Below, in pieces: positions 1-64,000 of a DNA stretch of 64,000 bases. The notes beneath the pieces were generated by a model that made no database searches, was not told the DNA's origin, and saw only the letters and a list, made by a program, of their open reading frames with translations. Every line of letters begins with the position of its first letter. Position 1 is the first letter of the stretch. This DNA comes from Methylobacterium sp. NMS14P. Its GTDB lineage: Bacteria; Pseudomonadota; Alphaproteobacteria; Rhizobiales; Beijerinckiaceae. The stretch is taken from NCBI RefSeq assembly GCF_028583545.1, contig NZ_CP087106.1, positions 2,898,501-2,962,500 of the forward strand. Direction: 5' to 3'. A program made the position numbers and the translations under genes.

Positions 1-723
1 CTCGGCGAGGATCGGCATGTCGAGAATCGGCTCGCCAGGGCCCGCACCACCGGGACCGTCGGCTCGAAGGTCGATCCGTACCTGGAGGCCGCTGGATCGC
101 AGCTGCGCGAGAGCGCTCCGCGAGACGCCACGCGCTACATGCGCGTCGCTTGGAAGCCGCTGCACAAGGAGCCGCTGCACGCCGTGACCCGAGCGAAGGT
201 GGCGGAGCGCATCGGTGTGATCTCGAAAGAGAGCGGCCCCTACGCGGCGTGTCGGTCGCGAGCCACGCTCTCGGCCTTCTACGCGTGGCTGATCGGGAAC
301 AGCATGGCCGAGACCAACCCGATGGTCGGTACGATCAGGACGGGCCAGGAGGAGAAGCGCCGCGGGGTGCTGACGCCCGACAAGATCAAGATCGAGGCGG
401 TGTTGAAGGCCTGCCGGGACGACGACTCCGGCCGCATTGTCCGCCTGCTCCTGCTCACCGGTCAGCGCCGCGAGGGAGCGGCGGGCACTAACTGGGCCGA
501 GCTCGATCTCGCGAACGGCATCTGGCGGCGACCGGGCGAGCGGACCAAGAACAGCCTGCCGTCTGACATCCCGCTGTCCCGCCCTGCCCTCGATCTGCCC
601 GTTAAGGTCCAGCCGATCGCCGGCCGGCCGCTCCTGTTCGGCGACGGCGTCGGTGCGTTCTCAGGGTTCTCGCAGGCGAAGGCCGCGCTGGACAAGCGGT
701 CCGGCGTCACGGGCTGGCGATGA
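1..723 (+). pseudogene. Truncated tyrosine recombinase (phage-type integrase), 5' end outside window
   Basis: The frame is open from the first base, so the N-terminus lies outside the window. The readable part holds the core-binding domain and the start of the catalytic domain, including the segment LLLLTGQRREGAAG that carries the first catalytic Arg. It stops at GVTGWR (TGA at 721-723), where integrases of this family normally continue into the HxLRRT box and the Tyr nucleophile. The His, second Arg and Tyr are therefore missing and it should be inactive. A frameshift or a deletion at about 720 would both explain it. It is probably a relic of an older integrated element. Confidence 0.75.
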
Positions 724-814
724 CGGTATGCGAGGACCGGACGATGGGTGTTGCGATGCGGATATATTGCTTCCGCCACGGGTTGTCCGGCAACGAGTAC
801 ATCGGAGAACTGCC

Positions 815-1066
815 GTGAAGAAGCTCCTGCTTGGCGCGTGCGCCGTAGCTCTGTCATCCTTCGTTATGGCGCAGGCGACCACGACCGCCGACGCGCGAGC
901 GCGCCATATGAAATCGGCCAAGCGGACCGGCGTCCCCATCACGAACAACACCGGCGGCCGCGGCTCGTCGAGCTCCGCCGCAGGCGGTAATGCAGGTCAG
1001 CCTTCTCGCGGATCACGGTCGATAGGCGGCAGCGGGGGTGGCACAGGCAACGGCGGTGGCGGCTAA
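815..1066 (+). CDS. Small secreted Gly/Ser-rich protein
   Basis: GTG start; the first 20 residues (VKKLLLGACAVALSSFVMAQA) form a typical Sec signal peptide ending AQA. The mature part is about 63 residues, low in complexity, with a TNNTGGRGSSSSAAGGNAG-type segment and a Gly-rich tail. No domain is recognised. The C-terminal half resembles that of the gene at 1688-1966 (SSSAAGN, then QP and a Gly-rich tail), so the two look like diverged paralogues. A clear Rho-independent terminator follows about 50 bp downstream. Probably a periplasmic or surface protein; function unknown. Confidence 0.6.
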   Translation: MKKLLLGACAVALSSFVMAQATTTADARARHMKSAKRTGVPITNNTGGRGSSSSAAGGNAGQPSRGSRSIGGSGGGTGNGGGG

Positions 1067-1119
1067 GCGGCTCGCGCGACAACACATGTGTTTGGGCATT
1101 ATCCCAAAGATCAGCCCAT

Positions 1120-1151
1120 AGCCCGCCCGGTTCGTCGGTGCGGGCTTTTTC
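1120..1151 (+). terminator. Rho-independent terminator
   Basis: AGCCCGC pairs with GCGGGCT around a GC-rich loop and is followed by a run of five T. It sits just downstream of the small secreted protein gene ending at 1066. Confidence 0.75.
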
Positions 1152-1279
1152 ACGCGTGTGAGAACGCGGTTTCTCTCGCGGAATATAATTGAGTGATATC
1201 CAGCACATTCCGCATAGCGTCTTCAGTGCAAGGATCCATCATGCCGTGAGGACAGACACGGTTTTGAGGAAGCATCATC

Positions 1280-1432
1280 ATGCACTCGATGAAGCATGTC
1301 GCCGAAGTCGTCACTTTGGCAGCATGTGCAGCCGCGGTGGCAATTTCCGGCCAGATCCTACTGATGCCACAGGTTAGTGCATGGCAGGACGAGCTCGTCA
1401 CGGTACTGACGCGCGAGCTGCCCCGGTCATGA
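1280..1432 (+). CDS. Small hydrophobic protein, 50 aa
   Basis: A short frame preceded by a GAGGA-like ribosome site about 10 bases upstream. The product starts MHSMKHVAEVVTL, continues with a hydrophobic, Ala-rich stretch (about residues 11-32) and ends with a charged tail. It could be a small exported or membrane-anchored protein. It has no recognisable family, and its size makes it uncertain. It lies between the two related secreted-protein genes at 815 and 1688. Confidence 0.35.
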   Translation: MHSMKHVAEVVTLAACAAAVAISGQILLMPQVSAWQDELVTVLTRELPRS

Positions 1433-1687
1433 CTGGCCTGCCGAAAGTCCGGTTCGAGGTCGGCCGGCCCGGTACTTTGCCGCGGCGGGCCTTGTCATAT
1501 CGGCAAGCCTGCTGGCCCGCGACTCGCTGCTCCCGGCGTTCCTCCCAGGGATCCACTCAGCCCCGCCGGCACCGGCGCGCGGGGCGCTTGTATCTTGGCA
1601 TGATCCCAGCGAAGGCGGCCCTTCGTTCAATCTGAACCTTCGTTCCGGAAGGTGCGTTGATTGTCTCAACCCATGATTGAGGTCTCA

Positions 1688-1966
1688 ATGCGCTACCGCA
1701 CTCTCATCGCCTCTGTGCCGCTGGCTGCCCTGCTCTCAGGCCCAGCCCACGCGCAGGCGCCGACCACGGCACCGAGCGCGCCGCCGAGTTCGTCGGGCGT
1801 TGTTGCGCCACAATCGGGCTCGACCGGCACACCAGGTGCCGTGACAGGGTCACCGACCGGGCAGCCCGCTGATACACGGTCCAACAGCTCCTCGGCAGCG
1901 GGCAACGCGAACCAGCCGGAGCGCCCGGCGCCACAAGGCGGCGGCGGTGGCGGCAGCAGCAGGTAG
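1688..1966 (+). CDS. Small secreted Pro/Ser/Gly-rich protein
   Basis: 92 residues. The start at 1688 is chosen because GAGG lies just upstream and the product then opens with a good signal peptide (MRYRTLIASVPLAALLSG, cleavage after AHA). The mature region is low in complexity, rich in Pro, Ser, Thr and Gly, and ends in a Gly6-type tail. The segment SNSSSAAGNANQPERPAP matches the equivalent part of the protein at 815-1066, suggesting a small local family. A terminator follows at 2075-2107. Function unknown; likely periplasmic. Confidence 0.6.
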   Translation: MRYRTLIASVPLAALLSGPAHAQAPTTAPSAPPSSSGVVAPQSGSTGTPGAVTGSPTGQPADTRSNSSSAAGNANQPERPAPQGGGGGGSSR

Positions 1967-2074
1967 CTGCCGACTGTTCGCAGACGCTGACCCGACGTTA
2001 CGTTCCGCCGGCCGGTAGGTCACGGCACGCTGTCCCGCAGATCAGCTTCTCGTTCCCGAAGCTTGCATCTCAGA

Positions 2075-2107
2075 AAGCCCGCCCGGTCCGCCGGCGCGGG
2101 CTTCTTC
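2075..2107 (+). terminator. Rho-independent terminator
   Basis: AAGCCCGC and GCGGGCTT form the stem, followed by a T-rich stretch. The stem is nearly the same as that of the terminator at 1120-1151, in keeping with duplication of the upstream gene together with its 3' flank. Confidence 0.65.
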
Positions 2108-2193
2108 GTGCGCGGCGTCCCGGCAGCAATCAGCGAACCGTCTGAGGCACCTCGGGTTTGCGCCACTGGGGGGGGCTGATCCCGGAGGCGTGA

Positions 2194-2424
2194 GTGTCAC
2201 GCTCCTTCATCAGCACGGCCAACGGCCACGTGGTCGAGGACGACGAAGGCGTCGAGGTGCCGAACTGCGACCCTCTGCGCAATGTAGTCCGGCATACCCT
2301 GACGGCGATCCTGCACGACGAAGGCGCGATCGATGGGGCGACTGATTGCGGCGCCCGAGCCGACGACGAAGATGGCAAGCTCGTGATGCAGGCGCGGGCC
2401 GGCATCGACATTATGGGTCGATAG
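2194..2424 (+). CDS. Small DUF6894-like protein
   Basis: 76 residues from a GTG start with GGAGG eight bases upstream. The pattern (short N-terminal strand, then a G-x-x-x-x-DDEG-x-E motif, a helix, and a D-x-x-G-K-x-x-x-x-A strand near the end) resembles the small DUF6894 family common in Methylobacterium and Bradyrhizobium. The usual N-terminal RYFF is replaced by RSFIS, so the match is divergent. No function is known for the family. Assignment is by recalled pattern only. Confidence 0.5.
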   Translation: MSRSFISTANGHVVEDDEGVEVPNCDPLRNVVRHTLTAILHDEGAIDGATDCGARADDEDGKLVMQARAGIDIMGR

Positions 2425-3130
2425 GGCTCAGGCTCCTCGTCGGTGAGATCAGGCGTTCCCCGCTCGGTTTGGCGGTGCGGACCTTAGGCGGCCGGCTTCT
2501 GACACAGGTGAATGCAGGCGCCAATCCGAGCGCAGGCGGCCTGCTCGGTGGGCCCAATATAGTTGTGCGCAGACAGATGGAACGCAATCGGTCGTCCGAC
2601 GACAATATTATTTCATTGCCTCTGATAAATTATTACCGAATTATCATCTTGCCGACATCGAGTATCATTGTAGGGGGCAATAAATCGATCCCGTCCGATT
2701 CCAATCTGCAGTGGCCTATCACTGCACCCAGCGGGAGTAGCATTCCATGCGTATCGCTCGGCAGAAGTGCAGGTGCCAAACCCGGCAGCGATATAACATC
2801 AAGCAATCACCTAATTCACGCAACATGTGTGGACATTCGGTCGTGCGCTGGATCGGCTTCGCGAAACGCCGAACTTTGGAGCTGGCTCGCAGACCGACCA
2901 TTGAAGTGACGAGCGCGCGCGTCATTCGATTGAATTGGGCCGACACATTTGGTCGACCAGCTAGGGTTGAATCTACCGGTATCGTTCGGTCTATCGCGGC
3001 GATCGTGCCCTTCGGACCGCACTCTCGTTAAGCCACACGAGGCCGATCGCGATACGAAGCCAGGTCAGACCTGGGGGATTGTCGGTCTGGGAGCTCACGG
3101 CGAAGGGACGCGGGGGAGCTGGGCGCTGAC
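2425..3130. other. Gene-poor, relatively AT-rich stretch
   Basis: About 700 bp with no convincing gene on either strand. Bases 2560-2720 are clearly richer in A+T than the rest of the window. Open frames here lack ribosome sites and recognisable products. It may be decayed DNA or a regulatory region. Confidence 0.5.
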
Positions 3131-3547
3131 TTACTTCCGACGTGGCCGGAGCGGTCCGTAGAAGCCGCTCCATTCCATGCCCACAGCCTGCGCTCGCTCG
3201 GCCAAGATGCCGGGCACCGACAGCAGGCTCATCACCGGCGAAGCCACGATGTCCGGGTCGTGCAGGTGGAGCCCGATCTGCCGCCCTCGCCACCAGAAGA
3301 GCCCGAACAGCAGGGCGAGCATCAGAATCAGGCCCCAGGTCACGAGGCCCTCCCCGAAGATGTACACGCCGTAGGGAGGTGCGATGGCCGTACTGAGCCA
3401 CGAGAAGCCGATGCACACGATCGGCAACAGGATGAGGAAGCCCAGCAGTTCCAGCGGCAGCCGGCAAACGACGCGGAGTGCGGCATTGAGGTCCTCGACC
3501 GACACGGAGTCGAGGGAGAGCCGTTCATCGTTTGCGGCCTGCTGCAT
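3131..3547 (-). CDS. Small inner-membrane protein, two transmembrane segments
   Basis: 138 residues with AGGAGG eight bases before the ATG. The N-terminal 30 residues are soluble. Two hydrophobic helices follow (about residues 33-55 and 67-86, the second ending in WWRGRQ), and then a polar C-terminal half. No known domain is recognised. It stands alone with no close operon partner. Probably a genuine, uncharacterised inner-membrane protein. Confidence 0.65.
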   Translation of the reverse strand: MQQAANDERLSLDSVSVEDLNAALRVVCRLPLELLGFLILLPIVCIGFSWLSTAIAPPYGVYIFGEGLVTWGLILMLALLFGLFWWRGRQIGLHLHDPDIVASPVMSLLSVPGILAERAQAVGMEWSGFYGPLRPRRK

Positions 3548-3759
3548 GGTGCCTCCTGGCTTCGGTGCTGCCTTTGACCATGGGATGACACCTTACCGGG
3601 ATGCAAGGATTCCCCGGAGCCCATCGGCCCCAGCCGCAGACTTGCCGCGACGCCGTTCCATTTCATCCTTTCCCGCATGCCGCTTCTTCGTGGCGATCAG
3701 CAGATCGAGGTCGGCGGCGGCATCCTCTTGAGCCTGCATGGCTCTGACGTCGCTGATTA

Positions 3760-4008
3760 TCAGCCGCCCTGCAGGCTCTCGGCGAAGTCGTCGGGAATCT
3801 CGCCCGACTGGCCGAGGATCGTGACGCCCTCCAGTTCGCCGGTCTCGTCGTCGGCCACCACCTTCAGCGCCGCCGCGCCCGGCATCCGCCTCGCCAGGTT
3901 CTCCGCCTTCTTCACCGCGCCGCCCTCGATCTGCGCCGGCTCCTGCCGAGCCGGTCGCAGCCGCTTCCGGTGCAGCGCGAAGGGCTGCACGACGCACGCC
4001 GTCTTCAT
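3760..4008 (-). CDS. Conserved-looking small cytoplasmic protein
   Basis: 82 residues from the ATG at 4008 (MKTACVVQPF), chosen because GGAGGA lies upstream; an in-frame ATG at 4065 would add 19 basic residues. The product has an N-terminal VVQPF strand, a basic patch, a helix and a strand-turn region with the segment VVADDETGELEG. No function is recognised. The fold may be a small alpha/beta domain. Confidence 0.55.
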   Translation of the reverse strand: MKTACVVQPFALHRKRLRPARQEPAQIEGGAVKKAENLARRMPGAAALKVVADDETGELEGVTILGQSGEIPDDFAESLQGG

Positions 4009-4188
4009 CGCCCTCGTCGCTTTCTCCTCCGAGCGACGTCGGTAGCGCCAAGGCCCGATCGGCATTGCCGTTTCTAGAAGCCCTCCACAGAGATCCACCG
4101 CAATCCGAAGTGCCGCCAAACCGGCCATTGAACCGCGATCATCCCTGCACTTTGTTCTTACTCTGTTCCAGAAGGGAATCGGAACGCG

Positions 4189-4410
4189 ATGCACGCTCTC
4201 CCGCACGAGCCACCTGTGGAGTTTCGTCTCACGGAAGCCGAGGCAATCACGCTTCACGACTACCAAGCCGCACATCGGGACGGCTGGGCTGCTCCGGTGC
4301 AGGCGACCGCCGACGCCCTTGCCGGCATCGACGCTGCGGAGCGGCAGGTTGATGACCATGGCCGGCTGGTCTCGCACGGGTACGCGCGCGGCTGCATCTG
4401 CGCAGCCTGA
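4189..4410 (+). CDS. Small hypothetical protein upstream of umuD
   Basis: 73 residues, predicted soluble, with no known domain. It ends five bases before the umuD start, so it may be the first gene of the umuDC transcript, but its ribosome site is weak (GGAA). The coding call rests on frame length and position only. Confidence 0.35.
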   Translation: MHALPHEPPVEFRLTEAEAITLHDYQAAHRDGWAAPVQATADALAGIDAAERQVDDHGRLVSHGYARGCICAA

Positions 4411-4415
4411 AATTC

Positions 4416-4868
4416 ATGTCAGTTCACCGCATCGACGCGCTGCTGGTCCACAGCCCCGACGCCGTTTGGGTGCCGCTGATCGGGCAGGGCCTGTGCGCCG
4501 GCTTCCCGTCGCCCGCCGATGACTTCCTCGAGGGCGCGCTCGAGCTGCCCCGCTGGCTCGTGCCGAATCCGCCCGCCACCTTCCTGTGGCGGATCAGTGG
4601 CTCGTCCATGGAGGGCGCCGGCATCTACGACCGCGACCTCGCCTGCGTCGACCGCAGCCTCAAGGCGGGCCACGGCAGCATCGTCGTCGCGGCAATCGAC
4701 GGCCAGATGAGCTGCAAGCGCCTCTTGATCGACGGCAACGTCGCCCGGCTCGCCTTCTGCAACCCGGACCTGCCCGCCTTCGCGGTCGACGACCTCGGCG
4801 AGGGTGTGATCTGGGGCGTGGTCCGCTTCTCGATCCGCTGGCACGTCGCCCGCGGGCAGCTCTCGTGA
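4416..4868 (+). CDS. umuD: UmuD, self-cleaving subunit of DNA polymerase V (S24 peptidase)
   Basis: 150 residues. It carries the LexA/UmuD self-cleavage region (CAGFPSP, cleavage expected at Ala28-Gly29), the Ser nucleophile in SGSSMEG (Ser64) and the general-base Lys in SCKRL (Lys101), all at family spacing. After RecA-stimulated cleavage, UmuD' is expected to join UmuC as error-prone polymerase V. Its stop overlaps the umuC GTG start by four bases, so the pair is translationally coupled. SOS control is expected, but I did not find a clear LexA box upstream. Confidence 0.92.
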
Positions 4869-6193
4869 GCACCCCCGAGGCCCGGCTGCGCGACCGGATC
4901 GGCGGCGGCCGCGCCGTGGCGCTGATCGACGGCAACAGCTTCTACTGCGCGTGCGAGCGCGTGTTCGATCCGAAGCTCGCCACTGTCCCGGTGATCGTGC
5001 TCTCGAACAACGACGGCTGCGCCATCGCCCGCACCAGCGAGGCCAAGGCGCTCGGCATCAGGATGGGCGACCCGTACTTCAAGATCCGCGAGATGTGCCG
5101 TCGCCGAGGCGTGCGGGTGTTCTCGTCGAACTACACCCTCTACGGCGACATGTCGGGGCGGACCAACGCGGTCTACCGGCAGTTCAGCCCGCAGGTGGAG
5201 ATCTACTCCATCGACGAGAGCTTCCTGAACCTGTCGGACGTGGCGCCGGCCTTGCGGGTCGAGCTCGCGCGGGACCTGCGCGCCACGGTCCAGGCCTGGA
5301 CCGGGATCCCGACCTGTGTCGGCATCGGCCCGACCAAGACGCTGGCCAAGCTCGCCAACCACATCGCCAAGAGCGTGCCGGTGCTGGGAGGCGTGTGCGA
5401 CCTGACCGACCCGGCGGCCTACGCGCACTGGCTGTGCCGGATCGACGTCGCCGAGGTCTGGGGCATCGGCCGGGCCTCGCTCGCCAAGCTCCGGGCGATG
5501 GGCGTGGACAGCGTGGCGGACCTGCGCGACCTCGACCCGCGGCCGGTGCGCAAGGGCCTGACCGTGGTCGGCGAGCGCATCATCTACGAGCTGCGCGGCG
5601 CGGCCTGCCTGTCGCTGGAGATGGTGCCGGCGCGGCGGAAGGGCTGCGCGGTGACGCGCTCGTTCTCGAGCCGGATCACCGAACGGGCGGTGCTGGAGGA
5701 GGCGGTGGCGGCGCACGCGACGCGGCTCGGCGAGAAGCTGCGGCGCGAGGGGCTGGGCACCGACCACGTCACGGTCTTCTACCACACGAGCGAGCACGAC
5801 TGGGGGGAGCCGATGCGCTCGGTCTCGACGACGGTGCAGCTGCCGGAGCACAGCTCGGACACGCTGGCGCTGATCAAGGCGGCGCGGCACGGGGTGGCGC
5901 GGACGTGGCGCGATCCGGGCGCGCGACCGTGGCGGTACTCGAAGGCCGGGATCGTCACGAACGACCTCGTGCCGCTGTCGCACAGCCCGCGGGCGCTGAT
6001 CGGCGCGCTGGACCGGGCGCAGTCGAGCCCGCTGATGGCGGCGATGGACGCGTGCAACGCGCGCTGGGGCCGGGGCGCGGTGGTGCCGGCGCGGGCGGGG
6101 CTGGTGAGCCGGCGCGACTGGAACTCGAAGTTCGAGATGCGAACGCCCCGCTACACGACGCAGGTCAGCGAGCTGCCGGTGGCGTATGCTTGA
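4865..6193 (+). CDS. umuC: UmuC, Y-family DNA polymerase V catalytic subunit
   Basis: 442 residues from the GTG at 4865, which overlaps the umuD stop. The Y-family palm motifs are present: metal-binding Asp in [10 protein letters not shown] near the N-terminus and the catalytic SIDESF further on. The helix-hairpin-helix thumb ([12 protein letters not shown]) and little-finger domain follow. Length fits UmuC (about 420-440). It does translesion synthesis after DNA damage. Such cassettes are common on plasmids and integrated elements, in keeping with the accessory setting. Confidence 0.93.
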
Positions 6194-6857
6194 GGCGTCA
6201 CCTCAGTACGCAGGCGACCGTTTCGGGTGGTTTCGAGAAGGTCCGCTCACGGACGACGATGCGTTGAAGCGGACCCGGCAGCTCAACGGCCACTTTGATC
6301 CGCGCGCACAGGGGCGCGAAGAGGTTTAGGGCCGTCGCCCTCTGCGCCGCCGTCGTTATCGAGCATTGCCTGAACGCTGTCAGGGTGTTTGGGTACCCCC
6401 AGCAACCGGGCCAACCCGTCAGCGACGCCACGACGTACCGCGTCATCGAGTGCGTGGTCGTCTCTGCCCTTCACGACAGTAAAGCTCATACCGACGGTCC
6501 TACGCATTTCTTACTCAGGTTAAATTAACCAACTGTCGGCGGTTCCCAATCGTCCTCTGACACTGGCTTGTGGATGATCCGGCCGCTCGATCACTCAAGG
6601 CGGTATGCGACGACTCGCTCTCGAGCGGCACCGCATGGAACCGGACGTCACCCACCCGCCTATGCGCAACGCGTTGCCGAGGTTGCCGAGGTCCGCTCAG
6701 GGTGATCTCGAGACGGTCTGCTCCTGGGCGGCAAACGCATGAGAGCGGATGTTGCTGGCCAGCTCGGCCATGACTCAATTCGTCGAAAGCGAGTGATCAG
6801 CACAGCTCTTTCGAAGGGCATCGCGCGCATTCTGTTCGAATGAGGTGGAGGTAGACT
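6194..6857. other. Stretch with no confident gene
   Basis: About 660 bp after umuC. A 74-codon minus-strand frame (6283-6507) and overlapping frames on both strands exist, but none has a good ribosome site or a familiar product. A short direct repeat (TTGCCGAGG twice) lies near 6674. I see no RNA gene or terminator. Confidence 0.45.
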
Positions 6858-7286
6858 ATGCGGACGTGGGTGACGGCAGGCGTGGCATTTCTGACCTTGA
6901 TCGGGAGCATCAACGTGGCCGAGGCACGCGGACGGATGCGCTTGTCTTTTGGGCGTACAGCGGCGCCCATACGGCCCGTAGCGCCGGCTCCCGCCGTTGC
7001 CGCAGCTCAGCCCGGCTCCGCCGGGCGGATCGGCTACCAGCCTGCAATCACTGTTACGCCGGGTCAGGCGACCGTCGCAGCCGCCGCGACCACGGTGCCG
7101 CTCGCAATCTCCGGCGAAGCGCCCGCTGGCGCCGATCAAACGGCGAGGATAGTGCCTTCCGCGGCGATCCCAGCTCCAACGCCGCCGCGCGTCCGTGAGG
7201 TCCGCGCGGTCGCTCCGCCCTGCGAGGCTGGCAGGCGCGTTGGGGGTGTGGAGCACGAGGACGCCGGCTTCTGCTTAGTTAATTGA
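6858..7286 (+). CDS. Secreted Ala/Pro-rich protein
   Basis: 142 residues, ATG preceded by GGAGG seven bases upstream. A Sec signal peptide (MRTWVTAGVAFLTLIGSI, cleavage after AEA) is followed by a low-complexity Ala/Pro/Thr region. The C-terminus carries two Cys (PPCEAGRRVGG and DAGFCLVN) that could form a disulfide. No domain is recognised. It is likely periplasmic. It ends about 115 bp before the IS3 element and appears intact. Confidence 0.65.
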   Translation: MRTWVTAGVAFLTLIGSINVAEARGRMRLSFGRTAAPIRPVAPAPAVAAAQPGSAGRIGYQPAITVTPGQATVAAAATTVPLAISGEAPAGADQTARIVPSAAIPAPTPPRVREVRAVAPPCEAGRRVGGVEHEDAGFCLVN

Positions 7287-7439
7287 TCGCCGGCGCAGTC
7301 AGTCCGAGGCTGCAGCCGAGGGCCAAAATTCCTTCGTGTCAGGTTCCTACGTCACTCTTGGCGCTCAACCTCCAGCTTCGGCAAAACGGTTCGGTCGGAG
7401 GTGATCTGACCAGCATTTTGGACCGAGCCGAGTGAAAGG

Positions 7440-8276
7440 CTACTGCACGGCCGCTGCCATGGGTAGCCGGAAGGCCAGATCTGGGTAGCTGACAGGCGCT
7501 GGTGGCCGAAGGCCAAGGGACGAGTGCGGCCGGATGCAGTTGTAGGTGTTCTGCCAGAGGGCAATCACGGCCTGGGCTTCCTTGAGTGAGTAGAAGATCT
7601 CCTGGCGCAGGCACTCGTCGCGCAGCTTGCCGTCGAAGATTTCACAGTACCCGTTCTCCCACGGCGAGCCCGGTGCGATGTACTGGATCTGCGAGCCAGC
7701 TTTGGCGACCCATTTGCGCAGTGCCTTCGAGATCATCTCAGGGCCGTTATTGCAGCGGATGTGCTCCGGGATGCCGTGCAGGCACATGGCGTCGGCCAGC
7801 GCCTCGATCACGTCGAGGCTGTTGATCCGCCGCGACACCTTCAGCGCCAGACAGGCCCGGCTGTGCTCGTCGATCAGCGTCAGGATGCGCAAGCTGCGCC
7901 CGTCGTGGGTCTGCGCCTGCACGAAGTCGAAGCTCCACACATGGTTGCGGTAGAGCGGACGCAGACGCACGCACGAGCCGTCGTTCAGCCAGAGGCGGCT
8001 GCGTGGTCGGTGCCTTTGTGGGACATTGAGCCCCTCGCTACGCCAGATGCGCTGAACCCGGTCCTTGCCCACCCGCCAGCCGTCTGCCTGCAGCAGCGCG
8101 GTGACGCGGCGATAGCCGTAGCGTCCGTACTCGGACGCCAGGGCGACGATGGCGCGGGTCAGCCCATCCTCGTCGGCCAGCACGGTCGGCACATAGCGCT
8201 GCGTGCCCCGATGCTGGCCGACGATCCGGCGGGCGTGACGTTCCGAGAGGCCGTACTTCTCCCGGATGCCAGCCAC
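7440..8276 (-). CDS. IS3 transposase OrfB (integrase core), catalytic Asp replaced
   Basis: 278 residues from the GTG at 8276. The frame continues upstream toward the end of orfA, as expected if OrfAB is made by ribosomal frameshifting. The rve core is clear: Asp117 in WSFDF and Glu212 in NGYCEIF, with D35E-like spacing. The middle catalytic Asp, which normally stands in an S-D-N-G-P-E-F motif, is Asn176 (RCNNGPEM). A D-to-N change in a DDE triad should abolish strand transfer, so this copy is probably unable to transpose itself. Confidence 0.85.
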   Translation of the reverse strand: MAGIREKYGLSERHARRIVGQHRGTQRYVPTVLADEDGLTRAIVALASEYGRYGYRRVTALLQADGWRVGKDRVQRIWRSEGLNVPQRHRPRSRLWLNDGSCVRLRPLYRNHVWSFDFVQAQTHDGRSLRILTLIDEHSRACLALKVSRRINSLDVIEALADAMCLHGIPEHIRCNNGPEMISKALRKWVAKAGSQIQYIAPGSPWENGYCEIFDGKLRDECLRQEIFYSLKEAQAVIALWQNTYNCIRPHSSLGLRPPAPVSYPDLAFRLPMAAAVQ

Positions 8277-8299
8277 CGCCTGCCGGCATCGTTCGGGGG

Positions 8300-8614
8300 C
8301 TATACATTTCCCGAGGTGACGTCCGCCAACACCTGCTTTTCCAAGGACAGGTCGGCCACAAGCCGCCGCAACCGAGCGTTCTCGCGCTCCAGGTCCTTCA
8401 TCTTCCTGGCCTGGTCGCCTCGGAGCCCGCTGTACTCCTTGCGCCAGCTATAACAACTCTGCTCGGAGATCTCCGCCTCCTTGCACGCCAGCGCCAAGCT
8501 CTTGCCCTGGGTCGTCTGCACCTCAATCTGGCGCCGCTTCAGCACGACCTGCTCCGCACTCGTCTTCTGACCTGCCGCATGTCCGACTCCCTCGGTCCCA
8601 GCTGATCCTCTCAA
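8300..8614 (-). CDS. IS3 transposase OrfA (helix-turn-helix and leucine zipper)
   Basis: 104 residues. The middle part (VQTTQGKSLALACKEAEISEQSCYSWRKEY) is the usual OrfA helix-turn-helix. It is followed by a leucine-zipper-like helix (KDLERENARLRRLVADLSLE). It binds the element ends and, fused to OrfB by frameshifting, gives the transposase. No defect is visible in this half. Confidence 0.85.
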   Translation of the reverse strand: MRGSAGTEGVGHAAGQKTSAEQVVLKRRQIEVQTTQGKSLALACKEAEISEQSCYSWRKEYSGLRGDQARKMKDLERENARLRRLVADLSLEKQVLADVTSGNV

Positions 8615-8729
8615 TCAGCCCGGCCCAAAGCCAGCCGGTCAGGTCAAGGGCCTGTTCACCGATTGAGGTAGCATCTGAACGCTCAGAGTAGCGCTATGCA
8701 TGGCCGATAGCCGAGCATGGGAGGGGTCG

Positions 8730-8906
8730 ATGAAGGTGTTTCAGGTCCGTCAGGGCGCGACAGGCGCCATCCTCTGGACCGGCACAGCGACGGACCCGCT
8801 CGCAGCCCTTGACGCCATGGCCCACGAAGCTGGGTACTACGACCACTCTGACATACCGGACCATCTGCGGGCCGGCGGCCTGCATGCAGAAGAGATACGG
8901 GTCTGA
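8730..8906 (+). CDS. Small uncharacterised protein, 58 aa
   Basis: The start at 8730 is chosen because GGGAGGGG lies just upstream. The product (MKVFQVRQGATGAILWTG..., ending EEIRV) looks like a compact alpha/beta fold: an N-terminal strand pair, an Ala-rich helix (DPLAALDAMAHEAGY) and an acidic end. It resembles short single-domain proteins common in Methylobacterium genomes, but I cannot name a family. It starts 84 bp after the IS3 right end. Confidence 0.6.
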   Translation: MKVFQVRQGATGAILWTGTATDPLAALDAMAHEAGYYDHSDIPDHLRAGGLHAEEIRV

Positions 8907-9027
8907 CGCGCCGCGCTGCGACGTGCGCCAGGGCGGCCTGCGCGATGCCATCCTGCACAGCGCCGGTGCCAACGCGATCCACGGCCTGGGCCGCACGAAC
9001 GCGGATCGGCCGGCGCAATGTCGGGGC

Positions 9028-9240
9028 TCAATCCCCGTTGTCGGCATCTCCAGCGTCGTCGCTGCCGTCCAGCAGCCAGTCGGGTATCCCAGGGAGCACC
9101 TCCCCAGCCACCTCACCGGCGGTCGTGAGGGCACGATCGACCTTCGCTTCCGTGTACTCGCCCCGCACCTCGGCAAACAGCTCACGTGCCAGCCGATCGA
9201 GCTCCTCGTCAGATAGCTTTTGGCCGGGCTCGTCCGTCAT
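9028..9240 (-). CDS. Small acidic protein, 70 aa
   Basis: The ATG at 9240 has GGAGG five bases upstream. The product (MTDEPGQKLSDEELDRLARELFAE...) is a strongly acidic, mostly helical protein with a GIPDWLLDG segment and an Asp-rich tail. No domain is recognised. Strong ribosome site and amphipathic helices favour a real gene. Function unknown. Confidence 0.55.
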   Translation of the reverse strand: MTDEPGQKLSDEELDRLARELFAEVRGEYTEAKVDRALTTAGEVAGEVLPGIPDWLLDGSDDAGDADNGD

Positions 9241-9937
9241 AGGTGCCTCCCGAGCATCGGCCGCTCGGCCCAGCCCCGATCTGCTCACAGGGCGGGGGAG
9301 CGTCCGATCTCACCAGCGGGCGGGCCGATACGCGACGCGGCCCGACAGCATGATGCCGGAGACGGGTTAGCCCCACGTCACCAGGTAAGCTGTCCGGATT
9401 TCCCAGGGTGGTGCTGGGGCTCGACACGCGCCGGCCGCCATGTACCAGGCAGGCACGGCAGCCGGCGCGCTCGCGAGCGGGAGCCGTTCGGAGCTGAACC
9501 GCCGCGATGGGCAAGAGGGCGAACAACGCGATCCGTCGGCAGAAGATCCTGGCCGGGCTGATGGTCGCCAGCCACATCGGGGAGCGGCGCAGCGGGATGC
9601 ATGACATGGCCTGCTCGCGGCCACTGCCATCCCGCATGATGGTATCGTTACGCACCCCGTAACGATCCAAGTCTGCGTTGAACTTGGCGCGCTGACCGCC
9701 CCTATCCAGGCCCATGCCCACAACCACGGGCCGCATCTCTACTCAGCGCTCGCCGTATGAAGATCAGGGATTACGCGCAGTACAGAGGCCCTAGACCACG
9801 CCGTTGGCAACATGCCGGAGCGGTGCGGCCGCAGCTGTGGCCCAGGCCGTGCAGGACGCAATCTCGCCCATGGCGGACGTTTCCTCCCAGGCTAGGCCGG
9901 GGCCAGCGGGCTCCGGCTACTTTCGTGCGGATCCAGC
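9241..9937. other. Stretch with no confident gene, containing a perfect palindrome
   Basis: Overlapping frames of 110-175 codons exist on both strands, but none has a ribosome site or a familiar product, and their composition is Arg/Pro-rich as in shadow frames. The one structured feature is the palindrome at 9644-9666. Confidence 0.4.
9644..9666. repeat. Perfect palindrome with 9-bp arms
   Basis: ATCGTTACG and CGTAACGAT are separated by CACCC. It could be a protein-binding site. The shorter pair CGTTAC...GTAACG also occurs at 15600-15622 with a longer spacer. Confidence 0.5.
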
Positions 9938-10114
9938 ATGTCGCCGTGGTTCGCTGCCGTCCTGAGCCTTGAGACTGCGCTGTGCTCCGCGATCCTGGCG
10001 GAGGCTGCCCACGATCGGCTCGCAGAGGAAGTACCGGCGGCTGGGATCGCCCGTGTGTCTGGATGGCTCTTGCTGGCCGCCACAGGCATTCTGCTGTGGC
10101 CGAAGACCAGCTAA
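9938..10114 (+). CDS. Small membrane protein, 58 aa
   Basis: Two hydrophobic stretches (about residues 4-22 and 43-54) flank a short polar loop, and the product ends LLWPKTS. No ribosome site of note. It resembles small two-helix membrane proteins but has no named family. It ends 120 bp before the tRNA fragment. Confidence 0.35.
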   Translation: MSPWFAAVLSLETALCSAILAEAAHDRLAEEVPAAGIARVSGWLLLAATGILLWPKTS

Positions 10115-10233
10115 GCGGCAGTTCCGTCTTGCTGCTGTGATGGTGGAAGAGAGAGGCAGCCATTCGGCATTACACCGGTTGGGCAGAGCCCTCTGCTCGA
10201 TGCCCTAGGCTACCGGTAAGTCTTTGAAGTTCT

Positions 10234-10282
10234 TGGTGGGCGCACTAGGGTTCGAACCTAGGACCCGCTGATTAAGAGTCAT
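10234..10282 (-). other. 3' fragment of a tRNA-Lys (CUU) gene; probable att site
   Basis: Read on the minus strand, the sequence contains the anticodon loop CTCTTAA, the 3' anticodon stem, the variable loop, a complete T-arm (CTAGGTTCGAACCCTAG) and the acceptor 3' side ending CCA. No D-arm or 5' acceptor strand follows, so this is half a tRNA. Such 3' halves are left when an element integrates in a tRNA gene. The tRNA geometry places the element to the right, where an integrase starts 164 bp away. An intact tRNA-Lys was not seen in the window. Confidence 0.75.
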
Positions 10283-10445
10283 CCCGTCCGGGCATTTCCC
10301 CAGGGACGGAACGTTCACCGAACGCGTAGTAAAAGCCCTTTCAATTCCGATACCTGTGCGGTTCGCTCGGCGTAGCCTTGATTGGGCAACGGGTTAGCTG
10401 GTCCAATGCTCCCGCCCGAACCCGCCCGAGTTTTCAGCCCTTCGC

Positions 10446-11945
10446 ATGCCCCGTCACGACCTCAACATCGGCCACGTCCGCGACGCCAAGAAGGCTGCCG
10501 TCCCGGGCGCCAAGGCCTACGACATCATCGACACGAGGGCTCGCGGGCTGCTGCTCCGCGTCGGCCCCCGGGGATGCCGCTGGGCATGGAAGTTCGAGTT
10601 CAACCACCGGACGCGCCGCATGGACCTCGGTGACGTCGACGAGTGGAGCATCGAGGACGCCCGCACCATCGCCGGCGAGGCGACGAAGCTGATCCGCGAG
10701 CGGAAGGGTCTGCCGGACGCCGCCTGGCTCGCCGCGCAGCGCGCCAGGTTCGGGAAAGCCCCGCCTCCGGACTGGACCGTGGGCCTCGGTCAACCGTTCG
10801 TGCCGTCGCCCGAGCCCAAGCCCTGGAAGGGCGTCCCCGACTTCATGGCGTGGACCTACCGGGACGCCGTCGAGCGCTACCTGAAGCATGTCGCGGACAC
10901 GAAGCGGGTCGGGACCCTCCGCGACTACCGGAAGACCCTGAACAACCCGGCGTTCGCGTCCATCCAGCGCCTGCCGGTTTCCCGCATCACCGTCGACGAG
11001 ATGCAGAAGATCATCGACGGCGTCGCGAAGGCCGGCCACCACGCAAGCGCCGTCGGCATGGCGGTGAAGATCAAGACCTTCTGGAAGTGGCTCGGCCGCC
11101 CGGGCGTGTGCGAGGGTTCGATGATCACGTCCGAGGTGATGGCCCGGCTGCACAAGCCGGACCGCATCCGCCAGGCCGTCGTCCCGGGCGCGGTACCGGT
11201 GCCGTCGAAGCGGAAGCATTTCCCGTTGATGCCCGAGCTCGGGCGTCTCGTCGCCCTGGCCCGGACGGGCGCCTTCGACCCGGCCTACGACGTCGCAATC
11301 CTGCTCTTCGTCCTGGCGGCCCAGCGCAACCATGCGACGACCTCGGCGAGCGTTCACGACTTCGCGGACTGCGACGAGGAGCCCGGCTGGGGCGTGTGGC
11401 GCATCCCGCCGCTGCATCGGAAGGGCGCGTCCGAGGAGGACGAGATCGAGGAGCGGACACATGCCATCCCCCTGCCCCCGGCGGTCTGGTCCGTCGTGAA
11501 GGCGCGCATCGCCGGCCTGCCCGGGGAGCACTGGCTGTTCCCGGGCCTGCGTCCCCGGCGGAAGGGCGCGCCCGTCGGGCACATGTCGGAACACACCTTC
11601 ACGCACCAGTTCGACGCCATGCCCGGCATCGTGGCGAGCCCGCACGACCTGCGCCGGGCGCTCCGGACACAGGGGCGCAAGCTGTTGAAGGTCACGCCGA
11701 AGGAGCTCAGCCTGATCCTCGACCACGCCGAGGGCAAGGCCGGCTCGGTGACGGAGACGCACTACAGCGACGACGAGCAACTCGACATCAAGCGCCCGAT
11801 CTTGGAACGGTGGTGGGCGATGGTGGAGAAGCACGCCGCGGCCGCTGCGTCCGAGTTGCCCTCCGTCGAGGAGATCCGCCAGCACGTCAGCCGGGAGAAG
11901 CAGCGCCAGAAGGGTCGCGTCCAGGGCGTCGCCGCCGCGGCCTGA
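10446..11945 (+). CDS. int: Full-length tyrosine recombinase (integrase) of an integrated element
   Basis: 499 residues, longer than most phage integrases (about 400) because of an N-terminal arm-binding domain (residues 1-90) and a linker. The catalytic residues are all visible: Arg294 (LAAQRNHATTS), His400 and Arg403 (SPHDLRRALRT), His427 (ILDHAEGKAG) and Tyr440 (ETHYS). It should insert and excise the element at the neighbouring tRNA-Lys half site (10234-10282). The C-terminal 60 residues are basic. It looks intact and functional. Confidence 0.88.
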   Translation: MPRHDLNIGHVRDAKKAAVPGAKAYDIIDTRARGLLLRVGPRGCRWAWKFEFNHRTRRMDLGDVDEWSIEDARTIAGEATKLIRERKGLPDAAWLAAQRARFGKAPPPDWTVGLGQPFVPSPEPKPWKGVPDFMAWTYRDAVERYLKHVADTKRVGTLRDYRKTLNNPAFASIQRLPVSRITVDEMQKIIDGVAKAGHHASAVGMAVKIKTFWKWLGRPGVCEGSMITSEVMARLHKPDRIRQAVVPGAVPVPSKRKHFPLMPELGRLVALARTGAFDPAYDVAILLFVLAAQRNHATTSASVHDFADCDEEPGWGVWRIPPLHRKGASEEDEIEERTHAIPLPPAVWSVVKARIAGLPGEHWLFPGLRPRRKGAPVGHMSEHTFTHQFDAMPGIVASPHDLRRALRTQGRKLLKVTPKELSLILDHAEGKAGSVTETHYSDDEQLDIKRPILERWWAMVEKHAAAAASELPSVEEIRQHVSREKQRQKGRVQGVAAAA

Positions 11946-12147
11946 CGGTTCGCTTTACACAACCTTCACCACATCGTCCGGTGACCCTGGGCGGCGGCTT
12001 GACCGCACGAATCGCGAGCTGCGATCCTCGCCCTATCGACACCTGAGAGCCCACCATGAAACCGCGCATAGCCCCCTCCAACCGGACGAGACCCATCCCC
12101 GGGGCGTGACCGCGCGTGCGGCAGCCCCTGCTCAGGAGGCTGCCTTC

Positions 12148-12723
12148 ATGAAGACCAAGACCACCACCTACTTCAGTGCCGACCACCACTTCGGGCACGA
12201 GGGCGTCATCCGCATGTGCGGCCGCCCCTACTCCGATGCCCGCGAGATGGACGAGGCCTTGGTCCGCGCCTGGAACGCTCGCGTCCGCCCCGTCGACACG
12301 ATCTGGTTCCTCGGCGACTTCGCCATGGGGAGCTCGCCCGAGCGGTGCCGCGAGCTCTTCGCCCGCCTGAACGGCACCAAGCATCTCGTCCGCGGCAACC
12401 ACGACGGGAAGAGGGTCCTCGAACTGCCGTGGGCGTCCCAGCACGACCTCGTGCAGATCACCGTCGGCGGCGTCCGGCTGGTCCTCTGCCACTACGCGAT
12501 GCGGTCATGGAACCAGGTCTGGCGGGGCAGCCTCCACCTCTACGGGCACACGCACAATACCCTGCCCCCGACCACCCAATCCTGCGATGTCGGCGTGGAT
12601 GCCTGGGACTTCCAGCCGGTGACGCTGGCCGAGATCCGGGAGCGTCTCGCCACCGTCGATGAGGAGCCAGAGGAGATGCGCCGGGCGCGCGAGCAGGGCG
12701 AGGAGAATGGCGATGCCGCGTGA
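12148..12723 (+). CDS. Calcineurin-like metallophosphoesterase (phage type)
   Basis: 191 residues, start fixed by CAGGAGG ten bases upstream. The metal-binding motifs appear in order: SADHHFGH (DxH), LGDFAMG (GD), RGNHDG (GNHD), LCHYA and YGHTHN (GHxH). The short one-domain form resembles phage and element phosphoesterases that act on nucleotides or phosphate esters; the substrate cannot be told. The acidic tail overlaps the next gene's start by 17 bp, so the two are probably coupled. Confidence 0.85.
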   Translation: MKTKTTTYFSADHHFGHEGVIRMCGRPYSDAREMDEALVRAWNARVRPVDTIWFLGDFAMGSSPERCRELFARLNGTKHLVRGNHDGKRVLELPWASQHDLVQITVGGVRLVLCHYAMRSWNQVWRGSLHLYGHTHNTLPPTTQSCDVGVDAWDFQPVTLAEIRERLATVDEEPEEMRRAREQGEENGDAA

Positions 12724-12985
12724 GACCGAGATCCCCTCTGACACCGTCACCTGCGAGGTGTGCGGGTGGGTGTCCTATTCGGTCACCCGGGAGCACGCTG
12801 AGGAACATGTCGCCCGGCACAACGCGTGGCGGGCGATTGACCCTGAGGCGCTCCGGCACTGGCCTCGACCGATGTCGATCCGCGAGTACGCCTGTCGCGG
12901 CTGCGGCGGCTGGGGGCCGTACCGTCCCGCGCGGCAGGGAGACTGTCCCTTAGGCGCGACCATCAATGCGGTTATCGTGGAATGA
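12707..12985 (+). CDS. Small Cys/His-rich, probably zinc-binding protein
   Basis: 92 residues, beginning inside the end of the phosphoesterase gene with GGAG in front. It contains a CxxC followed by two His (CEVCGW, then EHAEEHVARHN), a layout like a C2H2 zinc finger, and later a CRGCGGWG and DCPLG cluster that could form a second site. Likely DNA- or protein-binding; no family name. A strong hairpin terminator follows directly. Confidence 0.6.
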   Translation: MAMPRETEIPSDTVTCEVCGWVSYSVTREHAEEHVARHNAWRAIDPEALRHWPRPMSIREYACRGCGGWGPYRPARQGDCPLGATINAVIVE

Positions 12986-12987
12986 CG

Positions 12988-13020
12988 AAGGCCCCCCGCT
13001 TATCCGGGGGGGGCCTTTCT
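12988..13020 (+). terminator. Strong hairpin terminator, probably bidirectional
   Basis: AAGGCCCCCC pairs with GGGGGGCCTT around a short loop, followed by TTTCT. It lies between two genes that point toward each other (12985 plus strand, 13019 minus strand) and can serve both. Confidence 0.8.
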
Positions 13021-13291
13021 AGATTCGGGGCCGGGGGTCGACCTCGGCGTCGAGCTCGTCGGCCACATCGAGGAGGCGCTCCCCGGTCTCCCGCGCCAGC
13101 TTCGCCAGAGCCGCCGAGACCCAATCCGGGATGTCCATCGCGCCCGAGGCCCATTTCGACACCATCCGCGGGTCGATCTCGTCCCGTGGGCCCGCCGGGT
13201 GGTAGGGCCCAAGGAGCCTCGCCAACGGTCGGCGCCAGTCCTCCCCGGAGCGGAGCGCCTCCCCGGCGCGGGCGAGCAGGTCAGGCGTCAT
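13019..13291 (-). CDS. Small helix-turn-helix-like protein
   Basis: 90 residues from the ATG at 13291. The pattern LARLLG...PRMVSKWASGAMDIPDWV, followed by a Leu/Ala helix, resembles the short HTH proteins of phages and elements (R-x-V-x-R-W-x-x-G...IP). It probably binds DNA as a small regulator. Its start overlaps the stop of the upstream frame (13288-13593) as ATGA, which suggests an operon. Confidence 0.55.
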   Translation of the reverse strand: MTPDLLARAGEALRSGEDWRRPLARLLGPYHPAGPRDEIDPRMVSKWASGAMDIPDWVSAALAKLARETGERLLDVADELDAEVDPRPRI

Positions 13292-13593
13292 GAGGGCTTC
13301 TCCATGAGGCGCCCGCCCATCCGTGCGAGGCGGGACAGACACCGGGGGCACGTCGCCGGCTCATCCGTCGGGTCGCTCCACCCCACCGAGCGCCGGCCGT
13401 GCGTCGCCCGGCAGAGCGCGACGGTCTCGCCCTCGGGCAGCACGTGGAACAGCGAACCCTTGTCCGCCTCCGCGCCGTTCGACAGGCGGCCGAGCAGGCG
13501 CTCGGAGCGGGCGAAGCGCCCGTCGCCGAGGTCGTAGCGCGGGGCCCCGGCGAGGAAAGCCGCGTACCGGCGCCGGTTCTCCTCGTGCTTGAT
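13288..13593 (-). CDS. Cys-containing protein with no standard start codon
   Basis: A coherent reading frame (...KHEENRRRYAAFLAGAPRYDLGDGRF..., ending CPRCLSRLARMGGRLMEKPS) overlaps the next gene as ATGA. It includes a Cys pair (CRATHG...CPRC) that could bind zinc. There is no ATG, GTG or TTG until deep in the frame. An ATC at 13593-13591 sits six bases after GAGGAGGAG, exactly where a start would be expected. It may be a start-codon mutation, a rare ATC start, or a truncated gene. The frame is open back to 13638. Confidence 0.4.
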   Translation of the reverse strand: MKHEENRRRYAAFLAGAPRYDLGDGRFARSERLLGRLSNGAEADKGSLFHVLPEGETVALCRATHGRRSVGWSDPTDEPATCPRCLSRLARMGGRLMEKPS

Positions 13594-13625
13594 GCGCTGC
13601 TCCTCCTCGTCCCGGGTACACCCCG

Positions 13626-14255
13626 ATGGACCAGGCGCTCATCGAGGCCGGGCTGGGGTGCTTCTATTCGCTGAGCATGGGGTACGCGCTGCAGGACACG
13701 AGCGTGCCTTACACCCCCCGGAGCATCGCCTTCCCGGTCACGCTGAAGCGCGACCGGGACGGCACCCCGCGCCTGTTCGTGGCCTCACCCGTCTATGCGG
13801 ACCTCCCCTACGTCCGGCGCGTCGAGGCGGTCACGGGCCTGAAGGCGATCTCGCACTCGAACGCGTCGGGGGCATTCTGGCACCACGCCCTCGACTTCGC
13901 GACGGATGCCGGCTGGGAGCGCCTCGCCGAGAGCATGGAGTTCACGACCCCGGAGCGCGTCGCCCAGGCGGTGAACATGACCGTCATCGGCGGCGAGCTC
14001 TCCCCGGCGAACGCCCGCTCGCTGTTGGACCGCCTCGGCCTGCGGGAGCCTGCCGACCGCAGCGCGGCCGCCATCGCGGAGATCCAGGTCAACATCGGCG
14101 GATTCGGTCTGGACGGGTCGCCATGGGCGGCCATTCACGCCGTCGAGGACGGCTGGATCTCGGCCGGTCGCAAGGGCAAGCGCCGGGGGGTCTACGCCAC
14201 CCTGACGGAGAAGGCCCTCGACTACATCGCCTCCCGAACAGCCAAGGCCGCCTGA
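13626..14255 (+). CDS. Uncharacterised protein, 209 aa, start uncertain
   Basis: The product is soluble, with helical C-terminal regions and a basic segment (AGRKGKRRGVYATLTEKALDYI). No domain is recognised. No ribosome site precedes the ATG, and the frame is open back only to 13593, where the minus-strand frame begins. The true N-terminus may be missing. A 32-bp gap between two divergent genes leaves little room for promoters, so a deletion joining two 5' ends is possible. Confidence 0.55.
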   Translation: MDQALIEAGLGCFYSLSMGYALQDTSVPYTPRSIAFPVTLKRDRDGTPRLFVASPVYADLPYVRRVEAVTGLKAISHSNASGAFWHHALDFATDAGWERLAESMEFTTPERVAQAVNMTVIGGELSPANARSLLDRLGLREPADRSAAAIAEIQVNIGGFGLDGSPWAAIHAVEDGWISAGRKGKRRGVYATLTEKALDYIASRTAKAA

Positions 14256-14334
14256 CCGCTCTGGTCGCCCTGGTCGCTTGCGCCGCCCCGGCGACAATGG
14301 ACCCGTAACCCCCTTCGAAGGACACCCAACCCCG

Positions 14335-14931
14335 ATGCGCACCTTCCGTCAGATGCTCGCCGCGATGATCATCGCCATCCTGTCCGCACCCAAGTACGTC
14401 CTCGAAGCAGGGCGTTGGGTCCTGAAGAGCGTTCTCGCGCCCCCCATGCCGCAGGGCGGGGAGATGGAACAGGCGATGGACGCCGTCCGCGCCGCGGCCG
14501 CCCCGCCGGAGGCTCCCTCGACGCCCGCGCCGGACACCGTCCAGGCTGCGGACACCGTCCGGAAGGCCTCCCTCGCTGCGGCGGCGGACGCCGTCCGGGA
14601 GTGGGGTCGCCTCGCCCGAGCGTACGCGGTCTCCCGGTTGACCGCTGAGCCGGAGCCGGACCTCCGGGCGCTCGATGAGGCCGCCGAATCGTGGCTCCGG
14701 TCGCTCTCCGACCAGGAGTGCCAGCGCCTCCTCGATTTCGGCGTTCAGCGCGTCTCGGACCATATGCTGGGCGCGCACCCCATCCCCGGTCTCAGCCGGT
14801 GCCAGCAGTACCCCTCGTGGGCACCGGCGGTCGTCCTGGCCGACGTCCCCGGTGACGAGCGCTACGATGCCGTGAAGGCCGACCTCGCCCGGGACCCCGC
14901 GAGCGTCCCCGGCTATCGCGTCGCCGCCTGA
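14335..14931 (+). CDS. Uncharacterised protein with N-terminal membrane anchor
   Basis: 198 residues, ATG with GAAGGA ten bases upstream. Residues 5-18 are hydrophobic (QMLAAMIIAILSA) and may anchor or target the protein. An Ala/Pro-rich linker follows (about 45-75), then a helical domain with a repeated TVQAADTVRKAS-type pattern and a C-terminal globular part. No family is recognised. A strong terminator follows 22 bp after the stop. Confidence 0.6.
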   Translation: MRTFRQMLAAMIIAILSAPKYVLEAGRWVLKSVLAPPMPQGGEMEQAMDAVRAAAAPPEAPSTPAPDTVQAADTVRKASLAAAADAVREWGRLARAYAVSRLTAEPEPDLRALDEAAESWLRSLSDQECQRLLDFGVQRVSDHMLGAHPIPGLSRCQQYPSWAPAVVLADVPGDERYDAVKADLARDPASVPGYRVAA

Positions 14932-14953
14932 CGCCAGCGTCTCCGGAACGGAC

Positions 14954-14990
14954 AAGGCCCGCCTCCTCATCGAGGGCGGGCCTTTTCTTT
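14954..14990 (+). terminator. Rho-independent terminator
   Basis: AAGGCCCGCC pairs with GGCGGGCCTT and is followed by TTCTTT. It closes the unit ending at 14931. Confidence 0.8.
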
Positions 14991-15069
14991 GCCTGCGCGC
15001 TGCTGCGTCAGCCTGCCGCGCTCAATCTGCGTGAGAACCCTTGTGGCTTGCCGCGTGCACACTTTGTCA

Positions 15070-15108
15070 TGCGCACACGTGCTGACGGTGTGCGCACGCG
15101 TGCTGACG
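15070..15108. repeat. Two direct repeats with 21-bp period
   Basis: TGCGCACACGTGCTGACG (15070-15087) and TGCGCACGCGTGCTGACG (15091-15108) differ at one base and lie exactly two helical turns apart. Iterons and operator arrays have this form. The second copy abuts the stop codon of the coiled-coil gene. Confidence 0.55.
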
Positions 15109-15462
15109 TTAGGCCGCGCGGCGAGCGGCGGCGGCCTTCCCGAGGCGAACCAGCCGGCCCTCGGCTTCGAGGGCGCGCGACCGTATGCGGGCGAGCTCGT
15201 CCCGGAGCTTCGCGTTCTCGGCACGGAGGGAGGCGGCCTCGGCGCGGACGCGGGCGACCTCGGCCTGGGCTGCGACGAGGGCCTGGCGCTGGCGCTCGAC
15301 GGCGAACACCGCCCGCTGAGCGGCCGTGGCATTCCGGAGCGCCTGCTCCTCGTCGAGCTCGGCCTGCAGGGCGCGCCGGTCCTGGATGAAGGAAGCCGCG
15401 ACACCGGCGAGGCCCATGCCGACCCGGTCGAGATCCGTGGCGATGTGGTGGGCTTTCGTCAT
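15109..15462 (-). CDS. Coiled-coil protein, 117 aa
   Basis: Almost the whole protein beyond residue 20 is predicted helix, with heptad-like Ala/Leu/Arg spacing (AAQAEVARVRAEAASLRAEN and on). The start has GAGAGG upstream. It resembles the small coiled-coil proteins of phages and elements; function unknown. Low-complexity composition makes distant matches unreliable. Confidence 0.6.
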   Translation of the reverse strand: MTKAHHIATDLDRVGMGLAGVAASFIQDRRALQAELDEEQALRNATAAQRAVFAVERQRQALVAAQAEVARVRAEAASLRAENAKLRDELARIRSRALEAEGRLVRLGKAAAARRAA

Positions 15463-15649
15463 GGCGGCCTCTCAGTGCGGATGAGGGCCACGATCCCAGA
15501 CGAGGGACTCAGCGTCGAGGCGCCGTCAAGAGTTATCCCTGGGCGGCGCGGGAAACGGACGCCGCCGCAGGGCATTCGTCGTCAGTACAGTTAGCGCCCC
15601 GTTACTTGGGTGGACTGTAACGAAAAGTCCGGACGCCGGTGTCCGCGCC

Positions 15650-16021
15650 TTAGCCCAGCTTCAAGCGTCGCATCACGAGTTGCGTCGCCATAGCCTTAGA
15701 CACCCCCTTCTCGTGGACGAGGGCGTTCAGGGCGTCGCGGAGGATGGGCGTGAGATGGATGCGGACGGGGTCCGTTGAGCGCCGGCGGACGATGATCTCG
15801 GCCGCGCCGCCCTTCACGAGGCTCTCGACGAGGGCGTTGAGAAGGATGGTGTCGACGACGCGAGGGTCGGGCATGCCGGCCTCGCGGCGGGCGGCCCGGT
15901 CGCGCCGCTTGCGCTCGGCGTCCGACAGGACGGGCTCGGGCGGAGCGGCCGGCGCAGGGTCCGGCGTTGGGAAGAAGTCGTGTACCGGGGTCGGGAAGGT
16001 GGAGATCTCGTCGTCGTACAT
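15650..16021 (-). CDS. Uncharacterised protein, possibly DNA-binding
   Basis: 123 residues with AGGAGG upstream of the ATG at 16021. The N-terminal 35 residues are Pro-rich and acidic. A strongly basic patch follows (ERKRRDRAARREAG) and then two helices and a strand-helix C-terminal end. The layout (flexible tail, basic helix, small folded domain) would fit a DNA-associated protein, but no family is recognised. It is separate from the kinase gene, 187 bp downstream of that gene's minus-strand end. Confidence 0.55.
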   Translation of the reverse strand: MYDDEISTFPTPVHDFFPTPDPAPAAPPEPVLSDAERKRRDRAARREAGMPDPRVVDTILLNALVESLVKGGAAEIIVRRRSTDPVRIHLTPILRDALNALVHEKGVSKAMATQLVMRRLKLG

Positions 16022-16208
16022 GAAGGCCTCCTGGGTTGGTGGAGGCATGTTCCGCCTGGGCGTCGAAATGGACAACGCCGGACGGTGTCTGACGGACGGT
16101 GTCCTGGTCTCGGGCCGCGGGACGGCGTCCTTGGCCAACGTAGGACGACAAAAAATATTGTCCTTGAAGCTAACGAGAGCGAACAGCCCTGGGCGAGGTC
16201 GGCATGCA

Positions 16209-16739
16209 TCAGGGTCCGATGAACTCGACCTGATCCGGAGGTAGCGAGCGCCACCAGGCGTCGGATGCTCGGAAAGCATCGTAAGCTAATCGCAGGACGG
16301 TTTCCGGCTGACGGTGGGAAGGCGCGATCCCACCGCGGGCCTCGTTGCGGGCGAGGAGCATCTCCCAAGAAAGGTCGAACACCTTCCACTCGACCGAGAG
16401 ACTGCATCGCTCGATGACCTCAAGCTCGGCCTCGAACACCTCGCGGGTCAGGTGGGTGTCGGCCATCACCACGCTGAACCCTGCCGCCAGGGCCGCATCC
16501 AGAGCGGCGACCTTCACGTTATGAAGGAGCCCGCGCGCCTCGTCGTCCCAACCTTTCCGGCGCACCTGCCAGTAGACGTGACGGTCCGGCGGCCAGAATG
16601 TCTGGCGCAGGTCGTCGAGGGTGAGGTGCACCCAGCCCTGCAGCGGGTCGTAGCGGCGCGCGTAGGTAGTCTTGCCGGCGCCGGGGCATCCGATCAGCCC
16701 GATCACCCTCTGCCGGCGCGGGTATCTCTCATCGTCCAT
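16209..16739 (-). CDS. P-loop kinase, polynucleotide-kinase-like
   Basis: 176 residues. A Walker A motif stands near the N-terminus (IGCPGAGKTTYAR), followed by a basic helix, an LTLDDLRQ segment and a DTHLTRE region where T4 polynucleotide kinase 5' kinases and related small P-loop kinases place their catalytic Asp and lid. The substrate could be a 5'-OH nucleic acid or a small molecule. It starts 11 bp after the preceding gene's stop on the same strand, so it is probably the last gene of the B12 uptake operon. Confidence 0.75.
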   Translation of the reverse strand: MDDERYPRRQRVIGLIGCPGAGKTTYARRYDPLQGWVHLTLDDLRQTFWPPDRHVYWQVRRKGWDDEARGLLHNVKVAALDAALAAGFSVVMADTHLTREVFEAELEVIERCSLSVEWKVFDLSWEMLLARNEARGGIAPSHRQPETVLRLAYDAFRASDAWWRSLPPDQVEFIGP

Positions 16740-16750
16740 GAAGAGCGGGA

Positions 16751-17716
16751 TTAGGCATGGTGGGCGACATCCTCGTCCTCATCGATCTCGGGGTCGGCCT
16801 CGACGGTGTCACCACGGAGATAGCGTGCTTGGACCTCGGCGACGCGGCGAGCGGCCTGGGCGTGGCGGTTGGACACAAGGCTGTCCGGCCCGAGCCCCCA
16901 GCCGCGCTTAGCCGCGAGCAAATCAGGATCACCCCACCGGTCGAGGAGGGTCTGGAAGGCGTCGTGCCGGGCCACGTCGAAGGCGATCCTCTGGCCCATC
17001 ATGTCCTTGTAGGGGTGAGCCGGATGAATGCCGGCACAGGGAACCCAGCCTGGCAGAATCGGGGTGGTTGCCGCATGAGTGCGGCCGCCGCGCAGGAGCT
17101 TGGGCAGGACGTGCGTGTGAGGTCCCTCCGGGCTGGTGCCGCCAGGGCCCGGGATCGGGGCATAGACCTCGATGCGGCCGACCCGGGCGATGAACACCCG
17201 GTGGGGGCTCAGCGCGACGAGTTGGCGACCGATGGGGCTCGCAGGGTCGAACAGCGGCAGTCCGACGCCGGACCGCAGACAGGCGATGGCCTCCGGGTCG
17301 CTCGTGCGCACGCAGGCATCGACCGCCAGAAGGCCGAGGCCCAGATCGAACAGGATAGCGTCGCGGTCCCGTTCGCGGGCGGCGTCCCGGTCCGGGCCGA
17401 GTTCCGTAACCACGCCGCGCCGGTTCATCCCGCAGTTCGCCTCAGGCAGGCAAAGGGCGACGGCGTGGTTCCAGCCGGTCGCGATGGCGGTCTCGTAGGC
17501 CACCGGACGCAGGTCGGGACTGGGAGCGAGCGCGATGGCGCCCCGCTCCGTCGCCAGACCCATGCGCCCGTCCGGCAGCGGCGACACCGCCTCGTCGGGA
17601 TCGCGCATGAACTCGGCGATGGCCCCGAAGCTGCCGAGGCTCCAGGCGGTGCCGGGGTCGGCTAGTGCGTCCCGCAGCAGGGTCGTGACCGCGTCAGCCC
17701 GTGGTGGTGACGTCAT
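16751..17716 (-). CDS. Uncharacterised protein co-transcribed with B12 transporter genes
   Basis: 321 residues, soluble, no signal peptide. Cys are scattered (ALCLPEANCGMNRRG, DACVRTSD, AIACLRSG) and His are frequent (GPHTHVLPKLL, GIHPAHPYKD, DVARHDAFQ), with an acidic, His-ending C-terminus (DEDEDVAHHA). No family is recalled with certainty. Its start lies 22 bp inside the end of the ABC ATPase gene, so it is translated from the same mRNA. A role in cobalamin or metal handling is an inference from position only. Confidence 0.7.
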   Translation of the reverse strand: MTSPPRADAVTTLLRDALADPGTAWSLGSFGAIAEFMRDPDEAVSPLPDGRMGLATERGAIALAPSPDLRPVAYETAIATGWNHAVALCLPEANCGMNRRGVVTELGPDRDAARERDRDAILFDLGLGLLAVDACVRTSDPEAIACLRSGVGLPLFDPASPIGRQLVALSPHRVFIARVGRIEVYAPIPGPGGTSPEGPHTHVLPKLLRGGRTHAATTPILPGWVPCAGIHPAHPYKDMMGQRIAFDVARHDAFQTLLDRWGDPDLLAAKRGWGLGPDSLVSNRHAQAARRVAEVQARYLRGDTVEADPEIDEDEDVAHHA

Positions 17717-18509
17717 CGCGTTCCTCCGTCTGAGCCCCGGACCGCGCCCAGGGCAGGATGTATCGGGTTCCGTCCGAAGCCCAGCCCCGCTCGGCCCTGA
17801 CCCCGAACGCCTCGGTCAGTATGACGTCGGTCAGGGCCTCCTCCGGGGTGCCGTCCGCGACGAGGCGGCCACCGGCCAGCACGACGATGCGGTCGCAGAA
17901 CCGGGCCGCGAGCGTTAGGTCGTGGAGCACTGCGACGACGCCGGTGCCGTCCCGGGAGACGCCCCGCAGAAGCGCCATCGCGTCGAGTTGGTGTGCGGGG
18001 TCGAGGGCCGTGACCGGTTCGTCAACGAGAAGCCACGGCGCCGCGACCGCGAGCGCCCGGGCGAGCAACGCGCGCATGCGCTCTCCCGAGGAAAGGGTCG
18101 GCTCGGCTCGGGCTGCGAGATGGGCGATGTCTGTCCGCGCCATAGCCCGCGCCACCGCAATCTCGTCGGCCTCGGCCAGGGATGCGAACGCACGACGGTG
18201 CGGCAGCCGGCCGAGCGCCACAATCTCACGAACCGTCATCGGCCAGCCGACGCCGGTCCCCTGGAACAGGGCGGCGATGCGGCGGGCACGCTCCTCGCGG
18301 GCCAAGCCGGACAACGAACGGCCGTCGAGGGTGACCTGACCCTGCGTCGGGACAATGAGCCCCGCCAGAACACGAAGGAGTGTGGTCTTGCCGGCTCCGT
18401 TTGGGCCAACCAGCCCGACGAAGCGGCCGGGCTCCAGGGTGAGACCGATGTCTGAGAGGATGGTCCGTCCATCCAGCGTCACCTGGGTGTCGTGCAGGCC
18501 GAAGCTCAT
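17694..18509 (-). CDS. btuD: Vitamin B12 ABC importer ATP-binding protein
   Basis: 271 residues. Walker A is GPNGAGKTT, the ABC signature is LSSGERM, Walker B is WLLVDEPVTALD, and the switch His follows in VLHDL. The type fits BtuD/FecE/FhuC. The ATG at 18509 overlaps the permease stop (ATGA), so the start is firm. It powers cobalamin import with BtuC and BtuF. Substrate assignment rests on the cobalamin riboswitch and the BtuB-like receptor at the head of the operon. Confidence 0.9.
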   Translation of the reverse strand: MSFGLHDTQVTLDGRTILSDIGLTLEPGRFVGLVGPNGAGKTTLLRVLAGLIVPTQGQVTLDGRSLSGLAREERARRIAALFQGTGVGWPMTVREIVALGRLPHRRAFASLAEADEIAVARAMARTDIAHLAARAEPTLSSGERMRALLARALAVAAPWLLVDEPVTALDPAHQLDAMALLRGVSRDGTGVVAVLHDLTLAARFCDRIVVLAGGRLVADGTPEEALTDVILTEAFGVRAERGWASDGTRYILPWARSGAQTEERDDVTTTG

Positions 18510-19552
18510 GCCCGCCTCCCGCGGCTGCGCAGGAGCAGCACGATCAGGAATGGCGCCCCGACCAGAGCGGTCACCACGCCGAGCTTGAGTTCCGGCCGGG
18601 TGGCGAGCAGGCGCACGCCGATATCCGCCGCGAGGACCAGGACCGCCCCCGCGAGGCCGCTCGGCAGCAGGCACGCGCCGGGGCGAGCACCAACAAGGGG
18701 CCGCATCAGATTCGGCACGACGAGGCCGACGAAGCCGATAGCACCCGAAACCGCGACCCCGCTGCCGACAGCCAGGGCCGCACCGGTGACGAGACGCAGG
18801 CGCACGGACACCAAGCCGACCCCGAGGCTCGCGGCGGTGTCCTCGCCAAGCGTCAGGGCGTCGAGGGCGGAGCCTGTCGACAGCATGAGAGCCCAGCCGA
18901 CAGCCATCAGCGGAAGGCACAGGAGCACGTGGTCCAGACTACGGTCGCTGAGAGAGCCCATCAGCCAGAACACGATCTCCAGGGCCGCGTAGGGGTTCGG
19001 CGAGAGGTTCAGTGCCAGCGCGGTCAGTGCCCCGGCCAAGCTCGACAGCCCGACTCCCGCGAGGATCAGCCCGAGGGTACTGCTGCCGCGGGCGGCGAGC
19101 GCGTTGAGGAGAAGCGCGGCCACGCCGGCGCCCGCGATGCCGCCGAGCGGTAGGGCAAGGCTCACGGTAGCGGCGAAGCCACCATAGAACACGACCACCG
19201 CGCCAAGCGCCGCCGCGGAGGAGATGCCGAGGATGCCCGGGTCCGCGAGCGGGTTGCGCAGGTAGCCCTGCAGCGCTGCGCCGGTCAGGCCGAGGCTGAA
19301 GCCAACCAGCACTCCGAGCAGGGCGCGCGGGATGCGAAGCTCCCACAGGACCAGGGCCGGAAGCGTCGTGCGACCGGTAACGAGGTCCGCGAAGGCGGCG
19401 GGCACGTCGAAGGGTGCGTAGCCGATGGCGATGGAGGCGAGCGTCAGCGCGAGGGTGGTGAGCCCCAAGACGGCGATGACGGTTCGCCGGGCGCGCGGCG
19501 TTCCGAGGCGACGGGAGTCCGTTGGACGGAGCGAGGTGACCGGCGCATTCAT
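18506..19552 (-). CDS. btuC: Vitamin B12 ABC importer permease
   Basis: 348 residues of the FecCD/BtuC permease family, with about ten transmembrane helices and the family's conserved cytoplasmic turns (GFSLGLTGAALQGYLRNPLADPGILG early; AIGFVGLVVPNLMRPLVG late). It forms the inner-membrane pore as a homodimer. Its start overlaps the btuF stop by four bases and its stop overlaps btuD. Confidence 0.92.
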   Translation of the reverse strand: MNAPVTSLRPTDSRRLGTPRARRTVIAVLGLTTLALTLASIAIGYAPFDVPAAFADLVTGRTTLPALVLWELRIPRALLGVLVGFSLGLTGAALQGYLRNPLADPGILGISSAAALGAVVVFYGGFAATVSLALPLGGIAGAGVAALLLNALAARGSSTLGLILAGVGLSSLAGALTALALNLSPNPYAALEIVFWLMGSLSDRSLDHVLLCLPLMAVGWALMLSTGSALDALTLGEDTAASLGVGLVSVRLRLVTGAALAVGSGVAVSGAIGFVGLVVPNLMRPLVGARPGACLLPSGLAGAVLVLAADIGVRLLATRPELKLGVVTALVGAPFLIVLLLRSRGRRA

Positions 19553-20382
19553 GGCCGAGGTGCCTGCGTATTCACTGCGTCGGCGAGGCGCGCCACCACC
19601 TCCGCGACCTGCGGCCCCGGACAGGTCCAGAAACGGTTCGGGATGTCGACCGTCCGGTGTGCCCGCGCGAGAGCCCGAAAGACCGGATGGTGCAGGAGTG
19701 TGTCGGCGAGCGAAGGCGAGCCCGGTGCGCCCTCGTCGACGACGATCAGGTCCGGGTTCGCCAGCGCCGCCGCTTCGAGGGGCACCTGCCCGAAACGGTC
19801 ACGCCCGATTTCGGCCGAGACGTTGACGAGGCCGGCGGCGCGGATCAGCGCGTCCCCGAGCCCGCCGGGTGCCACCGTGAAGGCGTTCGGGCGCATCACC
19901 AGGGCGCGGAGAGGCCGCCTAGCCGGCACGATGGCGGCAAGACGCGCATCAAGCGTCGCCACCATCGCCTCGCCCCGTTCGGGATGGCCGAGCGCCGCCG
20001 CGACCTGCCGGATCTGCGCGCGGACGCCGTCGAGGTCGGCCGGCACGCCGAGTTCGAGCACGGGGGCGCCGACGCGTTTGAGCATGCCCACCGTGGAGCG
20101 TGTCGTGAAGGCACCGGCGATGACGAGATCGGGCTTCAGGGCCACGACCTCCTCGGTGAGCCCCCGCGTCACCGGCAGCCCGACCGCCTCGGTCGCGACC
20201 GTCGACCCGCGCGGGTCGCGGGCGAGGTAGGTGACGGCCAGAACCTGGTCACGGTCGGCCAGCCGCAGGACGAGCTCGTCGGCGCACAGGTTCATCGAGA
20301 CTACCCGCACGGGTGCCGCCGCCGCGCCCATGGGTACGGCGGACATCATGGCCGCGAAGGTGATCACGAGGCGCGAAGGCAT
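19549..20382 (-). CDS. btuF: Periplasmic vitamin B12-binding protein
   Basis: 277 residues with a Sec signal peptide (cleavage near AAA at about residue 22). Class III binding-protein fold: N-lobe VVSMNLCADELVLRL, a long linking helix, and a C-lobe with PDLIVVDEG. It should bind cobalamin and deliver it to BtuCD. Located between btuB and btuC in one operon. A haem or siderophore ligand cannot be excluded from this gene alone, but the riboswitch makes B12 the best call. Confidence 0.88.
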   Translation of the reverse strand: MPSRLVITFAAMMSAVPMGAAAAPVRVVSMNLCADELVLRLADRDQVLAVTYLARDPRGSTVATEAVGLPVTRGLTEEVVALKPDLVIAGAFTTRSTVGMLKRVGAPVLELGVPADLDGVRAQIRQVAAALGHPERGEAMVATLDARLAAIVPARRPLRALVMRPNAFTVAPGGLGDALIRAAGLVNVSAEIGRDRFGQVPLEAAALANPDLIVVDEGAPGSPSLADTLLHHPVFRALARAHRTVDIPNRFWTCPGPQVAEVVARLADAVNTQAPRP

Positions 20383-20390
20383 CGGCGACC

Positions 20391-22361
20391 TCAGAACGAC
20401 GTCACGCGGACGCCGCCGTAGACGGCGAGCCCCGGACCCTGGAAGCCGGTCGGGTTCTGGTAGCGCTGGTCGAACAGGTTATCGATCCGCCCGAACACCG
20501 TCAGGGTCTCGCTCCAGGCGTAGTTGACCGAGAGGTTCACCAGCGTGAAGCCGGGGGCCTTCAGGCGGGGTACGGAAAAGTCCCGATTGCCGTCCACGAA
20601 CGACCCCAACACGATTAGCGTGCCGGTCATGGTCAAGCCCGGCATCAGGTTCCAGATCGCGGTCGCGCTGACCTTGTTGCGTGGCCGACGCAGCAGCTCT
20701 TGGTGGGCGATCTCGTCCTTCGTCACCGTGGTGGTCCAGTCCAGCCGCCCGCTCCAGAACTCGTTGAAGCGCAGGGCTACGAAGCTCTCGGTGCCAAAGG
20801 CGGTCGCACGGCCGACGTTCACGTTGGTGGAGAAGGTCGGGTAGTAGGCCGTCTGGATCAGGTTCTTGAAGTCGGTCTGATAGTAGATCGCACCCACGGT
20901 CATGAAGCCGTCGAACAGCGGCTGCTCGAAGCCGCCGTCGAACCCGAAGCTTTCCTCCGGCCGTAGGTTCGGGTTCCCGAAGAAGCGGAAGCCCGGATAG
21001 TCCTGATAGAGCTGGCTCAGGGTCGGCGGCTTGAAGCCGGTGCCGACGCTGCCCTTCAGGCGGGTCTCGGTGCCGGGCACGATGTAGCTCGGCGCCACCC
21101 GGAAGGTGGTCGCGCCGCCGAACTGGTCGTTCGCGTCGTGGCGGATGTTGGCGACCAGCGCGGCTCCCGCGAAGGGTGTCGTCTGAAGCTCGGCGAAGCC
21201 GGCGGTGTTGCCGTTGGATCGGTCGATGCCGGTCGTCTCGAAGCGCTCGTCCTCGCGCTGTGCCCCGAACAGGACGAGGTTGCCGGGTGAGACCTGCCAG
21301 TCGCCGCGGTAATCGAACCGGGTCCGCTCCCCGAGGTAGGTGGTGGGCGTCGGCGGCGCGAGCGGGTCGAGCGGGCCGGCGAACAGGCGGTCGAACTTCG
21401 AGTAGTTCGCCCCGAAGACGTTGTGGAAGCCGGGCACCGGCGTCCACTCGGCCTCGCCCCTCATGATCAGTTGCTGCTGGTCGTTGAGGTTCCGGTAGGG
21501 CAGTGGCACGTACGGGAAGCCGCCGTCGGCCTGGTCGAGATAGGTGCTGTCGGAGAAGCGCAGCACGTAGTTGAGGCGGAACTCGTCGGTGAGTTGCGCC
21601 CCGAGCTTGGTCGAGACCGTCTTGATGTCGGTGAAGGCGGTCCGCAACGGCACCCCGCGAGGCAGCAATTCGAACGGCGTGACCTGGACGGCGGATTGCC
21701 GGATGTGGCCGACCGACACCGAGTAGTCGAAGATGCCCTCCGAGCCGGAGATGTTGCCGAACTGGTTGAACGTGCCGAACGAGCCGCCCTCGACGGTCGC
21801 CGTCGCCCGGGCCGGTCCCTCGCCGCGCTTGGTCACGACGGAGATGACGCCGCCGATGGCGTCTGCGCCATAGAGGCCGCTCTGGGGCCCGCGCAGGATC
21901 TCGATCCGCGAGAGGTCGTAGGTCTGCAACTGGCTGAAGTCGAAGGCACGGTTCGGGGTCGACGGGTCGTTGACGTCGATGCCGTCGATCTGGACCTTCA
22001 CGTGGTTCGAGTTGGTGCCGCGGATGAAGACCGAGGTCTGGCCGCCGGCGCCGCCGGTCTGCACGACGTTGAGGCCGGGCACCTGCTGGAGGGCATCCGG
22101 CACCGTCCGGCGCTGCTGCTCCTGAAGCAGGCGGTCGGTGAGCACGGTGACACTTGATCCTGTGTTGGCAATCGGCGTCGGCACGCCCGTGGCCGAGACC
22201 GAGATCTCGGACAGGGAGACCGACGCCTGTGCGCCTCCCTGGGCATCGGCGAACGGCGCGGCGACCTGCTGCGCGAGGGCGGGAATGGAGACGAGCAGCG
22301 CGGATGCGGCGCATGACAGCGCCAAGCTACGCCGAAGCGCGGAGGGAACGGAACAGGACAC
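20391..22361 (-). CDS. btuB: TonB-dependent outer-membrane vitamin B12 receptor
   Basis: 656 residues from a GTG start. Signal peptide (cleavage after ALA near residue 30), TonB box region (SEISVSATG), plug domain with the segment LSRIEILRGPQSGLYG, then a 22-strand barrel ending in GVRVTSF with the C-terminal aromatic. Length and plug fit BtuB. First gene of the operon, 130 bp downstream of the cobalamin riboswitch, so its expression should fall when cobalamin is plentiful. Confidence 0.92.
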   Translation of the reverse strand: MSCSVPSALRRSLALSCAASALLVSIPALAQQVAAPFADAQGGAQASVSLSEISVSATGVPTPIANTGSSVTVLTDRLLQEQQRRTVPDALQQVPGLNVVQTGGAGGQTSVFIRGTNSNHVKVQIDGIDVNDPSTPNRAFDFSQLQTYDLSRIEILRGPQSGLYGADAIGGVISVVTKRGEGPARATATVEGGSFGTFNQFGNISGSEGIFDYSVSVGHIRQSAVQVTPFELLPRGVPLRTAFTDIKTVSTKLGAQLTDEFRLNYVLRFSDSTYLDQADGGFPYVPLPYRNLNDQQQLIMRGEAEWTPVPGFHNVFGANYSKFDRLFAGPLDPLAPPTPTTYLGERTRFDYRGDWQVSPGNLVLFGAQREDERFETTGIDRSNGNTAGFAELQTTPFAGAALVANIRHDANDQFGGATTFRVAPSYIVPGTETRLKGSVGTGFKPPTLSQLYQDYPGFRFFGNPNLRPEESFGFDGGFEQPLFDGFMTVGAIYYQTDFKNLIQTAYYPTFSTNVNVGRATAFGTESFVALRFNEFWSGRLDWTTTVTKDEIAHQELLRRPRNKVSATAIWNLMPGLTMTGTLIVLGSFVDGNRDFSVPRLKAPGFTLVNLSVNYAWSETLTVFGRIDNLFDQRYQNPTGFQGPGLAVYGGVRVTSF

Positions 22362-22490
22362 GGGACGGCCTCGGGGGACGGCTGTGGCACGTCACCGCGA
22401 ACGAGGCCTCGGCGGTCGCGTCCTCCAAGGAACCACGCCGCCGCGACACCTCCCAGGACACCCCGCCCGGCAAGCTCCGCGTGTGACCAC

Positions 22491-22672
22491 GGCTGACGGC
22501 AGGTCTCCTGGCTCGCGGGTCGTCGCCCTCTCATCGTCTTCCCGGGCGAGGCCGCCCAGTGACGTCGTGATGAAGGACTCGCCGCTTACAGTTGCGGGGG
22601 CAGCCGCGGCATCGGTCGAGCCCTCACGGGCGTGGCCTCACCGCGTTCCCTTTTGATCCCCGAGGGGAACCG
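22491..22672 (-). ncRNA. Cobalamin riboswitch
   Basis: Read on the minus strand, the leader carries the cobalamin riboswitch signature in order: AAAAGGGAAC...GGTG, then GGCTGCCCCCGCAACTGTAAGC (B12 box-like core), GAGTCC, CACTGGG, CGGGAAG, and the terminal GCCAGGAGACCTGCCGTC. It lies upstream of btuB and should shut off the operon when adenosylcobalamin or a related form binds. The exact 5' boundary is approximate. Confidence 0.95.
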
Positions 22673-22820
22673 TCCCGCTCAAGCTAGGCTGCGATGCGTC
22701 CATCCGTCAACGCATGGAAACACGTTGTTCAGATGTGTGGCGTCCGGGACGGGTCGCTCGTTGCCGCGATATCGCCTAGCCGACAATACCAAGAACTAGG
22801 GTCGGTAGGCTTTAGACGTC

Positions 22821-23000
22821 CTAGGTCGAGATCGGATCCCGCTCTCGAAGCGCCAATTCTCGACGCAGCTGCTCCTTCACGGCATCTCGTACGGCCGGGC
22901 TCCGAAGCTTGCGATGAAGGCTTTCCTTCGTATGGCCCTCGAACGGCCGCTCGGCCTGCCAGCGGCGGCGCGTCATTCCGATGATGGACTCTATCAGCAT
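22821..23000 (-). CDS. Possible small basic protein, 59 aa
   Basis: A frame from the ATG at 23000 gives an Arg-rich, helical product (MLIESIIGMTRRRWQAERPF..., ending RERDPIST). Composition and even codon use resemble a real small protein, but no ribosome site is obvious and no family is known. It lies between the B12 riboswitch and the PepSY gene. Confidence 0.3.
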   Translation of the reverse strand: MLIESIIGMTRRRWQAERPFEGHTKESLHRKLRSPAVRDAVKEQLRRELALRERDPIST

Positions 23001-23175
23001 ATCCCAGCCTGCTTTCCTATCGCAGGCTGTTACCCTCGCTCGCCGCGGCGTGGCCAGACCGGGCGGGACATCCCGGTCATTCCGACGGGCATGCCTGCTC
23101 TGGCTTCACGGCCGACGTGGGGCAACCGTCCTTCGCGCTGTCCGTTGACGGGCATTGCTGGAATGGAGGCGGCTA

Positions 23176-23448
23176 ATGAAATCCCGGACCCTTGCCCCGA
23201 TCGCCTTGGCCATGGCCATGTGCTTGGCAGGCCCTGCCATCGCCAAGAGCGACAAGCCCGGGGCCGACTGGATGCCCGCCGAGCAGGTCAAGCAGAAGCT
23301 GATGGATGCGGGCTACTCCAGCATCACCGAACTGGAGGCTGACGACGGCCACTGGGAAGGCGAGGGCATGAAGAACGGCGTGAAGATGGAGTTCCACGTC
23401 GATCCCAAGACGGGCGCCATCACCAAGGAAAAGCCCGATAAGGACTGA
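23176..23448 (+). CDS. Secreted PepSY-domain protein
   Basis: 90 residues, ATG with GGAGG eight bases upstream. Signal peptide (MKSRTLAPIALAMAMCLAG, cleavage after AIA), then one PepSY domain: a helix (MPAEQVKQKLMDAGY) followed by a strand pair (HWEGEG, VKMEFHVDPKTGAI). PepSY proteins bind or inhibit other periplasmic proteins or respond to metals. The stop overlaps the next gene's start (TGATG), so the two are co-translated. Confidence 0.8.
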   Translation: MKSRTLAPIALAMAMCLAGPAIAKSDKPGADWMPAEQVKQKLMDAGYSSITELEADDGHWEGEGMKNGVKMEFHVDPKTGAITKEKPDKD

Positions 23449-23705
23449 TGGGCAAGGCCGGGCAATTCGCCACCGCTGAGGTCGGCGGCGGCAAGAAGGG
23501 AAAGCGCACGGCGTATCTGGTTGCCGTGCGCCGGAAGCGCGAGGCGATACGCGTTTACGCCGTGGTCGCGACCTCGGCTGAGGCCGCGCTTGCGCACGTG
23601 GACGTACTGACCGAGGACGGCATGGAGACCGAGGTTGTCGGTGCCCTCTCGCGGGACCTGACACGGAGCCTGGGTCTCAAGCCGGGCGAGATGCGGCTCG
23701 TCTGA
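23448..23705 (+). CDS. Small uncharacterised protein coupled to the PepSY gene
   Basis: 85 residues, start overlapping the PepSY stop. A basic N-terminal half (GGGKKGKRTAYLVAVRRKRE) is followed by an alpha/beta part with a long helix (TSAEAALAHVDVL) and a C-terminal LGLKPGEMRLV. No signal peptide, no known family. Function unknown; expressed with the PepSY protein. Confidence 0.6.
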   Translation: MGKAGQFATAEVGGGKKGKRTAYLVAVRRKREAIRVYAVVATSAEAALAHVDVLTEDGMETEVVGALSRDLTRSLGLKPGEMRLV

Positions 23706-23736
23706 CGAGCCAGCCCCCGGCCCTACCACCCGGTAC

Positions 23737-23913
23737 TCAGTACAGCCGCCAGGCTCCAGCCTGCTTCTTGGCCTTCTTCAAGTGGCGCAGGCCTCTGATC
23801 GCGCGGACGAGCTTCTTGGCCTGACGCTTCTCGCAGGTCTCGATGACGGGCCGACCGGCGACCTTGACCATGAAGTGCCCTTCGGCCGCCTTCTCCTTGG
23901 TGACGTAGTGCAT
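23737..23913 (-). CDS. Small basic protein, 58 aa
   Basis: The ATG at 23913 has AGGAG seven bases upstream. The product (MHYVTKEKAAEGHFMVKVAG..., ending AGAWRLY) is Lys/Arg-rich (KLVRAIRGLRHLKKAKKQAG) and may bind nucleic acid. It converges with the plus-strand pair at 23176-23705. No family is recognised. Confidence 0.55.
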   Translation of the reverse strand: MHYVTKEKAAEGHFMVKVAGRPVIETCEKRQAKKLVRAIRGLRHLKKAKKQAGAWRLY

Positions 23914-24088
23914 GGTCGGTCTCCTGTCGTTCGGGGCTCGGACGTCGAGCGGCCTGTCTCCGGGGTAAGTGCATGCGGCGACGAAGGGCGCGCGGACGCC
24001 CGGGGTGCCTGGAATCGCAGATGGACACGTGGGCTGACCTCGCAACCCGGCTCCCGCCTTCGTGATCCTGACCGAAGCGGCGTTCGTC

Positions 24089-24814
24089 TTAACGACCGGA
24101 GACTCCCTGGGCCGCGATTTCCGCGGTCGCCCGGTCGAGATCCCGTTTGAAGCGAGGGTCGCGGAACAGCACCTCCGCGATGGCGGGCGCAGCGATCTTC
24201 CCGGCTTCGAGGTCGGATGGGAAATGGGTGCCGGCAATCATCCGGTTCTCCCCGTAGGAGGCCGCGAACGCGAACAGCGCCTGACGTTTCCTGGGCACGA
24301 GGCGCGACAGCACTGTGGCCGCGAGATACCCGAACGTGGCGTGGCCGCTCGGGTAGGACGTGCTGTCGGAGCGATGCCCGAACGTGGCGAGGTCCGGCTT
24401 CACCGTGTAGGGCCGCGGCCGGGCGATGGCGGCCTTGGCCGCCAGCACGGCGAGTTCGCCGTCTTGGAACACATGCTCGATAAGCGCCGCGGTGTCCGGC
24501 ATCGTCTCCGTGGTGAAGGTCGGTCCGAGAACCCCGGTGAAGCGGTCGAGGGTGCACGGCAGGTTCGCGGTGATGCGGCGCTCGTCGTCGGGCGTACGAG
24601 CGCGGACGGCAGTTTCCACGGCCTGCATGTCCACCTTGGCCGCTTCCGTGCCGGCCTCAGGCGGGGGCGGCAGGACGCGCTGGAGCGTCATCGCCGCCGG
24701 GTCGATGTAGGTGCTGTGCAGCGTCCCGGCGGCGGCGGGCAGGGCGAGGGACAGGAGCACGGCCAGCGTCGCGGTGAACCGCTTACGCCCCCCAATGGCC
24801 ACCAGATGTTTCAC
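24089..24814 (-). CDS. Class A acid phosphatase (PAP2 superfamily)
   Basis: 241 residues with a signal peptide (cleavage after AAA near residue 29). The three PAP2 motifs are present: KAAIARPRPY (KxxxxxxRP), SYPSGHATFGY (PSGH) and NRMIAGTHFPSD (RxxxxxHxxxD). Such enzymes release phosphate from esters in the periplasm. It lies nine bases downstream of the MFS gene on the same strand, so the two are likely an operon. Confidence 0.88.
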   Translation of the reverse strand: MKHLVAIGGRKRFTATLAVLLSLALPAAAGTLHSTYIDPAAMTLQRVLPPPPEAGTEAAKVDMQAVETAVRARTPDDERRITANLPCTLDRFTGVLGPTFTTETMPDTAALIEHVFQDGELAVLAAKAAIARPRPYTVKPDLATFGHRSDSTSYPSGHATFGYLAATVLSRLVPRKRQALFAFAASYGENRMIAGTHFPSDLEAGKIAAPAIAEVLFRDPRFKRDLDRATAEIAAQGVSGR

Positions 24815-24823
24815 CGTCCCACC

Positions 24824-26113
24824 TCATGCATTGCCGGGTCGCAACGCCCGCAGCCACGCCGCCGGGCCGACCCAACGCTTCCCGGGGGCGGTCTCCGGCA
24901 GCAGCACCACGAGCACCCCCAGCGCGACCGCCGCGACGGCAGCGCACGCGAGATAGGCCGCATCGAACCCCGCCTGCTGGACCAAGGTTCCGGCGATGAC
25001 GAATGACAGGGAAGCGCCCGCGCCCTGCACCGTCCCGATCAGGCCGTGGGCGGCGTTGTAGCGGCCGGTCCCGCGGGTGATGTCGGCCATCACCAGGGGC
25101 TTCACCGCACTGAGCAGCCCGGCACCGACGCCGTCGAGGCACTGGACCGCGATCAGCCAGTACGGGTCGCGCCAGACGAGGTAGAGCAGGGCCCGGGCGG
25201 GCAGCGCGGCGAAGCCGATCACGAGGAGGGGCTTGCGGCCCCAGCGCTCGGCCCGGCGGCCGACGATGAGCCCCATCGGCACCATCACCGTCTGCGCTCC
25301 GACGATGCAGACGGAGACGATGACCGACGACCAGTCAGGGCGCGCTTGCCCGATCTCCTGCGCGACGAGGGTCAGCAGCGGCGCGTTGGCGAAATGGAAA
25401 AGCCCCACGCAGGCCGCGAAGATCATGAGCGGCCGGCAGGTCAGCAGGGTCCGCCACCCGGCCGGGGCTTGCTCCCCGTCGTCCTCGCCGCCGCCGCGGG
25501 CCCGGCGCGCATCGATTGCACCCCGCGGGATGGAGTAGAGCGCCGCGGCCGAGACGATGGCGGAGGCCGGGACCAGGAGGAAGACCGCCCGGTCCGGGAA
25601 CAGCCAGCCGACCAGCCCGATCAGAATGGCGATGGCGACGTTCCCGGTCCGCTCCAGCGCGGCGTTGCGGCCGAAGCGCCGGGCGAGCTTGTCGGCCGTG
25701 AATAGGCCGAGCGTGAGCGTCGCGATGGCCGGGCTCAGCATGCCCCCAACGGCGGCCAGCACACAGGAGGCTGCGAGCACGGGCCAGAATTGCGGGAAGA
25801 GCGCGACGAGGAGCGTGGCAAGAGAGAGCGCGACCAAGGCGCCGAGCAGGATCACGCGCTTGTCGCGCACCGCATCGATGGCTGTCCCGATGGGCGTCTG
25901 CGCCACGATGCCGACGATGCCCGACACCGTGCCGACAAGCCCGACCGAGGCGTCGTCCCAACCGCGATGCACGTAGAGGTAGACGTTGAGGTAGGGCTTG
26001 ATCGCCCCGTTCACATCGATCAGCAGGAAATTCAGGAGGTCGAGAGGTCTAAAGATGGGCTTCCGCACCTGAGCGGCAGGCTGCCCGTCGTCCTCGCCGC
26101 TGTCCTGCTCCAC
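24824..26113 (-). CDS. MFS transporter
   Basis: 429 residues, GTG start, 12 transmembrane helices in two halves. The loop between helices 2 and 3 has the MFS-type segment GTAIDAVRDKRVILLG and the second half has RRAERWGRKPLLV. A soluble, acidic loop (GGGEDDGEQAP) separates the halves. The N-terminus begins with an acidic, disordered region. Substrate unknown; pairing with a periplasmic phosphatase could mean uptake of a dephosphorylated product, but that is speculation. Confidence 0.82.
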   Translation of the reverse strand: MEQDSGEDDGQPAAQVRKPIFRPLDLLNFLLIDVNGAIKPYLNVYLYVHRGWDDASVGLVGTVSGIVGIVAQTPIGTAIDAVRDKRVILLGALVALSLATLLVALFPQFWPVLAASCVLAAVGGMLSPAIATLTLGLFTADKLARRFGRNAALERTGNVAIAILIGLVGWLFPDRAVFLLVPASAIVSAAALYSIPRGAIDARRARGGGEDDGEQAPAGWRTLLTCRPLMIFAACVGLFHFANAPLLTLVAQEIGQARPDWSSVIVSVCIVGAQTVMVPMGLIVGRRAERWGRKPLLVIGFAALPARALLYLVWRDPYWLIAVQCLDGVGAGLLSAVKPLVMADITRGTGRYNAAHGLIGTVQGAGASLSFVIAGTLVQQAGFDAAYLACAAVAAVALGVLVVLLPETAPGKRWVGPAAWLRALRPGNA

Positions 26114-26252
26114 GTGGTCGGCTTCCCTTTCCAGCTCACCTAGGGCGTCGCCGAACCAAACCGAATGAGGGAGCCACCCGTGGGCATGAACGACTTGCGG
26201 CCATGCTCGACCCAGTAATCACGGGCGGGTCGCTAGCCGTATGACCGCTCGG

Positions 26253-26304
26253 GGTGGTTTTCCGCCGGTCAGCTTTCGAGGAGCAATCGGTGGAAGCGGA
26301 CATC
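26253..26304. repeat. 52-bp interspersed repeat, copy A
   Basis: Begins GGTGGTTTTCCGCCGGTC and ends AAGCGGACATC. The copy at 50553-50604 has the same first 18 and last 11 bases and the same length; the middle differs. Belongs to a family of degenerate intergenic repeats in the right half of the window. Confidence 0.65.
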
Positions 26305-26376
26305 GCCTCCGTGCCGGTTCACGATCCTTCTCGGACGTTCAGAACGTCGGCTTTAAGGTTGCCCGCCCGCGGAATT

Positions 26377-27270
26377 TCAGCGCGACGCCAAGCTGCCGGA
26401 GGTCCTTGCCGTCCTTGTAACCGCATCAGAGAACGCCGCGGTCAAGCGTTCAACAGGTCTGTCCTGACGTTCCAGAAGCACAACCTGCCGCGTGAGTTGC
26501 GGCTCGCCGAACATCAGGCAGGTCAGATCAAGGTTCGCGCGAGCGTCGTCGGAGAGCGGGATGACCGCGACTCCCAACCCCTTCTCGACCATCTTCAGGA
26601 TCACCTCTTGGCTATCCAGAACCATCTCGTCCTGCACCTCCAGCCGCATGCGCCGCAACTCCCGGTCGATCACCCGACCGGCCCAAGCTTGGCTGTCGAA
26701 GCGAATGAAGGGCAGCGCCGTCAGGAGTTCACGCAGGCTTCGATCCTCGTGACCAGGAGGCGCGACGAGCCAGAAGTGATCCTCATAGAGCGACCGCCAG
26801 ATCAGGTTCTGTGGGTGCGGACGGACAGGCTCCGTCGTGACTGCTGCGTCTAGTTCCCCAGCCGCGACCTGTAGGGCAAGTCCGACTGACATCCCGGCGG
26901 TCACCTGAACGCGAACACGGGGGTGGGATCGATTGAGCGCAGCCAGTGCGTCTGGCACGACGCCGGACAGCGCGGTGTGAATGACCCCCAGCTTGAGGCG
27001 TCCGGCGAGGGACTGCTCGTCGCTCAATGCCGATGCGATCTGGTCGTAGAGCGCCAGAACTTCAGCCGACTTCTCCAGCACGATTTGGCCTGCCGGAGTT
27101 AGCCGCGGCAACCGGCGAGAACGATCGAAAAGCTGCGCGCCGAACTCCTTCTCCAGCGCCCTGATCTGCAAGCTCACAGCGGACTGCGTCAGCCCAACAA
27201 CCTCCCCGGCACGAGCGAACGACCCGTGTCGGGCGATGGCGTGCAGGGTCCGCAGGGCACGAAGCGACAT
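26377..27270 (-). CDS. LysR-family transcriptional regulator
   Basis: 297 residues. The N-terminal winged HTH is typical (LRTLHAIARHGSFARAGEVVGLTQSAVSLQIRALE), followed by the effector-binding domain with two Rossmann-like lobes. It is transcribed away from the AEC transporter gene at 27389, the usual layout for a LysR regulator and its target. A palindrome at 27291-27309 lies between the two. The effector is unknown but probably relates to the transported organic acid. Confidence 0.9.
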   Translation of the reverse strand: MSLRALRTLHAIARHGSFARAGEVVGLTQSAVSLQIRALEKEFGAQLFDRSRRLPRLTPAGQIVLEKSAEVLALYDQIASALSDEQSLAGRLKLGVIHTALSGVVPDALAALNRSHPRVRVQVTAGMSVGLALQVAAGELDAAVTTEPVRPHPQNLIWRSLYEDHFWLVAPPGHEDRSLRELLTALPFIRFDSQAWAGRVIDRELRRMRLEVQDEMVLDSQEVILKMVEKGLGVAVIPLSDDARANLDLTCLMFGEPQLTRQVVLLERQDRPVERLTAAFSDAVTRTARTSGSLASR

Positions 27271-27290
27271 GGCGTGATGATCGGCTCAAG

Positions 27291-27309
27291 CGATGAGTTT
27301 TTTTCATCG
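27291..27309. promoter_or_regulatory. Probable LysR operator
   Basis: CGATGA and TCATCG are perfect inverted repeats around GTTTTTT, 21 bp upstream of the LysR start and about 80 bp upstream of the divergent AEC gene. The size and position fit a LysR-type binding site. Confidence 0.6.
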
Positions 27310-27388
27310 AATTGCAGAGATTTAAGAATTTTTCCTCGATCCAGCAAGCTGGTAGGTGGACTACTAGACGATCGTCCCCGGACCACGC

Positions 27389-28318
27389 ATGACCATCGCT
27401 GTCCTCCAAGCACTCCTGCCAATCGTCATCCTGATCGCGCTCGGGATGCTGCTACGGCGGCGTCGCTTCCTAGATCGCAGCTTCTGGCCGCAGGCCGAGC
27501 GGCTCGGCTACTTCGTCCTGCTTCCATGCCTCTTCTTCGACGGCCTCGCGACCGCGCAGCTTGAGGCGCTGCCTGTCGGCGAACTCGCCTTGACGTTGAT
27601 CCTCTCGACCATCCTCGTCGCGGCTCTCGTCGTCGGGCTGCGGCCCCTCATGAAGGTGGACGGCCCGGCCTTCACGTCGGTCTTCCAGGGGAGCGTGCGC
27701 TTCAACAACTATGTCGGTGTCACTCTGGCCGCTGGTCTGTTCGGGGCGAAGGGCATCGCATTGGCGGCGATCTGCAATGCCGCGATCGTGCCGACCGTCA
27801 ACATCCTCTGCGTGATGGTGTTCGCCCGGCATGGCGCTGCTCAGATGACCGGCCCCGCCATCCTCAAGCAGGTGACGACAAACCCGCTGGTCATCGGTTC
27901 TCTCGGCGGCATCACTTTCCAGGCACTTGGCCTCAGCATCCCGCAAGGTCTGGAGCCTGCCATGAAGGCCCTGGGCGCAGCCTCACTACCGCTCGGCCTG
28001 CTCTGCATCGGGGCAGCACTGGAATTCAGCGCCGCGCGCCAGTGGGTCAGGCCGGTCATCACGTCGTCCGTCGCGAAGTTCCTGGCGATGCCCGTCGCGA
28101 CCGTTCTGGTATCCATGTTGACGGGGCTGAAAGGGCCAGCCCTGACGACCGCGCTCCTCTTCCAAGTTCTGCCGACCGCCTCGTCCGCCTACATCTTGGC
28201 GCGCCAGCTTGGAGGAGATGCTCCCTTGATGGCGGGCATCACGGCGACACAGACCATCCTCGCCTTGGCCGCGATCCCGCTGATGCTGATCGGCCTCAAC
28301 GCGGTCGTGCAGTTCTGA
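27389..28318 (+). CDS. AEC-family transporter (auxin efflux carrier type)
   Basis: 309 residues, about ten transmembrane helices, with the family's crossover region in each half (FNNYVGVTLAAGLFG; LPTASSAYILARQLGG). Bacterial members move organic acids such as malonate or malate. Divergent from the LysR gene and followed 82 bp later by the AhpD-like gene, so it is probably the LysR target. Length fits the family (about 310). Confidence 0.88.
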   Translation: MTIAVLQALLPIVILIALGMLLRRRRFLDRSFWPQAERLGYFVLLPCLFFDGLATAQLEALPVGELALTLILSTILVAALVVGLRPLMKVDGPAFTSVFQGSVRFNNYVGVTLAAGLFGAKGIALAAICNAAIVPTVNILCVMVFARHGAAQMTGPAILKQVTTNPLVIGSLGGITFQALGLSIPQGLEPAMKALGAASLPLGLLCIGAALEFSAARQWVRPVITSSVAKFLAMPVATVLVSMLTGLKGPALTTALLFQVLPTASSAYILARQLGGDAPLMAGITATQTILALAAIPLMLIGLNAVVQF

Positions 28319-28400
28319 CGGCGATCCCGCATCATCACCGCACGGCCCGTAGAGGTTGGCGGCTCTAATCCCGGCTAAAAACCATCACAGGAGGAACAAG

Positions 28401-28982
28401 ATGTCGAAGACAGAACACGCAGCGGTCAGCCGCTATCCCGTGCCATCGATCGAGGACATGCCCGAGGACATCCGAGCGCGCATCCTGGCGGTTCAGGAGA
28501 AGTCCGGCTTCGTGCCCAACGTGTTCCTGATGTTGGCCTATCGGCCTGACGAGTTCCGGGCATTCATGGCCTACCATGACGCCCTGATGGACAAGGAGGG
28601 CGGGCTGACAAAAGCCGAGCGCGAGATGATCATCGTCGCTACCTCCGCCGTCAACCAGTGCCAATATTGCGTGGTGGCACACGGCGCGATCCTGCGCATC
28701 CGTGCCAAGAACCCTCTGGTCGCCGATCAGGTAGCCGGGAACTTCCGCAAGGCGGACATCACCCCGCGCCAGAAGGCTATGATCGAGTTCGCCATGAAGG
28801 TCTCGCAGCAGGGGCATCTCATTGGTGAGGCCGACAGCATGGCGCTGCGCGAACATGGGTTCAGCGATGACGACATCTGGGACATGGCCGCCATCTCGGC
28901 GTTCTTCGGCATGTCCAACCGGCTGGCCAACTTCACCAGCCTTCGGCCTAATCAGGAGTTCTATATGCTAGGTCGCGCGTAG
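28401..28982 (+). CDS. Peroxidase-related enzyme (AhpD / carboxymuconolactone decarboxylase family)
   Basis: 193 residues, start with GGAGGAAC upstream. The AhpD motif is present: E-x-x-x-VATSAVNQCQYCVVAH, with the CxxC redox pair and following His. These proteins reduce peroxides or act on lactones; the group annotated as peroxidase-related is about this length. It probably shares the LysR-controlled unit with the AEC transporter. Confidence 0.88.
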   Translation: MSKTEHAAVSRYPVPSIEDMPEDIRARILAVQEKSGFVPNVFLMLAYRPDEFRAFMAYHDALMDKEGGLTKAEREMIIVATSAVNQCQYCVVAHGAILRIRAKNPLVADQVAGNFRKADITPRQKAMIEFAMKVSQQGHLIGEADSMALREHGFSDDDIWDMAAISAFFGMSNRLANFTSLRPNQEFYMLGRA

Positions 28983-29387
28983 TAGACCCGCTCCAGCAGC
29001 ATTGCGAGGCTGTCCGGATAGCTCAAGGGCGCACGACGGAGCGTCTGCTTCCGGGCGGCAGGCCAATTTCTGCAATCCACCCGCAGCCGAAGTTGCCAGA
29101 GGTCCGGCGAATGACCGCTTTGGAGAAACGCACGCGGCGATCCAGGCGGCTGGGTTGGGTCGGTAGCAGGCCGGCCGCTGTTCCCGCGGACGATCTCCGA
29201 AGCAGACAGGCCGCTTACGGACAGACTCCGTCACGCCAATACGGCGGCGCGCGCAGAACCGGACGTTCGGCTGGGCGCCCATCTCGGTCGTTCAAAACAT
29301 CTTGGCCCGTGCCCGTGAGCAGACGTGGCGCTAGGCGATGCTGCACCGTTGCAGTGCTTACCCCCTAGCTAGACACTGGCATCGCCT
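28983..29387. repeat. Intergenic region of degenerate repeats
   Basis: No gene. Contains GGTTGGGTCGG near 29153, flanked by CGGCTG-type and GTCTGCTTCCGG-type segments that recur at 56815-56960, 58186-58260 and 59279-59350. These look like old copies of one interspersed family. Confidence 0.5.
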
Positions 29388-30956
29388 TCACACCGACGAC
29401 CGTGATCCGATACCTGCCTGGAGAGCGTCTTTTCCCATTCGCTGCGGGGCAGCTCGACGGTTGGCCAGAGCATAAGCGGCGAACCCGAACCCGACCGCAA
29501 CGCAGAAGCTGGTGGTATCGAAGGCTACGAACACCTTGTCGCCCTCGCGCAAGCTCGTGAGGAGATGACGGTTTGTCGTGACGCCGCCAACGATCGGGAT
29601 GGCGAAGAACCCGGCGGCGGCGGTCGTCAGCGCGACGGTCCATGCCCGAGCCGGCGCGAGGAACACGACTGGAAGGGCCGTCAACAACCACCCGGCGAAG
29701 AAAGCCTGCACTTCGGCCTCAGGACGGGCAGGCATCGCAGCGGGCAGCAGCCGGTTGGCCAGTAAGTAGCACGCCACGGCAACCGGCAAGCCGGCCAAAG
29801 TGCCGACGTTGAGCGCGTGGACGAGCCGGTGGCCCAGCGGCATTCGCGCCGCAGAGTTGGGCTTGGGTAGACGCGCGACGGTCCATAGCACCAGGCCGGT
29901 CGCCACCATGGCGCAGCCCAGCAGGCCCGACAGGAAGAACAGCAGGCGAAGCGGCCAGCGTGCGAAGTGCGCCTCGTGCAGGCCGACCAACGTCCCGTGC
30001 ACGGTGGTCGCGGCGCTGGCCGGCATGGTCGTGGCGAGGAAGGTGCCGGTCACGCCATCGAAGCCGACCGCGGGGTGGAGATGGGCCAAGCCCTCGGGCT
30101 CGTCCATCGTCACCAGCACCGTGCTCCGCGCGTCGCGGGGATTGTGGATCGCGATGAAGGTCGCCTCCGACCCGGTGAGGCGCATCGCCTCGCGGATCAT
30201 CGGTCCGAGTGGTGCCAGCGTCCCCGGGGCGTGGTTCGGGGGACGGGCCGCAATCGTCTGGCCGCGGTCCTGGAAGTATCGCTCGCGATCACCGCGGTAG
30301 GCCGTGTCCACCCCCCAAGGCATGTACAGCAGCATCAGCGTGACGAGACCGGTGTAGGTGATCATCAGGTGGAACGGCAGCGCCAGCACGCCGGTGACGT
30401 TGTGCGCGTCGAGCCACGCGCGCTGGCGTGCCTTGTTAGGCCGGAAGGTGAACAGGTCGACGAAGATCCGCCGATGCGTGACGATCCCGCTGAGCAGGGC
30501 GATCAGCATCACCATGGCGCAGCCGCCGACAATCCAGCGTCCCCAGAGGGGCGGCAGGTGGAGTTCGTAGTGGAACCGGTACAGGAAATCGCCGCCGCGG
30601 GTGTCCCGCGCGGGAAGCGTGGCACCGGTAGCCGGGTCGAGCAGCGCCACCGAGAACGGGGCTCCGGGGGCGGTGCGCCACACGATCCGGGTCGCGGGGA
30701 TCTCAGGGGTCGGCAGCGTCATGAACCAGGCCCGCGCGTCCGGGGCGCGCTCGCGTAGGGCGTCAACGGCGCGCTCCGCGGCGATCGGGACATCGACCGC
30801 GTGACCGGCGTGGAGTTCCGGCCGCATCCACTGCGAGATCTCAGTGCGGTAGTAGCTTAAGGTGCCGGTGAGGAAGACTGCAAACAGCACCCAGCCGACC
30901 ACGAGTCCGGACCAGACGTGCAGCCACGCCATCGACTGCCGGAACGTCGCCTTCAT
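29388..30956 (-). CDS. PepSY-associated inner-membrane protein (siderophore reductase type)
   Basis: 522 residues from the ATG at 30956, which overlaps the upstream small-gene stop. Transmembrane helix near residues 8-35 (AWLHVWSGLVVGWVLFAVFL), PepSY periplasmic region, then further helices, with His pairs that could carry haem (FHYELHLPP, DAHNVTGVL, LHEAHFARW). It has the architecture of FoxB-like/PiuB proteins, which reduce ferric siderophores in the inner membrane. Third gene of the unit with the receptor at 31275. Confidence 0.88.
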   Translation of the reverse strand: MKATFRQSMAWLHVWSGLVVGWVLFAVFLTGTLSYYRTEISQWMRPELHAGHAVDVPIAAERAVDALRERAPDARAWFMTLPTPEIPATRIVWRTAPGAPFSVALLDPATGATLPARDTRGGDFLYRFHYELHLPPLWGRWIVGGCAMVMLIALLSGIVTHRRIFVDLFTFRPNKARQRAWLDAHNVTGVLALPFHLMITYTGLVTLMLLYMPWGVDTAYRGDRERYFQDRGQTIAARPPNHAPGTLAPLGPMIREAMRLTGSEATFIAIHNPRDARSTVLVTMDEPEGLAHLHPAVGFDGVTGTFLATTMPASAATTVHGTLVGLHEAHFARWPLRLLFFLSGLLGCAMVATGLVLWTVARLPKPNSAARMPLGHRLVHALNVGTLAGLPVAVACYLLANRLLPAAMPARPEAEVQAFFAGWLLTALPVVFLAPARAWTVALTTAAAGFFAIPIVGGVTTNRHLLTSLREGDKVFVAFDTTSFCVAVGFGFAAYALANRRAAPQRMGKDALQAGIGSRSSV

Positions 30957-31234
30957 CCAGCTCCTCCGTGGAGTGCCCAGACGAGGCCGCCGAGCGCGAG
31001 GGCCGGCAGCAGCAGGCCCAGCGCGGCGGTCGCGAGGCGGCGGGCCCCGAACGTCCACAGCACCGCCGCGGCGTAGACGGCAAAGCTCAACATCGTCGCC
31101 GTCGACGCAGCGTCGGCCCGGCTCATCGGCAGGCCGAGCGCCAGCGCCGCGGTGGCGAGACCTGCCAGACCATAGCCGGCGAAGACCGCCAGGGCGATCC
31201 GGGCGGCGACTGCGAGACGGGTGCGGGCCATCAC
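30953..31234 (-). CDS. DUF3649-like small membrane protein
   Basis: 93 residues, three hydrophobic helices. The arrangement receptor, small DUF3649 protein, PepSY membrane protein is typical of siderophore reduction operons. The stop overlaps the next gene's ATG. Start could be one codon later (second Met). Probable partner of the PepSY protein. Confidence 0.78.
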   Translation of the reverse strand: MMARTRLAVAARIALAVFAGYGLAGLATAALALGLPMSRADAASTATMLSFAVYAAAVLWTFGARRLATAALGLLLPALALGGLVWALHGGAG

Positions 31235-31274
31235 CGAGAAGCAATTCGCTGCGAAGCGAAGATCGACGAGCGCG

Positions 31275-33551
31275 TCACCACTTGTAGCTCGCGCTGGCGA
31301 TCACCCGGCGCGCGTCACCGTAGTAGCACCCGCTGCCGGTCGAGATGCAGGACGCCACGTAGTGCCGATCGGCCACGTTGGTGGCGTTGATCGCGAAGCG
31401 CCAGCCGTCGCGCACGTAGTGCACCTGTGCGTCGAACAACACGACCTCCGGCACGGTGAAGTAGTTGTCGACCGAGGCGTAGGACATGCCGATGTAGCGC
31501 ACGCCGCCGCCGAAGCCGAAGCCAGCCAGAGGTCCGGTCGGGATCGTGTAGTCCGCGAACGCCGAGGCCAGGGTCTGCGGGGTATTGACCGGGGTCTTGC
31601 CGATCCTGGCGGCCGAGCCGTCCGCGACCGTCTTCAGGTCGTAGCTCGTGAACGACGCGGTGATGTTGAAGTCGGGCGTGACGTTGGCCTGCAACCCCAG
31701 CTCGACGCCGCGCGAGCGCACCGCGCCGATCTGGATCGTGTTGTTGATGTTGGTCGGGTCCGTCGTCGACACGTTGGTGCGGATCAGGTCGAACACCGCG
31801 GCGGTGGCGAGAAGCTGCGAGCCCGGCGGTTGGTACTTCACGCCGGCCTCGTACTGATCGCCCGTCTCCGGCTTGAACGGCTGGCTGAAGAAGTCCGTCC
31901 CGATCACCGGGTTGAAGAACGTCGCGTAGCTCAGGTAGGGGGCGAGCCCAAAGTCGAAGTCGTAGACGATGCCGTAGCGCTGGGTCGCCGCGTTGGCGCG
32001 CTGCTCGGTGGTCCGGCTCGTCAGCTTGTTGAGGACGTCGTTCTCGGTGAAGTCGCCCCGCCCGCTGGCGATGATGCTGAGCTCTGGGGTAATGTGGATC
32101 TGATCCTGGGCGTAGATGCCGAGCTGCTGGAAGGAGGTGCCCGTGACGCTGAAGGGCGTCGGGATCGGGGTAGGCACCCCGTAGACCGGTGCGAGGAAGT
32201 TGATGCGCAGCGCCGGCAGGTTCGCGGTGGTCGAGCTGCGCGCGCTGGTGCCGTCGAGCTGAGCCTGCTTGTAGTCGAGGCCGAACAGCATCGTGTGGCG
32301 GAACGGTCCGGTGTCGAAGCGGGCTTCGAGCTGATTGTCGACGTTGAACAGGTTCTCGCGGCCAGAGGATTGCGAGCGATAGCGGTTGAGTACCGTCTGG
32401 TTCGTGCCGGCGACGTAGCTACCGGAGATCAGGGTGTTGTCGTAGCCCTGGGTGAACGAGTACCGCAGGTTCTGCCGGAAGGTGAACACCTCGTCGAAGA
32501 CGTGCTCGAACTGGTAGCCGCCGTAGGCCTGCGTGCGTCGGAAGCGGTTGGCTTGCGGGTCGTTGATGTTGACGTTGAGCGGGATGCGCAGGCCGAGGGC
32601 CTGCGGACGCACCGTGCCGACGTAGGGCAGGAAGCCGCCGATGCGGCCGGTCTCATCGTGCTGGAAGCTCGTCAGGACCGTGAACGTGGTCGCCCCGTCT
32701 GGCTTGTAGGTGAACGACGGGGCGATGTAGCCACGGTTGTCGTCGGTGCCGTCGAGCTGGGTGCCACCGTTGCGGCCGAGGGCGGTGAGCCGATAGAACC
32801 AGTGCCCCTCCGCGTCGGCCGGGCCGCCGACGTCGAAGGCGAGATACTTCTGCCCGTAAGAGCCGCCGCCAGCCTCGACGTAGCGCAGTTCCTCCAGCGG
32901 CGGCCGCTTGCTGATCAGGTTGACGAGGCCGCCGGGTCCGCCTTGTCCGAACAGGACGGCCGCCGGCCCGCGCAGGACCTCGATCCGCTCCAGACCGAAC
33001 GGATCGACCTGAAACGTCCCGTTGCCGTACTGCAGAAGCTGTAGGCCGTTGAGGTATAGCCCGGTGTCCTGCGCGGTGAAGCCGCGGATCAGGTAGAAGT
33101 CGATCCGGCTGCCAGGGCCATAGGTGCCACCGTAGACGCCCGGCACATACTTCAGTGCCTCGGGCACGGTGAGGGCCCGCTGCGCGTCGAGCTGCTGGCG
33201 CCCGATGACGGTGATCGACTGCGGTGTCTCGATCAGCGGCGTATTGGTCTTGGTCGCGGTCAGCGATCGGGTGGGCACGAAACCGTCGATGGGGCCGAGC
33301 GGATCCTCCTGGCGGCGTCCGCCACCGCCTTGGCCGGTGACGCTCAACTCCTCCAGCACGACTCCGGCTTGTACGGTCTGATCGGCGGGGTTGCGCGCCC
33401 GAGGGCGCGGCGGGGTCGCGTCCTGCGCCTGGGCGGCACCGATGGCGATCGGCCTGAACGGAAGGGCTTGGATCAGGATGCCGAGCGAGACGCCCGCGAG
33501 GGTGAGAGCACGCACGGTGCCTCGTTGTGCCTGATCTCGACGCATGAACAC
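31275..33551 (-). CDS. TonB-dependent ferric-siderophore receptor
   Basis: 758 residues; long signal peptide, TonB-box region (LEELSVTGQ), plug with QSITVIGRQQLDAQ and GLERIEVLRGPAAVLFGQGGPGG, and a barrel ending ASASYKW. The FhuA/FpvA subtype (hydroxamate or pyoverdine-like) is suggested by the N-terminal siderophore-type plug motif (TATKTNTPLIETPQSI). A Cys pair near the end (VASCISTGSGCYYGD) probably forms a disulfide. First gene of the unit with DUF3649 and the PepSY protein. Confidence 0.9.
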   Translation of the reverse strand: MFMRRDQAQRGTVRALTLAGVSLGILIQALPFRPIAIGAAQAQDATPPRPRARNPADQTVQAGVVLEELSVTGQGGGGRRQEDPLGPIDGFVPTRSLTATKTNTPLIETPQSITVIGRQQLDAQRALTVPEALKYVPGVYGGTYGPGSRIDFYLIRGFTAQDTGLYLNGLQLLQYGNGTFQVDPFGLERIEVLRGPAAVLFGQGGPGGLVNLISKRPPLEELRYVEAGGGSYGQKYLAFDVGGPADAEGHWFYRLTALGRNGGTQLDGTDDNRGYIAPSFTYKPDGATTFTVLTSFQHDETGRIGGFLPYVGTVRPQALGLRIPLNVNINDPQANRFRRTQAYGGYQFEHVFDEVFTFRQNLRYSFTQGYDNTLISGSYVAGTNQTVLNRYRSQSSGRENLFNVDNQLEARFDTGPFRHTMLFGLDYKQAQLDGTSARSSTTANLPALRINFLAPVYGVPTPIPTPFSVTGTSFQQLGIYAQDQIHITPELSIIASGRGDFTENDVLNKLTSRTTEQRANAATQRYGIVYDFDFGLAPYLSYATFFNPVIGTDFFSQPFKPETGDQYEAGVKYQPPGSQLLATAAVFDLIRTNVSTTDPTNINNTIQIGAVRSRGVELGLQANVTPDFNITASFTSYDLKTVADGSAARIGKTPVNTPQTLASAFADYTIPTGPLAGFGFGGGVRYIGMSYASVDNYFTVPEVVLFDAQVHYVRDGWRFAINATNVADRHYVASCISTGSGCYYGDARRVIASASYKW

Positions 33552-33810
33552 CGTGTCTCTCTCGCGCTGCGGGCAGCCGCCCGCGTTCGCCGGGAGGACG
33601 CCCAGCGGGAATGCAGATCGCAGATTAGAAATAAGCTAAACTACTGTTTTGCTTAACGTTTCTGTCGGCGGGATAGGCGCGATCACGAACGCGTGCAAGG
33701 CCAGGAATGGCAGGGGCTGTGGGTCGTGGCCGAAACAGCACAGCTGCTTCGCGGCACTCACGCGTGGGAGGCGTTGCCTTAGGGCGCGGCACCGTGCGTC
33801 TTACGATCGG

Positions 33811-34599
33811 CTACGGGTCGAGGAGTCCTGTCACGACGATGCTGGTGGAGCGATCGTTGCCACGGCGCACCGTCGCGGCGACGCCGTACACCTCCGCCAG
33901 CGTCGCCGCAGTGACGGCTCGTTCCGGCGGCCCGTCGGCGGCCACGCCCCCGCCATGGATCAGGACGACGCGATCGGCCCACGTCGCGGCGAGGCTGAGG
34001 TCGTGCAGCACTGCCACCACGATCAGGCCGTCCGCGGCGAGGCTGCGCAGGACCGTGAGGACGGCGTGCTGGTGGCGCAGGTCCAGCGCGCTGAGCGGTT
34101 CGTCGAGGAGTAGCAGCCGCGGGCGCCGGACGAGCGCCTGGGCCAAGCTCGTCAACTGGCGCTGTCCGCCCGACAGCCGATCGAGCCGGGTCTGGGCGAG
34201 CGCCGTGAGCCCGAGCCGATCGAGGACGGCGGCCGCTTGGACTGGCGCTGGCGCGCCGTGCGCCGGCTTGCCCGCCCTGGCGGCGTGGACGACGGCCTCC
34301 ATCACGGTGAAGGCGAGATCGGAGGGCAGCGCCTGCGGCATGAACGCCACGCCCTCCGCTCGGCGGGACGCCGGGGCGCCGACCATCTCGCGGCCGTCGA
34401 GCCGAATCGAGCCCGCGGCCTGAACGAGCCCAGCGAGCGCGCGCAGGAGCGTCGACTTGCCCGCGCCATTCGGCCCAGCGACGATCGTGAGTCGTCCAGG
34501 CTGTATCATCGGCAGCGTCAACCCGCGCAGGACCGCGTGCCGGCCGTAGCCCACCCGCAGGTCGGCGATCGCGAGCCCCGCCGACCCATCGGGCATCAT
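33811..34599 (-). CDS. Iron-siderophore ABC importer ATP-binding protein
   Basis: 262 residues. Walker A GPNGAGKST, signature LSGGQRQL, Walker B LLLLDEPLSALD, switch His in VLHDLS. FecE/FhuC type. It lies 22 bp after the permease gene and is the last gene of the operon that starts at 39929. Powers import of the iron-siderophore complex. Confidence 0.9.
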   Translation of the reverse strand: MMPDGSAGLAIADLRVGYGRHAVLRGLTLPMIQPGRLTIVAGPNGAGKSTLLRALAGLVQAAGSIRLDGREMVGAPASRRAEGVAFMPQALPSDLAFTVMEAVVHAARAGKPAHGAPAPVQAAAVLDRLGLTALAQTRLDRLSGGQRQLTSLAQALVRRPRLLLLDEPLSALDLRHQHAVLTVLRSLAADGLIVVAVLHDLSLAATWADRVVLIHGGGVAADGPPERAVTAATLAEVYGVAATVRRGNDRSTSIVVTGLLDP

Positions 34600-34621
34600 G
34601 GCGCAATCTCACAGCATGGCG

Positions 34622-35674
34622 TCATGACGCCACTCTGCGCGCGATCAGGATCATGAAGAACGGCACCCCGATCAGCGCGGTCACAATTCCGATCGGCAGC
34701 ATCGTGCCGGGTACGAGAAGCTTGCTCGCGGTGGAGGCGAGCGAGAGCAGCAGGGCGCCGGTGCACAGACTCGTTGGGAGCAGGAAGCGATGGTCCTCAC
34801 CGGCCAGCAGCCGCGCGAGGTGCGGCCCAACCAGCCCGACGAAGCCGATCGTCCCTACGAACGCCACCGCCGCCGCCGTCAGAACGCTGATCCGCACCAT
34901 GGCGGCCAGATGCAGCCGGCTGACGTCGATGCCGAAGGTGCGCGCGCGTTCATGACCGAAGCGCAGGGCCGTCAGATCTGCGGCCGAGCGCTGCGACAGG
35001 GGGACGATGATGGAGAGGATCGCGGCCAGCGCGCCGATCTGCGCCCAGTCCGTGCGGCCAAGGCTCCCCATCGTCCAGAAAACAAGCTGCTGCAGCGCCT
35101 GCTCGGTCGCGGCGAACTGGAGCAAGGCCACCAGGGCGTTGAAGCTGAAGAACAGCGCGATGCCGAACAGCACGACGCTGTCGCGCCCGCCTCGAAATCG
35201 CGACAGACCCTGGAGCAGCAGGGCCGCCGCGAGCGCGAACGCGAAGGCATAGGCCGGCACGACCCACGCCTGGGGCAGGTACGGCAGGCCCATGCCGGCC
35301 ACGATGCAGAGCGCCGCGCCGAAGGCGGCGGCCGAGGCCAGCCCCAGGGTGAAGGGGCTCGCGAGGGGGTTGTCGAGGACCGTCTGCATCTCGGTGCCCG
35401 CGAGCGACAGGGCCGCGCCGACCAGCAGCGCCGTCACCGCGGGCGGCAGCCGGACCGCCCGGACGATCGCCGCTTCGGCGGGCGTGACGCCCGCCGGGTC
35501 GAGCAGCGCGCGCAGCACGTGCCCCGGCGGCAGCATGGCGGGGCCCGTCGCCACGTCGAGCAGGAACGCGAGCCCGACGCAGAGGATCGCCAACGCCAGC
35601 CAGACCGCCCGCCGCCGCAGCGTCTGGGCGTAGGCCGCCGCCGGGTCCGGCGTGGCGGGGAGGCCGGCGGTCAT
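34622..35674 (-). CDS. Iron-siderophore ABC importer permease
   Basis: 350 residues from the ATG at 35674, which overlaps the binding-protein stop (ATGA). FecCD family, about ten helices, conserved GAALSLAGTEMQTVLDNPLASP early and GTIGFVGLVGPHLARLLAG late. Inner-membrane channel of the importer. Confidence 0.92.
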   Translation of the reverse strand: MTAGLPATPDPAAAYAQTLRRRAVWLALAILCVGLAFLLDVATGPAMLPPGHVLRALLDPAGVTPAEAAIVRAVRLPPAVTALLVGAALSLAGTEMQTVLDNPLASPFTLGLASAAAFGAALCIVAGMGLPYLPQAWVVPAYAFAFALAAALLLQGLSRFRGGRDSVVLFGIALFFSFNALVALLQFAATEQALQQLVFWTMGSLGRTDWAQIGALAAILSIIVPLSQRSAADLTALRFGHERARTFGIDVSRLHLAAMVRISVLTAAAVAFVGTIGFVGLVGPHLARLLAGEDHRFLLPTSLCTGALLLSLASTASKLLVPGTMLPIGIVTALIGVPFFMILIARRVAS

Positions 35675-36777
35675 GGGTCGATCCAGTAGGTGCCCGCCAT
35701 CGGCACCGCGAGAAAGCGCGCGTTGATCTCGGCGAGGGTCGCCTCGGGTTCGATGCCTTCCATGAGTTCCGGGTGCAGCCACTTGGCCATGACCTCGACG
35801 GCAAGGAAGTTTACGGGCGAGGCTCCGAACCCATGCCAGAGCCCGTAGGCTCGGCCAGCCCGCACGGCCGACAGCCCGGTGAGGCCCGGTGCGCGCAGCA
35901 CGGCGGAGAGCGAGGTGCGCGCCGTTTCTCGGTCGATGCCGTGGCCGAGGGCGAGCCCGCCCCGCCCGGAGCCGTACGCGCCGCCGGTGGCGATGTAGAC
36001 CGCGGGGTCGAGGCCGATGAGCGCTTCAGGGCTGACCTGGCCCGTGGCCCCCGGCAGGAGTAGGGCCGCGGCGTTGGCCCCGCCCGCGGCGCGGATGTCG
36101 TCATCAAAAGTCCCCCGGCCGGGGGAAAAGCAACAGGCCATCGCCCCGGCGTGGGTGTGCAGGAATACGGCGGGGGCCGCGCGCGCGCCGCGCAGCCTCT
36201 CGGCCACCGCCGCAACATGGCCCGCCACGAAGTCAATGAACGCTTCCGCCTCGCGCTCCCGCCCGAGCAGGTTGCCGAGCGCGCGCATCGCCGGAGCCGT
36301 GTCGCGCATGGGGTGCTCGCGGAAGTCGATCACGGCGGCTGCGATCCCCGCGGCCGCCAACGCGCGCAGCAGCGCATTGCTCCCGTCGGCGTCGAGGGGG
36401 CCTGCCTGGGCCCGGCCGAGGATCACGAGATCGGGCGCCAACGCGATCGCGCGCTCGGCGGGGAAACCGCCGGGTCCCGCCTCGACCGTCGGCACCGCGG
36501 CGAGCGCCGGGAAACGCCGCGCGTAGGCCGCGTGAACGTCGGGGCTCTGCCGTCCGAGATCGCGCCCGATGCCCACGAGGCGTCCGACGGTGTCCCGGTC
36601 GATGAGTGCGAGGGCCGGCAGGTCGCGGCCAGCCGCCAGCAGGATGCGGCGGGCCGGCGCCGCCAGGGTGACGCTGCGGCCGAGGCCGTCGATCACCGTC
36701 ACAGGGGCCGCGATGGCCGGGACGGCCAGGGCAAATGCGGCGAGGAGGCCGGCCCAGGCGAGGCAGCGGGGGCTCAC
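35671..36777 (-). CDS. Periplasmic iron-siderophore-binding protein
   Basis: 368 residues, signal peptide (cleavage near AIA, residue 23). Class III binding fold. C-lobe includes LHTHAGAMACCFSPGRG, a Cys pair and His that are unusual for the family and may be structural. Start overlaps the esterase stop by four bases. Delivers ferric-siderophore to the permease at 34622. Confidence 0.85.
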   Translation of the reverse strand: MSPRCLAWAGLLAAFALAVPAIAAPVTVIDGLGRSVTLAAPARRILLAAGRDLPALALIDRDTVGRLVGIGRDLGRQSPDVHAAYARRFPALAAVPTVEAGPGGFPAERAIALAPDLVILGRAQAGPLDADGSNALLRALAAAGIAAAVIDFREHPMRDTAPAMRALGNLLGREREAEAFIDFVAGHVAAVAERLRGARAAPAVFLHTHAGAMACCFSPGRGTFDDDIRAAGGANAAALLLPGATGQVSPEALIGLDPAVYIATGGAYGSGRGGLALGHGIDRETARTSLSAVLRAPGLTGLSAVRAGRAYGLWHGFGASPVNFLAVEVMAKWLHPELMEGIEPEATLAEINARFLAVPMAGTYWIDP

Positions 36778-37634
36778 CGCGTCGCCGCCGGGCGGGCGAG
36801 GAGGAAGGGCAATGCCCGGCTGATCGCGGCCGGCACCACGGAGACGTGATTCTCGCCGGGGAAGATGTGGAACTGGACGCGGGGGCCCGCCGCGCGGTTA
36901 CGCAGGCGCTCGGCCATGGCCTGGGCGTTGCCGATCATAGCGCGGTCCGAGCCTCGGGCGGCGCCGCGTCGCGGGCCACCGGTCCCACGGGGCGAACGCT
37001 CCTCCAGCTCCCCCGCCGTGATCATCACCGCGGCCGAGGCCGGGAGCCGGGCGGCCGCAGCCGCCCGCAGCAGCGCCCCGCCGTCGAACCAGAGCGAAGG
37101 GCTCGCGGCGGCGTAGGCCGCGAAGGCCCCCGGCCGCGTCAGGAGCGCGTGGAGTGCGAACAGGCCGCCGAACGAGTGGCCGAACAAGGCGCGGTGCGGC
37201 GCGCGCAGGCCGAACCGGGCATCGACCATCGGGCCGAGTTCGTCGGTCAGAAACGCTAGGAAGGCGTCGGCGCCCCCGACGGACGGGGCTCCCGCGGGGT
37301 CGGCGCCATCCGGGCACGGCGGGGTGAGGTCGTAGCGGCGGCCGTCCACATCGAGGGCCTCGTCGGTCGGGTAGCCGATGCCCACGGCGATGGCTGGGCG
37401 CACTCCGGTTACCTCAGGCCGCCGGGCCTGCATGCGCAGGCTGTCGACCAATGTGCCGAACCACGCGTTCCCATCGAGGAGGTGGACGACGTCCCACCCC
37501 CCGGGTGGCGGCTCGGCGTCGGGCCACGCGAGGAAGATGCGGTAGGCGCGCCCCGCCCGGGAGCGGATATCCCAGCTCTCGGTATTGGGCAGGCGCACGC
37601 GGGCTGGGAACAAGGATTCGGGTCGGGTCAGCAT
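36774..37634 (-). CDS. Alpha/beta hydrolase, siderophore esterase type
   Basis: 286 residues of the esterase-D/Fes-IroE family: strand VVHLLDGNAWF, nucleophile elbow GHSFGGLFALH, acid and His toward the C-terminus (MITAGELEE; GENHVSVVPAAI). No signal peptide, so it should act in the cytoplasm on imported iron-siderophore. Sits three bases after the receptor gene and overlaps the binding-protein start, so it belongs to the uptake operon. Iron release by ester cleavage suggests an ester-type siderophore (enterobactin-like). Confidence 0.85.
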   Translation of the reverse strand: MLTRPESLFPARVRLPNTESWDIRSRAGRAYRIFLAWPDAEPPPGGWDVVHLLDGNAWFGTLVDSLRMQARRPEVTGVRPAIAVGIGYPTDEALDVDGRRYDLTPPCPDGADPAGAPSVGGADAFLAFLTDELGPMVDARFGLRAPHRALFGHSFGGLFALHALLTRPGAFAAYAAASPSLWFDGGALLRAAAAARLPASAAVMITAGELEERSPRGTGGPRRGAARGSDRAMIGNAQAMAERLRNRAAGPRVQFHIFPGENHVSVVPAAISRALPFLLARPAATR

Positions 37635-37637
37635 CGC

Positions 37638-39929
37638 CTACCACCGATAGGAGAGGGTGGCGAGGACCGTGCGGCTCGTGCCGTAGAAGCACTGGTTGGC
37701 CGAGGCGCAGGCCGAGACGTAGTGGTTGTCGAGCAGGTTGGTGGCGTTCACGGCCGCGGTCAGCCCCCGGAGCGACGGGCTCAGCGCCCCGAAATCGTAG
37801 TGCACCTGCGCGTCGACCAAGAGGTAGCCGGGCACCTTGTAGGCGGCCGAGTTGACCGCGTCGCCGTAGGAGGATCCGATGTAGCGCAGGCCGCCGCCGA
37901 AGCCGAAGCCGCGCAGCGGCCCGCTCTGAAGGGTGTAGTCCCCCCAACCGGCGATGGTCTGGTCCGGCACGCCGATCGGCCGCTTGCCCTGCACCGCGAC
38001 CCCGCCCGTCACCACGGTGCTGCGGGTGACCCGGACATCGGCGTAGCCGTAGGAGGCGATGAGCGCGAGGCCCGGCAGCGGCGAGGCCTTGCCGCTGAAC
38101 TCGACGCCTTTCGAGTTCACCGCCCCAGTCTGGACCTGGCAGACCGTGCTGCTGCACCCGGTCACCGCCGTATTGGTGCTGGCGTGAGCGGCGTCGGTGG
38201 TCAGGACGTTGTACTGAGTCAGGTCGAAGGCCGCGACCTGGACGAGAGCGTCCACCCCCGGCGGCTGGTACTTTACGCCGGCCTCGACCTGCTCGCCCGT
38301 CGTCGGCTTGAACGCCGTGCCGCCGAAGCCCGTGCCGGCCTGCGGCTCGAACGAGGTGGCGTAGTCGGCGAACGGCGCCAGCCCGCTTTCGAACTGGTAG
38401 AGCAGGCCCACGCGGCCCGTGGTCGCCTCGCTGTCCGTCTCCGCGATCATCGATCTGCCCGTCGACAGGGTCGTGGTCTTGGACCAGTTGCGCGCCCAGT
38501 CGTGGCGCACCCCCGCCTGCAGGTGCCAGTTCCCGAACTCGATCTGGTCCTCCCCGTAGATGCCGAGCTGGCTGTTGTCCTGCCGCTGCTCGGTCGTGCG
38601 GCCGGGGATGGCGAACGCGCCGTAGGAGGGGTTGGCGAGGGTGTTGACGTAGCCCGTCGCGCCCGTGCCGTACCGGGCGGTCGGTCCGGTCCAGAGGTAT
38701 CCCAGCCCGGTCAGCACCGTGTGCTTCAGCGGGCCGGTCCAGAAGCGGGCCTCGGCCTCGTTGTCGAGGGCGACCGCGTCGAGGCTCTCGACGTAGCGCT
38801 GCGGCGTGCGAGCGAGGCACAGGTTGGCTCGGCCCCCGCACTGGACCGCCGGCGCGTAGACGGTGCCGCTCGCCGGCACCGAGAACGCCTTGAAGTCGGT
38901 GTCGAGCTGGAAGTACCGGAAGTTCTGCCGCACCGCGAACGTATCGTCGAAGATGTGCTCAAACTGGTAGCTGAGCGCCGCCTGGTCGCGCCGGAAGCTG
39001 TTGTAGCGCGGATCGGCGACCTGGAAGGTGTACGGGATGCGGCCGTAGGCCGTCGGGATCAACGTCCCGAGGGCCGGCATCCAGTTCGACTGGAAGCTGT
39101 TGGGATCGCGCTGGTAGAGGCCCTGGACCGAGAGGGTCGTCGCGCCGTCGGGCCGCCAGGTCAGCATCGGGGCGATCATCGCGCGCTGGTCGGGGCTGTC
39201 CTTGACGGCGTTGTCGGTGTCGCGGCCGAGGCCGACCACGCGGTAGAGGAGATGCCCCTCCGGATCGACCGGGCCGCTCAGGTCGAAGCCGCTCTCGACG
39301 CGGCCGTAGCTGCCCAGGCGGGTGTAGACCTCGTTGTAGGGCACGGCGAGCGGGCGCTTGCTCACGAGGTTGATCAGGCCGCCGGGGTTGGACTGGCCGT
39401 AGAGCACCGAGGCCGGCCCGTGGATGACGTCGATGCGCTCCAGGAGGTAGGGCTCGACCGAGGGGATCGCGTAGTTGACGCCCTTGGGCAGGCGCAGGTT
39501 GTCGAGGAACTGCACGTAGTTGGCATTGCCGCCGAAGCCGCCGAAGCCGCGGACGAAGACGCTGTCCGAGCGGTTGCCGCCGCGCGTCTCGGCGGCCAGG
39601 CCGGGCTCGTAGCGCAGGGCCTGGCTCACCGTAACGGAAGCCTGCGCGTCGATCTGCGCACGCGGCACGACCGTGATGAATTGTGGCGTCTGCCCGATCG
39701 GCGTAGCGGTCTTCGTGCCGGTGGCGGTGATCGGTGGCGCGTAGCCGACGGAGGCGAGGGCGCTCTGGCCGGCCCCCTCGACGGACAGCGCATCGAGTTC
39801 GACCTCGGCGGCCTGCGCCGCCGAGGTCGGCGCAGCCTGAACGGCGCTCGTCGGTACGGACGCGAGCGCGCCGCCGAGGAGGAGCAGCGAGGGCCAAGCC
39901 TCGCGGCGGCGATGGGCGAACTTCGACAC
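37638..39929 (-). CDS. Second TonB-dependent siderophore receptor
   Basis: 763 residues, first gene of the operon. N-terminal signal region, TonB-box area, plug with TKTATPIGQTPQFITVV and LLERIDVIHGPASVLYGQSNPGG, 22-strand barrel ending ATLSYRW, with a Cys pair near the end as in the receptor at 31275. Each receptor heads its own operon. Ligand unknown; the esterase gene directly downstream suggests an ester-linked siderophore. Confidence 0.9.
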   Translation of the reverse strand: MSKFAHRRREAWPSLLLLGGALASVPTSAVQAAPTSAAQAAEVELDALSVEGAGQSALASVGYAPPITATGTKTATPIGQTPQFITVVPRAQIDAQASVTVSQALRYEPGLAAETRGGNRSDSVFVRGFGGFGGNANYVQFLDNLRLPKGVNYAIPSVEPYLLERIDVIHGPASVLYGQSNPGGLINLVSKRPLAVPYNEVYTRLGSYGRVESGFDLSGPVDPEGHLLYRVVGLGRDTDNAVKDSPDQRAMIAPMLTWRPDGATTLSVQGLYQRDPNSFQSNWMPALGTLIPTAYGRIPYTFQVADPRYNSFRRDQAALSYQFEHIFDDTFAVRQNFRYFQLDTDFKAFSVPASGTVYAPAVQCGGRANLCLARTPQRYVESLDAVALDNEAEARFWTGPLKHTVLTGLGYLWTGPTARYGTGATGYVNTLANPSYGAFAIPGRTTEQRQDNSQLGIYGEDQIEFGNWHLQAGVRHDWARNWSKTTTLSTGRSMIAETDSEATTGRVGLLYQFESGLAPFADYATSFEPQAGTGFGGTAFKPTTGEQVEAGVKYQPPGVDALVQVAAFDLTQYNVLTTDAAHASTNTAVTGCSSTVCQVQTGAVNSKGVEFSGKASPLPGLALIASYGYADVRVTRSTVVTGGVAVQGKRPIGVPDQTIAGWGDYTLQSGPLRGFGFGGGLRYIGSSYGDAVNSAAYKVPGYLLVDAQVHYDFGALSPSLRGLTAAVNATNLLDNHYVSACASANQCFYGTSRTVLATLSYRW

Positions 39930-40089
39930 GACCTACCGTCCCGCTGGGTCACGCCGGTGCGGTCGAAGGCTTTCGAGCGCTCGGGCAGGCCCCGGTCATA
40001 CGGATCGAAGGCTAAGCTGAGCAATTCCCATGACTTTCGAGATCGCGGCTTTCTCTTTCGATGTGATCTGGAATAATTCGGATCTGTGA

Positions 40090-40971
40090 TCAGCGCATTT
40101 CGCGTGGCGATAGGCCGAAACGATTGCGGAAGAGCGTGGAGAGATAGGCGGGCGTGTAGCCAACCCGGTAGGCGGTCTCGGCGACACCCGCCTCTCCAGT
40201 CGCGAGAATGTTGTAGGCGAGTTGCAGCCGGTATTCCTGGAGGAACTCCGGGATGCCCGTCCCGAACAGGCGTCGGAAGCCAATCCCGAGGGTCTTCGCG
40301 TTCAAGCCGACCGCCGCGGCGAGCCGCGGCACGCTCAGCGGCTCGGCGTGGCAGCGCACGAGGATGTCGCGGGCGTCGGTCACGCGCTCGACCTCGCTCG
40401 CGGAAAGACCGCCGGTGGCCTCCGACGCATCGGGCGCGGGCAGGCACCGCTCCAGCGCGTAGGCCGCAAGTTCCAGGGATTTCCCGAGCAGGAACGGGTC
40501 GCGGGCGAACCCGCGGAGCGGGCACACCATGATCTGCGCGGCGAGCGAGCGGACGGCCTGGTCGGCGGCCGCGGTGATGAAGACGGGTCCGTGCCGCCCC
40601 CCAAGCTCGACCACCTGCGCCAACAGCGCCGCGAGCGGGACGCCGACATGCGTCTCGACGATCCCGGCCGAGAGGTAGACGAGGGCGTAGCGGAAAGTCT
40701 GCCCGGCCGCGAAGACCTGCTCGCGCCGGTGCTCGGACGCGCTGAGGACCAGGCTCACGGAGGGGGCTTCGACCGCGATGGGCGGGCGATCGTCGATCCG
40801 GCAGGACATCCGTCCCTCGAGGGTAATCGCGGCGGTTAGACCCCGCTTGAACGGGGTCAGGACGCGCTTCTCCTCTTGGAACTCGGTCTCCCCCGTCGAC
40901 ACGATCATGTCGCCGCCGAGCAGCGTCGTGAATCGTTTCGGAAGCAGGATGTTATGAGAGACGTCAGTCAT
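40090..40971 (-). CDS. AraC-family transcriptional regulator
   Basis: 293 residues. The C-terminal 100 residues contain two HTH motifs (SVPRLAAAVGLNAKTLGIGFRRLFG and VAETAYRVGYTPAYLSTLFRNRFG), as in PchR-type regulators that switch on siderophore genes when the ferric siderophore is present. The N-terminal half is the ligand-sensing part. It precedes the receptor operon on the same strand, so it is likely its activator. Confidence 0.88.
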   Translation of the reverse strand: MTDVSHNILLPKRFTTLLGGDMIVSTGETEFQEEKRVLTPFKRGLTAAITLEGRMSCRIDDRPPIAVEAPSVSLVLSASEHRREQVFAAGQTFRYALVYLSAGIVETHVGVPLAALLAQVVELGGRHGPVFITAAADQAVRSLAAQIMVCPLRGFARDPFLLGKSLELAAYALERCLPAPDASEATGGLSASEVERVTDARDILVRCHAEPLSVPRLAAAVGLNAKTLGIGFRRLFGTGIPEFLQEYRLQLAYNILATGEAGVAETAYRVGYTPAYLSTLFRNRFGLSPREMR

Positions 40972-41466
40972 GGACTCGGCGCGCAGTCATGATGACCGAA
41001 GTGCAGTCGATCTAGAATCATAACAAATAAGATTTAGCTTTCCCCTACATCGTTCGTGACGCATCCGTACATCTTCGCGACGAGACTGACCAGCGTCCCG
41101 CCCGGCGCCGTCTGAAAGCGCGACGTTTAGTAGAGACGACAACGCGATGCGGTGCGATCCTCGGATAAGGCTTTGTGACGTCGCAGCGGGGTGCGACGGG
41201 CAATCGCCATCGATGGCTGTTCGATCAGTTGGTGCCGCCTGGATGCGACACGCGCTTAGCCATCGAGGATCGCACTGACGGCGTCCGCTTCATCTGCGCC
41301 TGTGCCGGGAAGCGGACCAACTGCTTTCGGCCAAGGGCCGCCACCTGGACCGAGGAAACATCGCAACAAATATGTCGAGCTAGTTGCTACTAATAAAGCG
41401 AAACTCGCGATCAGTGACTCCCTTCGTTAGCAATCAAAGGAACTCGCTCGATCGGCTTCGGTTGGC
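40972..41466. other. Intergenic region with a repeat copy
   Basis: No confident gene. An AT-rich patch (near 41010-41050) precedes the AraC gene and may hold its promoter. Holds the repeat copy at 41282-41333. Confidence 0.45.
41282..41333. repeat. Interspersed repeat of GTCCGCTTC type
   Basis: Starts with GTCCGCTTC, has GGAAGC in the middle and ends CTGCTTTCGGCCA. The copy at 50461-50512 has the same three blocks at the same spacing. Confidence 0.6.
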
Positions 41467-41718
41467 ATGCCATGGCACATAGGTGCCCCGCAAACCAGTC
41501 GTCGGGTCATTGGAGACGGCGACATCAGCCAAGCTCACGTCCGGTGCTGCTATGCGGACCCTAGGCACGTCCGCGTCGACGGGCGTGAGGCCCTCTTCTA
41601 TGATCCCGCCACCGCCGCCGCGTCTCAAGCCGACATCGAGCGTGCTCGCGTCGCCTGCACGGTTCTGGCAATCCGGGTCGAGAGCTACGGCTATGAGGGC
41701 ATCTACGATGGGATCTAA
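41467..41718 (+). CDS. P450-type ferredoxin with Ser in place of the first cluster Cys
   Basis: 83 residues. The segment DISQAHVRCC matches the CQGHxRC motif of [3Fe-4S] P450 ferredoxins, except that the first Cys is Ser (AGC instead of TGC). The C-terminal ARVACTVLAIRVE matches the last Cys motif (A-C-P-x-x-A-I-x-x), with the Pro also lost. The stop overlaps the reductase start, so it is co-translated with it. It may use Ser as a ligand, hold an altered cluster, or be decayed. Start uncertain; about ten residues longer than usual at the N-terminus. Confidence 0.55.
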   Translation: MPWHIGAPQTSRRVIGDGDISQAHVRCCYADPRHVRVDGREALFYDPATAAASQADIERARVACTVLAIRVESYGYEGIYDGI

Positions 41719-42985
41719 CGCGCCCGTACGTGCTATCGTGGTGGTCGGAGCAGGCCTCGCGGCCCTGCGTGGGGCCGAGGCTATGCGCCAAGCCGGCTAC
41801 ACGGGTTCGCTCACGATCATCGGGGACGAGCCCTACCGCCCTTACGATCGGCCGCCGCTCTCCAAGCACGTCCTGACCGGTCACATCTCCGCAGATGCGA
41901 CGACCCTGCCGAGCAGCCTCGACTGTGATGTCGACTGGCGCCTCGGCAGTCCGGCTGCGCGCCTCGATCGTGCGGCTCAGGTGGTTCACCTCACCGACGG
42001 ATCAGCCCTGTCCTACGACCGTCTGCTGATCGCCACCGGCAGCCGCGCCCGGCCTTGGCCGAACCCGCACGAGGGCAAGCTCGCCGGTGTCCATTCCCTG
42101 CGGGGCCGGGACGATGCGGTCGCCTTGCGCGAAGCGCTCGTCGCCGGGCCGAAGCGCGTGCTTGTGATCGGCGGCGGCCTGATCGGCTGCGAGGTCGCGA
42201 GCGCCTGCCGGCAGCTTGGCTTGCCGGTGACCCTGGTTCAACCCGGCCCGGCACCGCTTGGGCGCGCGCTCGGCCGGTATATCGGCGGGATCATCGGCGC
42301 CATGCATAAGGTTCGTGGTGTCGAGCTACGACTTGGCGCCGAGGTCGAATGGTTGGAGGATGCGGGTGGTCGGCTCGTGCGCGCGCACCTCGCCGACGGC
42401 ACCGCGATCGAGGCCGACGTCGCGGTGACGGCGCTCGGCGCGGTGCGCAACACCGAATGGCTGGTGGGATCCGGCCTGTCGTTCGACGCGGGGGGCGTCG
42501 ACTGTGACGCGGACGGTCATGCGCTGGACGTGGATGGACGGCCCGATCTCGCGATCGCGGCGGCGGGCGACGTCGCCCGCTTCCCGCACCCGCTCTACGG
42601 CGGGCGCCGCATCGCCGTGGAGCATTGGGGACACGCGGTCGCGCAGGGCGTGCATGCCGGACGTGTGCTCGCCGGGGACAAGCCCGAACGGGGCTACGCC
42701 GCATTGCCCGCCTTCTGGTCCGGGCAAGCGGGCGTGACGATCAAGTCGGTCGGACTGACCGACGGTGCCGACGCCATGACGATCGCGCACGGCGATCCAG
42801 CTGCAGGACGCTTCCTTGCCCTCTACGGCCGGGCGGGACGGTGCATCGCCGCCGTGTCGGTGGATTGTGGGCGCTGGCTGCCGGCCTACGCCGCACTCAT
42901 CGCCGAGAACGCGCCGTTTCCGCCAAAGGGGGCTGCGACCGATCGGGCCGGCCCACTCAAGATCCTCGCGTCGGGCCTGACCTGA
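41708..42985 (+). CDS. Ferredoxin reductase (FAD/NADH-dependent, P450 type)
   Basis: 425 residues from the ATG at 41708, with GAGGG in front; overlaps the ferredoxin stop. FAD-binding VVVGAGLAALRGAEAMR near the N-terminus, FAD-contact segment YRPYDRPPLSKHVL, NAD-binding VIGGGLIGCEVAS, and the AAGDVARF motif near the C-terminus. Fits the putidaredoxin reductase group. It passes electrons from NAD(P)H to the ferredoxin and on to the P450 downstream. Confidence 0.9.
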   Translation: MGSNAPVRAIVVVGAGLAALRGAEAMRQAGYTGSLTIIGDEPYRPYDRPPLSKHVLTGHISADATTLPSSLDCDVDWRLGSPAARLDRAAQVVHLTDGSALSYDRLLIATGSRARPWPNPHEGKLAGVHSLRGRDDAVALREALVAGPKRVLVIGGGLIGCEVASACRQLGLPVTLVQPGPAPLGRALGRYIGGIIGAMHKVRGVELRLGAEVEWLEDAGGRLVRAHLADGTAIEADVAVTALGAVRNTEWLVGSGLSFDAGGVDCDADGHALDVDGRPDLAIAAAGDVARFPHPLYGGRRIAVEHWGHAVAQGVHAGRVLAGDKPERGYAALPAFWSGQAGVTIKSVGLTDGADAMTIAHGDPAAGRFLALYGRAGRCIAAVSVDCGRWLPAYAALIAENAPFPPKGAATDRAGPLKILASGLT

Positions 42986-43005
42986 CGCCCGTTCGCGGAC
43001 ATGAC

Positions 43006-44286
43006 ATGGCCGACGCCAACCTCCTCAGGCAGATCAAAGACTACGCCAACCGCGCCGACCCATACCCACTCTACGCTCGCCTGCGTCAGAGCCCGGTCTC
43101 GAGGCAGGATGACGTGAGCGAGGGGAGCCCGGCCTCGAGCGAGGTGGCGCGCAGCGTTTGGGTGGCGGCAAGCCACGCCGCCATCACGCGACTGCAGAAC
43201 GATCCCCGCCTGAGCGTCGAGACTCAGCCGCCGACCAAGCGCCCGTCCACCGGCAACCCGGTCACCGACTACCTCGTCAACCCGATCAAGGACCGGATCA
43301 CCGACCGACACCAGCCGTTCCTGTTCCGCGACCCGCCCGCGCACGATCTCCTGCGCGCCGCCACCGTGCGCCAGTTCACCCCTGAGCGGGTTCACGCGAT
43401 GCGAGCCCGCTCGGAGCGGCTCGTCGGCGAGATGCTCGACACCAAAGTCGGTGCGCGCGCGATCGACGTCGTCGACGACGTCGCCTACCCGCTGCCGGTC
43501 GCGGTGATCTGCGAACTGTTCGGGGTGCCGGACGGGGACGAGGCCCGGTTTAGCGATTGGTCGAGTCAGCTCGCCACGGCGGTCGAACCCGGTGTCGTGG
43601 TCAGCGACGAGGCCCGCATGGACAACGCCCGGGCCTTCGATGGCATCTCGGACTACCTCTCCGATCTCATCGCCGAGAAACGCAAGCGACCGCGCGACGA
43701 CCTGCTCTCGGGGTTGGCCAACCAGGCCACTCAGGATGGCTATCGGATGGGCGACTTCGATCTGATCTCCACGGCGATCCTGATCCTGGTCGCCGGCCAC
43801 GAGACCGCGGTGAACCTGATCGCCAACGCTTGGCTCACACTGCTGCGCCACCCGGACGAGCTGGCGCGCCTGCGCGCCGATCCGAGTCGCGCCCCGCGCG
43901 TGGTCGAGGAGGTGATGCGCTACGATCCTCCGGTGCAACTCGTCACCCGCAAGACGCTCAGCGCCATCGACATCGCCGGCACCACGATCCCCGCCGATGA
44001 GACGCTCATCCTGATGATGGCCGCCGGCAACCGTGATCCGGCCTCGTTCCCTGACCCGGACCGGTTCGATCCCGATCGCACCGGCACGCGCCATCTCGGT
44101 TTCGGCGGCGGCCTGCACTACTGCGTCGGCGCGCCCCTCGGCCGGTTCGAGGCGGAGGCTGCGCTGACTGCGCTGGCTCGCCGGCTGAAGGCACCGCACC
44201 TGATTGAGGATCCACCGCCCTATCGTCGCCCGGCGACCCTGCGCGGACCGGAGCGTCTGCGGGTGGCTGTCGAGGGGATCCTCTAG
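43006..44286 (+). CDS. Cytochrome P450
   Basis: 426 residues. I-helix motif LVAGHETAV with the acid-alcohol pair (E-T), ExxR in VVEEVMRYDPP, PERF-like DPDRFDPDR, and the heme loop FGGGLHYCVGAPLGRFE with axial Cys373. Bacterial class I, the type served by a ferredoxin and its reductase, both encoded just upstream (20 bp gap). Substrate unknown. An oxygen-dependent hydroxylation is the expected reaction. Confidence 0.93.
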   Translation: MADANLLRQIKDYANRADPYPLYARLRQSPVSRQDDVSEGSPASSEVARSVWVAASHAAITRLQNDPRLSVETQPPTKRPSTGNPVTDYLVNPIKDRITDRHQPFLFRDPPAHDLLRAATVRQFTPERVHAMRARSERLVGEMLDTKVGARAIDVVDDVAYPLPVAVICELFGVPDGDEARFSDWSSQLATAVEPGVVVSDEARMDNARAFDGISDYLSDLIAEKRKRPRDDLLSGLANQATQDGYRMGDFDLISTAILILVAGHETAVNLIANAWLTLLRHPDELARLRADPSRAPRVVEEVMRYDPPVQLVTRKTLSAIDIAGTTIPADETLILMMAAGNRDPASFPDPDRFDPDRTGTRHLGFGGGLHYCVGAPLGRFEAEAALTALARRLKAPHLIEDPPPYRRPATLRGPERLRVAVEGIL

Positions 44287-44490
44287 CCTGCTTCAGCGCC
44301 TGACAGCACAAGTCACAACGGGGTGCCTCGCACCCACGCCGACCATGCGTCCAGATGCGACGAGGTCTTGCAGGCTCTCTTGCGGGATCATCGAAGTAGA
44401 GGCTTTGGCTCGAAACCAGGGCTCGCCCTTCATGTGTGAACCCGGCTACGAGTTGCCGATGCCCGATCGTGGAGGGCGTAGGTAGCTGGC

Positions 44491-47400
44491 ATGCCCGACA
44501 CTCATCCCCTGATCCAGCGTCCAGGCTTGCGAGGCGCGCGCCCGCTCGCCGGTTTGCCCAGTTCGCCGCTCGCCTACGCCCTGCTCGCCCTGGCCTTGAC
44601 GGCGGTCGGGTGGAACTTCGTGGCCGGCGATGCCGCCCGTCGCGAACGGCTGCACCGCAGGGAGTTGATCAGCCACAGCGAGCGCTTGCTCTCGACGATG
44701 AAGGATCTGGAGACCGGCATGCGCGGCTACGCGCTCACCGGCAAGCCCGAGTACCTCGAGCCCTATGCCGATGCGCTCGGCCGCATCCCCGGTGAGAGCG
44801 CCTTCCTCGACACCCTCGACGGTGGCTCGTCCGATCCTGCGATCGCGGCACTCGCCCCCGTGCGCAAGCTGCTCGGCGATGAGACGGAGTTCTCCGACCG
44901 GGTCGTGACTGCGCGGCGCGACCATAATTTCGACAGCGCAGAAGCCCTGATCGAGACCGGCGCGGGCAAGCGCCTGATGGACGCGATCCGTGCCGCCACC
45001 GCGACGGCCAACCGCTCAGCCGGAGAGGCGTTGGCGGAGAACGACCGTCGCGACAGCCTGCGCTACACCGCCCTGACGGCGTTCAGCTTGCTGTGCGCGA
45101 CCCTCGCGATCGCGCTGCTGGTCCGCCTCACGATAGTACGCCGCCGCGAGAGCCAGCGCAGCAGCGGGCTGTTCGAGGGCGTGCTCGCCAATGCCCCGGT
45201 CGGGCTCGGCTTCCTCGACGGCGGGTTCAACATCTGTCACATGAACCGCGCGCTGGCGACGATGAGCGAGCGCGGTTTCGTCGCGGATCTCGGCGCACCG
45301 ATCTGGACGCTTCTCCCGAAGCTGGAAGATCAGCTCACCCCGCTGCTGGAGGCGGCGCGCGACCACGGCCTCGTCAGCGCCGACGTGCCGGTGAGCGTAC
45401 CGAGCGAGAGCGCGCCGGGCGGGACGCGCCACTTCCGCATGAGCTTCTACCCGCTGAGCCAGGATGAAGGGTCAGCTGTGGCCGCCGGCGTCGGCCTCGT
45501 CGTGGCGGACGTGACCATGGCCGTCCAGTCCGAAGCCCAGGTCCGCGCGGGCGAGGCGCTACTCCGGACTGTTCTCGACACACTGCCGGTGGGCGTGCTC
45601 ATCGCCGAGGCACCATCCGGACGGATCACCGGCCACAATGCCCGCGCCGAGACGATCCTCGGGCACGGGGTACTGCCCGCGCAACCCGGCGACGAGCCTG
45701 AGCGCTGGGTCGGCTTCCACGAGGATGGCCGGCCGGTCGAGCCGAGCGAGTGGCCGCTGATCCAAGTGGTGCGTGCGGGCGAGCCGCAGTCCGAGCTGGA
45801 AGTCAACTATCAGCGCGGCGATGGTGCCCGCGCTTGGATCGGCTTCACCGGCGCGCCGATGCGGGCGGCCGACGGCGCGCTCGTCGGTGCTGTCGTGGTG
45901 GTCACCGACATCGACGCGCGCAAGCGCTCCGAGCACGTCCTCGCGGCGGCGAAGGACGCCGCCGAGGAGGCCAACCGCGCCAAGTCCGAGTTCCTGGCCA
46001 ACATGAGCCACGAGCTGCGTACCCCGCTGTCGGCGGTGATCGGCTACTCGGAGATGCTGCAGGAGGAGATGGAGGACGCCGGCCAGGCGGACCTGCTGCC
46101 CGACATGAAGAAGATCGAGGCGAACGCGCGCCACCTGCTCGGGCTGATCAACGACGTGCTCGATCTGTCGAAGATCGAGGCCGAGCGCATGGAGGTGTAC
46201 CCGGAGAGCCTCGATGTCGCCGCGACCGTGCGCGACGTCGCCGCCACGGTGGAAGCCTTGGTCGAGAAGAAGGGCAACGCCCTGGTCCTCGACATCGCGG
46301 ACGGGCTTGGCGGCGCGTACACGGACGCGACCAAGCTGCGCCAGTGCCTGATCAACCTGCTGAGCAACGCGGCCAAGTTCACGGAGGGCGGACAGATTAC
46401 GCTGTCGGCACGCCGGCAGACGGACGGCGACGGCGATCGGCTGGTGTTCGCGGTGGCTGACACCGGCATCGGCATGAGCGAGGAGCAGGCGTCACGCTTG
46501 TTCCAGCGCTTCAGTCAGGCCGATGCCTCGACGACGCGGCGCTTCGGCGGCACGGGTCTGGGGTTGGCGATCACCCGGGCGTTCGCGCACATACTCGGCG
46601 GCGACATCGCGGTCGAGAGCCGCGAGGGCGCTGGCACGACCTTCACCCTGACGCTGCTGGCGAGCGTGGCCGAGGGCGAAGAGAGACAGGCGCATGCGAG
46701 ATCCTCGCGGACGCCGCAACCCGTGGCCGAGCCGATAGCGGGCAGCGAGGTCTTGGTCATCGACGACGATCAGGCCACCCGCGACCTGCTCGCGCGCTTC
46801 CTGGCCAGGGAAGGCTTCCACGTCGCGACGGCGGGTGACGGAATGGCTGGTCTCGAACAAGCGCGCACGCGGCGTCCGCGCGCGATCCTGCTAGACGTGA
46901 CCATGCCGCGCATGGATGGATGGGCCGTGCTGCGCACCCTGCGCGCCGACCCGGAGCTCGGCGATCTGCCGGTGATCATGGTCACGGTGCTCGACGAGCA
47001 GAACCTCGCGTTCTCGCTCGGGGCGACCGACTACCTGCAGAAGCCGGTCGACTGGACGCAGTTGAAGGAGGCGATGGAGCGGTTCCGACCGAAGGCCCAC
47101 GACGGGCCGGTGCTGGTCGTGGACGACGACGCCGACCTGCGCGCGTTGATGGCATCGCAGCTGACTCGGGACGGCTGGCAGGTGGCCGCGGCGGCGGACG
47201 GCCGAGCCGGCTTGACGGCGGTCGGCGAGCACCGGCCGCGGTTGATCCTGCTAGATCTGATGATGCCGGAACTGGATGGCTTCGGCTTCTTGCGCCTGCT
47301 GCGTACCCGCCCCGAATGGTACGACATCCCCGTCGTCGTACTGACGGCCAAAGACGTCACGGCGGACGACTTCCGCCAGCTAGCGGGGCAGGCCGACCGC

Positions 47401-47544
47401 GTCGTGCAGAAGGCCGGCCTGTCCTTCACCGACCTCTCAACGCTCCTGAGGACGCTCTACAGAGTTGATCCCACCGAGCATCAGCACGGTGGGCCGGGGT
47501 CGGATCAGGCCGACGGGACCGAAATAATCACGACGTCCGAATGA
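44491..47544 (+). CDS. Hybrid histidine kinase, CHASE3-PAS-PAS-HisKA-HATPase-REC-REC
   Basis: 1,017 residues. Transmembrane helix at about 29-46, CHASE3-type periplasmic sensor (about 55-195), second helix (about 195-215), PAS regions (about 225-345 and 355-480), HisKA with phospho-acceptor His507 (SHELRTPLS), HATPase with NLLSNAAKF and DTGIGMS, and two receiver domains with phospho-Asp802 and Asp922. No DNA-binding output, so it must signal through a separate protein. No response regulator or partner gene is adjacent. Confidence 0.92.
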   Translation: MPDTHPLIQRPGLRGARPLAGLPSSPLAYALLALALTAVGWNFVAGDAARRERLHRRELISHSERLLSTMKDLETGMRGYALTGKPEYLEPYADALGRIPGESAFLDTLDGGSSDPAIAALAPVRKLLGDETEFSDRVVTARRDHNFDSAEALIETGAGKRLMDAIRAATATANRSAGEALAENDRRDSLRYTALTAFSLLCATLAIALLVRLTIVRRRESQRSSGLFEGVLANAPVGLGFLDGGFNICHMNRALATMSERGFVADLGAPIWTLLPKLEDQLTPLLEAARDHGLVSADVPVSVPSESAPGGTRHFRMSFYPLSQDEGSAVAAGVGLVVADVTMAVQSEAQVRAGEALLRTVLDTLPVGVLIAEAPSGRITGHNARAETILGHGVLPAQPGDEPERWVGFHEDGRPVEPSEWPLIQVVRAGEPQSELEVNYQRGDGARAWIGFTGAPMRAADGALVGAVVVVTDIDARKRSEHVLAAAKDAAEEANRAKSEFLANMSHELRTPLSAVIGYSEMLQEEMEDAGQADLLPDMKKIEANARHLLGLINDVLDLSKIEAERMEVYPESLDVAATVRDVAATVEALVEKKGNALVLDIADGLGGAYTDATKLRQCLINLLSNAAKFTEGGQITLSARRQTDGDGDRLVFAVADTGIGMSEEQASRLFQRFSQADASTTRRFGGTGLGLAITRAFAHILGGDIAVESREGAGTTFTLTLLASVAEGEERQAHARSSRTPQPVAEPIAGSEVLVIDDDQATRDLLARFLAREGFHVATAGDGMAGLEQARTRRPRAILLDVTMPRMDGWAVLRTLRADPELGDLPVIMVTVLDEQNLAFSLGATDYLQKPVDWTQLKEAMERFRPKAHDGPVLVVDDDADLRALMASQLTRDGWQVAAAADGRAGLTAVGEHRPRLILLDLMMPELDGFGFLRLLRTRPEWYDIPVVVLTAKDVTADDFRQLAGQADRVVQKAGLSFTDLSTLLRTLYRVDPTEHQHGGPGSDQADGTEIITTSE

Positions 47545-47569
47545 TCAGCTCGTCAGTGCGCCCATGGGG

Positions 47570-49066
47570 TCAAAGATGCGGATCGTCGGCCGCTCGGAGC
47601 CTGCCCGCCGCGATGGCCTCTCGGAACGCCTGATAGTCCGCCTCATTCCGATCTCCGTAGGCCATCGCCCAATCGGCCAGGGCTACCCGCAGGTCGGCGC
47701 GGCCGTCATGACCGCAATAGCCCGCGATCGCCGCCGCATCCCCAGTCCGCGCGTGGGCCTTGGCGAGCAGCGCGCCGTAGGCGTGCGAGAAGTACAGCAG
47801 CGATCGGCCCGTCATGCGCGCGACTGGGATCTCGCCCTTCATGTTCTTCATCTGCCGCACGTAGAATGGCCGCCCCTCGATCTTCGTCCAGCCCAGCAGC
47901 GGATCACCCACCGCCTGCAGCAGGCGCTGGCCGTAGATCACGCGCTCGCCCTCGTGATCGGCATAGGGCTTGGGCATGCCACGCACGTACGGCGCGTGGG
48001 CCGGTCGCACGGCTTCCTTGACCTGGAGGAAGAGCGCGTCCTGATCCGAATTGCCACACAGCAGCGCGACGTACGCGCGGGTGCCGACGCTGCCGACGCC
48101 GACGACGCGGTGTGCGACATCGACCACGTGGTAGCGGCTGAGCATGAACCGCCGCTCGCGCGGCAGCGTCTCGGCGTAACGCTCCAGGCCGGTGGTGACG
48201 GCCTCGCGCGTCGCGTCATCGACGCGGACGAGGATCGGCGGCTCCTCACGGAAGCGCCAGCCGCCATCCGTGCGCCGCTCACCCACTCGGTCGAGCAAGC
48301 TCGTGTTGTTCTTCCGCCGCGCCTTCTCGACGGCCTTGCGCACCACGGCCTGCGAACGCGCGTCGATCTCGATGCCTGCGAAGGCGAGGTCCTCGGCGCG
48401 CGCCGCGCGCTGCCAGACGTCGAGCGAACCGCGCGGGGCGAGGTCGTCCATCGTGTGCTGGTAACCCGCCACCGCGCTCAGCGCGGCTTGGCGCCGTTCG
48501 GCCGGCGGGACATCGGCATCCCGCGCGGCGACCTCGATGCTCGCGCACAGGCGCTTCAGGTCCCACTCCCACGGCCCGACCGTGACCTCGTCGAAGTCGT
48601 TGAGGTCGAGCACCACCTCGCCCTGGGGTGAGCCAAACAGGCCGAAGTTGGAGATATGGGCATCGCCGTTCATCACCACGTCGATCGCGCCGCGCGGTCC
48701 CTGTGCGAGATCCCAGGCCATGACCTGAGCGGCCCCGCGCAGGAAGGCGAACGGCGAGGACGCCATGCGGGCGATTCGCAGCGAGATCAGGTGCGACTGC
48801 CGACCCTCGTGGGCCGCTTCGATGAGCGCGACCGGGTCGGGACGATCGCGGGCGAGATCGAGCACGGCATGAGCCGAGTGCGGCAGTTCCAAGCGCAGGA
48901 TCTTGCCGGCGGCGCGGCGCTTCTCCCACGGCTCCACACCCGAGCGCAGGTCGATATGCGGGAAGTCCGCGAGGGGTTCGAGGACCGCCTCCTCGGCCGC
49001 TTCGATCACCGCTTCCTGCTCATCGACCACCGCCGAGGTATCCATGGGATGCGCTGACCGTTCCAT
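47570..49066 (-). CDS. DUF2252 protein
   Basis: 498 residues. The DUF2252 pattern is visible: LEAPHS-like region, ASSPFAFLRGAA, VVMNGDAHISNFG and DLNDFDEVTVGPWEWDLKRL, then a kinase-like C-terminal part. Members look like distant aminoglycoside-kinase folds of unknown role. It converges with the kinase gene (25 bp apart). Probably cytoplasmic. An alternative start (second Met at residue 8) is possible. Confidence 0.85.
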   Translation of the reverse strand: MERSAHPMDTSAVVDEQEAVIEAAEEAVLEPLADFPHIDLRSGVEPWEKRRAAGKILRLELPHSAHAVLDLARDRPDPVALIEAAHEGRQSHLISLRIARMASSPFAFLRGAAQVMAWDLAQGPRGAIDVVMNGDAHISNFGLFGSPQGEVVLDLNDFDEVTVGPWEWDLKRLCASIEVAARDADVPPAERRQAALSAVAGYQHTMDDLAPRGSLDVWQRAARAEDLAFAGIEIDARSQAVVRKAVEKARRKNNTSLLDRVGERRTDGGWRFREEPPILVRVDDATREAVTTGLERYAETLPRERRFMLSRYHVVDVAHRVVGVGSVGTRAYVALLCGNSDQDALFLQVKEAVRPAHAPYVRGMPKPYADHEGERVIYGQRLLQAVGDPLLGWTKIEGRPFYVRQMKNMKGEIPVARMTGRSLLYFSHAYGALLAKAHARTGDAAAIAGYCGHDGRADLRVALADWAMAYGDRNEADYQAFREAIAAGRLRAADDPHL

Positions 49067-49388
49067 CGACCTCGTCCGACCGCTTCAGACCACACCAACG
49101 GTTCGACCAGGGAATAAGCCCTTCGGCTCAACGTGGACTTAACCGCACACCACCCCGAGCGGCGATCCAGCCGTGACAAGGTCCGTCGCCTGCTCCGAGC
49201 CTCCTCGCGCGCGACCGTTCGAGGTAGCCGATTTGGTGTCGAACCGATCATTCTCGACCGCAGCCACTAAGACTATCGCCCGCGGGAGATCAGCTCAGCG
49301 GTCGACCTCTCACCACAAACCTGGAGCGCCTACATAGTCGCCGTATGTGCGCGTCAGCTCAGGTTCCCTCGTAAGCAGGTGTATCGCC
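49067..49388. other. Intergenic region, no feature seen
   Basis: About 320 bp between divergent genes. It probably holds both promoters. I see no RNA gene and only weak repeat-like segments. Confidence 0.4.
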
Positions 49389-50354
49389 ATGGAGAAGACG
49401 TTCACCGCCCAACGAGAGGACCGCCCCGGCACAACATGGCTCGAACGCTTCCGGGCGGGGCGGGACGAAGCCGAGCGATGGTATCTCGGAGATGGGAACG
49501 CCGAACGCCCATCGGCTTCCGAGTGCCGTGCCGCCCTGCTGCGTCACATGCCGGAACTTGTCCCGCACTACGATCACGTGTGCGGGCTGGTCGGAGACGA
49601 CGACCTGGCTCACCGCATGCTCAGCCACTATCGCCCAGCACCTCACCCGCAGGGTTGCAGCCAAGCCGTGTGGCTGGGCGACGATGGCCCAGCTCTGGTT
49701 CGCAACTACGATTATCCCCTCCCCATCATCACCGGGCGCATCGAACTCACCGCGTGGTCTCGGCGGCGCGTGATCGCGATGGCGCAACGACCCTGGGGCG
49801 GCTGCCTGGATGGGATGAACGACGATGGACTGGTCGCCAGTTGTACGCTCGGTGGTATGGCCAGGCGCGGGACGGGCTTCGCCATCATCCTGATGCTCCG
49901 CTACGTGCTAGAAACGTGCGGGTCGGTCGGGGAGGCCGTCGGCGCTCTGTGCCGCATTCCGGTCACCCAACTCCACAACGTCACGCTACTCGACGGGACG
50001 GGCGAGCATGCCACGCTCTTCCTCGGACCCCGGCGTGAGCCCGCCGTGACGCGGCTGAGGGCATGTACGAACCACCAAGAGGGGATGTCACCTGCATCCG
50101 GCTCAGCCCTGCGCCAGACCGTGCTGATGGACGCTCTGGGCGATCCTTTCGGAACATTGACGGGGCTGACGGTACTCTTCTTCGAGCCGCCGCTGTACTC
50201 GCGGAAGGCCGCGTTCACCACAGCCTACACAGCCGTGTACCGACCTGCAGAAAAGCGCGTCCATTATCTCTGGCCCGGGCAGCGTTGGAGCCAGACATTC
50301 GAGCGTTTCGTACCTGGGGCGTACAAGCACGACTATGGCGATCTCGAGCGGTGA
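49389..50354 (+). CDS. C45-family acyltransferase/hydrolase (Ntn hydrolase)
   Basis: 321 residues. Resembles acyl-CoA:6-aminopenicillanic acid acyltransferase-like proteins: the segment HPQGCSQAVWLG holds the expected nucleophile Cys90 (which becomes N-terminal after self-cleavage), followed by VRNYDYP and GCLDGMNDDGLVASCT. The active enzyme should form by autoproteolysis before Cys90. Probable amide hydrolase or acyl transferase on an unknown substrate. Stands alone. Confidence 0.8.
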   Translation: MEKTFTAQREDRPGTTWLERFRAGRDEAERWYLGDGNAERPSASECRAALLRHMPELVPHYDHVCGLVGDDDLAHRMLSHYRPAPHPQGCSQAVWLGDDGPALVRNYDYPLPIITGRIELTAWSRRRVIAMAQRPWGGCLDGMNDDGLVASCTLGGMARRGTGFAIILMLRYVLETCGSVGEAVGALCRIPVTQLHNVTLLDGTGEHATLFLGPRREPAVTRLRACTNHQEGMSPASGSALRQTVLMDALGDPFGTLTGLTVLFFEPPLYSRKAAFTTAYTAVYRPAEKRVHYLWPGQRWSQTFERFVPGAYKHDYGDLER

Positions 50355-50460
50355 CCGCGGGTGAGGCGTACGTAGTTGCTCGCTTCTTTCCTTCTGTCGC
50401 ATTAAAACGGATCACGACTTCTCCTCGATCCAGGCGGCGAGCTTCACGTGCAAGGCCGTT

Positions 50461-50512
50461 AGTCCGCTTCGTCATCCTTTCTGCCCGGAAGCAGACTTGC
50501 TGCTTTCGGCCA
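50461..50512. repeat. Interspersed repeat, second copy of the 41282 type
   Basis: Shares GTCCGCTTC, GGAAGC and CTGCTTTCGGCCA with 41282-41333 at matching positions over 52 bp. Confidence 0.6.
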
Positions 50513-50552
50513 TGTCCTGCCGAGGCCAAAGGCCCTCAGAGTGTCGCAGATG

Positions 50553-50604
50553 GGTGGTTTTCCGCCGGTCGGCTTCAGAGCGCCAGTTGTAATAAGCGGA
50601 CATC
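50553..50604. repeat. 52-bp interspersed repeat, copy B
   Basis: First 18 bases (GGTGGTTTTCCGCCGGTC) and last 11 (AAGCGGACATC) are the same as in 26253-26304, with equal total length. Confidence 0.65.
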
Positions 50605-50700
50605 CGTAGTTTTGAAGGGTCTGGGCCTAGCTTGGCAGTGGCATCACCGGCACCAGGCGGGCATCCAAACTCGTTCGGCCCTTACCAAACGCACCGCGAG

Positions 50701-51462
50701 CTAGACGTCGAGGGTCTTGCGCGCGAAGCTCTCGATGTAGTCCACGAGCTTGTCCGAGGCGGCGCCGGCGGCGTCGACGTCGCGTGCGGCCACCGCCTCG
50801 CAGACGTCGGCGTGGAGGTTGGCGGTCAGCGGCAGGTCGGCCGCCTGCTTGTAGTGCTGGTACCAGAAGCGCCGTGACAGGCCGGCCATGCTCTCAAGTG
50901 AGCGTACCGCGAACTCGTTGCGCGACGCGGACGCGATAAGGTCGTTGAACTGACGGTCCAGCCGCATGAACGCCAGGTCGTCCGACGCCGCGGCCGCCTC
51001 GCGCATGTCCTGCGCGAGGCCGGCGAAGACCTCCCGCTCCTCCTTCGTGGACCGCTCCGCGGCAAGGCGCGCGATCAACGCCTCCAGGACGCGCCGGGTC
51101 TCCAGCAGGCGCAGCTGTGTGCGCACGTTGATGTCGGAGACGAGGATGCCGCGACGGGGCATGACCACCACGAGCCCGTCGCGGGCGAGACGCTGCAGTG
51201 CTTCCCGGATCGGGGTGCGCCCAATCCCGAGGCGCTGGACCAGGTTCTGCTCGCCGAGCACCATGCCGGGCGGAAGCACGAGCGTCGTGATCATCTCCTC
51301 CAGCTGCTGATAGGCCCTGTCGGTGAGCGTCAGGTCGGGCAGGTCGTCACCGCCGGCCGTTCCGTCGGGCGACCCCTTCACAGCCTTCCTGGCTCGCTTC
51401 TCGCCATTCTTCGCGGCACGGACCGACGCCGTCTTCCCGGTCACGAAGTTCATGGACGACAC
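50701..51462 (-). CDS. GntR-family transcriptional regulator (FadR/FCD type)
   Basis: 253 residues. After a basic N-terminal tail (about 40 residues) comes the winged HTH (LVQRLGIGRTPIREALQRLARDGLVVVMPRRGILVSDI) and then a helical FCD effector domain with conserved Arg, Asp and His positions. Divergent from the MFS gene. A 16-bp sequence in the shared promoter recurs in front of the hydroxylase unit, so this protein probably controls both. Inducer unknown. Confidence 0.9.
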   Translation of the reverse strand: MSSMNFVTGKTASVRAAKNGEKRARKAVKGSPDGTAGGDDLPDLTLTDRAYQQLEEMITTLVLPPGMVLGEQNLVQRLGIGRTPIREALQRLARDGLVVVMPRRGILVSDINVRTQLRLLETRRVLEALIARLAAERSTKEEREVFAGLAQDMREAAAASDDLAFMRLDRQFNDLIASASRNEFAVRSLESMAGLSRRFWYQHYKQAADLPLTANLHADVCEAVAARDVDAAGAASDKLVDYIESFARKTLDV

Positions 51463-51535
51463 CCCTTATTCTGCCCGGTCCGCTCACCGCGCCGCATAAG
51501 GGTGCATGGTGCCGGGCGAGCCCCTACGCAAGGGC

Positions 51536-51551
51536 ATATCGCTGATATATC
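51536..51551 (-). promoter_or_regulatory. Probable GntR operator, site 1
   Basis: Read on the minus strand, GATATATCAGCGATAT lies between the GntR and MFS genes. It matches site 2 at 53114-53129 at 15 of 16 bases. It includes GATATATC, an inverted repeat of the kind FCD-type GntR proteins bind. Confidence 0.6.
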
Positions 51552-51616
51552 TTGCGTGGATTAGAAATATCCCGCAAAAGTGCCCGGCGCATACCAATAA
51601 CGCAGGGAGGCAAGAG

Positions 51617-53041
51617 ATGGCAGGGCAAATTGCGATACCGGCCGGCGACGCGCTGCCGGAACGGGCCACGACCGAGGTTCCAAGCCGCGTCGCGGCCGGG
51701 ACGAGCGCGGTGATCGCGGCGCGGCTGGAGCGCCTGCCGATGACCGCGTTTCAGCGCAATATCTTTCTCATCATCGCGACGGCGTGGTTCTTCGACTCGA
51801 TCGACCTCGGCTCGCTCACCTTCCTGCTCGGCTCGATCAAAACGGAGTTCGGCCTCTCCACGGCCCAGGCGGGCCTCCTGTCCAGCATGAGCTTCATCGG
51901 CATGTTCGCCGGCGCGGCGATCTCCGGGATGCTCGCCGACCGCTTCGGGCGTAAGGTCGTCTTCCAGATCAGCATGGTGTTCTGGGGCGTGGGCAGCGCG
52001 TGGTGCGCCTACGCGCCCGACGCGACCATGCTCGGCTACGCTCGCCTGCTGCTCGGCTTCGGCATGGGCATGGAGTTCCCGGTGGCCCTCGCCATCGTCT
52101 CGGAATTCCTGCCGACGGCCAAGCGCGGCCGCTACCTCGCGATCATGGAAGGGTTCTGGCCGCTCGGCTTCATCGCGGCGGGCTGCCTCAGCTACGTCCT
52201 GCTGAGCTACTTCGACTGGCGAGCCGTCTTCCTGGCGCAGGCCGTGCCGGCCCTGTTCCTGTTCGTGATCCGCTTCCTGGTGCCGGAATCGCCTCGCTGG
52301 CTCGCCGACCGTGGGCGGCATGACGAGGCCGATCGCGTGATGACGGACATCGAGAGGAAGGTCACCGCGCGTCTCGATGGTCGGCCCTTGGCCGAGCCGA
52401 AGGCGCTGCCCGAGCAGGCCCAGGGCGAGCGCCGCTTCTCGTTCCTCGAACTCTGGAGCCCGGGCTACGCGAGCCGCACGGTCATGATCTGGCTGACGTG
52501 GTTCTTCGCACTGCTCGGCTTCTACGGCCTCACCACTTGGCTCGGGGCCCTGCTGCAGGATGCGGGCTACAGCGTCGCCAAGTCGGTGACCTACACGATC
52601 CTGATCTCGCTCGCGGGCGTGCCGGGCTTCATCACCTCGGCGATCCTGGTCGAGCGCTGGGGCCGCAAGCCGACCGCCGTTCTGATGCTGCTCGGAAGCG
52701 CGGTCGCGGCCTACCTCTACGGCCACTCGCCCTCGTTCGCATGGCTGATCGCCTTCGGACTGATGATGCAGTTCTTCCTGTTCGGCATGTGGTCGGTGCT
52801 CTACGCCTACACCCCGGAGCTCTACCCGACGCGGGCGCGCGCGACGGGGGCCGGCTGCGCCTCGGCCGTCGGCCGGGTCGGCTCGCTCATCGGCCCCTAC
52901 GTCATCGGCATCATCTTGCCGACGCTCGGCCATGGCGGCGTCTTCGCACTGGGAGCCGGATCCTTCGTGATCGCGGCGGCGAGCGTGGCCTTCCTCGGCA
53001 TCGAGACCAAGGGCAAGTCGCTCGAAGCGATCTCGCACTGA
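51617..53041 (+). CDS. MFS transporter (aromatic/organic acid importer type)
   Basis: 474 residues, start with GGGAGGCAAGAG upstream. Twelve helices, sugar/aromatic acid:H+ symporter pattern: DSIDLGSLTF in helix 1, GMLADRFGRKV between helices 2 and 3, and PESPRWLADRGRHDEA at mid-protein. It is close in form to the NiaP/MhpT group. Divergent from GntR and just upstream of the hydroxylase cluster, so it probably imports that pathway's substrate. Confidence 0.87.
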   Translation: MAGQIAIPAGDALPERATTEVPSRVAAGTSAVIAARLERLPMTAFQRNIFLIIATAWFFDSIDLGSLTFLLGSIKTEFGLSTAQAGLLSSMSFIGMFAGAAISGMLADRFGRKVVFQISMVFWGVGSAWCAYAPDATMLGYARLLLGFGMGMEFPVALAIVSEFLPTAKRGRYLAIMEGFWPLGFIAAGCLSYVLLSYFDWRAVFLAQAVPALFLFVIRFLVPESPRWLADRGRHDEADRVMTDIERKVTARLDGRPLAEPKALPEQAQGERRFSFLELWSPGYASRTVMIWLTWFFALLGFYGLTTWLGALLQDAGYSVAKSVTYTILISLAGVPGFITSAILVERWGRKPTAVLMLLGSAVAAYLYGHSPSFAWLIAFGLMMQFFLFGMWSVLYAYTPELYPTRARATGAGCASAVGRVGSLIGPYVIGIILPTLGHGGVFALGAGSFVIAAASVAFLGIETKGKSLEAISH

Positions 53042-53113
53042 CCGGAACCGGCGGAACGCAGGCCGCTCCCGTCCCGCCGGACCGCCGAACATCACACGAC
53101 AGTGTTGACAGTT

Positions 53114-53129
53114 GATATATCAGTGATAT
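53114..53129 (+). promoter_or_regulatory. Probable GntR operator, site 2
   Basis: GATATATCAGTGATAT lies 30 bp before the small Cys-rich frame and about 285 bp before the hydroxylase gene. It differs from site 1 at one base. It marks a second promoter of the same regulon. Confidence 0.6.
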
Positions 53130-53158
53130 TTTGTAGCCAATCAAAGAGGGAGGGCGCC

Positions 53159-53350
53159 ATGTGCCAGACGGCTCGCAACGCGGATGACGGTCAAGGCCGT
53201 TCCGTCTGTCGGGGATGCGGCGGATGCCCTGCCAGGAAGCCCACGGCCCCCCTACGATCCGCAGCCGTCGTGGGGTCGCGTACCCGGCCGGGTGCCGTCG
53301 TCGGGGCCGCCCGTCCATCGAACACCCTCGTAGCGATGGCGACCTACTGA
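53159..53350 (+). CDS. Small Cys-rich protein or leader peptide, 63 aa
   Basis: The ATG has GAGGGAGGG six bases upstream, a strong ribosome site, directly after the second operator. The product contains Cys2 and a CRGCGGC cluster (CxxCxxC), a possible metal-binding motif, followed by a Pro/Arg-rich, low-complexity tail. It could be a metal-binding protein or a leader that affects translation of the hydroxylase gene 62 bp downstream. Confidence 0.4.
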   Translation: MCQTARNADDGQGRSVCRGCGGCPARKPTAPLRSAAVVGSRTRPGAVVGAARPSNTLVAMATY

Positions 53351-53412
53351 ACAACAACGTCGAAGCGGCCGCAGCGGCTGCCTTAAGAGCCAACGAACAA
53401 AGGAGAGGTGCA

Positions 53413-54204
53413 ATGGAACTCGCGGTCACTAAGATGAGCGAGCGGCAGAGAAACTTCCGGGCCAACTACCGGCAGCGCGTCGCGGGCTGGTACAACGGTC
53501 TTCTGCACATCGCCATCATCTACACCATCGGCCTGACGGCACTGTATATCTACATCTCGAACATCAAGGCGCCGACCTTGGCGGAACTCGTCACGGTGCC
53601 GGTCGTGTTCCTGTTCTGCAACTTCTTCGAGTGGTGGCTGCATCGCTACGTGATGCATCGGCCGCAGAGCAATCCTATCGGGCGCGCCGTCTACAATCGG
53701 CATACCCTTCAGCACCACCAGTTCTTCACCGACCACGAGATGCGCTTCGCCGATCATCGCGATTACCGGGTGACGTTCTTCCCGCCCTACGCGCTGGCGA
53801 CCTTCACGCTGATGTCGATTCCGGGCGCCATTGTGCTTGGCAACGTGTTCACGCCGAACGTCGGCTGGCTGTTCATCACCACGACGACCAGCATCTACAT
53901 GATCTACGAGTTCATGCACTTCTGCTGCCACGTCGAGGACAACTGGTTCGTCCGCAACATGCCGTTCATCAATACGAACCGGCGTCACCACACCGCGCAT
54001 CACGACCAGTCGATCATGATGGAGCGGAACATGAACCTCACCTTCCCGATCATGGACTGGCTGTTCGGCACCTCGGATCTCAACCGTGGCCTGCTCGGCA
54101 CGCTCTTCAACGGCTACGACACGCGCCACGTGAAGACCGACATGCGCAAGACTTCGCGTACGCCCGGCGCCGCCGAGCCCGGCGCGATGCAGCCGGCCGA
54201 GTAG
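53413..54204 (+). CDS. Fatty acid hydroxylase/sterol desaturase superfamily (di-iron membrane enzyme)
   Basis: 263 residues from the ATG at 53413, with AGGAGAGG upstream. Four hydrophobic segments, with the His clusters that bind the two irons: HRYVMH, HTLQHH, FMHFCCH and RRHHTAHH. Enzymes of this group hydroxylate or desaturate lipid-like substrates with O2. It heads the second unit of the GntR-controlled cluster. Substrate unknown. Confidence 0.88.
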   Translation: MELAVTKMSERQRNFRANYRQRVAGWYNGLLHIAIIYTIGLTALYIYISNIKAPTLAELVTVPVVFLFCNFFEWWLHRYVMHRPQSNPIGRAVYNRHTLQHHQFFTDHEMRFADHRDYRVTFFPPYALATFTLMSIPGAIVLGNVFTPNVGWLFITTTTSIYMIYEFMHFCCHVEDNWFVRNMPFINTNRRHHTAHHDQSIMMERNMNLTFPIMDWLFGTSDLNRGLLGTLFNGYDTRHVKTDMRKTSRTPGAAEPGAMQPAE

Positions 54205-54207
54205 GCC

Positions 54208-54240
54208 CACGCCACACGCCACACGCCACACGCCACACGC
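54208..54240. repeat. Tandem heptanucleotide repeat CACACGC
   Basis: One partial (CACGC) and four full units of CACACGC in a row, between the hydroxylase stop and the next gene. Repeat number changes by slippage would alter the gap between the two genes. Confidence 0.75.
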
Positions 54241-54288
54241 GACGCGCGGCGCCGACGGGGCGCCGCCCCGACACTTGGGAGGTCTTCC

Positions 54289-54678
54289 ATGAGCATGATC
54301 GAACCGAACGTCCTAGCCCTCGCGTGGTTCGCCCTCTTCGCCGGCGTCGCCAGCGTCGGGTTCTACGTCCTCACGGGCATGTTCCCGCTCGAAACCCGTC
54401 CCGACTTGAGGGCGCGGCCGCTGGGCCTGCTGATGCTGGCCGCCAACGTCGTGCTTCTGCTGGCGCTGGTAGGGGGCGGCCTCACCTACGGTGCCGCTAA
54501 CCTGCGCTGGACGAGCCTCGTCATCGTGGGCGGCTTGGCCGTGCTGTTCGCGCCGGGCCTGTTCAACGTCTGGCCCCAGCGTTGGCGTGACGGTCTGGCC
54601 GGGCTCGCCATCGTGCTGGCCGGGCTCGGCGGCTCGGTCGGCCTGCTGCTGCAGGTCGGCTCCGTCTTCACGCTGTAA
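54289..54678 (+). CDS. Small integral membrane protein (about four helices)
   Basis: 129 residues, GGGAGG-type ribosome site upstream. Hydrophobic segments at about 9-30, 46-66, 75-90 and 103-123. No known family. It follows the hydroxylase gene on the same strand and is likely part of a membrane complex with it or with the next small membrane protein. Confidence 0.7.
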   Translation: MSMIEPNVLALAWFALFAGVASVGFYVLTGMFPLETRPDLRARPLGLLMLAANVVLLLALVGGGLTYGAANLRWTSLVIVGGLAVLFAPGLFNVWPQRWRDGLAGLAIVLAGLGGSVGLLLQVGSVFTL

Positions 54679-54706
54679 CGACAACCACCGTTCCGGGAGG
54701 AATCCG

Positions 54707-54925
54707 ATGCCGTTTCCCATCAAGTTCGGCTTGTCCGTCGCCGTCGCCTTGGCCGCGCTCGCGGGGTGGTTCTACATGGGCTACCTCGGCCAGGTCGGCC
54801 CGCGCTGGGCCGTGGCCTTCCTCGGCCCCTTCATGGTCTTCAGCCTCTGGATCTTCCCCGAGGTGATGCGCAGCCGCTCCGACGGCCGCACCCCGCGCCA
54901 CCAGATGAGGGAGGTGCGGTCGTGA
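54707..54925 (+). CDS. Small membrane protein, two helices
   Basis: 72 residues, start with GGGAGGAA upstream. Two transmembrane segments (about 6-26 and 33-52), then a basic tail (RSRSDGRTPRHQMREVRS) that should be cytoplasmic. No known family. The stop overlaps the next gene's GTG start (GTGA), so the two are translated together. Confidence 0.72.
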   Translation: MPFPIKFGLSVAVALAALAGWFYMGYLGQVGPRWAVAFLGPFMVFSLWIFPEVMRSRSDGRTPRHQMREVRS

Positions 54926-55218
54926 ACAAGGTCTACGTGGGGGACCGGACCATCGACGGGATCGTCGTCACGGTCGACGGCGAGCCGCTCCCGGACAGGA
55001 CGGACGCAAAGCGCTACTCGCGCAACGGCTTCGAGTGGAGCTACGAGGGGCCTGAGCCCTCGCAGCTCGCCTACGCGATGCTGGTCGACCACCTCGGCGA
55101 CACGGCCCAGGCGGAACGCCTCCAGCCGCAGTTCATGCGCAGCGTCGTGGCCAACTTCCAGAACGAGTGGGAGATGACGACGGCCGACATCGACCGCGTC
55201 CTGCAGGGCCTGCGCTAG
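54922..55218 (+). CDS. DUF6166-like protein
   Basis: 98 residues from the GTG at 54922. The pattern VYVGDRTIDGIVVTVDGEPL, then FEWSYEGPEPSQLAYAML and a C-terminal helix, matches what I recall of the DUF6166 family. No function is known. Coupled to the preceding membrane protein and co-directional with the PanB-like gene. Confidence 0.65.
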   Translation: MNKVYVGDRTIDGIVVTVDGEPLPDRTDAKRYSRNGFEWSYEGPEPSQLAYAMLVDHLGDTAQAERLQPQFMRSVVANFQNEWEMTTADIDRVLQGLR

Positions 55219-55279
55219 GCGCCTAATACAATTTCGGCGGCCTGGATCGGCCGCCTCGACCAGCGAAGATATTCAAGGG

Positions 55280-56185
55280 ATGAACATGAGCGCGACCGCG
55301 GCGACGGCATCCAATGAGTCCGCAAAGAAGGCGGGCAAGCGGACGATCCTCGACATCCGCGCCGCCAAGCAGACCGGCGAGAAGTTCGTCTACATGTCCG
55401 TGCCCGACTACACCTCCGCCCGGTGGGCTGAGATGTCGGGCGTCGATGTCGCTGTCGTCGGCGACAGCCTCGCCATGGTCGCCCATGGCCATGCCAGCAC
55501 CATACCCGCGACGATGGACATGATGATCATGCACGCAGCGGCGGTTCGGCGCGGTGCGCCGGATACCTTCGTGCTCGGCTGCATGCCCTACCAGAGCTAC
55601 AACACCGTCGACCGGGCCCTGACGAATGCCACGCGCTTCATGCAGGAAGGCCAGTGCGATGCCGTGAAGCCGCAGGGCGGCAGGAGCCAAGCCCACATCC
55701 TGAAGGCGCTGGTCGACGCCGGCATCCCGACCGCCTCGCACATTGGGTTGACGCCGCACACCATCGCCAACTTCGGCGGCTTCAAGATCCAGGGCCGCAC
55801 TGCCGAGGCCGCGATGAAGATCCTGGAGGATGCGCTGGCCATCGAGGATGCCGGCTGCTTTATGCTGGAATTCGAGGCCGTCCCAGCACCGATCGCAAAA
55901 CTGATCTCCGAGCAGCTCACGATACCCACCATTGGCATCGGTGCTGGTGCGGGTTGCGACGGCCAGATCCTGCTCTGCTACGACCTACTCGGGGTGTTCA
56001 CGGACTTCAAACCGAAGTTTACGAAACGCTACGCGAACCTGACCGAGGTCGCAGTAACCGGCATCCGCAAGTACGTCGAGGAAGTGAAGGCGGTAGCCTT
56101 TCCCGACGGCGACCACTCCTATCGGGTGGATCAGGCCGAGTACGAAAAGTTTCAGACGCTGGTCGAACGGCGGAAGCATGTTTGA
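55280..56185 (+). CDS. PanB-like enzyme (ketopantoate hydroxymethyltransferase family)
   Basis: 301 residues, TIM-barrel fold. Metal-binding region VVGDSLAMV, catalytic-face segment CMPYQSYNT, KPQGG, and the C-terminal TIGIGAGAGCDGQILLCYD are all in PanB order. PanB adds a hydroxymethyl group to a 2-oxo acid using methylene-tetrahydrofolate. It is not next to panC, and it sits in a regulated catabolic-type cluster, so a related aldol-type reaction on another 2-oxo acid is equally possible. Confidence 0.8.
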   Translation: MNMSATAATASNESAKKAGKRTILDIRAAKQTGEKFVYMSVPDYTSARWAEMSGVDVAVVGDSLAMVAHGHASTIPATMDMMIMHAAAVRRGAPDTFVLGCMPYQSYNTVDRALTNATRFMQEGQCDAVKPQGGRSQAHILKALVDAGIPTASHIGLTPHTIANFGGFKIQGRTAEAAMKILEDALAIEDAGCFMLEFEAVPAPIAKLISEQLTIPTIGIGAGAGCDGQILLCYDLLGVFTDFKPKFTKRYANLTEVAVTGIRKYVEEVKAVAFPDGDHSYRVDQAEYEKFQTLVERRKHV

Positions 56186-56273
56186 GGTCTAGTTGACGTC
56201 GGCGTCCTGTCGATTGCCAAAGCCCTGCCGGCGAAAGACTTCTTGAAACCGAACCGGGAAGGACGCGACCCCC

Positions 56274-56708
56274 ATGCCGACCTATGCATTCTCGACCGCG
56301 AAGGAACTGACGCCCCAGCAACGCGCGAAGCTCGTCGAGAACGTCACGGACATTCATCATGTGGAAGCGATCGCTCCACGGTATTTCGTGCAGGTCGTAT
56401 TCTACAAGGTCGAGCCCGATTTGATCTTCATCGGCGGCGAAGCAGCCTCACATGACCACGTTTGGGTGCGGGCCGATATTCGCTCCAGAAGAACGAAGGA
56501 CCAGAAGGCGAAGATGCTCCGCCGCATTATGCGGGAGGCCAGCGAGATCCTCGGCATATCGGACCAGGACGTGTGGGTGTACATCTCGGACATTCCAGCG
56601 CAGGGCGTGCTGGAATTCAGGAACGTGCTGCCGGAACCGGGTGACGAGGAGCAATGGCTGGCGTCGTTGCCTAGCGCCTTGCGTGATAAGCTTAAATATA
56701 CTGCTTGA
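56274..56708 (+). CDS. Tautomerase-superfamily protein
   Basis: 144 residues. Begins Met-Pro-Thr-Tyr, giving the N-terminal catalytic Pro after Met removal. Two beta-alpha-beta halves, as in the longer members (cis-CaaD or malonate-semialdehyde-decarboxylase type). Last gene of the cluster. It would isomerise an enol or hydrolyse/decarboxylate a 3-oxo acid in the pathway. Confidence 0.82.
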   Translation: MPTYAFSTAKELTPQQRAKLVENVTDIHHVEAIAPRYFVQVVFYKVEPDLIFIGGEAASHDHVWVRADIRSRRTKDQKAKMLRRIMREASEILGISDQDVWVYISDIPAQGVLEFRNVLPEPGDEEQWLASLPSALRDKLKYTA

Positions 56709-57127
56709 TACCCGGAATATTGCCCCCCCCCCTCCCCCCCGACGCAAACTAATGCCTCAGAGCAGACGCTCGCCAGCAGCGAACCACCAAGTTGGGCGCA
56801 TTTTTGCGAGAGCAACGACGGACGCGATGTCTGCTTTCGGAAAGCGCGCGATAGCCCTTATACGACGAGGTTGGGTCGGCAGACGTCCGTCCGCTTCTCC
56901 GGCACACCCTCTCCGAAGCCGCTGCTCCGCTTACGGCCAGCATTGGCCGCTGCGAGGGAGTCGCGTGGACGTCTCGGACGGGTGGAATGCGGCTTGTCCG
57001 CTTCTGAGCGACAAGGCAACAAAGCGGAAGCGGCCGCGGCACCCGCTCCCGGCACTTGGCAGGCGGCGAACCTCGACCGCGAGCAATAGCCCTGCGCCTT
57101 TTTGCGCGTATGGCGTAGGATCGCCGC
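56709..57127. other. Intergenic region with poly-C tract and degenerate repeats
   Basis: No confident gene. C10-T-C7 at 56723-56740 may slip in sequencing or replication. Contains GTCTGCTTTCGG (56829) and GGTTGGGTCGGC (56869), segments of the interspersed repeat family. Confidence 0.5.
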
Positions 57128-57685
57128 ATGGGACTGTTGACCTTCAGCATCAACGTCACCCTGGACGGCTGCGTCGACCACCAGGAAGGCGTCGCTGACG
57201 AGGAGACGCACGCCTACTTCACCCGTCTCATGGACGAAGGCGGGGCGATGCTGTGGGGCCGCGTCACCTACGAGATGATGGAGGGCTATTGGCCGGCGGT
57301 CGCTCGTGGTGACGTAGAAGCACCGCCGGCGGTGCGCGAGTGGGCGGTCAAGCTGCAGGCCAAGCCGAAATACGTAGTGTCATCGACACGAACAGATTTT
57401 CAGTGGACTAACAGCCACCGCATCACTGATGATCTGCGGGCAGGCGTGCAGAGGCTCAAGGACGCGACACCGGCAGGTGTGCTCCTCGGTAGCGGCAAAC
57501 TCGCAACCGAATTAGACCGGCTGGAGCTGATCGATGAGTACAAGGTCCTCGTCCATCCTCGGATCGCGGGACACGGCCCGACCCTATACCGGAGCGGTCT
57601 CGCCAGGACCCGGCGGCTTGAGCTGATCTCGGCGAAGCCGCTTCGAAACGGCGCGGTAGCGATCCACTACCGACGCGAGGCCTGA
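57128..57685 (+). CDS. Dihydrofolate-reductase-like reductase (RibD C-terminal type)
   Basis: 185 residues, Rossmann-like DHFR fold: INVTLDGCVDH near the N-terminus, MLWGRVTYEMM, KYVVSSTRTDFQW, and GVLLGSGKLATEL where NADPH is bound. Proteins of this type reduce flavins or folate-like substrates and are often stand-alone. It follows the tautomerase cluster after a 419-bp gap and is probably separate from it. Confidence 0.85.
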   Translation: MGLLTFSINVTLDGCVDHQEGVADEETHAYFTRLMDEGGAMLWGRVTYEMMEGYWPAVARGDVEAPPAVREWAVKLQAKPKYVVSSTRTDFQWTNSHRITDDLRAGVQRLKDATPAGVLLGSGKLATELDRLELIDEYKVLVHPRIAGHGPTLYRSGLARTRRLELISAKPLRNGAVAIHYRREA

Positions 57686-57877
57686 GCCGACGCAACCCCC
57701 ATGCACCGCACGGGGACCGAGGCGTCCCGGATGCACTGCCACCGAGCAATCGAACGGCTACGTCGGCTTTCTTCCGGTGCGGATGCGGGTGCACTCATAG
57801 TGCTGTCCGGTGAGTTGCAGCCTGCACGACGTGCCACGAAGCTGTCGCCTACCAATAAGCGAGAAGGACGGCCAACC

Positions 57878-58090
57878 GTGTCCACCGAACCCGTCAAGGG
57901 GCCAGCCTCGTACTTCCCGTCCATCGAGAAGAAGTACGGCCGCCCCATCGACGAATGGCAGCAGATTGTCCGCGACCGGCTTCCGGCAAAGCACATGGAC
58001 CTCGTGTCGATGTTGAAGGCCGAGCACGGGATGGGACATGGCCACGCCAACGCCATCGTTGTCCACGTGCTGTCCGCGGGAAAAGGGTAG
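57878..58090 (+). CDS. DUF4287 protein
   Basis: 70 residues from the GTG at 57878, with GAAGGA upstream. The pattern GPASYFPSIEKKYGRPIDEWQ, KHMDLVSMLKAEHGMGHGHANAIV matches DUF4287, a short helical domain found in many bacteria, often as an N-terminal part of larger proteins. Here it stands alone. Function unknown. Confidence 0.8.
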   Translation: MSTEPVKGPASYFPSIEKKYGRPIDEWQQIVRDRLPAKHMDLVSMLKAEHGMGHGHANAIVVHVLSAGKG

Positions 58091-58185
58091 GCAGCCTCAA
58101 AGCAAGCCTGGAGTGGCTGCTCTCCACTCCGAGCGGTAATTGCCTCACGCCCGCCGACTGGCAGCCCTAGAGAAGTGCCGGCGGC

Positions 58186-58260
58186 AGTCTGAGCGGCTGG
58201 GTTGGGTCGCTATCGGACTGGCGGCTTGGGGTGGGAACGAGAAGGTTAGTTTCCCGCGGA
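58186..58260. repeat. Degenerate copy of interspersed repeat
   Basis: Contains GGTTGGGTCGC (58200-58210) preceded by a GCGGCT-type segment and followed by GGCGGCTTGG, as in the copies near 29153 and 59321. Confidence 0.45.
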
Positions 58261-58333
58261 GTTCGCTGGAAAGCGACCGCAGTTGATGGCCGCCGGCTTC
58301 AGGCGTGGGATGGTCTCAGGATACTTCTAGCGC

Positions 58334-58705
58334 TCACGCCACACAGATGCCGGGAACCTCAACCTTGCGGAACAGGTGTGGGCTCACCGTCGCGCTGTCC
58401 GGATAAGCGCCCAGCTGCGCCCTGAACTCCGGGTTTGCGAAGGCTTCGCGGAAGTGCGCAGCGGACTGCCAGACCGCGTAGTTCAGGAAGGTACCGCTAC
58501 CCGCAGTACCGCGATGAAGCTGGGTGGAGATGAAGCCCGGCTGGCGCTTCATGAACGCTGCATCGCGGCTCCACGCGTTCAGCAGCGCGTCGGCGTCTTC
58601 GGGTGGGACGACGAATGTGTTGACCAGCACCAAAGGACCGTTCGTGTCCTCGCGAAGCTGGTCGGCGATCGTGACGGTCGCGTCCATTTCTAGAAACCTG
58701 GGCAT
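58334..58705 (-). CDS. Antibiotic-biosynthesis-monooxygenase (ABM) domain protein
   Basis: 123 residues from the ATG at 58705, with AGGAGA upstream (a 58744 start is possible). ABM-type ferredoxin-like fold: LVLVNTFVVPPEDADALLNAW, FMKRQPGFISTQLHR, FLNYAVWQSAAHFREAFANPEF. Such proteins are cofactor-free oxygenases or quinol-related stress enzymes. Divergent from the MarR gene across a perfect palindrome; likely its target. Confidence 0.82.
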   Translation of the reverse strand: MPRFLEMDATVTIADQLREDTNGPLVLVNTFVVPPEDADALLNAWSRDAAFMKRQPGFISTQLHRGTAGSGTFLNYAVWQSAAHFREAFANPEFRAQLGAYPDSATVSPHLFRKVEVPGICVA

Positions 58706-58735
58706 GTCACTCTCCTTGGCTTTATGGTGCCGATA

Positions 58736-58778
58736 TGACATCATGGTGTCGATTTACAAAATCGACACCATGATGTCA
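58736..58778. promoter_or_regulatory. Perfect 43-bp palindrome, probable MarR operator
   Basis: Two 20-bp arms (TGACATCATGGTGTCGATTT and its exact complement) around ACA, between the ABM and MarR genes. It overlaps the region where both promoters should lie, so MarR probably represses both genes. Confidence 0.85.
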
Positions 58779-58791
58779 ACAGGATACCCAC

Positions 58792-59268
58792 ATGCCCCGC
58801 AGATCGCCTTCGGCCGAGATGCTGACCGATCTCGTCCTCACGCTCTTCCGGGTGAACAACGCGACGCTCGTCTGGGGCGATCGGTTGGTTCGGCCCTTCG
58901 GCCTGACCAGCGCCCGCTGGCAGATCATGGGGGCCATCGCGTACGCCGACCGACCGCAACCGGTGGCATGGCTCGCCCGCGATCTCGGGGCGAACCGGCA
59001 GAACGTCCAGCGCATCGTCAACGAGCTTGCACAGGAAGGCTTGTTGCGGTTCGAGAACAACCCGCACCACAAGCGGGCGCAACTGGTGCTGCTGACGACG
59101 GCGGGCAGGCGTGCCTACGATGACGCGATCCAGGCCTGGGACCCAGCTGCCGACGATCTCGCGACGGGCCTGTCATTGGACGATCTAGCGACGGCCGTTC
59201 GGGTCCTCGGCGTGTTGCGAAGCAGACTGGCGGCCAGCAATGCGGGCGAGGATGAAGCCGATGCATAA
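58792..59268 (+). CDS. MarR-family transcriptional regulator
   Basis: 158 residues, winged HTH fold: PVAWLARDLGANRQNVQRIVNELAQEGLLRFENNPHHKRAQLVLLT is the recognition helix and wing, flanked by dimerisation helices. Divergent from the ABM gene. It probably binds the palindrome at 58736-58778, 13 bp upstream of its own start, and represses both genes until a ligand or oxidant releases it. Confidence 0.9.
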   Translation: MPRRSPSAEMLTDLVLTLFRVNNATLVWGDRLVRPFGLTSARWQIMGAIAYADRPQPVAWLARDLGANRQNVQRIVNELAQEGLLRFENNPHHKRAQLVLLTTAGRRAYDDAIQAWDPAADDLATGLSLDDLATAVRVLGVLRSRLAASNAGEDEADA

Positions 59269-59278
59269 CGCTTGCTGA

Positions 59279-59350
59279 GCGTCCGCTTACCGGATCGGAA
59301 GAATGCAGGCGCAACGGCGAGGTTGGGTCGCCAGCGGAACGTCCGCATAT
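59279..59350. repeat. Degenerate copy of interspersed repeat
   Basis: Contains GCGTCCGCTTACCGG and GGTTGGGTCGCC (59321-59332), followed by GTCCGCAT. Related to the copies at 29153 and 56869. Confidence 0.45.
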
Positions 59351-59418
59351 GCCCCCATCTTCACAGCCTTGGTTCGGGTGTCTCTTCGCCTCGCTGGCAT
59401 GGGCCGGCGAGGAGACAT

Positions 59419-60054
59419 ATGATGGGACACTCTGCATATGATCCGGCCACGAAAGGGCGACCGGCCTGGGACGCTGGCCGCAAGCTCGGGGCCAACCGAG
59501 CCCTCAAACCTCAGCAAGTCTGGGCCATCTGGTTCTGGCTCGATCGCGAACGGCGTACACGCGACCGGGCAATGTTCGATCTCGCCATCGACAGCAAGCT
59601 GCGCGGCTGCGACATCGTCAAGCTCAAGATTGGCGACCTCGTCAGCGGTGGTCGCGTCCGGAGCCGCGCCATCGTCATCCAGCGCAAGACCGGCCGACCG
59701 GTGCAGTTCGAATTGCTCGAGCCCGCGCGTACCAGCATCCTGGTATGGCTGGAGGCCAGGGGCGGAACGCTCGACGACTATGCCTTCCCGAGCCGGCTCG
59801 ACGGCGTCACGCACATCAGCACCCGGCAGTATGCGCGCCTGGTCGATGAGTGGATCACGGGCGTCGGGCTGCGCAGCGAGGACTACGGAACCCATTCCCT
59901 CCGCCGCACGAAGGCGTCGTTGATCTACAAGCGGACCGGCAACCTGCGTGCCGTCCAGATTCTGCTCGGCCACACCAAGATCGAGAGCACGGTCAGGTAC
60001 CTCGGTGTGGACGTCGAGGATGCTCTGACTCTAGCCGAAGGTACTGAGATTTGA
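59419..60054 (+). CDS. Short tyrosine recombinase (integrase)
   Basis: 211 residues, all of them catalytic domain with a short N-terminus. Catalytic residues: Arg62 (SKLRGCD), Lys90, His159 and Arg162 (THSLRRT), His185 (LLGHTK) and Tyr194 (TVRYLG). This minimal integrase (KLGANRALKPQQVWAIWFWL type) is widespread on plasmids and elements of Hyphomicrobiales. It looks intact. ATG at 59419 or 59422, GAGGAG upstream. A terminator follows. Confidence 0.88.
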   Translation: MMGHSAYDPATKGRPAWDAGRKLGANRALKPQQVWAIWFWLDRERRTRDRAMFDLAIDSKLRGCDIVKLKIGDLVSGGRVRSRAIVIQRKTGRPVQFELLEPARTSILVWLEARGGTLDDYAFPSRLDGVTHISTRQYARLVDEWITGVGLRSEDYGTHSLRRTKASLIYKRTGNLRAVQILLGHTKIESTVRYLGVDVEDALTLAEGTEI

Positions 60055-60061
60055 GCGCTTG

Positions 60062-60090
60062 GCCCCTCGGCTCCATTGTCGAGGGGCTTT
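60062..60090 (+). terminator. Rho-independent terminator
   Basis: GCCCCTCG pairs with CGAGGGGC around CTCCATTGT-type loop, followed by TTT. Closes the integrase gene. Confidence 0.75.
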
Positions 60091-60335
60091 CAAACTAGCT
60101 CGGCAGCAAAGCGCCCGTTGCCGCCGCTAAACGTCAATCACGACGCTCCCGGAAGCGGAGCTAAAAACTGTACTTCCAACTGCCCTTCCGCGCACCGCCT
60201 GTTGGGTGAAATCGTCACCGCTCAGCGCACACTGCTGCTGTTTCTCGTTCAAGACACGGCGAGGGAGATGGGGCGCGCATAATCGACTGGAACGCCCGCT
60301 GAAACTCGCGTGCGTATTGATGACATCTCGGCGGC

Positions 60336-61157
60336 TCAGCGGACCCGGCGGGGCGCCTTGGCCAGGAACGCCTCGACGCCACGCCTGTACTCCTCGTTCT
60401 CTGCGAAGCCGTACACCTCCATCCTCTCCGCGCGCGTCACGGGAGCAGCATCCCGCATCAGCCGTCGGATCTGACGCTTGTGCGACCGGGCCGCTAGGAT
60501 GCCGCTGGCGCAGATGTTCTCGACCGCTTCAGCGAGGGCGCCCTCGAAATTCTCGGCTTCGACGACTCTGGACACCAAGCCCTTCTCATAGGCCGTCCGG
60601 GCATCGAAGAGGCGGCCCTCGATCAACAGCTCCGCGGCAACGGATGGCCCGACGAGGCGGAACAGAGCTTCGGTTTCGCCCAGAGCCAGCGGGAAGCCCA
60701 TGCAGCCGACCGGCGCTCCGAAGCGGGCCTCCTGCGCGGCGATGCGGAGATCGCAGGCGACCGCGATCTCCAGGCCGCCCCCGAAGCACGCGCCCTGGAT
60801 CGCGGCGACGACGGGCACGGGGCAATCGGCGATCGCCCCGAGGCATCCACCGACATACTCCTCGTGAAAGCGGACAACCTGCTCGTAGGTCGCGCGTTCG
60901 GCGTGGAACTCGGAGATATCGGCGCCCGCGGAGAATGCCTCCGCGGTGGCGCCGCGGATGACTATGCAGCGCATGGCGTCGTTCCGCGAAAGCGCTCGGA
61001 CATGCTCCGCGAGATCCTGCCACATCGCGACCGTCAGCGCGTTGCGCCGCTTCGGCTGGCTGATCGTGAGTGTCGCGCGGGAGTCCGTAACCTCCGCGAT
61101 GATCCGTCCGGTCATGTCGATACCATCAGTCACGCTGGCCGGGTCATACCGGAACAT
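60336..61157 (-). CDS. Enoyl-CoA hydratase/isomerase family protein
   Basis: 273 residues, crotonase fold. Oxyanion-hole segments AFSAGADISEF and AIQGACFGGGLEIAVACDL, and GAPVGCMGFPLALGETEALFRLVG. It would hydrate, isomerise or cleave a CoA thioester in the catabolic unit. The ATG at 61157 lies in the end of the TRAP-protein gene; a later ATG at 61115 is also possible. Last gene of the minus-strand operon. Confidence 0.88.
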   Translation of the reverse strand: MFRYDPASVTDGIDMTGRIIAEVTDSRATLTISQPKRRNALTVAMWQDLAEHVRALSRNDAMRCIVIRGATAEAFSAGADISEFHAERATYEQVVRFHEEYVGGCLGAIADCPVPVVAAIQGACFGGGLEIAVACDLRIAAQEARFGAPVGCMGFPLALGETEALFRLVGPSVAAELLIEGRLFDARTAYEKGLVSRVVEAENFEGALAEAVENICASGILAARSHKRQIRRLMRDAAPVTRAERMEVYGFAENEEYRRGVEAFLAKAPRRVR

Positions 61158-62163
61158 CTTGGGACAGCTTTAGCAGCTCGGCCGCCTCGGAACTCCGCCC
61201 GGCATAATCCTTCCAGGTCGAATTGCGGGCGAGGGCCTGCCACTTCTCAAACGAACCCGCATTGATCTCCCGCGCCTGCCGCCCGGCCTTGCGAAACACC
61301 TCCACGACTCTGTCGTCGTCGGCCTTTGAGCCCGCTGTCCCGAACGGCTCCAGCTCGGCGCCAGCAGCCATGATCAGGTCGCGCTCGCCCGGCGTGAGGG
61401 AATCGAAGATCGCCTTCGACATCAGCAGGGGTTCGAAGGTGAAGAGGAAGGTGCGGTCGCGCGCCGTGGTCAGGTGCTTGCCGATCTCCTCTAAACGGAA
61501 GGAGATCATGCTGGTGGACGAGGTGACGACGGCATCCACCGCCCCCGTCTGCATCGCCGCGTAGATCTCGTTCGAGGGCAGCGGCAGCGTCGCGGCCCCG
61601 GCCGCGAGGAGCAGGACATGCATCTCCCGGGAGCCGCCCCGCGTCTTCATGCCCTTCACGTCCTCGGGCACGACGATCGGGTTGGCGCGGGAGACGACGC
61701 CGTTCGCCTGCCAGACCCAGGACACGATGACGATGCCCTTCTCGGCCAGGAACCCAGTGAGCTTGCGCCCGACCGCTGCCCCCTTCCAGGCTGCACCTTG
61801 AGCGTAGGAGCCGACAACGCAGGGCATCAGCCCGATGTTGAGTTCCGGGATCTGGCCGCCGGCATAGGCGAGAGGGAAGAGGCTCAGGTCGAGAGCGCCC
61901 TTGCGGAGCGCGGCAAACTGGGAGTTCGTCTTCATCAAGGACGAGTTCGGATAGACGGTTCCTGTGAGCGCACCCTCGGAGCGTCGCCGCAGCGCCGCGG
62001 CGAACTTCCGGCAGAGCCTGTCGCGGAAATCGCCCTCATCTTCCGAGCCTCCGGGGAATTGGTGCGAGATTTTCAGGTCGCGCCCGGCCGCCGCCCGCTC
62101 CCCGAACCGGATGAGGGTCGGCGCCGCGACGGCGGCGGAAAGCAGGGCGCGGCGCGTCGGCAT
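61144..62163 (-). CDS. TRAP-transporter substrate-binding protein (DctP type)
   Basis: 339 residues, twin-Arg-like start (MPTRRALLSAAVAA) and signal region. DctP fold: SHQFPGGSEDEGDF, FAALRKGALDLSLFPLAY, GMKTRGGSREMHVLLLAAGA and the long C-terminal helix. It should bind an organic acid. The DctQ and DctM membrane subunits are not in the window; they may lie beyond the right edge. Confidence 0.85.
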   Translation of the reverse strand: MPTRRALLSAAVAAPTLIRFGERAAAGRDLKISHQFPGGSEDEGDFRDRLCRKFAAALRRRSEGALTGTVYPNSSLMKTNSQFAALRKGALDLSLFPLAYAGGQIPELNIGLMPCVVGSYAQGAAWKGAAVGRKLTGFLAEKGIVIVSWVWQANGVVSRANPIVVPEDVKGMKTRGGSREMHVLLLAAGAATLPLPSNEIYAAMQTGAVDAVVTSSTSMISFRLEEIGKHLTTARDRTFLFTFEPLLMSKAIFDSLTPGERDLIMAAGAELEPFGTAGSKADDDRVVEVFRKAGRQAREINAGSFEKWQALARNSTWKDYAGRSSEAAELLKLSQDVPV

Positions 62164-62201
62164 GACGGGGTACTTCCTCGGGTCGGTGGGGAGACGCCGC
62201 C

Positions 62202-63557
62202 TCAGGCCGGGCGCGGGTCGAAGGCAGCTTCCATCTCGCGGCGAAGCGCCACGACGGGATCGTCCGGCGCGAAGGCGACGTCGTCCCAGCGGACGCCCGC
62301 GCCCATCGGGACGTCGCGGACCAGCCTCACCTGATGCGCCAGCCCAAGGGGCAGGTAGGCCTCGTTGAGAGAGATCTCCGCCGGAACCTGCCGGCCCCAG
62401 ACGCAGTAGCCGCCCTCGCCGTCGAGGATCTCGCCCACCTTGAGGTCGCGCTTGGCGATGGCCGCCACGTCAGCGCTGAAGCAAGACGGGGCGCCGGTCG
62501 GCTGCTTGAGTAACGCCGCCCAGGCCGCCGAGATGCCGAGTTCCAGGCCGCTGAAGTGGATCGGCCGGTAGAGCGCCGCGTAGCGCCCGCTCGCATCCGG
62601 CAGCATATGGTATTCGCGAAAACATTCCCGGGTGTAGGCGCTGTCCTTCGCCGCCTCGACCACCACGAAGGTGCCGTGGGCGAGGTTGTGCGGAACGCTC
62701 GACCCGTCCCGGGTGAGAGAGGAGACGCATTCCGTCACCCCAGAAAATTCCAGGCTGCCGCCCTCGTCCTTCGGGCGCAGCACATCGGCGAGTTCGAAGC
62801 GGCTCGCGGGCGGGAAGACGAGGCCCTGAGTTTGCGCCTTGAGGCCGGTCGCGTTGGCGATGGCGGTCATCTCGATCGCCGACTTGGTCCCGTCGACGAA
62901 GCTGTTGAACATCTTCGGATTGATCGAGGACCGGTCCTCGATCTCGATCAGTCCCGGCAGGTTGTCGAACACCGTGTCGGGCGTCGACTGGTGGAAGCGC
63001 GGCAGATAGCGGGTGCCCTTGCCCGCCGCCACGACTTGGAAGCCGCAGGCGCGGGCCCAGTCGACATGCTCGCAGACGATGGCCGGCTGGTCGCCGTAGG
63101 CGAGCGAATAGACGACGCCCGCCTGCGCGGCCTTCCGGGCGAGCAGCGGCCCCGCCACCACGTCGGCCTCGACGTTGACCATGACGACGTGCTTGCCCGC
63201 CGCGATGGCCGCGAGGGCGAGGCGGATGCCCGTGCGCGGATAGCCCGTGGCCTCGATGATCACCTCAATGCCTCCGGCCCGGATCACCGCGTCGGCGTCA
63301 TCCGTGAGGTAGGTCCGGCCGGTGCGGAGCGCGTCCTCGCAGGATCGGGCGGCGACCTGCTCCGCCGGCCAGTGGCAGGAGGCGAGCTGACGCGCCGCCC
63401 GCGTCACGTCGAGGTCGACGACGGCGACGATCTGCATCCCCGGCGTCGTGCGGGCCTGGGCCAGGAACATCGTCCCGTACTTTCCGGCGCCTATCAGGGC
63501 GACCGTCACCGGCCGGCCGGCCTCCTGGCGCTCCCGCAGCAATCGGTAGAGGTTCAT
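62202..63557 (-). CDS. NAD(P)-dependent oxidoreductase with C-terminal SAF domain
   Basis: 451 residues. N-terminal Rossmann fold (VALIGAGKYGTMFLAQAR, VVDLDVTRAARQLA), middle region resembling homoserine-dehydrogenase-like proteins (VVMVNVEADVVAGPLLARKA, GDQPAIVCEHVDWARACGF), then a SAF-like end (DLKVGEILDGEGGYCVWG). It probably oxidises or reduces a sugar acid or hydroxy acid. Co-directional with the ALDH and TRAP genes. Confidence 0.78.
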   Translation of the reverse strand: MNLYRLLRERQEAGRPVTVALIGAGKYGTMFLAQARTTPGMQIVAVVDLDVTRAARQLASCHWPAEQVAARSCEDALRTGRTYLTDDADAVIRAGGIEVIIEATGYPRTGIRLALAAIAAGKHVVMVNVEADVVAGPLLARKAAQAGVVYSLAYGDQPAIVCEHVDWARACGFQVVAAGKGTRYLPRFHQSTPDTVFDNLPGLIEIEDRSSINPKMFNSFVDGTKSAIEMTAIANATGLKAQTQGLVFPPASRFELADVLRPKDEGGSLEFSGVTECVSSLTRDGSSVPHNLAHGTFVVVEAAKDSAYTRECFREYHMLPDASGRYAALYRPIHFSGLELGISAAWAALLKQPTGAPSCFSADVAAIAKRDLKVGEILDGEGGYCVWGRQVPAEISLNEAYLPLGLAHQVRLVRDVPMGAGVRWDDVAFAPDDPVVALRREMEAAFDPRPA

Positions 63558-63576
63558 CGCAAGTCTCTCTCCGTCG

Positions 63577-64000
63577 TCACCGGCCGGTCTGGAGCGGCGG
63601 AATCGCCAGGTTGACGTTCACGCTCTTCGTCTCGGTGAAGCTGTCGAGCATGCCTTCGAGCGACATCTCGCGTCCGATGCCGCTCTCCTTGATGCCGCCA
63701 TAGGACTGGCCGAGCGCCTGCCCGCCGCCTTGGTTGACCTGCACCCAGCCGGCCTCGACGGCGTGGGCCGCCCGCAGCGCCCGGCCGATGTCCCGGGACC
63801 AGATGTAGGCCGCGAGCCCGTAGTGGCTGTCATTGGCCATGCGGATCGCCTCGTCCTCGTCCCGCCAGGGGATCGCCACGAGGACCGGCCCGAAGATCTC
63901 CTCCCGGGCGAGGCGCCAGTCGTTCGAGGTGTCGGCGAAGATCGTCGGTACCGCGAAGTAGCCCCGGGTCAGCGGGCCTTCCTTCGGCGGCAGGCCGCCG
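63577..64000 (-). CDS. Aldehyde dehydrogenase, C-terminal part (runs off the window)
   Basis: The visible 140 residues are the C-terminal end of the ALDH superfamily: REEIFGPVLVAIPW (catalytic-end E-x-F-G-P), ANDSHYGLAAYIWSRD, GWVQVNQGGG and GGIKESGIGREMSLEGM. The catalytic Cys and the NAD-binding part lie outside the window. It would oxidise an aldehyde in the same operon as the SAF dehydrogenase 19 bp downstream. Confidence 0.9.
   Translation of the reverse strand, partial: GGLPPKEGPLTRGYFAVPTIFADTSNDWRLAREEIFGPVLVAIPWRDEDEAIRMANDSHYGLAAYIWSRDIGRALRAAHAVEAGWVQVNQGGGQALGQSYGGIKESGIGREMSLEGMLDSFTETKSVNVNLAIPPLQTGR

Follow-up and report, generated by a model that had tools for sequence, protein, structure and literature searches.

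The window analysed here, a stretch of 64,000 nucleotides of Methylobacterium sp. NMS14P, holds a gene cluster with two control regions. On the reverse strand lies the gene of an FCD-type GntR regulator (50701-51462), the probable repressor of the cluster, in which both the HTH domain (PF00392, 64.5 bits) and the FCD domain (PF07729, 79.8 bits) were detected above cut-off. The gene of an MFS transporter (51617-53041, PF00083/PF07690), a probable importer, runs on the forward strand. Beyond the second control region and on the same strand follow the genes for a membrane di-iron hydroxylase (53413-54204), which would be the core enzyme, two small membrane proteins, TM1 (54289-54678) and TM2 (54707-54925), a DUF6166 protein (54922-55218), a PanB-like enzyme (55280-56185) and a tautomerase (56274-56708). 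All of these genes had been named in the original prediction, and ORF and family profile checks found every one of them in the window. A 63-aa frame in the leader region (53159-53350) was considered as a gene or leader peptide and rejected, as it has matches in 3 of 90 loci and belongs to no family; the region around it varies among near relatives.

The cluster was compared with 87 loci carrying related hydroxylases, namely the best 80 of at least 291 confirmed hydroxylase loci and 7 plasmid loci. The plasmid loci were drawn from 24 plasmid records, 14 of which were not included, and three more distant ones (L014-L016) were left out of the set. Genes were called by our own scheme (codon-position GC and homology), by which minor neighbours may be wrong, and gene absences are not firm in the 14 loci where one flank of the hydroxylase gene is shorter than 5 kb. 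Across these loci, which come from many families, linkage is well kept. DUF6166 is found in 79 (including two matches, in L076 and L084, that overlap an over-long hydroxylase frame and were retained in the count) and lies within 5 kb of the hydroxylase in at least 76. FCD-GntR is found in 73 loci, in 57 of which a homologue is within 5 kb. TM2 is found in 72, with 65 copies within 1.5 kb, and TM1 in 57. In a sample of 289 genomes of the class, DUF6166 lies within 5 kb in 11 of the 12 genomes that have the hydroxylase at E<=1e-100. The PanB-like gene is likewise linked: it is at most 1.3 kb from the hydroxylase for 12/12 copies in the genus and at most 5 kb away in 5/6 genomes of the class sample, the sixth, fragmented genome having the PanB-like gene and a partial hydroxylase match on separate contigs. 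It is dispensable, being missing from 8 of the 19 hydroxylase-bearing genomes of the genus, where the gene or genes after DUF6166 vary by genome. The expectation that these genes would be found together in other genomes holds for the hydroxylase, DUF6166, GntR and PanB-like genes and largely fails for the tautomerase. On our best reading, the cluster represents one form of a catabolic unit that is widespread in Alphaproteobacteria and has relatives in some Beta- and Gammaproteobacteria.

The two control regions share an exact 16-mer, GATATATCAGYGATAT, with one copy in the gap between gntR and the MFS gene (51536-51551, reverse strand) and another upstream of the hydroxylase unit (53114-53129, forward strand). 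In the window no third site was found at up to 2 mismatches, and 100 shuffles gave 0. The 6.88 Mb genome contains exactly two occurrences, both in the cluster, and two further sites at 3 mismatches, one of which overlaps the second exact site. When the 400 bp upstream of the hydroxylase were searched with the 16-mer defined from the window alone (up to 3 mismatches), it was found in 53 of the 87 other loci, compared with 25 of 1740 control windows taken at random from the same loci. A 17-bp palindrome (up to 4 mismatches) was found in 69 of 88 loci (the 87 and the window) vs 41 of 3000 controls (Fisher p ~1e-93), a p-value that exaggerates the significance, since the loci share ancestry and the palindrome, picked after viewing the relatives, does not stand independently of them. 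The extended form of the operator is TGATATATCA-S-TGATATATYA, and the GATATATC core also turns up close to the gap between gntR and the MFS gene in several Methylobacterium loci, L017, L018 and L020-L022 among them. Of 84 operator sites (up to 3 mismatches) in 59 of the 87 loci, 80 lie at the start of a cluster gene or no more than 350 bp upstream of one, a raw count without a control, and the genes concerned include those for PanB-like, ADH, DctP (TRAP), SBP (ABC), MFS and gntR itself. As conserved operators precede gntR itself as well as other genes of the cluster, GntR likely binds these putative sites. A sigma-70-like promoter, TTGACA-16-TATTTT (53105-53132, forward strand), overlaps the second operator; the promoter scan found 1 vs 0.9 expected, which is chance level and weak alone, and in five of six near relatives (L017-L022) TTGACA stands just upstream of the operator, with TTGACG in the remaining one. 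The kept linkage and operator support the view of a single system in which an importer and a membrane di-iron hydroxylase are linked to GntR.

The hydroxylase belongs to the FA_hydroxylase / sterol desaturase superfamily by its Pfam match (PF04116, 42.5 bits, cut-off 31) and by its histidine clusters, which are invariant in 8/8 aligned hydroxylases (H77/H82, H97/H101/H102, H169/H173 and H192/H193/H196/H197). A sequence search of solved structures gave no credible relative of it, only weak unrelated matches. Members of the superfamily with known function act mostly on lipids or sterols, and relatives of our enzyme carry the annotation 'sterol desaturase family protein'. Both points would suit an enzyme that modifies a membrane lipid or hopanoid, with the transporter and downstream enzymes belonging to an unrelated catabolism that shares the regulator. 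We consider this unlikely, because the hydroxylase, DUF6166 and operator stay constant while importer types switch, and the recurrent neighbours identified are importers, the regulator and oxidoreductases (annotation covered part of the neighbour families). In addition, the sporadic presence of the hydroxylase (19/111 genomes of the genus) and its carriage on a plasmid in M. nodulans fit a nutrient pathway better. What sets the enzyme apart within its superfamily is the linkage with DUF6166, two small membrane proteins and importers. PMC5789663 reports that root exudates induce a 'fatty acid hydroxylase' encoded on rhizobial symbiosis plasmids, which shares <40% identity with orthologues elsewhere.

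The three small proteins after the hydroxylase are its probable helpers. TM1 (129 aa) is predicted to have about four membrane segments and belongs to no family, and no His or Cys is among the residues kept in at least 85% of 53 aligned rows. TM2 (72 aa) has two predicted membrane segments and a conserved WxFPEV motif (54 rows aligned), and its stop is overlapped by the frame of the DUF6166 protein (PF19663, 110.5 bits vs cut-off 27). A structure model of the latter (pLDDT 91) had no convincing fold match in the PDB, and a search of one open-access library returned no paper on DUF6166.

The importer type varies between loci. The MFS protein of the window comes closest to the aromatic acid/H+ symporter group (TIGR00895, 281.6 bits, below the cut-off of 418.55), whereas other loci have a TRAP or a branched-chain-type ABC system. 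The TRAP-type loci can be compared with TakP, the 2-oxo-acid TRAP receptor of Rhodobacter sphaeroides (PDB 2hzk/2hzl), whose site-residue roles in 2-oxo-acid binding are described in PMC1839085. Their DctP proteins retain four of the six site residues, with R177, Y100, E214 and W215 kept in 18/18, while the cation ligands are changed in 18/18, where Glu replaces Gln156 and Gln replaces Glu240. The four kept residues support the 2-oxo-acid theme of the original prediction. The window has an MFS importer instead of a TakP-type receptor, and the evidence for 2-oxo acids derives from the TRAP loci.

The PanB-like enzyme exceeds the cut-offs of both PanB profiles (PF02548, 323.6 bits; TIGR00222, 290 bits), shares the fold family of PanB (ketopantoate hydroxymethyltransferase) at ~40% identity and keeps Asp45, Ser46, Lys112, His136 and Glu181 (E. 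coli PanB numbering). These features would favour a forward reaction in which a one-carbon unit is added onto a 2-oxo acid by genuine PanB-type chemistry at an altered metal site and the cluster makes a branched hydroxy acid. However, Asp84 and Glu114, present in 32/32 canonical PanBs, are replaced by Cys and Gln in 30/30 PanB-like proteins, as are Val179 by Glu and Tyr25 by Pro. We take Asp84 to be a Mg ligand of PanB, and Asp84 and Glu114 to be metal-site residues. The PanB-like proteins also form a separate subfamily, with a separating branch of SH-aLRT 100, and unlike PanB they are linked to the hydroxylase; the genome holds a canonical panB at another place. According to PMC7610986, E. 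coli PanB can act in the absence of folate as an aldolase on formaldehyde and 3,3-disubstituted 2-oxo acids, and this activity needs a divalent metal. With Asp84 and Glu114 lost and a metal needed for the PanB aldolase, aldol chemistry may be gone in the PanB-like enzyme. An ordinary PanB was thus rejected on the residues, and the earlier assignment of PanB chemistry is not supported: judged from its sequence, the enzyme is probably not a ketopantoate hydroxymethyltransferase. The forward reaction is improbable, since the importers and the alternation with dehydrogenases also suggest breakdown. Among the 120 nearest relatives, every name shown is that of the pantothenate enzyme.

The alternation with dehydrogenases is seen in the 87 loci, where PanB-like is present in 29, Zn-ADH in 37 and both in 0. 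Fe-ADH (3 loci) and SDR (2 loci) occur only where PanB-like and Zn-ADH are both absent, and 16 loci have none of these four enzymes. As proof of replacement, the exclusivity is weakened by the few independent switches: a quick hydroxylase tree has 3 changes between PanB-like and ADH labels, and an independent-pairs test had 5 pairs on well supported branches, too few for significance. It is a real possibility, although not the one we favour, that the two enzymes are not mutual replacements, that lineages take different substrates and that the non-overlap reflects shared ancestry. On the other hand, PanB-like and ADH genes are both downstream of the same operator, the hydroxylases of these loci are 65-98% identical to that of the window (among the matches listed), and Fe-ADH and SDR are confined in the same manner.

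The last gene encodes a cis-CaaD-type tautomerase, which appears to be a local addition. The protein matches PDB 3n4g best (E 5.1e-39, residues 2-140, nearly full length) and is similar almost end to end to 3n4g (a putative tautomerase), 7ms0 and cis-3-chloroacrylic acid dehalogenase (cis-CaaD) entries, in keeping with the cis-CaaD/Cg10062 type. The catalytic set of cis-CaaD/Cg10062-type enzymes comprises Pro1, His28, two Arg, Tyr and Glu, and by eye the translation has Pro1, His28, Arg69, Arg72, Tyr102 and Glu113, the residues after 28 being one position off the usual numbering in this unaligned reading. The gene is 88 bp from the PanB-like gene on the same strand, and the two are also adjacent in genomes G382 and G305 and in loci L022 and L019 (a truncated frame), which may be the same two genomes. 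These pairings would suit a single pathway, with the tautomerase working on the product of the PanB-like enzyme, but this is very improbable: the tautomerase is found in 2 of the 87 loci, of its 22 copies in the genus only 3 adjoin PanB-like, all in a few Methylobacterium and one (G305) with an in-frame stop, and the genome has two further copies away from the cluster. Core membership, as originally predicted, was rejected on this rarity.

Taken together, we slightly favour a repressed catabolic unit in which a 2-oxo or 2-hydroxy acid is imported, its methyl group is hydroxylated and the product is passed to a dehydrogenase or the PanB-like enzyme. The FCD-GntR protein would act through the extended operator to repress gntR itself, the transporter gene and the hydroxylase operon, and repression would be relieved by substrate or product. 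A lineage-dependent transporter (MFS here, TRAP or ABC elsewhere) would import a small acid; judging from the binding proteins of the TRAP loci and from the PanB fold, a 2-oxo or 2-hydroxy acid with a methyl group is most likely. Using O2, the membrane di-iron hydroxylase may convert the methyl to a hydroxymethyl group with the help of TM1, TM2 and DUF6166, and an alcohol dehydrogenase or, here, the PanB-like enzyme would take over the product. The least certain step is that of the PanB-like enzyme, which most likely would cleave a C-C bond of a hydroxymethyl 2-oxo acid by a retro-aldol or similar reaction. The earlier scheme of import, hydroxylation and 2-oxo-acid handling thus stands in its GntR-linked importer and hydroxylase and its 2-oxo theme, and falls in the role of PanB and in the tautomerase. 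More tentatively, and rather doubtfully as yet, the cluster may be an undescribed oxidative C1-release route, in which the membrane di-iron enzyme hydroxylates a branched 2-oxo acid at a methyl group and a PanB-derived enzyme, its active site rebuilt, splits off the hydroxymethyl group as formaldehyde or methylene-THF. In agreement with the statement that no pathway with this combination is described, no paper describing these gene combinations was found among the titles and abstract starts of one open-access library.

We believe that the cluster is a widely shared yet unstudied set, in which one enzyme is filed under vitamin B5, probably wrongly, and vitamin-pathway predictions that count it as a pantothenate enzyme would err. 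The search for the substrate has a direct starting point in the conserved operator and the hydroxylase/DUF6166 pair. If the C1-release route is true, it would amount to pantoate chemistry in reverse with O2 as the input, which would be useful to methylotrophs, including the probable host of the window.

All eight genes of the original prediction were recovered by ORF and family searches, with their families as stated. They are gntR (50701-51462, minus strand), the MFS transporter (51617-53041, plus), the hydroxylase (53413-54204, plus), the membrane proteins TM1 (129 aa, 54289-54678) and TM2 (72 aa, 54707-54925), DUF6166 (54922-55218), whose start overlaps the TM2 stop, the PanB-like enzyme (55280-56185, plus) and the tautomerase (56274-56708, plus). 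The genome holding them comprises 6.88 Mb in 3 contigs. Methylobacterium dankookense and Methylobacterium sp. UNC378MF have hydroxylases with 98% identity to this one, and on this basis the host is presumably a Methylobacterium-type methylotroph. When 87 loci with related hydroxylases (the best 80 of at least 291 relatives, and 7 plasmid loci) were taken with up to 8-9 kb on either side, DUF6166 was present in 79, GntR in 73, TM2 in 72 and TM1 in 57. DUF6166 lay within 5 kb of the hydroxylase in at least 76 of the 87 loci, GntR within 5 kb in 57 and TM2 within 1.5 kb in 65. The importers were MFS (29 loci), TRAP (20) and two types of ABC permease (16 and 7), and the downstream enzymes were Zn-ADH (37) and the PanB-like protein (29). 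In a class sample of 289 genomes, the hydroxylase was detected at E<=1e-100 in 12, with DUF6166 within 5 kb in 11 of these; in the exception, genome G191, a stop interrupts the hydroxylase. Since 11 of the 19 DUF6166 places in this sample were near such a hydroxylase, the domain also exists apart from it. Among 111 genomes of the genus, the hydroxylase was found in 19 and the PanB-like gene in 11 (12 copies), each copy within 1.3 kb of a hydroxylase.

Several further features were observed around these loci. In-frame stops occur in the hydroxylase copies on contig C46 of G191 and contig C74 of genome G382, and the cluster of M. nodulans is plasmid-borne. The sporadic occurrence in the genus and a phage-integrase-family recombinase (59419-60054, plus), 2.7 kb beyond the tautomerase, hint at a mobile region. 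A DUF2252 protein (47570-49066, minus) lies upstream, and gntR is adjoined upstream by a C45-family autoproteolytic acyltransferase/hydrolase (AAT) gene (49347-50354, plus), which had no match in the 90 loci searched and is therefore placed outside the conserved module. A PhyH-type dioxygenase gene was found in 17/87 loci (for example L063, 8004-8900), frequently with the TRAP genes on one side and the hydroxylase on the other; its presence in 16 of the 20 TRAP-type loci means that some cluster versions carry two different oxygenases. In loci L015 and L016, where the hydroxylases are more distant (about 40% identity), the neighbours encode a GMC oxidoreductase, a three-subunit molybdenum hydroxylase and an AMP-binding protein, and this set looks like stepwise methyl-group oxidation.

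The tautomerase, which matches 3n4g and cis-CaaD entries, had been assigned a role in the set, and this was not confirmed: it is present in 2/87 loci, and 3 of its 22 copies in the genus (17/111 genomes) adjoin a PanB-like gene, one of the three with an in-frame stop. This genome has at least three copies, since it also encodes tautomerases with 72% and 67% identity to the copy in the window at C2:520439-520861 and C1:431088-431510. The best reading is that some Methylobacterium have added this enzyme locally.

The PanB-like protein passes both PF02548 and TIGR00222, and every name shown among its best 120 matches listed is that of the vitamin enzyme. Its residues are different. Asp84 of E. 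coli PanB is a metal ligand, and canonical PanBs (two PDB entries, this genome's own copy and 29 proteins of other genomes in the class) have Asp84, Glu114 and Val or Leu179 in 32/32 and Tyr25 in 31, whereas Cys84, Gln114, Glu179 and Pro25 (E. coli numbering) were found in all 30 PanB-like proteins examined; Asp45, Ser46, Lys112, His136 and Glu181 are retained. In a quick tree, a single branch (SH-aLRT 100) splits the two groups, and the best 120 matches in a large database carry the GCMP motif in 120 and the KPQGG motif in 119. This genome encodes a canonical panB separately, at C1:2212625-2213389. Judged from its residues, the PanB-like protein is not an ordinary PanB, and the PanB role originally proposed is not supported. 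We infer that its active site has been rebuilt and that it catalyses a new reaction; its predicted fold has a pLDDT of 81.

PanB-like and Zn-ADH genes share 0/87 loci (Fisher p 8e-10, kinship ignored), and loci with neither are the only ones to hold Fe-ADH (3) or SDR (2). In our reading, the four enzymes would be alternatives that act on the same hydroxylated product. However, three changes suffice to place the PanB/ADH labels on the hydroxylase tree, independent pairs are too few for significance, and 16/87 loci have none of the four. The PanB-like step is optional, because eight hydroxylase-bearing genomes of the genus have no PanB-like gene and differ in what comes after DUF6166: a same-strand TPP-enzyme gene in L020 (matched by the first residues of a gene in L103), an opposite-strand [2Fe-2S] subunit gene in L026 and L104, with, by our reading, an opposite-strand molybdenum-hydroxylase gene too, a DJ-1/PfpI gene and an amino acid permease in L025 and L110, opposite-strand genes in L106 and L107, and the contig end in L105.

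The best PDB matches of the cluster TRAP receptors include TakP (2hzk), 2zzv (lactate-receptor type) and 7ug8 (ketoacid-binding protein), and 5cm6 and 4pet likewise rank high. All 18 receptors keep Arg177, Tyr100, Glu214 and Trp215 of TakP, but have Glu for Gln156 and Gln for Glu240; a passage of PMC1839085 gives Arg177 as carboxylate-binding and Glu214 and Trp215 (main chain) as cation ligands. Together with the PanB fold, these residues point to a 2-oxo or 2-hydroxy acid as the probable substrate, which applies directly to the TRAP-type loci only. The MFS transporter of the window is near aromatic-acid symporters, yet under their cut-off. E. coli PanB is described in PMC7610986 as able to work as a folate-independent, metal-dependent aldolase on formaldehyde and 3,3-disubstituted 2-oxo acids, so that a retro-aldol reaction on a hydroxymethyl 2-oxo acid would be reasonable for its relative by analogy, although the altered metal-site residues caution against assuming such chemistry.

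The 16-mer GATATATCAGYGATAT, originally noticed in both control regions and nowhere else, has two exact sites in the whole genome. Copy 1 (51536-51551, minus) sits in the gntR/MFS gap, and copy 2 (53114-53129, plus) is overlapped by a promoter-like pair TTGACA...TATTTT (0.9 such pairs per region expected by chance). Using this pattern, derived from the window alone, sites with up to 3 mismatches were found within 400 bp 5' of the hydroxylase in 53/87 other loci, against 25/1740 random windows from the same loci. A 17-bp palindrome, defined after the relatives were seen, was found with up to 4 mismatches within 300 bp in 69/88 loci (window counted) versus 41/3000 controls. Conservation extends to T at -2 (60/69) and A at +18 (59/69), giving the extended operator TGATATATCA-S-TGATATATYA, a palindromic decamer present twice, 11 bp apart. 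The leader between copy 2 and the hydroxylase (53130-53412, plus) is about 280 bp long and contains a poorly conserved 63-aa frame with Cys; it is 266-283 bp in the nearest relatives (L017-L022) and just 31-32 bp in L023-L026. Scanning whole loci at up to 3 mismatches yielded 84 operator sites in 59/87 loci (a placement without a control). Of these, 80 fall at the start of a cluster gene or within 350 bp 5' of one, and the other 4 lie elsewhere. The genes with sites include those for the hydroxylase, GntR, DUF6166, MFS, DctP, ABC receptor, PanB-like protein and Zn-ADH. The conserved putative operator and linked genes confirm and extend the proposed shared control and co-occurrence, and the cluster is a real system. 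Because the putative operator stands at hydroxylase, gntR, importer, PanB-like and Zn-ADH genes despite differing importers, its distribution argues for a single regulon that would span lineages with different importers.
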